Both the position numbers and the translations under genes were made by a program. A DNA stretch of 32,987 nucleotides, taken from Deltaproteobacteria bacterium. Its GTDB lineage: Bacteria > Bdellovibrionota > Bacteriovoracia > Bacteriovoracales > Bacteriovoracaceae. How positions within the stretch are numbered: the stretch's first letter is position 1; every line of letters begins with the position of its first letter. Location of the stretch: contig SBGE01000187.1 in the NCBI GenBank assembly GCA_006226755.1, positions 1-32,987 of the forward strand. Reading direction: 5' to 3'. The notes beneath the pieces were generated by a model. The model did no database searches. It worked only from the letters and a program-made list of their open reading frames with translations, and was not told where the DNA came from. Positions 1 through 32,987 of the stretch are shown one piece after another.

Positions 1-2
1 AT

Positions 3-599
3 TTAAGTTTATTTATTAAATCAGTATTTATCGAAAACCTCGCACTTGGTTTCTTCCTTGGAATGTGTACATTCCTTGCGGTTTCCAAGAAAGTCAGCAC
101 GGCCATTGGTCTTGGGATTGCGGTGATTGTGGTTCAAACCATCACCATTCCAGTGAACAATCTTCTTTACAATAATCTTTTGAAAGAAGGTGCTCTGGCC
201 TGGGCAGGTTTTCCAAACGTTGACCTTTCTTTTCTTGGTCTCATTTCCTACATCGGTGTGATCGCGGCCATGGTTCAGATTCTTGAAATGGCCTTGGATC
301 GGTTTTTCCCAGCTCTTTATAATGCTCTTGGGATCTTCCTTCCATTGATCACTGTGAACTGTGCCATTCTTGGTGGTTCTCTTTTTATGGTGGAAAGAGA
401 TTACACTTTTGGAGAGAGTGTTGTTTATGGAGTCGGTTCCGGTTTCGGTTGGGCCCTTGCCATCGCTGCACTTGCTGGAGTGAGAGAGAAAATGAAGTAC
501 TCCGATGTTCCTGACGGACTCAAGGGGCTAGGAATTACTTTTATCACTGTTGGTTTGATGGCCCTCGGGTTTTTGGCCTTCAGTGGAATACAACTTTAA
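3..599 (+). CDS. nqrE: Na+-NQR subunit E (NqrE), 5' end cut by the window
   Basis: Integral membrane subunit of the Na+-translocating NADH:quinone oxidoreductase, which oxidises NADH, reduces ubiquinone and pumps Na+. The reading frame is open from base 3, and the residues before the internal Met at 63 (ending [11 protein letters not shown]) match the NqrE N-terminus. The true start therefore lies just upstream of the window and the ATG at 63 is internal. About 198 codons are present against a usual length near 200. The protein is almost entirely hydrophobic, with six probable membrane segments, and the family stretch [19 protein letters not shown] is intact; NqrD and NqrE share a pair of membrane cysteines that bind an Fe-S centre. 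It ends 34 bases before nqrF, so the two are co-transcribed. nqrA-D are expected upstream but cannot be seen here. Confidence 0.95.
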
Positions 600-633
600 T
601 TTGAATTTGTAATAAAGATAGAGAGTAAAAATC

Positions 634-1857
634 ATGAATGAAATCACACTTGGCGTAACGATGTTCACAGTTGTGGTCCTCGCTTTGGTGGTCGTGATCC
701 TTTTCGCGAAATCCAAGCTAGTTCCAACTGGTAACGTTAAGCTTAACATCAACGGTGAAAAAAATGTCGACGTGGCTCCCGGCGGAAAATTGCTGAATGT
801 CCTTGCTGACCAGAAGCTTTTTGTTTCTTCGGCCTGTGGTGGCGGTGGAACTTGTGGACAGTGTAAAGTCAAAGTTCTTGAAGGTGGAGGAGAGATTCTT
901 CAAACAGAACTTGGTCACATCACAAAAAGAGAAGCTCGTGAAGGCGAAAGGCTTTCATGTCAGGTTGCAGTAAAGCAAGACATGAAGATTGAAGTTCCTG
1001 AAGAAGTCTTCGGAGTCAAAAAGTGGAAATGTAAAGTGAGATCAAATCACAACGTCGCCACTTTTATTAAGGAACTTGTGCTTGAGCTTCCTCCTGGAGA
1101 AGAAGTACCTTTCCGAGCTGGTGGTTTTATTCAGATCGAAAGACCTCCTGGGCTTTCTATCGACTATAAGAATTTTGAAGTTGAAGATGAGTATAAAGGT
1201 GACTGGGATCAGTTCAACCTCTGGCAATATAAGTCTGTGGTAAATGAAGAAACAATCAGGGCCTACTCAATGGCAAACTACCCAGAAGAGAAGGGCATCA
1301 TCATGTTGAACGTGAGGATTGCTTCTCCTCCTCCAAGACTTCCAAATGTGGAGCCAGGGAAAATGTCATCTTATATTTTTGACTTGAAGCCTGGAGATGA
1401 GTGTACGATCTCAGGTCCATTTGGTGAGTTCTTTGCCAGAGATACTGAAAAGGAAATGATCTTCATCGGTGGTGGTGCAGGTATGGCGCCTATGAGATCG
1501 CATATTTTCGATCAGCTAAGAAGAATCAAAACCAAGAGAAAAATCTCTTTCTGGTACGGGGCACGTTCGGCCAGAGAAATGTTCTATGTTGAAGACTTTG
1601 ATATGCTTGCCAAAGAAAACGAAAACTTTGAATGGCATTGTGCTCTTTCTGATGCTCTTCCAGAAGATAACTGGACAGGCTATACAGGTTTCATTCACAA
1701 CGTTGTTTATGAAAACTATCTGAAGGATCATCCAAATCCAGAAGATTGTGAATACTACATGTGTGGTCCTCCGATTATGAACCAGTGTGTGATCGATATG
1801 CTTCTAAGCCTTGGGGTTGAAAGAGAAGACATCATGCTGGACGACTTCGGCGGCTAG
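634..1857 (+). CDS. nqrF: Na+-NQR subunit F (NqrF), NADH-oxidising FAD/[2Fe-2S] subunit
   Basis: Entry point of electrons into NQR: it takes hydride from NADH onto FAD and passes electrons through a [2Fe-2S] centre. Its 407 residues equal the family length. An N-terminal membrane helix (about 4-25) is followed by a plant-type ferredoxin domain with ligands C68, C74, C77 and C109. Next come an FAD-binding domain with RAYS at 209-212 and an NADH-binding Rossmann domain with GGGAGMAP at 279-286. The conserved Cys of the CGPP motif is C377 and the C-terminus is the typical DDFGG. All catalytic residues are intact, so this NQR should be functional. It is the last gene before a strong terminator at 1887-1920. 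Confidence 0.97.
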
Positions 1858-1886
1858 AAAGAAAAAAATTGTATGCATAAGGAAAT

Positions 1887-1920
1887 GCCCCGCTTTTATC
1901 CGTAAAAGAGGGGCTTTTTT
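1887..1920 (+). terminator. Intrinsic terminator between nqrF and apbE
   Basis: Stem GCCCC (1887-1891) with GGGGC (1910-1914), continued inward by CTTTTA (1893-1898) with TAAAAG (1903-1908) around a TCCG loop, then six T. It lies 29 bases after the nqrF stop and ends 13 bases before the apbE start. It should limit transcription of apbE and nqrM relative to the structural genes, unless readthrough occurs. Confidence 0.9.
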
Positions 1921-1933
1921 GTTTTGGAGACTG

Positions 1934-2980
1934 ATGAAAAAGGTTAATCCTCTCAAATGGAGCGCAGGCCTTCTCTTTGTTCTGATAATTCTTGGAACAT
2001 TGATTATGAGAAGAGAGTCAGAAATGGTGATCCTTCAAGGGAAAACCATGGGGACGACCTATACCGTGAAGTACCTGACCAAGAAGGGCGCACCGATAGC
2101 GAATCAGATTTCTATTGATGTTGAACAGCTTCTTAAAGAAGTGAATCGCCAAATGTCCACTTGGCAAAAAGATTCTGAAATTTCTACCTTTAATAAACTT
2201 CCTGCCAATCAAGAGATGGTGATCTCAGATGATTTTCTTTTTGTTTTGACTGGGGCCCTGGATGTCGCGGAAAAAACACAGGGAGTTTTTGATCCGACAA
2301 TCGGACCGTTGGTCAATCTTTGGGGATTCGGACCTGATGGAGAAAGAAAAGTTCCAAGCGAAATAGATATTGCAGATGCCAAGAGAAAAGTCGGTCATGA
2401 CAAAATTGTCGTTAATTCATCTGAAAAAAAGATCTCTAAAAAAGTAGATGGGGTTTATCTCGATCTTTCGGCCTCGGCGAAAGGATATGGGGTTGATGTT
2501 CTCTCTACTCATCTCTCCAAGCATGGGCTAGTTGATCATATGGTTGAGATTGGGGGAGAGGTCAGAACTTCCGGAAAGAAAAACGGAAAATTTTGGTCAA
2601 TTGCCATTGAAGTCCCTGCTGAGGATTCATTTAAAGTGGCACAAAAAGTTTTGCCACTCGATGGGTTGGCAGTTGCCACCAGTGGTTCCTATCGAAACTT
2701 CTTTAAGAAAGGAAAGAAGCGCTATAGTCACGCCATCAATTTCAAGACTGGCGAGCCAATCAAACATACTTTGGCCTCAGTTTCGGTGGTGATGAAAACT
2801 TGCCTGGAAGCAGACAGTTGGGCAACGGCCCTTATGGTCATGGGTGTTGAGGATGGTGTGCAACTAGCTGAAAAATTGAATATCCCGGCCTATTTTATTT
2901 ATAACCCGGCTGGCCAAAACGCAGAGAGCTTTGTAGAAAAGTCTACACAAGCTTTTAATCAGCTCTTTGGGAGTCCCTGA
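1934..2980 (+). CDS. apbE: FAD:protein FMN transferase ApbE
   Basis: Flavin transferase that covalently attaches FMN to threonines of NqrB and NqrC, using FAD and Mg2+ at the periplasmic face. An upstream in-frame ATG at 1811 overlaps nqrF and the terminator. The start at 1934 is preferred because GGAG lies at 1926-1929 and the protein then begins with a clean signal anchor (LLFVLIILGTLIM). No lipobox Cys is seen, so it is probably membrane-anchored. Family blocks are present in order: GKTMGTTYTV near the N-terminus, DPTIGPLVNLWGFGP, YLDLSASAKGYGVD, EIGGEVRTSG, ATSGSYRNF and ADSWATALMVMG, which carries the metal-site Asp and Thr. Length is 348 residues, normal for the family. Its position behind nqrF and overlap with nqrM point to NQR maturation. 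Confidence 0.95.
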   Translation: MKKVNPLKWSAGLLFVLIILGTLIMRRESEMVILQGKTMGTTYTVKYLTKKGAPIANQISIDVEQLLKEVNRQMSTWQKDSEISTFNKLPANQEMVISDDFLFVLTGALDVAEKTQGVFDPTIGPLVNLWGFGPDGERKVPSEIDIADAKRKVGHDKIVVNSSEKKISKKVDGVYLDLSASAKGYGVDVLSTHLSKHGLVDHMVEIGGEVRTSGKKNGKFWSIAIEVPAEDSFKVAQKVLPLDGLAVATSGSYRNFFKKGKKRYSHAINFKTGEPIKHTLASVSVVMKTCLEADSWATALMVMGVEDGVQLAEKLNIPAYFIYNPAGQNAESFVEKSTQAFNQLFGSP

Positions 2981-3192
2981 TGGAAATGTTTCTTATCACT
3001 TTAGTGTTCTTCTCCGTGACTATCGTTTTGATGGCGATTGGCTACATCATTGCCAGAAAGAAACTCAAAGGAAGTTGTGGTGGTCTTGGAACTATCATGG
3101 GTGAAGATTGCATGTTCTGCTCCAAGAAAGAAGAGTGCGAGAAAAACAAAGAACTTCGCGAAGATTGCATTGGTACTCCTGAAGCCAAATAG
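2980..3192 (+). CDS. nqrM: Na+-NQR maturation protein NqrM
   Basis: Small membrane protein needed to assemble NQR, thought to deliver iron for the Cys-ligated centre between NqrD and NqrE. It has 70 residues: one N-terminal membrane helix (about 4-24), then a Cys-rich tail with the family signature SCGGLG (C33) and further cysteines at 44, 47, 53 and 63. The start overlaps the apbE stop by one base (TGATG), so translation is coupled. The last two-fifths are more charged and longer than in the Vibrio protein as I remember it. Confidence rests on the CGGLG motif and the context. Confidence 0.92.
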   Translation: MEMFLITLVFFSVTIVLMAIGYIIARKKLKGSCGGLGTIMGEDCMFCSKKEECEKNKELREDCIGTPEAK

Positions 3193-3279
3193 CCGATCAA
3201 ATTAGTCCCTTCCGGTTTCAATTTATCCAAGCTCAAGGTTGTGTTAACCTATTGATTGTAAATCATTTAGGGAGATCTC

Positions 3280-4167
3280 ATGAATTTCAAAAACCTTGTT
3301 TGGGCCATCGATTATAGTTCGAAAAAGTCCAACATCAACAAAGCTGTAAGTTCCTTTTTAAAAGTTTTTACTGATATCAAAACGGCAAAGATTCATCCCG
3401 TATCTATTCTTGCTCTCGGTAAAATGGGATTCATTCAAGATATCAGCAAGCAGGAAGTCTTGGATTACAAAGAGGAAACTATCACTGAAACTTACGACAT
3501 CATGAAAGGTGTGGGGTTTGGTCATTTGACTCCCGAGTTGATTACAACAACTGGTAGAAGTACTGCTGACATGATCAAGGCCCTTAATAAACATGTAAGC
3601 AAAGTCAGTGGTGATATTATTGTTTTGGGCTCACATAACTTTGATGCACTTAATAGATTCCTCTTGGGAAGTTTTGCTGAGTCTGTTTTGTTTTCTTCAA
3701 AAATTCCAACTTTGGTTATCAATCCAAAAATGACTCCACAAAAAAGTAAGATTTCTAAAATTCTTTTTCCTGTTGATCTTTCAACTGAAGACTATATGGA
3801 AGAAGTGAAGGAATGTTGGAAATTTGCCAAAGCTTATGGAATCAAAGAAATTGATTATTTTTATTATTTTGGTTTAGGGCGAGGAACAAGCCGTCAGCCC
3901 CAGTTTATTCGTGATAATCTTCACAGCAAAACACAGATCCTTGAAAAGTTGGTTCAAGATTCTAAGAAAAAAGGATTTGGCGGCCGATATCATCTACAAC
4001 TTGAAGAAAAAAATATGACCGATAGTTTGTTGGATGCTGTTACAAAGTCGAAATCACAAATGATTGTGATGAAAGGGAAAACAAGTAAAGCAACAGCTAT
4101 GTTTGTTGGTTCGATGACAAGAAATGTCGTTCGCTATTCTAAAGTTCCGGTTTTAGTTTTCCACTAA
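3280..4167 (+). CDS. Tandem universal stress protein (two UspA domains)
   Basis: Cytoplasmic UspA-superfamily protein of 295 residues, about two UspA domains in tandem. The second half ends in the family's nucleotide-loop pattern: VMKGKT, then a G-S-x-T element (VGSMTRNVVRYSKVPVLV). The first half has a related GSHN...GSFAESVLFSSKIPTLVINP segment. This suggests ATP binding in both halves, but the ligand cannot be told from sequence. GGGAG lies 7 bases before the ATG. It is a single-gene unit whose last four bases overlap the convergent dacB gene. Target and stress signal are unknown. Confidence 0.85.
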   Translation: MNFKNLVWAIDYSSKKSNINKAVSSFLKVFTDIKTAKIHPVSILALGKMGFIQDISKQEVLDYKEETITETYDIMKGVGFGHLTPELITTTGRSTADMIKALNKHVSKVSGDIIVLGSHNFDALNRFLLGSFAESVLFSSKIPTLVINPKMTPQKSKISKILFPVDLSTEDYMEEVKECWKFAKAYGIKEIDYFYYFGLGRGTSRQPQFIRDNLHSKTQILEKLVQDSKKKGFGGRYHLQLEEKNMTDSLLDAVTKSKSQMIVMKGKTSKATAMFVGSMTRNVVRYSKVPVLVFH

Positions 4168-5570
4168 AGAGTTTCATACCAATGGCGTATCAGAGCATCT
4201 GTCAAAGGCTTGCTCTGGTTACGCCAATCTTTTGCTTTTTCCCTTAATTGATTTATCTTTTCAGAGTTGGGTCCATCCAGCAAATCTCTTTTTTTCATGT
4301 CATTGATGAACACACTAAAAGCATAGATCTTTCCTGATTTGGCAAAAAGATAACCGGCTATATTATCAATATAGTCTAGAGAACCTGTTTTTGCCCAAAC
4401 ATTGTAGGCCATTTCCGGATCATTGAGACGGCGCAACATCCATCCACTTTGTCCACTGATGCTGAATAGGGAAGGGTAAGCTGTTTCCCCAAATTCCTTT
4501 GGGAAGTTTTCCGCAAGAAAGGCGGTTAATGCTTTAGGGGTCATTCGATTTTGAGAATCTAGCCCCGATCCATTTTTAAGATTGATGGAAGAGAGAAAGT
4601 TGAATTTCTTTTTAAGTGCTTCTTGCATTTCTTTAGCAGCAGGTTCCAAAGGATGGGACTTTGTCGAAGCGAGTAGTAGAAGTTCGGCCATAAGATTGTT
4701 TGAATATTCCATGATAGATTTGGAAAGAAGGGAGAGTGGCTGGCTAAACTGAGTCACAATTTTTTTGCCAGAAGTTTTTCCTTCAATTGCTTTGGGAAGT
4801 TCAATACCAGTCTTAGCAGCAATCATTCTAAAAGTTTCAGCGAAAATTAGGGCCGGTTTTCTAATAGGAACTTCTTCAAGATGCTGATACTTTTCTGCTT
4901 CAGACAACCCCCAAACTTCCATTGAGGTATCGCCATCTAATTCTTTAAATCTTCTTCCAGGAGTGAATTTCTCTCTAAGTTTCATCACTTTAAGAGAGTG
5001 CAATGGTGGAATTGTTTGATATCCACGCCAAACCGTGAAGCGATTGAACTCCAGTGAAAGTGCGGAAACGCCTGGGTTATAAGTTTGGTCTCCAAGTCCA
5101 ATGGTAGAGATCATTGGGATGACTGGTAGTGCACTTTGATCGTAGAGTAATCGTCCTTTAACTTTTGAGATGCCTGCATTTTTGAGTTTGATCGCCATAT
5201 TCATTAACATCGCATTTGTGAAAAAAGGATCACCTGCTCCTTTCAAAATCAAGTCACCGTCAAGAACACCGTCTTTTATTTTTCCATTGGCAAAAATCTC
5301 AGTTTCAAATCGATAATTATCACCAAGTTTATTCAACGCGTGCCATACTGTTAGAATTTTCGTGAGCGAAGCTGGTATGACTTGTCTGTCCTGTTCATGT
5401 CCGAAATACTCATTTGGACTTCCTACTTCTTTCAATGACCATGAAATCAAATCAGAATCGATGGAGTAACGAGAAGCCATCTTTTTTAGCCAAGGAGAGA
5501 TGTCCTCCTTCAACTCCTGAGAGTTAAGGGGCGTCAAAACAAAAAACAAACTAAGGAGTAGGATTTTCAT
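4164..5570 (-). CDS. dacB: D-alanyl-D-alanine carboxypeptidase/endopeptidase, PBP4 type (peptidase S13)
   Basis: Periplasmic penicillin-binding protein that trims stem peptides and cuts D-Ala-mDAP crosslinks in peptidoglycan. Numbered from the chosen start it has 468 residues. It begins with a signal peptide (MKILLLSLFFVLTPLNS) and carries the three serine-transferase motifs: S68-L-T-K71, S290-N-N and K394-T-G-S. The long insertion between motifs 1 and 2 is typical of S13. An ATG nine bases upstream (5579) would add MEG, but it sits inside a TATAAT box, and transcription from that box should begin at about 5570-5572. I therefore prefer the ATG at 5570, possibly translated without a leader. 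PBP4-family proteins are prominent in Bdellovibrio-type predators, where they reshape prey and self walls; a predatory role here is inference only. Confidence 0.93.
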   Translation of the reverse strand: MKILLLSLFFVLTPLNSQELKEDISPWLKKMASRYSIDSDLISWSLKEVGSPNEYFGHEQDRQVIPASLTKILTVWHALNKLGDNYRFETEIFANGKIKDGVLDGDLILKGAGDPFFTNAMLMNMAIKLKNAGISKVKGRLLYDQSALPVIPMISTIGLGDQTYNPGVSALSLEFNRFTVWRGYQTIPPLHSLKVMKLREKFTPGRRFKELDGDTSMEVWGLSEAEKYQHLEEVPIRKPALIFAETFRMIAAKTGIELPKAIEGKTSGKKIVTQFSQPLSLLSKSIMEYSNNLMAELLLLASTKSHPLEPAAKEMQEALKKKFNFLSSINLKNGSGLDSQNRMTPKALTAFLAENFPKEFGETAYPSLFSISGQSGWMLRRLNDPEMAYNVWAKTGSLDYIDNIAGYLFAKSGKIYAFSVFINDMKKRDLLDGPNSEKINQLREKAKDWRNQSKPLTDALIRHWYETL

Positions 5571-5577
5571 ACCTTCC

Positions 5578-5607
5578 ATTATAGGCGAGTATTTTTAAGT
5601 TGAACAA
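5578..5607 (-). promoter_or_regulatory. Promoter of dacB, -10 abutting the start codon
   Basis: On the minus strand TTGTTC (5607-5602) is followed after 18 bases by a perfect TATAAT (5583-5578). The expected start of transcription falls at 5572-5570, on or just before the ATG at 5570, which implies an mRNA with little or no 5' leader. Confidence 0.6.
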
Positions 5608-5666
5608 ATTGGGGAAACTTGCAGTGTGACTTTTCAAGCTGAGTGCTTTTCGTTACGCTGTTGGCC

Positions 5667-6329
5667 ATGAGTAAAATGAATAAAGCGGACAGGGCCGCCT
5701 ATATTGACCAAAAGCTTGAAGAGCTTTTCCCTGAGACTCCTATTCCACTCGATCACACAGACGCTTACACTTTGTTAATCGCTGTTTTACTTTCTGCTCA
5801 ATGTACTGACGTAAGGGTCAATCAAGTCACACCGAAGCTATTCAAAAAGGCCAATACACCCAAGAAAATGGTGAAACTGACTGTACAGGAAATTGAAGAC
5901 ATCGTTAGACCTTGTGGACTTGCACCAAGAAAGGCCAAGGCCATCCATACACTTTCCCAAATGATTCTTGATTTGCATGGAGGAGAAGTTCCAGGCAATT
6001 TTGAGGATCTTGAAAAGCTCCCTGGGGTAGGACATAAAACCGCCTCTGTTGTCATGGCCCAGTCTTTTGGCGTTCCAGCCTTTCCTGTGGACACTCATAT
6101 TCATCGTTTGGCCCAACAGTGGGAACTGACAAATGGTAAGAATGTAGATCAGACTGAGAAAGATTTGAAAAAAGTCTTTCCTGAGGACAGATGGAATAAA
6201 CTCCATTTGCAGATAATCTTTTTTGGAAGGGAATATTGTCCGGCTAGAAGTTGTGATGGGTTATCTTGCGATATTTGTAAAACATGTTTTCCTTCAAGAA
6301 AAAGAAAAAAAGAATATAAGAGGTCATAA
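5667..6329 (+). CDS. nth: Endonuclease III (DNA glycosylase/AP lyase)
   Basis: Base-excision repair enzyme that removes oxidised pyrimidines and cleaves the AP site. With the start at 5667 it has 220 residues, close to the 211 of E. coli. The helix-hairpin-helix LPGVGHKTA (118-126) includes catalytic Lys124, and VDTHIHR carries catalytic Asp142. The C-terminal Fe-S region has five cysteines: 191, 196, 201, 204 and 207. Three of them (191, 201, 207) keep the register of the usual C-x6-C-x2-C-x5-C ligand pattern, but position 198 is Gly. C196 or C204 may supply the fourth ligand, or the cluster is altered. Starts at 5643 and 5676 are also possible; no strong ribosome-binding site decides between them. 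The next gene begins immediately after the stop. Confidence 0.92.
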   Translation: MSKMNKADRAAYIDQKLEELFPETPIPLDHTDAYTLLIAVLLSAQCTDVRVNQVTPKLFKKANTPKKMVKLTVQEIEDIVRPCGLAPRKAKAIHTLSQMILDLHGGEVPGNFEDLEKLPGVGHKTASVVMAQSFGVPAFPVDTHIHRLAQQWELTNGKNVDQTEKDLKKVFPEDRWNKLHLQIIFFGREYCPARSCDGLSCDICKTCFPSRKRKKEYKRS

Positions 6330-7124
6330 ATGATTGAAGGCAATATTCTAAAAATGGAAAATGAACTGGCAGACGTTGCTCAGTATACATTGCCTATTGG
6401 TGATCATAGCATTTCCATGAATCAATTGGTTGGAAAAGAAATTGAATTTGAGTTCAAGGGACAAATCAATTGTATTGCCACAGGTGAAAAGATCAAAAAA
6501 ACCTATAATCAAGGCTATTCATACAAGTCATTCATGACACTTGCTGCTTGCGATATATGTATTGTGAAACCTGAACTTTGTCATTACGACAAAGGAACTT
6601 GTCGGCAGCCTGAGTGGGGTGAAAAACATTGCATGACTCCACATTATGTTTACCTCTCGATTGCTTCATCTCCAAAGATTGGAATTACCAGGGAATGTAA
6701 TATTCCTCATCGTTGGATTGATCAAGGAGCCACTTACGCCCTTCCTATTTTGAAAGTGAAAGATCGCTTTACTTCAGGAATTATTGAAAACGAAATCGCT
6801 AAAAACATGTCAGATAAAACTAACTGGCGAAAAATGTTAAAAGGTGAAATTGAAGAGGCTGATCTCTATGAGATGCGAGATCAAATATATGATGATTACG
6901 GAGATCTTCTCGATGATATGGAAGCAGAGGATCTCGACGAAGAGATTTTGACCATTCACTATCCGATCGAGTCGATCCCAGACAAAATCAAATCTTTGAG
7001 CTTTGATAAGTCCCCAGTCATTTCAGGTAAGCTTATGGGAATTAAGGGGCAGTATCTGATTTTTGATCAAGGGGTTCTCAATATGAGAAAGCATCAAGGC
7101 TATTATTTATATCTCAAAAGTTGA
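6330..7124 (+). CDS. DUF2797 family protein
   Basis: Member of the uncharacterised DUF2797 family, recognised from the block CIATGEKIKKTYNQGY ... CDICIVKPELCHYDKGTC ... EWGEKHCM, followed by a GITR-type motif and RWIDQGAT. It has 264 residues and no signal peptide. The Cys-rich part should bind metal. Where relatives as I remember them read GYCYPCF, this protein reads GYSYKSF, so one CxxC pair is missing while the later cysteines (CDIC, C-H, C, C) are kept. It follows nth with no gap, so the two are co-translated, which hints at a nucleic-acid-related role. Function is unknown. Confidence 0.85.
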   Translation: MIEGNILKMENELADVAQYTLPIGDHSISMNQLVGKEIEFEFKGQINCIATGEKIKKTYNQGYSYKSFMTLAACDICIVKPELCHYDKGTCRQPEWGEKHCMTPHYVYLSIASSPKIGITRECNIPHRWIDQGATYALPILKVKDRFTSGIIENEIAKNMSDKTNWRKMLKGEIEEADLYEMRDQIYDDYGDLLDDMEAEDLDEEILTIHYPIESIPDKIKSLSFDKSPVISGKLMGIKGQYLIFDQGVLNMRKHQGYYLYLKS

Positions 7125-7150
7125 TTTACCTGATATCAGGTGTTTAACAT
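7121..7150 (+). promoter_or_regulatory. Possible promoter with a perfect palindrome in its spacer
   Basis: TTGATT (7121-7126) and TAACAT (7145-7150) are separated by 18 bases. The spacer holds a perfect 14-base palindrome, ACCTGATATCAGGT (7128-7141), the position expected for a repressor operator. The downstream gene would be the small Cys protein at 7240. The promoter match itself is only moderate. Confidence 0.35.
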
Positions 7151-7168
7151 GTATCTAATTTTTTAGAC

Positions 7169-7195
7169 TCAAAAATTTTGGTTTTCTCCCGATAA
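7169..7195 (+). promoter_or_regulatory. Possible sigma-28 (FliA)-type promoter
   Basis: CCCGATAA (7188-7195) matches seven of eight bases of the sigma-28 -10 element GCCGATAA. TCAAAAAT (7169-7176), a weak match to TAAAGTTT, lies exactly 11 bases upstream. It would start transcription shortly before the gene at 7240. Short motif, unproven. Confidence 0.3.
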
Positions 7196-7239
7196 GGTTA
7201 CATCAAGCTTCGATGCTTGAGATGAGGAGTCTTATCAGC

Positions 7240-7470
7240 ATGTGTGATGTGTGTAGTTCCGAAGGGATAGACTGGAAATTTGTGAATGGGGCCAAAGATA
7301 CGCTTCATCAGGTAAAGCTTTACCGGGTCTATAAAGACAAAATGGCGGTCTGTAAGCTCTGTCATCTTCACGGAATTGAGCTCTTTGTATTGGGTGAAAA
7401 GCGATTCATCGAAAATCACCTGAATTTCGCACGGGAGCTGGCCGAGAAGAAGGGCAAATTTGCGGCCTGA
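7240..7470 (+). CDS. Small Cys-rich protein with two CxxC pairs
   Basis: Not recognised as a named family. ATGs at 7213, 7222 and 7240 are in frame. I prefer 7240 because GGAG at 7226-7229 sits ten bases upstream and the protein then begins directly at the first CxxC (MCDVC). The 76-residue product has CDVC at the N-terminus and CKLC in the middle, about 42 residues apart, suggesting a zinc ribbon. It ends in a helical, Lys-rich tail (ARELAEKKGKFAA). There is no signal peptide, so it is likely cytoplasmic. It stands alone between the DUF2797 gene and a strong terminator. Possible roles are nucleic-acid or protein binding, but nothing in the sequence decides. Confidence 0.75.
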   Translation: MCDVCSSEGIDWKFVNGAKDTLHQVKLYRVYKDKMAVCKLCHLHGIELFVLGEKRFIENHLNFARELAEKKGKFAA

Positions 7471-7500
7471 CCTTACAGGATTTCAACAACTTATGATTTG

Positions 7501-7529
7501 AGGCCACTCTTTAACGAGTGGCCTTTTTT
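7501..7529 (+). terminator. Intrinsic terminator
   Basis: Perfect 8-base stem GGCCACTC (7502-7509) / GAGTGGCC (7516-7523) with a six-base loop and a run of six T. It closes the transcript of the small Cys protein. Confidence 0.95.
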
Positions 7530-7703
7530 GTTATAAATCCCGGTTATTTCAAATATTTGCTGCCTTTATCTAAAAATCTTTCCACTTCATTGAAAAAGCG
7601 CCTTCACTACGATAGAAATCTCTCGCCAATAGCCAATAAAGATTCGGGCCATATCCAAGTAGAGGGGGATCGGGCCATCAGTCGAATCTAAAAGAGAGAG
7701 AGT

Positions 7704-10700
7704 ATGAAATTTTTGTTGATCCTTATCACCTTGATGGTGACCATTTCCTGTTCCAAGGAATCCAGCCTTAAACCACTTAGTTTGACCGGAGATAAACTTA
7801 TCTCTGACAGAGCTCAGAACTATGATACGTGGTTGACGATTGTTCGTTTGAAAAGGCCGGCGCTTCTTGCAACAGCAAAAGTGACCAACGGAAAAGTGGA
7901 AATTGATCCAAGAGAAAAAGAGGCCATGATCAAGGAGCAAAATGAAGCCCTTGAGAAACTTAAAAAGATTTCTCCTGAAATCAAAATGGTTTATTCATAC
8001 CGTCTTGTGATGAACGGTCTCGCTATTATCGCTCCAGTTAATGTCTTTGACCAATTGAGAGATCTTGATTTCGTAGGTGGAGTCGTTAAAGAGTCTTCAT
8101 TTGAAAGACCTAAAGCTGTTGGACGTTTTGAAAAAGATGCCCAAGGTTTTGAAGGTGGAACATCGATGGATTTCATCGGGGCCACTAGAGTACATCAAGA
8201 GTTGGGAATTACCGGAAAAGGAATGAGAGTTGGGATCATCGATTCTGGGATCGATTACACTCACTCTATGTTCAAAGGTTCTGGAGACCCTGAACAATTC
8301 AAGAATATTGACCCTGATAAAACTTTTGAAGGATTTCCTACTGCGAAAGTCGTTGGTGGGATTGACCTGGTTGGATCGAAATTCAACCCAGGATCAGGTT
8401 TTCCAGGTGTTCGTTTTCCAGTTCCAGATGACAACCCAATCGATGAAGGTGGTCACGGTACTCACGTAGCTGGAACTGTCGCAGGCCTTGGAGATGGAGC
8501 TAAAACTTACGACGGTGTTGCTCCGGATGCAGAACTTTTTGCCATTAAAGTTTTTGGAAAATCAGGTGGAACAGGTGACAGTGTTGTTATTGCTGCTCTT
8601 GAGTATGCAATGGATCCTAACGGAGATCTTGATCCATCTGACAAGTTGGATGTGGTTAACCTTTCTCTTGGTGGAGGTTATGGAAAACCACATATCTTCT
8701 ATAACGAAGCAGTAAAAAATCTGGTTAAAGGTGGAGTGGTCATGGTCGCTTCTGCTGGTAACTCAGGACATACATCATACATTGTAGGTGCTCCAAGTAC
8801 TGCTGATGAGGCCATTTCTGTCGGAGCTTCAATCGATGGTATGTTTAAGAACTGGAAATTTGACACCGTCAAATTTGCTGCCGCCGATGAAAGTCTCTAT
8901 GCCGAACTGATTGAAGGTGAAATTTCAAAGCCAATTGCTGAAGCAAAAGATGTTAAAGCTGAGTTAGTAGAAGCTGGATTAGCTGCTACAGATTATAGTG
9001 ATGAGATGAAAGCCAAATTGAAAGGTAAAGTAGCTTTGATTGATAGAGGAGAAGTGACTTTTACTGAAAAGCTTCAAAGAGCATTTGATGCCGGAGCAGT
9101 TGGAGTTATCGTTGCCAACAATAGAGATGGTGATCCAATTGCCATGGGTGGAGAAGGTAAAGTTGATCTTCCTGCCATTATGGTAACAAAGTCTTTTGGA
9201 GACCTCCTTAAAGAAAAAATGAAAGCAGGTCCTGTCGTTGTTGAATTTGACAGTGATAAGAAACTTGAAAAACCAGAACTTATCGACAACCTCACAAGTT
9301 TTTCTTCAAGAGGCCCAAGATCAATGGACAGCTTGATCAAACCTGAGATCGCTGCTCCTGGATTCAAAATTATATCAGCAGCAATGGGAAGTGGAACTCA
9401 AGGAGTTGCTCTTAACGGAACTTCAATGTCTGGTCCACATGTCGCTGGTGTCATGGCCCTACTAAAGCAGGCCAAACCAGAACTTGATGCCTATCAGTTG
9501 AAGGCCCTTTTGATGAACGGTGCCCTTTCAATCAAAAATGCAGAAGGAAAGACATACCCCGTTTCTATGCAAGGTGCAGGACGTGTTCAGACTTTTAAAT
9601 CTGCTACAGCTCCAGTTCTTGCGATGCCAGCTTCAATCTCTCTAGGAGAAACAAACCTTTTGAATGCAAAAATGTTCAGAAGAACTATTGAACTAACGAA
9701 CCTTACTGATGTGGAAGTTGTTCTAAAGAGCGCTTCAACTTCATCTGAAGGCGTGGAAGTAAAACTTCCTGAGATGGTAACGGTACCGGCCAAGAAAACA
9801 GTCAAAGTTAAGGCTGAGTTCGTCTTTAGAGCGACTACTAATCTTTCTCCATATGAAGAGAGAGAAGCTGTTGTTTCTTTCACTGACAATGGAATTGAAT
9901 TGGTTAGAATTCCGGCCTTGGCAGTTGTCAGAAGAATTTCAAAGATCCAAACCGGAGACCTAACGATTCACGCTTCTTCAATGGATGATGCTGAAGGTGC
10001 TGCTGCGGACGTTGAACTTCACAATAAATCTGGGAACAGAGGTGAAGTACTTCCTTTTAACCTTCTGGGTGTTGATTCAAAGAAGCCAGTGAGTATGCAA
10101 GACAGAGCTGTTAGATCGAGAGCTTGTGATCTTCAAGCAGTTGGCTACAGAATGAGAGAAGAGGATGGAAAGTCATTCCTTGAAATCGGTGTCAAACTTT
10201 ATAACCCAATTAGCCGTTGGGAAGGATGTGAAGTTTCTGCACAGATCGATGTGAATGGAGATGGTATTGCCGAGCAAGAGCTTGGTGGTATTGAATCTGG
10301 AAATCTTGGAGGGCTTCAAGCAGCTGTTGGTGAAGGTTACTTCTCTGTCCTTCTTGATGCTGTTAGAACGAGAGAATTAAGAGCTGCTTATGAGCTTGCT
10401 CAAACCAGATCTCTTGGAAAAGAAGGAGAGAGACCAAACTATGTTGAAGCGGTTCTTGATCTTCAGCCAATGAGACTTTGGAACCATTCAACTGTCGCCA
10501 TCATTAAAACAGATGTGACCAAGTTGAAGGCCACAATGAATGGACAGTGGAGAGTTAAAGTGGGAACACTTTACTCTGATAGTGACGCTATTGAATCAGA
10601 TGATTTCCTTGGACTGGACAACCAATGGTTGGAAATCTCTGCTACTGATGGTGAACAAGGATTTGTAAATCTTCCAGATTCAGTAGTTCTTGGTGGCGGC

Positions 10701-10841
10701 CAGAAAAAAACTCTGGGACTAGAAAAAGGTGCTGGAAGTCATGATCTTCTTCTTTTGATGCCACACAATGCCCCAGTTGGTGTTGATAGTCGTTCAAATG
10801 ACACTCAGTCTGTCATCACCAAAACTCAATTTAAGCTTTAA
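7704..10841 (+). CDS. Large exported subtilisin-like serine protease (S8) with PA domain
   Basis: Secreted or surface protease of 1045 residues. It begins with a signal peptide ending VTISC (Cys16), which suggests a lipoprotein although the lipobox is not ideal. Residues about 40-130 look like an I9-type inhibitory propeptide. The subtilisin core has Asp180 (IIDSGID), His251 (GGHGTHVAGT), oxyanion Asn353 (SAGNSG) and Ser574 (NGTSMSGPHVAG). A PA domain (about 395-510, around VALIDRGEVTFTEKLQRAF) is inserted between Asn353 and Ser574. The roughly 400 C-terminal residues appear to be beta-rich and may be an adhesion or processing region. GAGAGAGAG precedes the ATG, and the gene is monocistronic with its own terminator. 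All catalytic residues are present. In a predator it could digest prey proteins; that is inference. Confidence 0.93.
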   Translation: MKFLLILITLMVTISCSKESSLKPLSLTGDKLISDRAQNYDTWLTIVRLKRPALLATAKVTNGKVEIDPREKEAMIKEQNEALEKLKKISPEIKMVYSYRLVMNGLAIIAPVNVFDQLRDLDFVGGVVKESSFERPKAVGRFEKDAQGFEGGTSMDFIGATRVHQELGITGKGMRVGIIDSGIDYTHSMFKGSGDPEQFKNIDPDKTFEGFPTAKVVGGIDLVGSKFNPGSGFPGVRFPVPDDNPIDEGGHGTHVAGTVAGLGDGAKTYDGVAPDAELFAIKVFGKSGGTGDSVVIAALEYAMDPNGDLDPSDKLDVVNLSLGGGYGKPHIFYNEAVKNLVKGGVVMVASAGNSGHTSYIVGAPSTADEAISVGASIDGMFKNWKFDTVKFAAADESLYAELIEGEISKPIAEAKDVKAELVEAGLAATDYSDEMKAKLKGKVALIDRGEVTFTEKLQRAFDAGAVGVIVANNRDGDPIAMGGEGKVDLPAIMVTKSFGDLLKEKMKAGPVVVEFDSDKKLEKPELIDNLTSFSSRGPRSMDSLIKPEIAAPGFKIISAAMGSGTQGVALNGTSMSGPHVAGVMALLKQAKPELDAYQLKALLMNGALSIKNAEGKTYPVSMQGAGRVQTFKSATAPVLAMPASISLGETNLLNAKMFRRTIELTNLTDVEVVLKSASTSSEGVEVKLPEMVTVPAKKTVKVKAEFVFRATTNLSPYEEREAVVSFTDNGIELVRIPALAVVRRISKIQTGDLTIHASSMDDAEGAAADVELHNKSGNRGEVLPFNLLGVDSKKPVSMQDRAVRSRACDLQAVGYRMREEDGKSFLEIGVKLYNPISRWEGCEVSAQIDVNGDGIAEQELGGIESGNLGGLQAAVGEGYFSVLLDAVRTRELRAAYELAQTRSLGKEGERPNYVEAVLDLQPMRLWNHSTVAIIKTDVTKLKATMNGQWRVKVGTLYSDSDAIESDDFLGLDNQWLEISATDGEQGFVNLPDSVVLGGGQKKTLGLEKGAGSHDLLLLMPHNAPVGVDSRSNDTQSVITKTQFKL

Positions 10842-10846
10842 ATATT

Positions 10847-10873
10847 AGGGGGACTTCAAGTCCCCCTGTTTTC
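10847..10873 (+). terminator. Terminator after the S8 protease gene
   Basis: AGGGGGACT (10847-10855) pairs with AGTCCCCCT (10859-10867) around a three-base loop, followed by GTTTTCTTCTT. The T-run is interrupted, but the stem is strong and lies six bases after the stop codon. Confidence 0.8.
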
Positions 10874-10925
10874 TTCTTGCTCCCTAAAATTTCTCCAAGT
10901 AACCTTAATGTTCAAGGAGAAATTC

Positions 10926-12368
10926 ATGTTCAAAAAAATCAGTTTGATTGTTCTATTTCTATTGTCTGCCTGTGCTTCAGCACCAAAGCAGGATGATATT
11001 AAGATATTCCAAAATGGTATTGGCTACCTTGAAGCAGGAAATAAAGAACTCGCTCTGACATCATTTGAGCAGGCCTGTGAAAAGAATGTTTTAGCTGCCT
11101 GTCTTTACTTGGGAAAAGAGCTCAATCCAGATGAAACAATGACCTATGCAGTGATGCAAGGGATGACAACAGTTTCAAGTACTTTGATCAATATTTCAGT
11201 TCCAAGTGATCTTCTTCCCATGGTCAGATTATTTGATGTGACCAAAGGAAATTTTTTACCTGCAAAAAATGTCAAAAAGACAGTTCATCGCTGGGAAAAT
11301 GAAAAAGGTTCTGTCATGGAGATTGAAATCAGTGGTCTTTCTCCAGAGAATACTTACAGAGTGGAACTCTACAGTTCTCCAGGAATTTTGGACGACTATC
11401 GATTGTTCAAAACACTTCCAAAAGACTTGAAAGAATTGAAGATTGGACTGGCCAGCTGTATGTCAGATGAGTTCATGGATGTTCAAAAAGAAATGTGGAA
11501 ACAGTTTATCGCTCTCAAACCAGACATAGCCTTTTTGATTGGTGATAATACCTATGCAGATGTTATCAATGGTAAATATGTTGGAGGAGTCGCTAATCCA
11601 AAACAAATTTGGATGCGTCACCTTGAAACCAGAGAAAACTTGAAGTTTTATCATACCCGTAATTTGATTCCTGTTTTTGGTACTTGGGATGATCATGATT
11701 ATGGATTCAATAATGGTGATAAGACCTACGAGTACAAAGTTGAATCAGCTGAAATTTTCAATATGTTCTTTCCGTATGTGAAAGGCAAAAATACCAGTAA
11801 AGGTCCGGGTCTCAGCTATCGATTTACTCTCGCCGGTCAACACTTCTATTTTCTCGACGCCAGAAGCTTCAGAGACAATTATAAGAATGAAAAAGGGACT
11901 CACCTTGGACCTGAGCAAGAGAAATGGTTGTTCAAGGATATGAAAGGCCTTAAAGGGCCAATCTGGCTGGTTAAAGGTGACCAGTACTTTGGGAAGTATC
12001 ATAAATATGAATCGTGGGAGAGATATCATCCTGAGAATTTCAAGGCCTTCCTAAAAAAACTTAAAAGTGAGAAGGATCCAGCACTCTTCGTCAGTGGGGA
12101 TCGTCACTTGGCGGAAATTATGAATTTGGAAAAGGCCCTAGTTGGATATCCAACTTATGAATTAACAAGCAGCGGCATTCATTCAAAAGTTTATGCCGGA
12201 AGCTTTGCTAAAGAACCTAATCCACGTCAACTGGTCGGTATAGACGGCGAGTACAACTTTATGTTCATCAAGTCTCGAACTCAGGGACGTGGCTTGATGC
12301 TTGATGTTACTAGTTTTGGGCTTCAGGATAAGGTTCAGTTCAGTCGACGGCTCGAGCTTAAAAAATAG
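10926..12368 (+). CDS. PhoD-like metallophosphoesterase lipoprotein with N-terminal Sel1/TPR-like segment
   Basis: Exported phosphoesterase of the alkaline phosphatase D superfamily, 480 residues. An in-frame ATG lies at 10908, but the start at 10926 has AAGGAG at the right distance and gives a proper lipoprotein signal, MFKKISLIVLFLLSAC, with lipid-modified Cys16. Residues 25-65 (AGNKELALTSFEQACEKN) resemble one or two Sel1/TPR helical pairs, unusual for this family. Metal-site motifs follow: LIGDNTYAD (204-212), FGTWDDHDYG (251-260), KGDQYFG (350-356) and SGDRHLAE (390-397). The gene lies between the S8 protease terminator and tRNA-Leu. The substrate could be phosphodiesters, teichoic-acid-like polymers or phospholipid; the sequence does not say. 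Confidence 0.88.
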   Translation: MFKKISLIVLFLLSACASAPKQDDIKIFQNGIGYLEAGNKELALTSFEQACEKNVLAACLYLGKELNPDETMTYAVMQGMTTVSSTLINISVPSDLLPMVRLFDVTKGNFLPAKNVKKTVHRWENEKGSVMEIEISGLSPENTYRVELYSSPGILDDYRLFKTLPKDLKELKIGLASCMSDEFMDVQKEMWKQFIALKPDIAFLIGDNTYADVINGKYVGGVANPKQIWMRHLETRENLKFYHTRNLIPVFGTWDDHDYGFNNGDKTYEYKVESAEIFNMFFPYVKGKNTSKGPGLSYRFTLAGQHFYFLDARSFRDNYKNEKGTHLGPEQEKWLFKDMKGLKGPIWLVKGDQYFGKYHKYESWERYHPENFKAFLKKLKSEKDPALFVSGDRHLAEIMNLEKALVGYPTYELTSSGIHSKVYAGSFAKEPNPRQLVGIDGEYNFMFIKSRTQGRGLMLDVTSFGLQDKVQFSRRLELKK

Positions 12369-12392
12369 CTCAATCGCACCTAAAGGGATGGC

Positions 12393-12421
12393 AAAAGAGA
12401 CCAAAGTTGCTAAGATTTTGG
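12393..12421 (-). terminator. Probable terminator of tRNA-Leu
   Basis: On the minus strand CCAAA (12421-12417) and TTTGG (12405-12401) form a short stem 15 bases beyond the tRNA 3' end, followed by TCTCTTTT. The stem is only five pairs, so this is a modest call. Confidence 0.5.
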
Positions 12422-12435
12422 GGAGTTGGAGCTTT

Positions 12436-12522
12436 TGGTGCCCGAGGCCGGACTTGAACCGGCACGACTGTGAGGTCGAGGGATTTTAAATCCCTTGTGT
12501 CTACCGATTTCACCACCCGGGC
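12436..12522 (-). tRNA. tRNA-Leu, anticodon UAA
   Basis: An 87-base class II tRNA with encoded CCA (12438-12436). The acceptor stem GCCCGGG pairs with CTCGGGC with one G-U. The anticodon stem AGGGA/TCCCT encloses loop TTTAAAA, giving anticodon TAA (reads UUA and UUG). A long variable arm (CGAC...GTCG) and a normal T arm (GCCGG, loop TTCAAGT, CCGGC) follow. The long variable arm and anticodon together identify leucine. Confidence 0.98.
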
Positions 12523-12551
12523 CAACAGAATCACTAAGGATGGATTGAATT

Positions 12552-14216
12552 TTGGACTATATCCGGCGCGCTTGTCAATTGAAAACCCTAAAGCTTTTTT
12601 TTGCATGCCTCATTTTGTCGGCCATGGTTTCCTGTTCGTCTAAACCTCCAAAAAAGGATGACCCTGAAGTTGGTGATCCTGGTATCCAGCAAATTGAAGA
12701 GGTTGATAGCAAAAAAGAAGGTTCTACAAAAATTCCTGAGGAAGAAACTATTGAACGTATGTCAGATCTTCCTGTGGTTGAGCCTATTCCACAGTGGTTG
12801 AATGTTGATCGTAGGTTTGCTCCAAGGCAAGAAGAGGGTGACCCCTATATCCACGCTTTTTTTGACTTTCTACCGTTTCCAGAACCAAAAGATCTCAAAA
12901 TAAACTTTGTGGCCTTGACTCCTGCCAAGAGTCGATTCTTTTATGGAATGGATCTTCATTCCGGACAGCTTTATAAAAAGTATAATCTGTGTGAGCAAAA
13001 TGATGTTTGGAAATCTTATAGAGGAACAATATCAACACCTCCATACACGGAAGGTTTTATACCTCGAATTTTGGATCAGCTCGGCGATCCTTTGAAAGTT
13101 GTCGTATTTGGCGATCTTCGGTATTTCCCAAAATTTGACCCACGCAATCCTGTCTCTCAAAGAGTAAAGGTCGTTGGGGGAGTGATTGAGCAGTATTGCG
13201 AGTACTATCCTTGTTCATTCAGAAGTCAGTGGATGTCTCGCTTGGTACTTGTGGCCGTTAACGATAAGGATCCTCGCTTTGAAAAAGTGAACTCTCTTTC
13301 TGACCTTAAAAAATTGGTTAAGTGGGATAAATTTAAGGCCAATATGGAAAATCTTCCAGGGCGTTTGATCAGAGGCCAAGAACAGAAACCGGCCTTTAGA
13401 ATTTCAGGAAGTATTAATGCAGAAGAAGCATTTTCCTATGCTTTGAGCAAAGGGCATCAATTCAAGTTTGATCAATTGGCAAAACTTAGAAATGGTTGTC
13501 ACAAACTTTATGATCATGTCTGGAGAGGGGCCCTTAATCTACGCAAAAACATCCAGCGTGGTCGATCCCGAAGACAATTGAACAAATTAAGATCAGACTC
13601 TCTTATTGTTAATATGAAAAAGAGTATTTTTAAAGATGACGTTAAGAGCATTGAGAAAGTCGAAGAAGAGTTAGAGAAAGATAAGGGACCAGAAGAAGGC
13701 TTCAATGATTTCGATGATTACTTCATGGACTTTTATAATAAATACTCCAAAAGATTTCTCACTTGTCATCGATTTGTAAGAGTTTCAAGTGTGAGGTCCA
13801 ACATCGATCGACATTGGTTCTTTTCCTATCTGACATCTTTTCTTCAGCTCGAAAGAATAGGTTATGTCTATCATTGTCCACGAAGAGCGTGGGTTGAAAA
13901 TCCATTTTTGGCCAGCGGTAATAGACAATTTAATACGACTCAAATGAAAAAAGATTGCACCAGCGAAGATTTGGAAAGGGCCTTCGATGGCTCTGTAACA
14001 ATTATGCAAGGACTTCGAAAGAGCTTGCTTCCTCATTACATGTACAAACAATATGATCACGGAATTGGTGGAACACACCAAAGAATTTATTCCTGGATCT
14101 TTTCAAACGGTAAAATGCCTGCCTGTGATGCTGAACTTAAAAAAATCAACAGAGAAGTGGAGTTTCCAAATGATGTTTCATGGAAGCCATTTCACCCTTA
14201 CACATTGGATCTATGA
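12552..14216 (+). CDS. Large lipoprotein of unknown function, first gene of the Nuo-like cluster
   Basis: I do not recognise this family. Two TTG starts fit. The one at 12552 has AAGGATGG nine bases upstream and gives 554 residues. The one at 12579 gives MKTLKLFFACLILSAMVSC, a cleaner lipoprotein signal, but lacks a ribosome-binding site. Either way the lipidated Cys is Cys28 of the longer form. After an acidic linker comes a soluble region with scattered cysteines, several next to His (GCHKLYDH, TCHRFVR). There are no CxxCH haem motifs and no membrane helix after the signal. A Lys/Glu-rich, probably coiled-coil stretch lies near residues 355-380. The stop overlaps the NuoB-like start as ATGA, so a periplasmic or outer-membrane lipoprotein is translationally coupled to three cytoplasmic-type Nuo subunits. 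This is the main clue to its role and also the main puzzle. Confidence 0.8.
   Translation: MDYIRRACQLKTLKLFFACLILSAMVSCSSKPPKKDDPEVGDPGIQQIEEVDSKKEGSTKIPEEETIERMSDLPVVEPIPQWLNVDRRFAPRQEEGDPYIHAFFDFLPFPEPKDLKINFVALTPAKSRFFYGMDLHSGQLYKKYNLCEQNDVWKSYRGTISTPPYTEGFIPRILDQLGDPLKVVVFGDLRYFPKFDPRNPVSQRVKVVGGVIEQYCEYYPCSFRSQWMSRLVLVAVNDKDPRFEKVNSLSDLKKLVKWDKFKANMENLPGRLIRGQEQKPAFRISGSINAEEAFSYALSKGHQFKFDQLAKLRNGCHKLYDHVWRGALNLRKNIQRGRSRRQLNKLRSDSLIVNMKKSIFKDDVKSIEKVEEELEKDKGPEEGFNDFDDYFMDFYNKYSKRFLTCHRFVRVSSVRSNIDRHWFFSYLTSFLQLERIGYVYHCPRRAWVENPFLASGNRQFNTTQMKKDCTSEDLERAFDGSVTIMQGLRKSLLPHYMYKQYDHGIGGTHQRIYSWIFSNGKMPACDAELKKINREVEFPNDVSWKPFHPYTLDL
12556..12585 (-). promoter_or_regulatory. Possible promoter of tRNA-Leu
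   Basis: On the minus strand TTTTCA (12585-12580) and TATAGT (12561-12556) are 18 bases apart, giving a start near 12549 and a leader of about 27 bases before the tRNA. A TTGACA lies nearby (12578-12573) but is only 11 bases from the -10. The site overlaps the start of the lipoprotein gene on the other strand. Confidence 0.35.
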
Positions 14217-14716
14217 GAAGTAATTTTGAATTGGAAAATCACGTTACTTTGACAAGTGCTACTACCTTTATGGAGAGGCTAGGGCGATGGTCTCAATCCA
14301 AATTAATCTGGCCAATGATTTTTGGAAGTGGATTTTCAGAAGTTGAATTCAGAAATCTATACGGACCTAGATATAATGTCGAAAAATTTGGTCTTGAAGG
14401 AATCAAGTATTCTCCAGGCCAAGCTGATCTTTTGATTGTAACTGGAGTCGTGACTCACAAGTCCTTTGTCGTTTTGGAAAAACTTTATCAGAACATGTGT
14501 TCTCCAAAATGGGTGATAGCACTTGGTACTGAAGCTATTTCCGGTGGATTGTTTCAAAACTATACTCACAAGTCCGATTGGATGAAACATATTCCTGTTG
14601 ATGTCATGGTTCCTGGTGACCCACCAACTCCTGAAGCTATATTGCGTTCACTGGAGATGTTGATAGAGAGAATTGATCTTGGTGTTCGTTCCGAAAGGGA
14701 GAACATAGATGTTTGA
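14213..14716 (+). CDS. NuoB-like protein lacking all N2 cluster ligands
   Basis: Homologue of the NuoB/PSST subunit of complex I, the small-subunit fold that normally holds the terminal [4Fe-4S] cluster N2 and hands electrons to quinone. The start at 14213 (ATGA overlap with the lipoprotein stop) is preferred over the ATG at 14180 and gives 167 residues, normal length. Family blocks are clear: WPMIFG, RYNVEKFG, SPGQADLLIVTG, PKWVIALG and IPVDVMVPGDPPTPEA. Every N2 ligand is gone. The Cys-Cys pair of FGLACC is Phe41-Ser42, the MGAC Cys is Glu107, and the PGCPP Cys is Asp136. The fold appears kept without the cluster. It overlaps the NuoCD-like gene by eight bases, with AAGGGAGA ahead of that start. 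The protein is unlikely to transfer electrons to quinone; a structural or regulatory role is possible. Confidence 0.9.
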   Translation: MRSNFELENHVTLTSATTFMERLGRWSQSKLIWPMIFGSGFSEVEFRNLYGPRYNVEKFGLEGIKYSPGQADLLIVTGVVTHKSFVVLEKLYQNMCSPKWVIALGTEAISGGLFQNYTHKSDWMKHIPVDVMVPGDPPTPEAILRSLEMLIERIDLGVRSERENIDV

Positions 14717-16295
14717 TTTTTATGATCAATTGAAACAGGAGTTTGGAGAGAATCTTAAGAAAAAAGATTCTTTCTTGGAAATGAAACTGGAAGCAGTTCA
14801 TTTTCATCAGCTGGCTTCTCAATTGAAAAATAAATTTGGTTTTATTTTTCTTTCAGATATCTGTGGAGTTGATAATAAAGGCGACTCTAAAAAAGAGAAG
14901 CGTTTTACCATTATTTATCACCTCTTAAATCTTGAAGAATATTGCCATTTGAGAATTTCAATCGATATTGATGAAGAAACAAAGCTTTCTTCTGTAGGGG
15001 CCACCTGGCCATCTTCAAAGAGATTAGAGTTGGAGCTTCGAGACTTATTGGGAATTTTGTTTGATACTGAATTAGGCGCAGGCTTTTTGAATCCATCTGA
15101 CTATGGCGGATTTCCTCTTCGAAAAGATTTCACTCCAAATGTAAATGGTCCTGTTTCCATCCTCTCAACCAGTTTTCCTGACGATCCCTCAATTGATGCT
15201 GATCAAAGAGGAGTACGCTCTTGGGTGAACATTGGTCCCCATCATCCTGTCATGAAAAATAATGTAAGGATGATTTTGGAGCTTGAAGGTGAATACATCA
15301 GACGTTGTCAGTATGAAACGGGTTTTCATCATCGAGGATTCGAAAAGCAAGCTGAGAAATTGCCTTGGCCGACTCTCATCACCTTGATTGAAAGATTGAA
15401 TTCGCAAGCTCCTTTCATGTGTACTTCTACCTGGTGCCATTTGATTGAAAATTCACTCAAACTTCAAATACCAGAGAGAGCGATGGCCATTCGTATGGTA
15501 TTTATCGAGCTTACAAGAATTCAGGATCATCTTGAGTGTATCGCTTCATGTGCAGTTGCCGCTGGAAACGAATCTGTTTATTTTATATGCCAACAGGGAC
15601 GAGAACTCGTCTACGAACTCTTTGAGAGAATGAGTGGCTCAAGACTTAACCCGGCTTTGAATTGTATCGGTGGAGTCAAATACGATATTCCAATTGGTTG
15701 GATTACAGATTGCTTTGAAGCTTTGAAGAAAATGGATGACCTTCTCACCCATATAGAAACTCTATTCACACGATCTTCAATTTGGCTGGATCGAAATATG
15801 GTTTCAGAAATTAATGCTGGTCGAGCATTGGATTTAGGGATCACTGGTCCTGTTCTTCGAAGTTGTGGCGTTAATTACGATCTTCGGAAAGTGAATCCGA
15901 TTTATTTCTATTCTGATGTAGAGTTTGAAATCCCTCTTGGAGTCAGAGGGGAGAACTATGATCGATATCTTGTGAGAATGGAAGAAATTAGACAGAGTAT
16001 TTCAATTGTCATACAGGTTCTTGATAATCTTCCAATTGGTGAAGTTTCTAAGATTGTTGAAAATCAAATACCACCAGCTGGGATCCATTACAGCAGCCTT
16101 GAGTCTTCTAATGGAGAATTAGGCTTTACTGTTGTTTCAGATGGAGAGTCTGATTTTCCTTGGCGTTTAAAAGTAAGATCTCCCAGTTTTATGAATATCA
16201 TTGCCCTTCCTGAAATGATTCAAAACAGACTTCTAGATGATGCCTTAATGTCATTCAGCAGTTTGAATATTAATCCAGGAGAGCTTGATCGATGA
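14709..16295 (+). CDS. NuoCD-like fusion with a changed quinone site
   Basis: Fusion of complex I subunits NuoC (about 1-145) and NuoD (about 165-528), 528 residues, the arrangement seen in E. coli NuoCD. The NuoC part has the E-x-E-x-x-D-L-x-G-I pattern (ELELRDLLGI) and ends PLRKDF, but lacks HPDLR. The NuoD part has GPHHP (176-180), HHRGFEK, VPERA-like IPERA, ELTRIQDHL, ERMSGSRL, GGV and a C-terminal GELDR. Aligned without gaps to NuoD consensus, the quinone-site His, Tyr and Asp (Thermus H38, Y87 and D139) are Lys183, Ser232 and Ala284. NiFe-hydrogenase cysteines are also absent, so it is neither a normal NuoD nor a hydrogenase. The stop overlaps the NuoI-like start as ATGA. No membrane (NuoA/H/J-N) or NADH-module (NuoE/F/G) genes follow. 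Confidence 0.9.
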   Translation: MFDFYDQLKQEFGENLKKKDSFLEMKLEAVHFHQLASQLKNKFGFIFLSDICGVDNKGDSKKEKRFTIIYHLLNLEEYCHLRISIDIDEETKLSSVGATWPSSKRLELELRDLLGILFDTELGAGFLNPSDYGGFPLRKDFTPNVNGPVSILSTSFPDDPSIDADQRGVRSWVNIGPHHPVMKNNVRMILELEGEYIRRCQYETGFHHRGFEKQAEKLPWPTLITLIERLNSQAPFMCTSTWCHLIENSLKLQIPERAMAIRMVFIELTRIQDHLECIASCAVAAGNESVYFICQQGRELVYELFERMSGSRLNPALNCIGGVKYDIPIGWITDCFEALKKMDDLLTHIETLFTRSSIWLDRNMVSEINAGRALDLGITGPVLRSCGVNYDLRKVNPIYFYSDVEFEIPLGVRGENYDRYLVRMEEIRQSISIVIQVLDNLPIGEVSKIVENQIPPAGIHYSSLESSNGELGFTVVSDGESDFPWRLKVRSPSFMNIIALPEMIQNRLLDDALMSFSSLNINPGELDR

Positions 16296-16789
16296 TCCTT
16301 AAAAACGAATACTATAAGGCCAAATCGCTTACTCTCGGGGTGATGAAAAGTTTTCTCTCCATGAGTTATAATGTGATCAGACGACTATATGGTGCTGAAA
16401 AAATAACAACAATCAATTATCCAATTGAAAGTTATCTTTACTCAAAAAACCAGATGGGATTGCCGCGCTTGGTGCTTGATAAGAAAGGAAGAAGTCTGTG
16501 CACGAGCTGTGATGCCTGCCAGAAAGTTTGTCCTACCAATGCTTTGGATATTTCAGGAAAAGAAGGACAAGAGCCGGAAGTCTTCAATCTTGATGTTGGA
16601 AAATGTATTTTTTGCGGCTGGTGTGCTGATGTCTGTGCGGATAAAGCAATTGAGATGAGTGATGAGCATATTATTGCTGCTCATGCTGAAGAATCTTTGA
16701 TTTTTAGTTTTAATGAATTGAAGTCAAAGGGTCGACGTCCAAACCCCGAAATAAAAAATCAGGTGAATAGTGAAGGAATGGAAGGCTGA
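16292..16789 (+). CDS. NuoI-like 2x[4Fe-4S] ferredoxin subunit
   Basis: Ferredoxin-type protein of 165 residues related to NuoI/TYKY. Two cluster motifs are complete: C70-x2-C73-x2-C76-x3-C80-P and C105-x2-C108-x2-C111-x3-C115, with IFCGWC matching the family. The second motif ends C-A instead of the usual C-P. The N-terminal 55 residues contain the amphipathic helix (VMKSFLSMSYNVIRRLYG) by which NuoI lies along the membrane domain. In complex I these clusters (N6a, N6b) feed N2; here the partner NuoB has no N2. It is the last gene of the cluster, coupled by ATGA, and its end overlaps convergent aat by 31 bases. Confidence 0.92.
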   Translation: MILKNEYYKAKSLTLGVMKSFLSMSYNVIRRLYGAEKITTINYPIESYLYSKNQMGLPRLVLDKKGRSLCTSCDACQKVCPTNALDISGKEGQEPEVFNLDVGKCIFCGWCADVCADKAIEMSDEHIIAAHAEESLIFSFNELKSKGRRPNPEIKNQVNSEGMEG

Positions 16790-17427
16790 CAAATCGATTT
16801 TTGAAGCTTTTCAACAAATTTCTTTCTTTCCAACTCAATCCCCCCCATTGATTCAACAACAGGTGTGACCATCTGAGTATCAAGCCAGAGAATATCATTT
16901 TCTTTGAGCCTTTCCATTAAGGAGTATAGTGCAAATTTACTGGCATTGCTCTCCATGTAGAACATGGATTCACCACTGACGTATTGACCGATAACGACCC
17001 CATAAAGTCCGCCTACGAGTTCTTCTGCTTGATTCCATACTTCGACACTGTAGGCATGCCCAGAATGAAAAAAACGAGTATATGCATTGATGATATCGTT
17101 TGTAATCCAGGTTCCGACCTGATCTTTTCTATTTGAAGAAGTCGAGCACCCTCTTATAACCGCATCAAAATCTTTATTAAAAGTGGCGTAATGGGTATCA
17201 GAACGAAGATATTTTTTGAAACTTGAAGAAAGATGAAGATTGGAATACTCCAAAATTCCACGAGGGTCAGGAGAAAACCATGCCAGTGGATACTCTTCGT
17301 TGATTGGCCAAGGAAAAATTCCTCTGGAATAGGCAAGAAGTAGACTTGAGATTTCTAGGTCTCCTCCAAGGGCCAGGAGTCCGTGTTCATCAGCATTTTC
17401 AATAGGTGGAAAATCAACTATTGCCAT
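16759..17427 (-). CDS. aat: Leucyl/phenylalanyl-tRNA--protein transferase
   Basis: N-degron enzyme that moves Leu or Phe from aminoacyl-tRNA to N-terminal Lys or Arg of proteins, marking them for ClpS/ClpAP. It has 222 residues (E. coli 234). Family blocks are intact: FPPIENADEHGLLALGGDL, YSRGIFPWP, WFSPDPRGIL, GTWIT, HAYSVEVW, LVGGLYGVVIGQYVSGESMF and DTQMVTPVVESMGG. The start overlaps the end of the arginase-family gene by 14 bases, so it is the distal gene of a minus-strand operon. The 3' end overlaps the NuoI-like gene tail to tail. Confidence 0.96.
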   Translation of the reverse strand: MAIVDFPPIENADEHGLLALGGDLEISSLLLAYSRGIFPWPINEEYPLAWFSPDPRGILEYSNLHLSSSFKKYLRSDTHYATFNKDFDAVIRGCSTSSNRKDQVGTWITNDIINAYTRFFHSGHAYSVEVWNQAEELVGGLYGVVIGQYVSGESMFYMESNASKFALYSLMERLKENDILWLDTQMVTPVVESMGGIELERKKFVEKLQKSICQPSIPSLFT

Positions 17428-18529
17428 TCTCGTTCATTGCCCTGATGAGTAGTGTTGAAAGAAGTGAGCCCGTCTCCAATGTGGAGTGAGGCTCATTTGA
17501 ATGATGAGAGTCTGTTTGCAGAAATGGTGCAATCTCAACCATATCTGCTCCTGTAATTTTAAATTCGCTACTTAGTGCTTCAAGAATACAAACGGCTTGA
17601 TATGGTTCTAGACCATCTGGTTCGGGTGTTCCTGTGGCCGATGCATACTTACTGTCAATGGCATCAATATCAAAGCTGACATAAATCTCTTCGACCATTT
17701 CTTTCTTGAAATGAGAGATGATACTTTTGGCGATCTCTTCAGCGCCTTTCTCTTTGACCTCATTTGCCCAGTATTGATTCACACCAAAAGTTTTTTCCCA
17801 ATGATTTCGATCTCTTCCGGAACTTCTGATACCTACTTGATGGCAAAGAGATGGGGAGTCCAATCCATCCAAAATATGAGTGACCCAAGAACCAAAGCAC
17901 AGATCAATTCCAAGTCTTTCTACTAGAAGATCTGTATGGGCATCAAAGTGGACGAGACCTGTTTTAACTCCTTGTTTCTTTTTGTGGGCTAACCAAGCTT
18001 TTACTAGAGGGTAACTCACAGAGTGGTCTCCTCCCATGGCAAAAACTTTAGAGTCAGGCTTCTCGCCATAAAGTTGGGTTAAGAAATATTCAGTTAAGCT
18101 TAAAGGTGAAACAGGGTGAGGAGAATTCTCATCCTGATAGAGTGCATTTTTACAGTTTTTGAGAGTTTCTTCATTGAGGTATTTATCATGAAGGAGATGA
18201 GGGATGACACGTACATCTCCCAGATCGAGAAATTCATCTTTTTTTAATGAGTCTTCGAGCATTTGAAGTCTTAAAAATAAAGGTCCCCAATTAGCACCTC
18301 TTAGAATTCCACCACCACAATCTGAACAAACACCCAAAATAAATGTTTTTTTCCAGTCTTTAAAATTTTTCAAAGACTCCAGCCAAGACTCTTCAATTGA
18401 ATCGGTTTTTCCAAAGATTTGCTTGTGGAGAAGTTCTTTTCTCTCTTTGGCCGTGTTGACGGTGAAGACTCCATTTCCAGGAGGGCATAGAATCTTGGAT
18501 AAAAGGCCGTCTATATCTCTTGAGCTCAT
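17414..18529 (-). CDS. Arginase/agmatinase/formimidoylglutamase family hydrolase
   Basis: Binuclear-Mn2+ ureohydrolase, 371 residues. Metal ligands are all present: His169 (GGDHS), Asp196, His198 and Asp200 (DAHTD), and Asp287 and Asp289 (SFDID). TGTPEPDGL (299-307) is the usual loop after them. The substrate (arginine, agmatine, guanidinobutyrate or formimidoylglutamate) cannot be fixed from sequence. A roughly 60-residue N-terminal extension precedes the catalytic fold, making it longer than most agmatinases. AAAGGA lies before the ATG. It is flanked by a dehydrogenase gene 41 bases upstream and aat overlapping downstream, a mixed operon that does not clarify the pathway. Confidence 0.88.
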   Translation of the reverse strand: MSSRDIDGLLSKILCPPGNGVFTVNTAKERKELLHKQIFGKTDSIEESWLESLKNFKDWKKTFILGVCSDCGGGILRGANWGPLFLRLQMLEDSLKKDEFLDLGDVRVIPHLLHDKYLNEETLKNCKNALYQDENSPHPVSPLSLTEYFLTQLYGEKPDSKVFAMGGDHSVSYPLVKAWLAHKKKQGVKTGLVHFDAHTDLLVERLGIDLCFGSWVTHILDGLDSPSLCHQVGIRSSGRDRNHWEKTFGVNQYWANEVKEKGAEEIAKSIISHFKKEMVEEIYVSFDIDAIDSKYASATGTPEPDGLEPYQAVCILEALSSEFKITGADMVEIAPFLQTDSHHSNEPHSTLETGSLLSTLLIRAMNENGNS

Positions 18530-18570
18530 GAGATTCCTTTGTCTGATGAATTAAGGATACCATGCGTTGA

Positions 18571-19512
18571 CTAGATTAAAAAGTCTGAGCTTTCAGAGTG
18601 ACGGATTCTGTTACGTAGTAAGAGCTCCGGGCAGATCTCTTCCAGACTTTTCCCTGAAAGCCAGTATTCAAGGATTTTTCTTTCAAAAGTTATCATCAAA
18701 TCATCAAGCGCATGACTGACTCCGGCAATATGGCTGGAAGTGGTGATATTTGGCATGGAAGAGAAATACTCTAGGCCTTGAGGTTCTTTTTCAAATACAT
18801 CCAAAAAGGCAGTAAATTTCTGATGGGCGAGTGCAAACTCTTTCAGATCTTCCTGTTTCACCAGTTTGCCTCTGGCGCCATTGATTAGGCAGCCATCTGT
18901 CTTCATATGCTGTTCTAGAAAGTCAGCGTTTACGAGGTGATGACTTGTGGGGTTGAGACTGCAAGCCATTATGACGCAATCATAGAGGCCTTCGCGTTGG
19001 TCTTTTTTTTGGTCTGGGTCATATACATTTGGGCGTACTCCCAAAGCACTTAATGAATGATAAATCAGCTTTCCTATATGGCCAAATCCAACTATCAAAA
19101 TTTTAAGTTCACTCAAAAGCGGACGATCCCAATGACGGCCTGGGTGCCAAGCTTTCTGGCTTGGAACTGATGAGTAATTTTGAAATAAGCAGGATAGTGA
19201 ATACTCAGCTACTCCTTCTGCTCGAATCGGATTTCCTACCACTATTGGAAATGGGGCCTCTTTAACAAAAGAGACTGGAAAATTGTCATAGCCAGAATTG
19301 GGATGAATGATCAGCTCTGTATTTTCAAAAAGGGAAGGATCAGCATCTTTGAAATCGAATAGCGTATTTGAGATCAGGATATTTCCTCCTGTCTCAACTG
19401 AAGTCAGCCCAAGAGAAGAAAACATCTCTTGTTCCCGCACCACAAAGTCTGACTTGTGGTACGGTGAGAGGACTAACCTTTGAATGGTCTTATTGGTCGA
19501 TTCTGTACTCAC
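18571..19512 (-). CDS. D-isomer-specific 2-hydroxyacid dehydrogenase family protein
   Basis: NAD(P)-dependent oxidoreductase of the D-2-hydroxyacid dehydrogenase superfamily, 313 residues. The Rossmann motif GFGHIG is at 142-147. Catalytic residues are Arg214 (NGARGKL), Glu243 (DVFEKEP) and His261 (SSHIAG). The start is GTG at 19512, overlapping the end of the YiiX-like gene by 23 bases; no ribosome-binding site is visible, so translation probably depends on coupling. The substrate is unknown; 3-phosphoglycerate-, glyoxylate- and erythronate-type relatives are all possible. The N-terminal substrate domain is rather short. Confidence 0.87.
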   Translation of the reverse strand: MSTESTNKTIQRLVLSPYHKSDFVVREQEMFSSLGLTSVETGGNILISNTLFDFKDADPSLFENTELIIHPNSGYDNFPVSFVKEAPFPIVVGNPIRAEGVAEYSLSCLFQNYSSVPSQKAWHPGRHWDRPLLSELKILIVGFGHIGKLIYHSLSALGVRPNVYDPDQKKDQREGLYDCVIMACSLNPTSHHLVNADFLEQHMKTDGCLINGARGKLVKQEDLKEFALAHQKFTAFLDVFEKEPQGLEYFSSMPNITTSSHIAGVSHALDDLMITFERKILEYWLSGKSLEEICPELLLRNRIRHSESSDFLI

Positions 19513-21220
19513 GAGGAGCTTTATAGGTGTAATGCTTCAGTTTAGTCAAGCAGACGCGTCTTTTAAGTCTATTATCACGACGACTTCCAACTCTGATTCG
19601 ATTTGAATAAACATCCTTACAAACTCTGATCTTCTTGTCGTAAACAGGTTCAGAAGAAGTAGAGTTTTCATTATTCAGAACAAAGCCTTGTCTCTGGGCA
19701 AAAGTATCAAGACTCAGTTTGATAACTTTATGTCTTTCTTTGGCCTCGATATAGTAGAAAAATTCAATTGGTGAACCACTGTAGAATACCAATTCAGCCA
19801 AGTTATCTGGAGAAATAGTGGCTCGACCCATAATGTACTTTGTCGGCCAGTTAACTTCACCCATGGCGTGGTAAATCAATTCCGAACAAACAATTGAGCT
19901 AGTTGTTGTGACATCAAAATTGAAGTCATAGTCTTTTCCAAGTTGTGCCATAGCTCGAATGAAGATTTGCTCAACGTTTTGCTTACCACTCAGGACTTCT
20001 TTGTTTCTTAGAATGGCAATTTCATCAATTTGGAGAAACTCTTCTAAAGAAACAAGTCTCACACCAGGGCGGATGGCCTCAAGGATGTATTTACCTGCTT
20101 CAATTTCTGATTGATAAGGCTTAATTGAAGGGTGATCCCACATTCCAATTTCTTTAAGTTGATTAGGAGTACCTACCCACATTGCAGCGTGACCGAAGTT
20201 TCCTGGAATAAATGTGTCAGTCAGAGCAAATGGTGTTCTTTCAAGAATAATATCAAGAGGCTTGAATCTCGCTTCAAGATCTTTTTCAGTTGGCTTGTGA
20301 GCAAAGAGGTGTCCTTCTCTCCATCTGATCGCCCCTGCCATGTTTCCAAAGAAGCCACTAAGAACGTCAGTCACTTTATTGAAGAAGTGAATCATTCCAT
20401 CAATGAATCCGTGATTTGAAACGCGAGTTGCATGTCCTGAAAGAAGATCGTTAGCAGATTTATTGTGAGAAATAAGTGAAGTTAACTTCAATAATTCTTT
20501 ATCGTTGGCAGCTGCTGCAAGTAGATCTTTTTCATGATCTTTATAGATCTTTAGAAGCGATAGCAGTTGCTTTCTATTGTTCTTGGCCATGGTATGGGCA
20601 ATCATTTGTCCAAGTTCTTTGACCTTTGAGTTTTTCATCTCTTCTGTTTTGAAAACATCTTTAAGGATACGTCTGACGATTCCACGACTGTAGTAAACTT
20701 CGTAGCCAGTCAGGTAATGATCGAAAAGAACCAAATGACTTGAAAGCCAGATAAGATTCTTTTTGGTTTGTTCGATATCATTCAACTGAATCAAATCTTT
20801 TTTGTTCTCAAGATTTGTCAGATTGTAAACAGAACTGAATTCGAGAACTTTAGCTGATAAGTGATGATAGGCAGAAACACCTTTGGCAAGAACATGAAGC
20901 TGTTCACCAGTGAGGACTTCTTCTCCTTCAACCATATCGACCAGCATTTGTCCGTAACTGGTACTGAAGTCTTTCAACTTCTTCATTAGGGTCAAAGTTT
21001 TTTCATATTTTTCAAGATTTTCGACAAGGACTGGAGCATCTGTTTCAAAAACAGGAGGTCTGATGGTGATGGCCTCTCTGTTGAGTTCATAGAAAAAGAT
21101 CGTCACACTATCATTCAAACGTTTTACTTCATTCGCGACAGAAGAAAGACGTTGGTCGTCAGCAAAAGCAGTCGCGCTGATAAGAAGTGAAGCCAGAATA
21201 AGTACGAGCAATTTCCGCAT
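19490..21220 (-). CDS. Secreted YiiX-like permuted papain-fold (NlpC/P60-related) protein with helical N-terminal region
   Basis: Exported 576-residue protein with a signal peptide ending ATAFA (cut near residue 20). Residues about 25-310 are alpha-helical, Leu/Lys-rich and of no family I recognise. Residues about 315-480 are a YiiX/YebB-type circularly permuted cysteine peptidase domain: LDIILERT, then His344 (NFGHAAMWVG), with the nucleophile Cys445 later in SSIVCSELIYHAMG. The His-before-Cys order is the mark of the permuted group. A C-terminal tail of about 70 residues is very basic (R/K-rich, RRDNRLKRR). The domain usually cleaves amide or ester bonds in wall peptides or lipids; the substrate here is unknown. 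GGA precedes the ATG by about nine bases. It heads the minus-strand operon. Confidence 0.85.
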   Translation of the reverse strand: MRKLLVLILASLLISATAFADDQRLSSVANEVKRLNDSVTIFFYELNREAITIRPPVFETDAPVLVENLEKYEKTLTLMKKLKDFSTSYGQMLVDMVEGEEVLTGEQLHVLAKGVSAYHHLSAKVLEFSSVYNLTNLENKKDLIQLNDIEQTKKNLIWLSSHLVLFDHYLTGYEVYYSRGIVRRILKDVFKTEEMKNSKVKELGQMIAHTMAKNNRKQLLSLLKIYKDHEKDLLAAAANDKELLKLTSLISHNKSANDLLSGHATRVSNHGFIDGMIHFFNKVTDVLSGFFGNMAGAIRWREGHLFAHKPTEKDLEARFKPLDIILERTPFALTDTFIPGNFGHAAMWVGTPNQLKEIGMWDHPSIKPYQSEIEAGKYILEAIRPGVRLVSLEEFLQIDEIAILRNKEVLSGKQNVEQIFIRAMAQLGKDYDFNFDVTTTSSIVCSELIYHAMGEVNWPTKYIMGRATISPDNLAELVFYSGSPIEFFYYIEAKERHKVIKLSLDTFAQRQGFVLNNENSTSSEPVYDKKIRVCKDVYSNRIRVGSRRDNRLKRRVCLTKLKHYTYKAPREYRIDQ

Positions 21221-21402
21221 GATCTATTTCCAATGTTTGTACCCCATAGTTATAAGGAATCTAGAGGTATTTCGCAATGCATCATGTAAAAACAACAGGC
21301 CTTTATATTTTCGGTAGTTAGCAGCTTTAGGTGTTGACTAAGGGTGCTGCAAAGGGGAAAACAAGGAGTAGGTCTTTTGTTATGTAATTTCAGGGGTTTA
21401 AC

Positions 21403-22179
21403 GTGATATCAATCAAATCTTCTAGAGAAATCGATCTGATGAGACAGACATGCTCTCTGGCGTCAGAAGTGATGGAGTATATCGAGCCCCATATAAAGAT
21501 AGGTGTCTCTACTTTGGAGCTCAATGATCTTTGCCACAATTACATCATGGAGAAAGGAGCTTATCCGTCTCCTCTTAATTATCACGGATTTCCCAAGTCT
21601 ATATGCACCTCTTTGAATGAGGTCATCTGTCATGGGATTCCAAATAAAAACGATATTCTTAGGGATGGAGACATCCTGAATATTGATATTACCACTTACC
21701 TCAACAAGTTTCATGGGGACACCAATAAAACGTTTCTCATAGGTAATGTTTCAGATGAAGTCAAAAAGCTGGTGGATGTGACTTACAAATGTATGTGGGA
21801 AGGAATTCGTCAGGTGAAACCAGGCGCTCATATTGGTGATATCGGAGCAGTCATTCAAGAGATGGCCCACGATCATGGGTATTCAGTTGTTGAAGAGTAT
21901 TGTGGTCATGGCATAGGACGCGAGTTTCATGAAGAGCCACAAGTTGTTCACGTTGGTAAACGTGGAACTGGTGCTGAGATGAAACCGGGAATGACTTTTA
22001 CAATTGAGCCGATGATCAACCTTGGACAAAGACATTGTCGTCTTCTTAAGGACAATTGGACTGTAATCACAAAAGACGGCAAACAATCTGCTCAATTTGA
22101 GCACACCATTCTTGTTACAGAATCAGGATATGAAGTTCTGACTTTAAGGAAAGAGGAAGATCCTCATGGGCCGAAGTAA
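21403..22179 (+). CDS. map: Type I methionine aminopeptidase
   Basis: Removes the initiator Met from nascent proteins. Starts at GTG (21403) with AGGGG upstream; 258 residues. The dinuclear metal site is complete: Asp95 (NIDIT), Asp106 (HGDTNKTF), His169 (GHGIG), Glu202 (TIEPM) and Glu233 (QFEHT). His77 (VICHGIP) and His176 (FHEEP) are the usual active-site histidines. The end overlaps the [2Fe-2S] protein gene by 14 bases. The 182-base region upstream, shared with the divergent YiiX-like gene, has no promoter I can call with confidence. Confidence 0.96.
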   Translation: MISIKSSREIDLMRQTCSLASEVMEYIEPHIKIGVSTLELNDLCHNYIMEKGAYPSPLNYHGFPKSICTSLNEVICHGIPNKNDILRDGDILNIDITTYLNKFHGDTNKTFLIGNVSDEVKKLVDVTYKCMWEGIRQVKPGAHIGDIGAVIQEMAHDHGYSVVEEYCGHGIGREFHEEPQVVHVGKRGTGAEMKPGMTFTIEPMINLGQRHCRLLKDNWTVITKDGKQSAQFEHTILVTESGYEVLTLRKEEDPHGPK

Positions 22180-22912
22180 TTCGCCCTATGAAAGGAAGCC
22201 TGATTTCATTGATGCCAGCTTCATTCATACAGGCAAGTACCAACTTTCAATTTATCTTCAACTTCTGAATCCAAAGACTATTTCAGGTCTCTACTTTGAA
22301 GCCTGCGATGACTTTCTCCACCTGGATTTTCTTTCTTCAATTGCTGAAGAAGTGGCCATGAAAAAAGTGGATATTCTAGAAAAGCTCGTAAAGGAAAAAT
22401 CTCGCGAGTATGACTTCAAAGGAGAAGTCTTTCCTCTGGTCGTTTTAGGTTTATTTAAAATCATAGATGAAATTACTGGAAGAAATTTAGAACAAGACCT
22501 CGAACTCGCGGGCGCTGGAAAAATTATTTGCCGTTGCTTTGGAGTCACTGAGACACAGATTTTAAGCACTCTTGAAGAAGCTGACGAACCTTCTTTAAAA
22601 CTCATTACAGATGAGACCATGGCCGGAGGAGGTTGTGGGACTTGCCTTAAAGATCTCAAAACACTCTTGGCCTATCATCATCCAGAAAAAGATCAAATTC
22701 TAGCAAGTAAAGGCCTGTCGGAAATTGAGTTTGCGAAAAAGTTAGGTCAATTGTTGAGTGAGAATAACTCTTCTTTTGAACTGGCCCGAGTTATTGGAAC
22801 AGAAGCTTGGTTTAAGACAGATAAATTGAATCCTTGGCCTGAGTTGGAGAGACTTCAGAAAATTTGTTCAGAAAGGATCTCAATTCCCCTTCGTTTTCAT
22901 CTTTTCAAGTGA
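22166..22912 (+). CDS. BFD/NifU-type [2Fe-2S] protein
   Basis: A 248-residue cytoplasmic protein with a central BFD-like [2Fe-2S]-binding domain: C122-x-C124-x32-C157-x2-C160 (IICRCFGVTETQI ... GGGCGTC). This spacing matches bacterioferritin-associated ferredoxin and the middle domain of NifU. The first 100 residues carry a segment (GLYFEACDDFLHLDFLSSIAEEV) faintly like an Fe-S scaffold but without its cysteines. The last 85 residues are of unknown type. Translation is coupled to map by a 14-base overlap with GAGGAAG upstream of the start. Fe-S transfer or iron release is plausible; the link to methionine aminopeptidase, itself a metalloenzyme, is only suggestive. Confidence 0.8.
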   Translation: MGRSNSPYERKPDFIDASFIHTGKYQLSIYLQLLNPKTISGLYFEACDDFLHLDFLSSIAEEVAMKKVDILEKLVKEKSREYDFKGEVFPLVVLGLFKIIDEITGRNLEQDLELAGAGKIICRCFGVTETQILSTLEEADEPSLKLITDETMAGGGCGTCLKDLKTLLAYHHPEKDQILASKGLSEIEFAKKLGQLLSENNSSFELARVIGTEAWFKTDKLNPWPELERLQKICSERISIPLRFHLFK

Positions 22913-23524
22913 CTTCTTTTGAATACTTTCACATTCTTTGAGAATGGAATCCAATCTTTTGATTTTGGCAAAGATTGAATTCAGCTTCACTTTATCTCTA
23001 ATCAATTCTTTGACCGGGTATTCTTCCTCAAGATACTTGAAGCGAGTGAGATACCAAGAGAGCTCTGGAATTTTTTCATTCAAACAATGTGGGTACTTAC
23101 TTATTCCCTGAAGATCTGAAAGATAGCTGAAAAAGATATGTGGAATTCTCTCGAGGAGACCATCGACCAGTCCTTCATTCAGGGCCTTCATACTGGCATT
23201 ATTTGATTCATGTTTGATTTCAAAAATGCTGCCTCCATCAATCAGGAGAGCACGCATCAGGTTGACCGAAGGTGTGAAGTCACTATTGGCGCAAATTTCT
23301 TCTACTTTGGATTTTTTGAGGTGAATCCCACCCCAGCTGGCAAGCTCGGTGATGAAGAGCTGATTAAGCTTGTAAACGGGTCCTGTCATCTTCATTTTGT
23401 GGATGACCAATTCTTCTCGCCCCAGACACTTCAAAAGGTCATTGGACATCCCTTGAAGCGGGAATATCGCCCCAGAAAGGAGTATTAAAGTTAGATAAAT
23501 TTTTCTATAATCCAAGCTATACAC
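22880..23524 (-). CDS. Exported protein of unknown function
   Basis: Not recognised. A 214-residue protein starting at GTG 23524 (a TTG at 23515 is the alternative), with an N-terminal hydrophobic stretch (IYLTLILLSGAIFPLQG) that reads as a signal peptide cut near residue 25. The rest is soluble, helical and Lys/Glu-rich at the C-terminus, with cysteines at LKCLG, EEICAN, PHCLN and KECES that could form two disulfides. A good promoter lies directly upstream with its -10 only seven bases from the GTG, so the message may be leaderless. The 3' end overlaps the [2Fe-2S] protein gene tail to tail by 33 bases. Confidence 0.7.
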   Translation of the reverse strand: MYSLDYRKIYLTLILLSGAIFPLQGMSNDLLKCLGREELVIHKMKMTGPVYKLNQLFITELASWGGIHLKKSKVEEICANSDFTPSVNLMRALLIDGGSIFEIKHESNNASMKALNEGLVDGLLERIPHIFFSYLSDLQGISKYPHCLNEKIPELSWYLTRFKYLEEEYPVKELIRDKVKLNSIFAKIKRLDSILKECESIQKKSLEKMKTKGN

Positions 23525-23531
23525 AAGACTT

Positions 23532-23561
23532 ATTATGCCCTTTGTTAAAGGGTCAGGTCAA
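23532..23561 (-). promoter_or_regulatory. Promoter with an inverted repeat in its spacer
   Basis: On the minus strand TTGACC (23561-23556), 18-base spacer, CATAAT (23537-23532). The spacer contains CCCTTT-GTT-AAAGGG (23538-23552, plus-strand reading), a 6-base inverted repeat abutting the -10, so a repressor could block it. Predicted transcription start is 23525-23524, at the GTG start codon. Confidence 0.6.
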
Positions 23562-23589
23562 ACCAAGTCTTTGAAACTGGTGAAAAACT

Positions 23590-24327
23590 GTGAAAGAAAT
23601 GACGCTCACCGAACATCTCGAGGAACTTCGAAGCACGATGATTCGTGTGGTGATCATACTCGGTGTGTCGTTTGTCGCCAGCTATAGTTTCGGGGAGCAG
23701 ATCTCAGAATTTCTTTTAGCTCCACTACGAAATGCTTTGAACGGAGACACTGGTGGTCAAGTGGTCTACCTAGGATTGCTCGACAAAGTCCTTTCACTTT
23801 TTCAAGTGGCCTTTTGGAGTTCGATCATTATTTCAAGCCCCGTCTGGTTTTATCAAATTTGGAAATTCATCAAGCCAGGACTTTACGATTATGAGATCAA
23901 GGCCGTTCGTCCTTTTCTGGTTGTGGGATTTGTTCTTTTTTGGATTGGTGTCTGTTTTGGATATTTTGTGGTTTTTCCTCTGACTTTCCAGACCTTGATG
24001 CAATTTGGAGTCGGTGATGTAACTGCGACCATTTCTCTAAAAGAATATCTTGTTTTGGCCAGCAAGGTTCTGGTCTTTCTCGGTGTTATTTTTCAGCTAC
24101 CCAATATTCTTTTGATTCTAGGATTCATGGGCTTGGTTACCAAGTATTCACTTCGCAATATGAGAAGTTATGTCTACGTTGGTTTTGCCGTACTCTCTGC
24201 TGTTTTGACTCCGCCGGATGTTATCACCATGATGGGCTTGTGGGCCCCTTTGGTTGCTTTGTTTGAAGTCGGAATTTTGGCCGTGGCTTTGATTGTTCAT
24301 CCTTATCTAGCGAGGCAACACTCATGA
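23590..24327 (+). CDS. tatC: Sec-independent (Tat) protein translocase subunit TatC
   Basis: Core receptor of the twin-arginine translocon that exports folded proteins. It has 245 residues with six membrane helices. The N-terminal LTEHLEELR is the signal-peptide-binding motif, YDYE-type loop residues follow, and TPPDVITM is the conserved periplasmic/helix-5 motif. The helix-4 position that is Glu in E. coli is Gln here (FQLPN), a change I believe also occurs in other TatC proteins. The start is GTG 23590, or ATG 23599. No tatA or tatB is in the window. The stop overlaps the next start as ATGA. Confidence 0.96.
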   Translation: MKEMTLTEHLEELRSTMIRVVIILGVSFVASYSFGEQISEFLLAPLRNALNGDTGGQVVYLGLLDKVLSLFQVAFWSSIIISSPVWFYQIWKFIKPGLYDYEIKAVRPFLVVGFVLFWIGVCFGYFVVFPLTFQTLMQFGVGDVTATISLKEYLVLASKVLVFLGVIFQLPNILLILGFMGLVTKYSLRNMRSYVYVGFAVLSAVLTPPDVITMMGLWAPLVALFEVGILAVALIVHPYLARQHS

Positions 24328-24830
24328 CCAAACTGGATCAGATTCTCTTTCGATTCCTTTTGCTTTTTCTTGGTGGTTGGTTTTTCACGACGGTTGTTGT
24401 GGATTTTGTCGCTGTCCCAAATGTTTTTAGAACAGTGAGTAATCTTCAAGAGGCGGGGAATGTCGGGATCAAAGTTTTTACGACCTACAATATTCTCGAA
24501 CTTGTATTTGGAATTGGAATCTGTACTTTTCTTTGGAAACTACCTGTACAAAAGAAAAAGCTTCTCTGGGTGAGTCGAGTTCTCTCGATTATCCTGGTGG
24601 GATTGATCCTTTTCTACATTTTTCATCTCAATCCAAACATCATCAAGTACGCTGGGGAAATGCATGAGATAGGGATTGGAAATGAAGGGTATGAAGCAAT
24701 AGAAACCAAACATCGTTTTTATCACCATCTTTATGTCAAATTGGATGGGTTTAAATTAATTTCACTTCTTTTTCTTCAGGTAGTATCTGTCGTTTCTTGG
24801 AGAAAAAATGAAACTGGGGAAGAACTATGA
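24324..24830 (+). CDS. DUF4149-like membrane protein
   Basis: A 168-residue inner-membrane protein with four predicted membrane segments (about 8-30, 52-68, 80-100 and 143-160) and an aromatic N-terminal helix (FLLLFLGGWFFTTVVVDFVAVP). It resembles DUF4149/TMEM205-type proteins in length, topology and the early helix. Function is unknown. It sits between tatC and hldD with four-base overlaps on both sides, so all three are translated together. Confidence 0.65.
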   Translation: MTKLDQILFRFLLLFLGGWFFTTVVVDFVAVPNVFRTVSNLQEAGNVGIKVFTTYNILELVFGIGICTFLWKLPVQKKKLLWVSRVLSIILVGLILFYIFHLNPNIIKYAGEMHEIGIGNEGYEAIETKHRFYHHLYVKLDGFKLISLLFLQVVSVVSWRKNETGEEL

Positions 24831-25804
24831 TTCTTGTAACAGGAGCAGCAGGGTTTATCGGGAGCGTACTCGCCAGAGAGCTCAACAAACTCGATCGTAC
24901 AGATTTGATTTTAGTGGATCGACTTGGAACTGATGAGAAGTGGAAGAATCTTAGAAATGTTCAATTTGATGAATTCATTCATGCAGATGATCTCTTTCAA
25001 TCAGGAATGGAAGAGTTGCTCGATATGGTTGATTTCATTTTTCATATTGGGGCCTGTTCCTCGACGACCGAAAGAAATGTTGATTTCTTGATGGATAATA
25101 ACGTCAATTACTCAAAAAGTTTGTGGGCCTTGGCCGTTCAAAAGAAAATCCCGATGATCTATGCCAGCTCTGCCGCGACTTATGGTGATGGGAATCTCGG
25201 CTACTCGGATGAGCATAATAAAACAGATGAGCTTATGCCTTTGAATGCCTATGGTTGGTCCAAGCAAGTTTTTGACCAATGGGTCCTTAAGCGTTCACAG
25301 ACACCTCCTAAGTGGTTTGGACTTAAGTTCTTTAATGTCTATGGACCCAATGAGTATCACAAAGATGATATGCGTTCATTGGTACATAAGGGATTCGGGC
25401 AGATCAATGAAACTGGCAAAGTAAAACTCTTCAAATCTCATAAAGAAGGTTTTAAAGACGGTGAACAACTTAGAGATTTCATCTATGTCAAAGATGTTTG
25501 TCGTGCCATGATTGAAATGTGTCTGGATGAAGGGAAGGCCGAAAACGGGATTTATAATCTCGGAACAGGTCAGGCCAGAAGTTTCAAAGATCTGGCCATT
25601 GCAACATTCAAGGCGATGGGGAAGGAAGAAAAGATTGAATACTTTGATATGCCCGAAGCTATCAGAGGTCAGTATCAGTACTATACTCAAGCTGATATGA
25701 GTAAGTTTCAAAAGAACTTTCCCAAATTCAAATTTTCATCACTTGAAGAAGGAGTCACTGACTACGTTCAAAATCATTTGATGAAAGACGATCCTTTCTA
25801 TTAG
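24827..25804 (+). CDS. hldD: ADP-L-glycero-D-manno-heptose 6-epimerase
   Basis: Converts ADP-D-glycero- to ADP-L-glycero-beta-D-manno-heptose for the LPS inner core. It is a 325-residue SDR-family epimerase with the nucleotide-binding GAAGFIG at 6-12, SSAATYG, and the catalytic pair Tyr142-x3-Lys146 (AYGWSK). The family-specific blocks FNVYGPNEYHK, LRDFIYVKDV, YNLGTG and IRGQYQYYTQADMSK separate it from GalE-type epimerases. It shows that the organism makes heptose-containing LPS. The ATGA overlap with the previous gene and eight-base gap to the next place it mid-operon. Confidence 0.96.
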   Translation: MILVTGAAGFIGSVLARELNKLDRTDLILVDRLGTDEKWKNLRNVQFDEFIHADDLFQSGMEELLDMVDFIFHIGACSSTTERNVDFLMDNNVNYSKSLWALAVQKKIPMIYASSAATYGDGNLGYSDEHNKTDELMPLNAYGWSKQVFDQWVLKRSQTPPKWFGLKFFNVYGPNEYHKDDMRSLVHKGFGQINETGKVKLFKSHKEGFKDGEQLRDFIYVKDVCRAMIEMCLDEGKAENGIYNLGTGQARSFKDLAIATFKAMGKEEKIEYFDMPEAIRGQYQYYTQADMSKFQKNFPKFKFSSLEEGVTDYVQNHLMKDDPFY

Positions 25805-25812
25805 GAGTCTTC

Positions 25813-26238
25813 ATGGAGTTCAAGGGTGGATTAAAAGCAGCTGCTGACTTGCTCTCTGGAATGGACAGAGAAGGGCAGGAAAGAATTCTCGCTGACATTG
25901 CCAAAAAAGACCCACAGATGGCCGAAGCGCTTCGAAAAACAATGGTTACGTTTGAAGACCTTCAATACCTCACAGTTAAAATGCTGGTAGAGCTTCTTAG
26001 AGAAATTGATATTGAAGATCTGGCCAGAGGTTTGCGTATTTCAAGTGATACTTTGAAAACCCATATTCTCACTAATGTCTCAAGTTCCATGCAAAAAGAT
26101 ATTGAGGCCATCCTACTCGGACCTCCAATTTCAGTCTCGAAAGTGAATGAATCGGTTGAAAAGGTGATGAGTGTAGTCAGGAAAAAGCTTGAAAAGGGTG
26201 AGCTGGTCATCAATAAGGCCGGTGACCAGCTGGTTTGA
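25813..26238 (+). CDS. Short FliG-like protein (part of the middle domain plus C-terminal domain)
   Basis: A 141-residue protein matching only the C-terminal 40% of the flagellar switch protein FliG: KAAADLLSGMD ... ILADIAKKDPQMAEALRKTMVTFEDLQYL ... LLREIDIEDLARGL ... ILTNVSS ... LGPPISVSKV ... EKGELVI. The FliF-binding N-terminal domain and most of the middle domain are absent. The charged residues that contact the stator in FliG (E. coli R281, the acidic pair D288/D289 and R297) align with Ser, Ala-Ile and uncharged residues, so it should not generate torque. TAGGAG precedes the start. It is the last gene of the tatC-DUF4149-hldD operon, an envelope and not a flagellar context. A role as a structural or switch-associated paralogue is inference. 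Confidence 0.8.
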   Translation: MEFKGGLKAAADLLSGMDREGQERILADIAKKDPQMAEALRKTMVTFEDLQYLTVKMLVELLREIDIEDLARGLRISSDTLKTHILTNVSSSMQKDIEAILLGPPISVSKVNESVEKVMSVVRKKLEKGELVINKAGDQLV

Positions 26239-26326
26239 AGAAAACCGAGCAAAGCACTTCGGAAACATTTATCCCCACGAAAACTAGCTAAATCTCATTT
26301 ACTATAAAGAAGTAGAGGAGTGGACC

Positions 26327-27382
26327 ATGAAGGTAATTGTTTATCTAAGTCTTTATTCATTACTTTTGAACACAGCATTTGCAGCGGATAAGAAAATCAC
26401 ATTCAGGGATTATCTTTTCGATCATTATGCCAACTTCTTCCACTCAAAATTCAGAGTTGCCGTTGATGGTTGGAATACCAATCACAAGAACCCAAACAAG
26501 CTTCTCGCTCTTGTTGAAAATAAAAAAGACAGACAGGCCTTGGAGAAGGGACTCATCGAAAGTGGGATCAAAAAATTTCCTAAACTGGTAAAGAGTAAAA
26601 AAGGCTACGTCTACGATGGAAAAGATATTACTGTCACATTCAGCATTGTCGATGCATTCGAAGGACAGGTTTGGATCAATAACAAGAAATTCAAAGTGAA
26701 TCCGGGAGAAAGTGTTGAAGCGCGGGCTGCTCGAATGGCCACTTTCATGAAAACTTCTTCATTTAACCCATTTCCATTTATTGAAGACGCCCATGCCATT
26801 ATTCCCTGCGGAGGACTTTGTTGGGGGGCGCTTTTTGTTGCTACCATTGCAGCAGGAGTTGCTGTTTATAACAGTGCGATGAATGTTGTAGGCGGAGGTG
26901 ATGATTATGAGCAGCTTAAAAAAATGAGTGAAGATATTAAGGGAAGTGCTGCCAAGTGTAAGGAAGAACACCTTCGGGTCAGTGTCTACAGTACAAATCT
27001 CCATTCTTATAAAACAACTGCCCCTGGTAATTATCAGACATTCAAAATTTTAAGAAAGATACTCAAAGAAGAGGCAAATCCAGATCTTAGAGATATCAAA
27101 GACCATCTCTACCTTGTCTTTGGAAAAGATATTTCTGATTGTAAGAAATTTGCCAAGAAACTCCATGGTTCAGCTTCTCTCACAGAAAGAAGACTAACTT
27201 TCCTTTCAACTATTGAAGGAGAAGTCTGTAAAGACTATGAAGAACTTTCCAGCTGTCTCGATGAATTCGCTCAGATTCATTATTCTCATCAAGGTAAGCG
27301 AAACAACAATGCCACCAAGTACAATGAAGATCTTGGAGTCTATGGAGATCAGTCTCCAATAGGTATTGGTAGCGAGCAATAA
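26327..27382 (+). CDS. Exported protein of unknown function
   Basis: Not recognised. It has 351 residues, a signal peptide (MKVIVYLSLYSLLLNTAFA) and a GAGGAG ribosome-binding site. The N-terminal half is Lys-rich with beta-strand-like repeats (YVYDGKDITVTFSIVDAF). A central hydrophobic stretch at about 165-185 (WGALFVATIAAGVAVY), preceded by CGGLC, could be a membrane segment or a buried helix. The C-terminal third is helical with several cysteines. It stands alone; no promoter or terminator is certain. Confidence 0.7.
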   Translation: MKVIVYLSLYSLLLNTAFAADKKITFRDYLFDHYANFFHSKFRVAVDGWNTNHKNPNKLLALVENKKDRQALEKGLIESGIKKFPKLVKSKKGYVYDGKDITVTFSIVDAFEGQVWINNKKFKVNPGESVEARAARMATFMKTSSFNPFPFIEDAHAIIPCGGLCWGALFVATIAAGVAVYNSAMNVVGGGDDYEQLKKMSEDIKGSAAKCKEEHLRVSVYSTNLHSYKTTAPGNYQTFKILRKILKEEANPDLRDIKDHLYLVFGKDISDCKKFAKKLHGSASLTERRLTFLSTIEGEVCKDYEELSSCLDEFAQIHYSHQGKRNNNATKYNEDLGVYGDQSPIGIGSEQ

Positions 27383-27396
27383 TAATCAAAATCAAT

Positions 27397-27485
27397 GCAC
27401 CGTTGTTTGATATAAGCCATTTTGGAGCCAAAGCGACGGTGCCAAAATGTCGATGGTGTCATTCTATGGGCCATGAATCTCATGG
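27397..27485. promoter_or_regulatory. Cluster of inverted repeats upstream of a sigma-54 promoter
   Basis: Three inverted repeats lie in the gap before the sigma-54 site: GCACCGT/ACGGTGC (27397-27403 and 27436-27442), CATTTTGG/CCAAAATG (27418-27425 and 27442-27449), and a perfect CCATGA-ATC-TCATGG (27471-27485). The last is 40 bases upstream of the -24 element, close to where activators of sigma-54 bind, although such sites are often farther away. The first two could instead form RNA hairpins at the end of the preceding transcript. Confidence 0.4.
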
Positions 27486-27524
27486 TGAGATCACATAACT
27501 CTTTGAAAATAGATAAAATCAAAT

Positions 27525-27541
27525 TTGGCACAGTTTTCGCT
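27525..27541 (+). promoter_or_regulatory. Sigma-54 (RpoN) type promoter
   Basis: TTGGCAC (27525-27531), five bases, TCGCT (27537-27541). The invariant GG and GC are exactly ten bases apart; the only clear departure from TTGGCAC-N5-TTGCA near the -12 is C for T. The start of transcription is expected near 27551, where the first leader hairpin begins. It drives the DksA/TraR-like gene at 27703. Confidence 0.75.
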
Positions 27542-27550
27542 TATATATAA

Positions 27551-27702
27551 GGCACCATCAAGGATCGATGGTGAAGGTTAGAGCAGTATGCGAAACCTTA
27601 TTACGGGTCCGATTCCCGCTGTTCATGGATGAATGGAGTTATCTTAGGATGAGATGACTGAGAGGAAAGGAAGCAAATCGAGTGAACATCAGGAGGAATA
27701 CC
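27551..27702 (+). promoter_or_regulatory. Structured, GGA-rich 5' leader of the first DksA-like gene
   Basis: About 150 bases with eight GGA triplets. Three hairpins expose GGA in the loop: arms CACCATC/GATGGTG with loop AAGGATC (27553-27573), TTCA/TGAA with loop TGGA (27622-27633), and ATCT/AGAT with loop TAGGATG (27641-27655). Two more stems have no GGA: AAGGTT/AACCTT (27574-27599) and CGGG/CCCG (27604-27618). The ribosome-binding site AGGAGG (27691-27696) adds further GGA. This is the pattern of CsrA/RsmA-regulated leaders and of the RNAs that titrate CsrA. Confidence 0.6.
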
Positions 27703-28203
27703 ATGATCAGTGACATTGAGAAAAAACAGTTTATTAATCTTTTCAACCAAATCATCGAAAACGTAAAAGCTGAAGGCCTAGAAGTTGAAGTGCGAGAGTC
27801 TTTGACAGGCGACAATGTCGATCTTGCTCTAGATGAAAGAGAAAATACCATGACTTGGAAACTCAAGGCCCGAAGGGACTTGTATATTAAGAAAATCAAT
27901 ATTGCTTTGGAGAAACTTGAAAATGGAACATTCGGTGAATGTGAAGAGTGTGGAGGAATGATCGAGAAAGGTCGACTTCTTGCTAGACCAACGGCCACTA
28001 TGTGTATCCATTGCAAGGAAGAACAAGAGCAATCTGAGACAAAAATTCCTTACCAAAGAAGAAGTCATACTCTTGGAAAAGAGATTTTAAGAGAAATTAC
28101 TCCAGAAGAATTGGCCCTTGGAATTGATATCGCGGGTGAGATTGATCACAAGAAAATTAGACGTCTTGAGAGGTTAATGATCGGCGAAAACCGTGCCTCT
28201 TAG
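27703..28203 (+). CDS. DksA/TraR-type zinc-finger transcription factor, paralogue 1
   Basis: Predicted to bind the secondary channel of RNA polymerase and alter initiation, like DksA. An in-frame GTG at 27682 exists, but ATG 27703 follows AGGAGG by six bases and is the start; 166 residues. An N-terminal helix and coiled coil lead to a tip with D37-x-x-D40, matching the DxxA/DxxD tip Asp pair of DksA. Next comes the zinc finger C80-x2-C83-x17-C101-x2-C104 with the family block ARPTA. The C-terminal 55 residues (IPYQRRSHTLGKE onward) are longer than in DksA and are shared in part with paralogue 2. It is the only gene between its sigma-54 promoter and the next hairpin. Confidence 0.92.
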   Translation: MISDIEKKQFINLFNQIIENVKAEGLEVEVRESLTGDNVDLALDERENTMTWKLKARRDLYIKKINIALEKLENGTFGECEECGGMIEKGRLLARPTATMCIHCKEEQEQSETKIPYQRRSHTLGKEILREITPEELALGIDIAGEIDHKKIRRLERLMIGENRAS

Positions 28204-28252
28204 ATTTTTAAAATTAGATAGATAAAAGATAATCATTCTACTTTCTTAATCC

Positions 28253-28283
28253 CCCCCATGGAGCTATATAGTGGTCATGGGGG
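28253..28283 (+). promoter_or_regulatory. GC-rich hairpin that would cover the ribosome-binding site of the next gene
   Basis: CCCCCATG (28253-28260) pairs with CATGGGGG (28276-28283) over a 15-base A/T-rich loop. The GGGGG (28279-28283) is also the best ribosome-binding site for the ATG at 28290, so the stem would hide it. No T-run follows, so it is a poor terminator. A TATAGT (28267-28272) in the loop could alternatively be a -10 with the repeat acting as an operator. Confidence 0.45.
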
Positions 28284-28289
28284 TTAATT

Positions 28290-28655
28290 ATGAAAGCGTT
28301 AATTTTATTTCTTTCACTAATGTTGTCACTAGGTTTAGAGGCAGCTTGCTACGACAAACTGATCGCTGAACCTCCTTTTGATTCCAAATCTTTTTTTGTC
28401 CAAGAAGCTTTGTACGAAGTGGACGCGCAAGAGCTCAATGAGTCTTCGTCAGTTCATGTTGTCGAAAAGCTTTTAAGAGACCGTATTGGCTGCGAAGAGA
28501 AGTCTCTCTCTCGAGGAGTCGAGGTTTCTTGTAAGGAGCTTATGCCTGGAAAATCTTGGTCTAAAGTCTGTTATGTGGAATCAGAGATGGGTTATTTCGT
28601 CATTCAAATGGATATGATGGAAGGTGCTCACGTGATTTTCAATAGATGGGATTGA
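28290..28655 (+). CDS. Small exported Cys-containing protein
   Basis: Not recognised. It has 121 residues with a signal peptide (MKALILFLSLMLSLGLEA) cut before or near the Ala-Ala-Cys. The mature protein is about 100 residues with four cysteines (AACYD, RIGCEE, VSCKE, KVCYV), enough for two disulfides. No lipobox is convincing, although the first Cys lies near the predicted cut. It is preceded by a hairpin that may mask its ribosome-binding site. It resembles the next gene in size and type but not in sequence. Confidence 0.7.
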   Translation: MKALILFLSLMLSLGLEAACYDKLIAEPPFDSKSFFVQEALYEVDAQELNESSSVHVVEKLLRDRIGCEEKSLSRGVEVSCKELMPGKSWSKVCYVESEMGYFVIQMDMMEGAHVIFNRWD

Positions 28656-28727
28656 TTGTATTCGTCCTGCTTAATAGCAAGGTGCATCTCGATCTAATTA
28701 TTGGATAGGTCTAAGCAATTAAAAATA

Positions 28728-28757
28728 TTGGATAAAAATACTCCAGAGGCCTATATA
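28728..28757 (+). promoter_or_regulatory. Promoter of the small exported protein gene at 28774
   Basis: TTGGAT (28728-28733), 18-base spacer, TATATA (28752-28757). The -35 lies inside the second of two copies of TATTGGATA (28699-28707 and 28726-28734), 27 bases apart, which could bind a regulator. Confidence 0.5.
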
Positions 28758-28773
28758 AAGGGCGGAGATAAAA

Positions 28774-29223
28774 ATGAAATCACTAGTCGCACTACTAATT
28801 CTTCTTCTTTCGCTTTCTGGCTTCAATGCCAGTGGTTCTGAGTTCAGAAGAATTGCCGACTATCCAGTTCTTGAAGAAGTTCTTGATTTCGTCAACGAGG
28901 CCAGCTACGACCTCGACTCTTACTTCAAAATGGAAGAGACTGAAAGTTTGGTTTTTGATGGAATGAATTGTTCAGAAATCAGCGCAAAAGAACTTCACTC
29001 TTTTATCAAAAAAGAATTTAAAAAAGTTCAAGACTTCTATCCTGAAGAAGGAATTCCTTTTAGAAAAGCTTTGTCTGAGCTTGACCAACTTCTTGGTGGT
29101 AACAAATACCTCAAGTGCGAAAGAGTTGAAGACAAAGACAAGTATCAAATCATCTCTCACTTCTTTCAAAGTGTGGAAGAAGGACTCCCGTCATTCAAAA
29201 TTGAGTTCGAAAAGAGACTATAG
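28774..29223 (+). CDS. Small exported protein of unknown function
   Basis: Not recognised. It has 149 residues, a signal peptide ending about GFNASG (residue 22) and a GCGGAGA ribosome-binding site. The mature part is acidic and helical (EEVLDFVNEASYDLDSYF, KKEFKKVQDFY) with two cysteines (MNCSE, LKCERV) that could form one disulfide. It is a stand-alone gene with its own promoter. The T-rich stretch after the stop (TAGTTTTTTTTG) has no strong stem before it. Confidence 0.7.
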   Translation: MKSLVALLILLLSLSGFNASGSEFRRIADYPVLEEVLDFVNEASYDLDSYFKMEETESLVFDGMNCSEISAKELHSFIKKEFKKVQDFYPEEGIPFRKALSELDQLLGGNKYLKCERVEDKDKYQIISHFFQSVEEGLPSFKIEFEKRL

Positions 29224-29248
29224 TTTTTTTGTTGGGGCCAAATTGTTA

Positions 29249-29263
29249 GAGACATTTCGTCTC
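29249..29263. repeat. Inverted repeat upstream of the second sigma-54 promoter
   Basis: GAGAC-ATTTC-GTCTC, 50 bases upstream of the -24 element at 29313, a similar place to the inverted repeat before the first sigma-54 promoter but with unrelated sequence. It could bind an activator or form an RNA hairpin for the previous gene. Confidence 0.35.
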
Positions 29264-29312
29264 CGACACCATTCCTTTGATTTATAAATCCCTGTTTTTT
29301 CATTTCACAAAA

Positions 29313-29329
29313 TTGGCACGCTCTTCGCA
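29313..29329 (+). promoter_or_regulatory. Sigma-54 (RpoN) type promoter
   Basis: TTGGCACG (29313-29320), four bases, TCGCA (29325-29329), with GG and GC ten bases apart. It differs from TTGGCACG-N4-TTGCA at one base, the same T-to-C change as the first site. Transcription should start near 29340. It drives the DksA/TraR-like gene at 29458. Confidence 0.8.
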
Positions 29330-29339
29330 ATTGTATTAA

Positions 29340-29457
29340 GTCAACAAGGGCTGAACAACCGAAGGAGTCGGTTATTCAAGCGTTGAACAGCTTCAGCCCT
29401 CTAACTTAAGGATGAGTTTAAAAAGTTCAATTTGAACATAAAAATAAGGAGATTTTT
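29340..29457 (+). promoter_or_regulatory. Structured 5' leader of the second DksA-like gene
   Basis: An outer stem AGGGCTGAA (29347-29355) / TTCAGCCCT (29392-29400) encloses two hairpins, forming a three-way junction: AACCG/CGGTT with loop AAGGAGT (29357-29373) and TTCAA/TTGAA (29375-29387). Beyond it come AACT/AGTT with loop TAAGGATG (29403-29418), GTTCA/TGAAC (29425-29437) and AAAAAT/ATTTTT with loop AAGGAG (29440-29457). The last contains the ribosome-binding site and touches the ATG. All three GGA motifs sit in loops, as in CsrA targets. Confidence 0.65.
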
Positions 29458-29952
29458 ATGGATCAGCAAAAAGTAGAGGAGTTCAAAGCTCTGTTCCAGG
29501 ACATCAAGAAAAACTATTCAATGAATGACTTCAATCTCGACAATTGGGATTGGGACAACAGAGGGGACGAAGTCGATCAAATCAATGAAGACCGAGACAA
29601 GGCAATGTTGATCAAACTCAAGGGGAGAAATGATCTTTTCCTTAGAAAAGTTGATCAGGCCTTACTCAGAATCAAAGAGGGAACTTTTGGCGAGTGTATG
29701 GAGTGCGGTTGTGATATTTCAGAATCAAGACTACGTGCTAGGCCAACAGCTACTCAATGTATCTCTTGTAAAGAAGAACAAGAAAACACAGAGAAGCATA
29801 TCCCTTATCAAAAACGTTCACATACCCATGGGCAAACTTTCGATAATAAGAATGTCATCCCCATGGCCTTTGCTGACGAAGCGAAGACAGAAGAAGATAA
29901 GAAAATTTTGAAGTTCAATCGCGAAAGAATCAATCTCGGTTTGCACCACTGA
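29458..29952 (+). CDS. DksA/TraR-type zinc-finger transcription factor, paralogue 2
   Basis: A second DksA-like RNA polymerase-binding protein, 164 residues, with the same architecture as the gene at 27703. It has a coiled-coil tip pair D37-x-x-D40, zinc ligands C80, C83, C101 and C104, ARPTA, then IPYQKRSHTHGQ. The cysteines and tip aspartates fall at identical residue numbers in both paralogues. N-terminal residues 20-35 differ (Asp/Asn/Trp-rich, DNWDWDNRGDEVD). AAGGAG lies six bases before the ATG, in the loop of a weak hairpin. The duplicate has its own sigma-54 promoter, leader and 3' UTR, so the two copies are likely controlled in parallel. Confidence 0.92.
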   Translation: MDQQKVEEFKALFQDIKKNYSMNDFNLDNWDWDNRGDEVDQINEDRDKAMLIKLKGRNDLFLRKVDQALLRIKEGTFGECMECGCDISESRLRARPTATQCISCKEEQENTEKHIPYQKRSHTHGQTFDNKNVIPMAFADEAKTEEDKKILKFNRERINLGLHH

Positions 29953-29986
29953 TTCAAGGATGAATCTGAAGTTTCATGGATGAGAC
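29951..29986 (+). ncRNA. Two GGA-tetraloop hairpins in the 3' UTR of the second DksA-like gene
   Basis: Immediately after the stop codon: GATTCA/TGAATC around loop AGGA (29951-29966), a perfect six-pair stem, then GTTTCA/TGAGAC around loop TGGA (29971-29986), six pairs with one G-U. Both place GGA in a tetraloop, and the core TTCA-[A/T]GGA-TGA is also found at 27622-27633 in the first leader. A terminator follows at 30028-30062. They may bind CsrA as part of the mRNA or as a processed 3' RNA. Confidence 0.5.
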
Positions 29987-30027
29987 GCTGAAGCAATCCA
30001 ATGCAGGGTAATTGATGCGATTTGAAG

Positions 30028-30062
30028 AAAAGCCCCATCAGGCAACTCCGATGGGGCTTTTT
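30028..30062 (+). terminator. Strong intrinsic terminator
   Basis: GCCCCATC (30032-30039) pairs with GATGGGGC (30050-30057) around a ten-base loop, followed by five T and preceded by AAAA. It ends the second DksA-like transcript. Confidence 0.95.
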
Positions 30063-30087
30063 CATTTTGTGCTATTGATGCTATAAA
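30059..30087 (+). promoter_or_regulatory. Promoter overlapping the terminator tail
   Basis: TTTTCA (30059-30064), 17-base spacer, TATAAA (30082-30087). The start of transcription would be about 30093-30094, on the GTG start of the next gene, giving a leaderless mRNA. Confidence 0.45.
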
Positions 30088-30093
30088 TCAGTA

Positions 30094-30516
30094 GTGAAAT
30101 TTTTGATTCCCGTCGCCATTATTGGCCTGATTTTGGCCTTCATGTTTGTTCCTCGTGAGAAACGAATTGAACACACTTGTGATCTTTCCAAGGAAACCTG
30201 TCTTCTTACCAAACAAGGTTTCATGGTTACTGTTGATATTAGTCCAAAGCCTATCGATCCCGTCAATTCATTTACTTTTACACTTCAAGGAAAAGACCTG
30301 GAGGGGATGGAAGTCAAGGCCTGGTTGATTGGAATATCTTTTGTACACCCTGCGGAAGAGTTAACCTTGAAGAAAGTAACTGATCAACTCTTGAGTGTTA
30401 AAACCAATCTTCCTTTTTGTACGGAAAAACTTATGACTTGGAGAATTCATCTTCAGGCAAAAAAAGATCGACTGACTTACAAAACAAATTTTGATTTCGA
30501 TGTGATAAGAAATTAA
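30094..30516 (+). CDS. Membrane-anchored or exported protein of unknown function
   Basis: Not recognised. It starts with GTG (30094) without a visible ribosome-binding site; 140 residues. The N-terminus is a signal or anchor helix (FLIPVAIIGLILAFMFV). The rest is beta-rich and small (CDLSKETCLLTKQGFMVTVDISP, then FTFTLQGKDLEGMEVKAWL), like a single immunoglobulin-type sandwich exposed in the periplasm. Three cysteines (HTCDL, ETCLL, PFCTE) are present. The 3' end overlaps the DUF374 acyltransferase gene tail to tail by four bases. Confidence 0.75.
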   Translation: MKFLIPVAIIGLILAFMFVPREKRIEHTCDLSKETCLLTKQGFMVTVDISPKPIDPVNSFTFTLQGKDLEGMEVKAWLIGISFVHPAEELTLKKVTDQLLSVKTNLPFCTEKLMTWRIHLQAKKDRLTYKTNFDFDVIRN

Positions 30517-31169
30517 AGTTCATTCCACCTGGCCAGATAATCAGGCGCCAGGGTTTCAAGTCTTTCCATTTCTTCAGTGATTGCATTTCTAATCTTCGCT
30601 AGCTCTTTGGTTCCAGAGTCATTTGGCACATAGATCGGTTCACCATAAATCACTATGATTCGAGTGAAAGGCCAAGGCAGACGAAGTTTGTCCCAGCTAT
30701 TGAAACTTTTATATTTGGCGGCCTCTACATAGAGCGGCAGTATCGCAGCACCAGATTCTTTGGCCATATTTAAAACTCCACCTTTGAGTTTTTTTGAGGG
30801 GCCAGTGGGACCATCAGGAGTAACGGCTGCATTGTGACCATCCTTCAAAGCTTTGATGATCTTGAGCATGGCCTCCGTTCCTCCACGAGTAGAGCTACCT
30901 CGAGCTGGTACATAATTCATTTTTCTTGCGGCCACTTCAAGAAGATCGCCATCTTTGGAGGAACTCAGAAGGATATGATGAGGGCGACCCCATTGGGCCA
31001 GCATTCCGGGAATGACATTCTGATGCCACATGGAAAAGACGTAGGACTTGGAAGTACTTTCACTCATGGCCTTTTCGCGATTTTCATTTTGAACATGTTT
31101 AAATCGATAGGAGCTTTTTAGACACCAGATAAACAAGTAGGCCATCCATGAGAGGATTTTGTTGTGCAT
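30513..31169 (-). CDS. DUF374-type lysophospholipid acyltransferase family protein
   Basis: Membrane-associated acyltransferase related to LpxL/PlsC-type enzymes, DUF374 group. An ATG at 31208 is in frame, but 31169 is preceded by GGAG at eight bases and gives 218 residues starting with a membrane segment (ILSWMAYLFIWCL). Family blocks are SSSKDGDLL, RGSSTRGG, TPDGPTGPSKKLKGG and a GEPIYVP near the C-terminus. The DG of the first block aligns with the catalytic H-x4-D region, where the usual His is replaced by Ser/Lys-rich sequence. It may acylate a lysophospholipid or lipid A-type acceptor; the substrate is unknown. It lies downstream of the exported protein gene 31244-31897, separated by a hairpin. 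Confidence 0.85.
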   Translation of the reverse strand: MHNKILSWMAYLFIWCLKSSYRFKHVQNENREKAMSESTSKSYVFSMWHQNVIPGMLAQWGRPHHILLSSSKDGDLLEVAARKMNYVPARGSSTRGGTEAMLKIIKALKDGHNAAVTPDGPTGPSKKLKGGVLNMAKESGAAILPLYVEAAKYKSFNSWDKLRLPWPFTRIIVIYGEPIYVPNDSGTKELAKIRNAITEEMERLETLAPDYLARWNEL

Positions 31170-31188
31170 TAAAGTTCTCCAAAATGAA

Positions 31189-31214
31189 TACGGAGTGCAT
31201 CTTAGCACTCCGTA
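31189..31214 (-). terminator. Perfect 10-base-pair hairpin, probable terminator
   Basis: TACGGAGTGC (31189-31198) and GCACTCCGTA (31205-31214) form a perfect stem with a six-base loop. On the minus strand it follows the exported protein gene by 29 bases and is followed by TTCATTTT, a weak T-run. It lies 19 bases before the acyltransferase start, so it may partly shield that gene from upstream transcription. Confidence 0.65.
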
Positions 31215-31243
31215 AACAATGGTTGAACTTCTTATTGGGTTTC

Positions 31244-31897
31244 TTAGTGTTTGATTTTGTACTTTTTCACGTGCATAGAAGGGATCGACATACCAGACAT
31301 GTGGATATCGAGGCCTTTGATTACTTTTGCTGGTTGAATAGTGCCTTTATAGGCCTTCCATTTTCCATTATCTTTGAAGATTGCAATTTTCTCAGTCATG
31401 TAGGCCTGGCCATTCCAAATTTTCAGTGTGGCCCATCCACCTTCTGCATCGAAATCTGCTTCTGGTTCTATGATAAGTACTGCGCGATTACTTCCTTCCA
31501 TATTGAACTTCAAAGGCTGCCCAGCTTCTAATTGATCAAGCGTCACCTTTTGTTTGATTTCGGAGTTGATTCCAAGTACTCCAACTTTTGCATAAACGTT
31601 AAGGTCGACAATCTTTCCATCTTTTTCTGTAAGATAAACATCAGCTTTACCAACATCCACACCTAGGAATCCCCAAGTTATATTGGTTTTCATTAGATCG
31701 ACTCTTCTTTTGTTAGATTCGATTGCCTGCTCGATGGCATAAGTTGATTCATACAATTGAGTGAGAGGACTTCCCGTAAGAGTACCTTCACAATTAATAC
31801 AGTCTTCTCCTGCAAATGATCCAGCTCGACCATTTCCTTCTGCGAAACCAAGACTACTAAAGAACGCGAACAACAACGTGATAACTACAACTCTCAT
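31244..31897 (-). CDS. Exported protein of unknown function with a CxxC near its N-terminus
   Basis: Not recognised. It has 217 residues, a signal peptide (VVVITLLFAFFSSLGFA) and a strong GGAGAGAGAG ribosome-binding site. The mature N-terminus has a CxxC (EDCINCEG). This is followed by a helical linker (LYESTYAIEQAIESNKRRVDLM) and a beta-rich body (VYLTEKDGKIVDLNVYAKVGVLG, ADFDAEGGWATLKIW). The CxxC could form a disulfide or bind metal. A sigma-54-like element lies 36 bases upstream of the start codon. Confidence 0.75.
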   Translation of the reverse strand: MRVVVITLLFAFFSSLGFAEGNGRAGSFAGEDCINCEGTLTGSPLTQLYESTYAIEQAIESNKRRVDLMKTNITWGFLGVDVGKADVYLTEKDGKIVDLNVYAKVGVLGINSEIKQKVTLDQLEAGQPLKFNMEGSNRAVLIIEPEADFDAEGGWATLKIWNGQAYMTEKIAIFKDNGKWKAYKGTIQPAKVIKGLDIHMSGMSIPSMHVKKYKIKH

Positions 31898-31932
31898 AAC
31901 TCTCTCTCCGTTCTGGTGTGTATTGTGTTAAT

Positions 31933-31949
31933 TCCAAATTTCGTGCCAA
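31933..31949 (-). promoter_or_regulatory. Weak sigma-54-like promoter
   Basis: On the minus strand TTGGCACG (31949-31942) is a perfect -24 element. After four bases comes TTGGA (31937-31933), where TTGCA is expected, so the -12 GC is GG. Spacing is right. The predicted start is near 31922, 25 bases before the ATG at 31897. The -12 change makes activity doubtful. Confidence 0.4.
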
Positions 31950-32189
31950 ATTTTGAAACCAAAATCAGCACTTTAATGGCCTAACTCTCACTAAATACTG
32001 GTCACTGACTAAACATTGGACAAATAACAGAGTTCTAGACGGCCTTATATAAACCCGCTTTCTCCCGCGAAATCGGGGATTTTTTTCATGACTCAGTGCT
32101 AAGTTTTAAGATGTAAGATAGTGAAACTTTTGAGAAATCACCCAAAAGGGTAGAATCAACAGGTGAATTTCATTAGAAGGAGACTCGAG
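31950..32189. other. Divergent intergenic region
   Basis: No gene is visible between the divergent starts at 31897 and 32190. At 32063-32086 a small imperfect stem (TCCCG...CGGGGA) is followed by seven T on the plus strand, like a terminator, but no plus-strand gene ends there. It could be the end of a short unannotated RNA. No clear promoter for the gene at 32190 was found. Confidence 0.4.
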
Positions 32190-32984
32190 ATGAACGGAAT
32201 CATCAAGTTCGCAATTTTGGCCTTGATTCTTACGGCCTGTGGAAAAGAAAATCCAACACCTGTTCTTGTAACACCTGATCAAGGTTGTGGGCCGACTGGT
32301 TTTTGTATGGATCCGGCACAAACCAGATTTGATTTTCCTCCGCCATCACAAGACGACATGCTTTATCCTAAAACTCTTTGGGCTACCTATTACAATCTTC
32401 CAATAGCAGATTCTTTGGAAGAAGGTTATGCTCTTCGCGATCTTAAAGGAAGACCACTTGGTCCATTGGTTTCTCAAAAGAACTGGTGCTTTGCCGCGAT
32501 GGAAGGCTCTGTGATTGTCAAAGAACAAGATGGAACTCAGGCCACCTATAATTACGCCGGAACCAGTGATGAGCACCAAGTAGACTGTAGCCCATTCTAT
32601 AATCACCCAGCTTCTCATCGAGTTAAGTTCACCAAGGCTAGAGGCCAGTATGGTGATGGTGTTAAGAACTATCTTCTTGTTCCTTTCAGATCAATTGCAG
32701 TGGATAGAAGATACTTTCCTTACGGTTCAGTTTTCTATATTCCAGCGGCTAGAGGGGTGCAGATTCCACTACCAAATGGAAAAATCATGGTTCACGATGG
32801 TTACTTCTTTGCCGCGGATACAGGTGGCCTGATCAAAACCAATCACATTGACGTTTATATAGGCATTGAAACCAAGAGTCCTTTTAGTTTTATCAGATCC
32901 AACCCTAATAAGACATTCACCGCTTATGTTGTAGGAGATGGACCAATTAAAGATTATCTAGAAAAAATTCATTTGGATGAATAA
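32190..32984 (+). CDS. 3D-domain lipoprotein, MltA/YocH-like peptidoglycan-active candidate
   Basis: A 264-residue lipoprotein. An in-frame GTG at 32163 exists, but ATG 32190 follows AAGGAG and gives a proper lipoprotein signal, MNGIIKFAILALILTAC (Cys17). The C-terminal half is a 3D domain with its three aspartates at D172 (AVDRRYFPYGS), D210 (AADTGG) and D221 (HIDVYIG). 3D domains form the double-psi barrel active site of lytic transglycosylase MltA and of Gram-positive muralytic proteins. The N-terminal half lacks recognisable MltA substrate-binding motifs and is shorter than MltA, so activity is likely but not certain. It is complete, ending three bases before the window edge. Confidence 0.88.
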   Translation: MNGIIKFAILALILTACGKENPTPVLVTPDQGCGPTGFCMDPAQTRFDFPPPSQDDMLYPKTLWATYYNLPIADSLEEGYALRDLKGRPLGPLVSQKNWCFAAMEGSVIVKEQDGTQATYNYAGTSDEHQVDCSPFYNHPASHRVKFTKARGQYGDGVKNYLLVPFRSIAVDRRYFPYGSVFYIPAARGVQIPLPNGKIMVHDGYFFAADTGGLIKTNHIDVYIGIETKSPFSFIRSNPNKTFTAYVVGDGPIKDYLEKIHLDE

Positions 32985-32987
32985 TCA

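Follow-up and report, generated by a model that had tools for sequence, protein, structure and literature searches.

In a 32,987-nt stretch of Bacteriovoracaceae DNA (the window), four overlapping genes encode a lipoprotein and homologs of the complex I subunits NuoB, NuoCD and NuoI (here NuoB2, NuoCD2 and NuoI2), and on balance we read this cluster as the probable peripheral arm of a second, redox-dead "pseudo-complex I" that would serve as a non-redox platform around the lipoprotein. The parts of this reading differ in strength: that the genes belong to a second, catalytically disabled complex I is very likely, that these type-2 genes are kept by selection for a non-redox role is likely, and that the role is specifically that of a platform for the lipoprotein is a tentative proposal.

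The overlaps of 4, 8 and 4 bases given in the preliminary description were borne out once NuoB2 was taken from its ATG, the position at which the proteins of congeners begin. Comparison with Pfam/NCBIfam assigned NuoB2 to Oxidored_q6 (4e-17), NuoCD2 to Complex1_49kDa (9e-70) plus Complex1_30kDa (4e-21), and NuoI2 to the NuoI-type 2x[4Fe-4S] family; no nuo gene beyond these three was recognised in the window. The start of the cluster, initially placed at 12552, was corrected to TTG 12579, because a presumed promoter of the divergent tRNA-Leu gene (TTGACA, spacer, TATAGT on the reverse complement; ~12546-12590) overlaps the 5′ end of the ORF, with 12552-12578 running into it. Read from the TTG, the protein begins with MKTLKLFFACLILSAMVSC, a normal lipoprotein signal with the lipobox MVS-C. 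The same overlap (12436-12590) probably explains a conserved N-terminal "NYxxxxCQLK" read in many relatives. At the start of the window, an NqrF-like gene and a gene for an ApbE flavin transferase (634-2980) probably form the end of an nqr operon; of the nearby NQR operon described earlier, these two genes lie in the window and an NQR2-family gene sits on another contig.

Table 1 Features of the type-2 system and its neighbours (positions without a prefix refer to the window).
Feature	Position	Strand	Remark
NqrF-like oxidoreductase gene	634-1857		NqrF-like; in window
tRNA-Leu(taa)	12436..12522	-	Divergent neighbour, outside the system
Lipoprotein gene	12579..14216	+	Likely start TTG 12579; ORF open from 12552
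NuoB2	14213..14716	+	NuoB homologue; ORF open from 14180; start ATG 14213
NuoCD2	14709..16295	+	Fused NuoC-NuoD homologue
NuoI2	16292..16789	+	NuoI homologue
Degenerate membrane arm A2-H2-J2-K2-L2-M2-N2	G000:C295:7719-13968		Directly downstream of canonical nuoN
TPR protein of >1,000 residues	L194:4576-7698; L187:10699-13992; L188:3532-6807; L189:11681-14905		Neighbour, possibly partner

Inspection of the catalytic positions refined the earlier statement that active-site residues are gone: it holds for NuoB, which lacks its N2 ligands, and for NuoD, which lacks its quinone-site residues, but not for NuoI2, in which both [4Fe-4S] motifs are intact and all eight cluster cysteines are present. 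The four N2 cysteines of NuoB2 are replaced by F, S, E and D. In NuoCD2, the quinone-site triad H, H, Y has become H, K, S, the second His of the HPATH motif having changed to K and the quinone-site Tyr to S, and the segments GPxLR...PLG...YDRxLVR...QVLDxLP, GELG and ExDR are kept.

The window genome (G000; 3.85 Mb, 309 contigs) also carries a canonical, or type-1, complex I, with a nuoB-C-D-I set at the end of one contig (C267) and a nuoA-H-J-K-L-M-N operon on another (C295). Immediately behind the canonical nuoN lies a degenerate membrane arm comprising counterparts of all seven subunits (Table 1). Hence, the reported lack of membrane subunits is true of the locus but not of the genome, and an "orphan" Q module was ruled out. 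A complete second nuo set with restored ligands was likewise rejected: the missing genes do lie elsewhere, but with proton-path residues lost rather than restored. The canonical complex (L011, L010; G000:C267, C295) apparently is without NuoEFG as well, as no PF01512 match was found for it in several near-complete genomes including G004; the sole PF01512 match in G000 is a 589-aa ORF on C164.

Profile-profile comparison matched A2, H2, J2, K2 and N2 of the window genus to the corresponding intact subunits (probability 94-100) and L2, reached via intermediates, at a probability of 68. Direct profile matches to canonical L and M were found for neither L2 nor M2, and M2, which had no match even with intermediates, was assigned by position, length and hydrophobicity alone. 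Downstream of A2, H2, J2 and K2, the L2, M2 and N2 positions in G000 hold proteins of 538, 387 and 448 residues, of which L2 and M2 diverge very rapidly, congeners sharing 27-28% identity. An AlphaFold model of M2 was set aside (mean pLDDT 57, from an alignment that contained intact NuoM). The acidic loop glutamates of NuoH2 and E36/E72 of NuoK2 are lost in the window genome, and most antiporter Lys/Glu residues are not conserved there, with N2 keeping some Lys and the alignment positions of L2 and M2 being uncertain; the proton-path residues are intact in G016, G033 and G030, as far as the contigs reach, and in the outgroups. In nearly every family genome in which the locus was read long enough, a second module in the same order follows the canonical nuoN (the contigs of G033, G030 and G010 end early); in those genomes that are most degenerate, the set is read from gene order and length, with the small A2 and K2 below the ORF cut-off. 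That B2-CD2-I2 together with A2-N2 would make up an 11-subunit complex I paralogue is well supported. In the genomes checked, a protein with TPR repeats and a GxIVGPF-type N-terminus lies after the last nuoN-like gene, even where the dead module is absent.

The carriers belong to the Bacteriovoracaceae and relatives (Halobacteriovorax and Bacteriovorax among the named records) and include a genome taken as that of cultured Halobacteriovorax marinus SJ (G004), whose type-2 genes lie near 2,271,903-2,275,994 and 35,774-41,063 of the chromosome. When relatives were searched for the same four-gene order, as the preliminary description had proposed, lipoprotein, B, CD and I were all present and in this order at 77 of 97 family loci; the cluster is therefore not a product of chance. 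Across the 97 loci surveyed, the quinone-site triad is kept in nine and lost in 81, and 43 lack the N2 cysteines. In basal genera the 14-subunit version is still intact: intact orthologous complex I with NuoEFG occurs in members of other families in this phylum (G055, G041, G049) as well as in the basal genus g15 and in G033, G030 has an intact set where readable, and the lipoprotein already heads the operon in the intact g15, G016 and G033. The absence of NuoEFG noted at the outset accordingly stands for the window locus only, relatives carrying these genes, intact or decaying, between CD and I. Weak EFG remnants occur in G007, G141, G029 and a few others; G007 and G141 encode degenerate NuoE, NuoF and NuoG between CD and I, and G029 encodes F and G there (L044:11681-14492, L113, L054). 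To judge by their sequences, the remnants in these three genomes are decaying NADH modules caught before loss. The family thus forms a graded series, from intact, through loss of the quinone site, EFG and N2, to CD plus lipoprotein or lipoprotein alone. In a tree of 93 rows, inferred by a quick method with the quinone-site columns blanked and with SH-aLRT support only, the quinone-site state changes once, the intact group standing beyond a branch with 99% SH-aLRT, and the N2 state changes at least six times, with the window genus representing a separate N2 loss. Two further arrangements were seen. G078 has two lipoprotein-B-CD-I copies on different contigs (L148, L149), possibly from mixed genomes given its contamination of 9%, and some genera encode a third complex I in which NuoC and NuoD are separate proteins (L195:3311-17040 in G136, L069 in G036), complete with NuoEFG in G136.

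A graded series is also what one would see if type-2 were redundant and its genes, a relic without function, were slowly being lost piece by piece. Their rate of change fits such decay: Nei-Gojobori dN was 0.22-0.88 for type-2 genes versus 0.05-0.13 for type-1 membrane genes, i.e., two- to over tenfold above canonical subunits, with dS saturated. Because of this saturation and of unstable ML and YN00 estimates, we turned to codon-position divergence and to the expected number of stop codons. When the window genome is compared with its sister, the lipoprotein, B2 and CD2 differ by 0.15-0.21 at second codon positions, as opposed to 0.53-0.61 at third positions. Neutral simulation over 3,360 codons predicted ~100-165 stops, yet neither stops nor frameshifts were present in the 10 type-2 genes at saturated third positions. 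Among 38 divergent dead CD2 sequences, the HPATH and Tyr regions are now variable, and many columns remain near-invariant (GPxLRAxGxNxDxRKxxPxYFYxDxxFxxPLG...YDRxLVRxEExxQS...QVLDxLP, GELG, ExDR). Overall, constraint is relaxed but real, and aimed at something other than quinone chemistry. Moreover, CD is still held at the 81 loci that have lost the quinone site, and dN within the type-2 set is lowest for the lipoprotein. Decay without function is therefore unlikely. Of the two signs initially named as speaking against a retained role, relaxed selection was found, relative to canonical subunits, and frameshifts were not. The proposal that complex I parts have been kept for another job together with the lipoprotein is supported by open frames at saturated divergence, the conserved order and CD2 conservation away from the quinone site.

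Pseudoenzymes often pair with or tune their active relatives, and the dead paralogue might accordingly act as a regulatory partner of the active type-1 complex. With the dead membrane arm placed immediately behind type-1 nuoN, co-expression of the two is probable. However, five genomes that are 95-99% complete (G011, G024, G078, G080 and G106) contain no NuoD other than the degenerate one, and G024 and G106 hold the dead membrane module without a type-1 module. This argues that the dead complex is probably no regulator of the canonical one, and a regulatory partnership is distinctly unlikely. Type-1 also occurs without type-2: genus g33 (G034, G107, G109) has kept the former and lacks both the lipoprotein and type-2 NuoD, which means that the system is dispensable. 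A degenerate H2 was not found in G136, though lipoprotein, B, CD and I are present, so the Q module may sometimes occur without a membrane arm.

What a purely structural role does not account for is NuoI2, whose eight cluster cysteines, unneeded for it, are kept in the window and at 52 of 78 loci in all. Together with the N2 cysteines, which persist at 32 loci that have lost the quinone site, this would fit a redox enzyme of altered chemistry, its NuoI2 clusters passing electrons between an unnamed donor and acceptor without N2 or quinone. We regard this as very unlikely, as the window genus has no donor module, N2 or quinone site and the NuoI clusters are partly lost in genus g25 and others. 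For the same reason, with NADH module, N2 and quinone site all gone, the "electron sink" suggested at first is unlikely in the window genus.

The lipoprotein itself consists of an N-terminal pyrophosphatase-like domain and a C-terminal helical domain, with many conserved Cys. Pfam/NCBIfam returned a faint pyrophosphatase match, and a structural model (pLDDT 84.5) placed the first domain close to family I inorganic pyrophosphatases (TM ~0.7-0.78 on target), the best solved-structure matches listed all being inorganic pyrophosphatases. The catalytic Asp motif DGDPxD is replaced by LGxPxK/Q and the aligned catalytic aspartates are lost, and the domain is predicted to be catalytically inactive. 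Invariant cysteines, of which there are many, suggest disulfides outside the cytoplasm. The protein is nearly confined to Bacteriovoracaceae, where it is present in ~110 of ~130 genomes; short paralogues covering mainly its pyrophosphatase-like domain exist as well (G033:C108:42-698; G010:C89:1452-2081; L179 in G309).

In G008, G032 and others, the lipoprotein persists without B, CD and I, the aat neighbour directly following it in the former two (L129, L141), and can thus do without the complex. Across the family, the lipoprotein is retained longest and CD next longest, ahead of B and I, and EFG went early; this order suggests that the lipoprotein is at the centre of the remaining function. 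Its solitary occurrence and its conservation, the strongest of the set, could even mean that the lipoprotein alone matters, acting outside the inner membrane, with the complex I genes either travelling along as a dispensable passenger or aiding assembly. This is rather unlikely given that B, CD and I are kept in most genomes, with conserved CD2 residues, and that most read genomes holding them have the membrane module.

We therefore return to the non-redox platform as the preferred reading. The type-2 set descends from a functional 14-subunit complex I in which NuoC and NuoD were already fused. Its quinone site was lost once, in an ancestor of most of the family; NuoEFG decayed, and the proton-path residues went next, as did the N2 cluster, separately in several lineages, the genes staying open throughout. 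The type-2 proteins may still assemble into a membrane-spanning, non-redox structural platform, which may position or anchor the co-encoded lipoprotein, a putatively inactive pyrophosphatase-fold protein outside the inner membrane. In its widest form, a possibility we put somewhat short of probable, an entire respiratory complex would have turned pseudoenzyme: 11 subunits spanning the membrane, devoid of N2, quinone chemistry and proton pumping, kept across tens of genera, and forming a structural or signalling platform that links the cytoplasm and inner membrane to a pseudo-pyrophosphatase lipoprotein in predatory bacteria. Single-protein pseudoenzymes are familiar; for a large multi-subunit energy converter, we are aware of no report in which the chemistry was lost and the subunits were retained. 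Here, a family of predatory bacteria seems to have retained machinery for energy conversion to serve some other purpose. The family, with intact, dead and almost vanished versions, provides a natural series that shows the order in which complex I parts are lost and which of its residues serve assembly rather than catalysis. It also suggests that Halobacteriovorax and its relatives have an envelope system not yet described.

A description of such a system, including in Bdellovibrio-like organisms, was not found in the literature, and each known relative differs from it. The family I soluble inorganic pyrophosphatases have a fold in common with the first domain of the lipoprotein, which in contrast is secreted and lipid-anchored, has a large extra helical domain and has lost the catalytic aspartates. 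Group 4 [NiFe] hydrogenases (Ech, Mbh, Hyc) possess homologous small, large and ferredoxin-like subunits; the nickel ligands RxCGxC and DPCxxC are absent from the CD2 sequence, whose C-terminus reads GELDR as in NuoD. The 11-subunit complex I (e.g., of Desulfitobacterium hafniense, PMC11238625) has the same subunit set, again with no NADH module. For those enzymes, energy coupling has been described, and their Q module is considered to function as it does in complex I (PMC11238625). The present system, by contrast, has lost N2, the quinone site and the proton path, its NuoC is fused to NuoD, its genes are split between two loci and it includes an additional lipoprotein. Finally, the 14-subunit complex I with fused NuoCD of basal genera and other families (G016, G033, G055, G041) is the direct orthologue, its operon headed by the lipoprotein in G016 and G033; unlike the window cluster, it has intact catalytic residues and NuoEFG.
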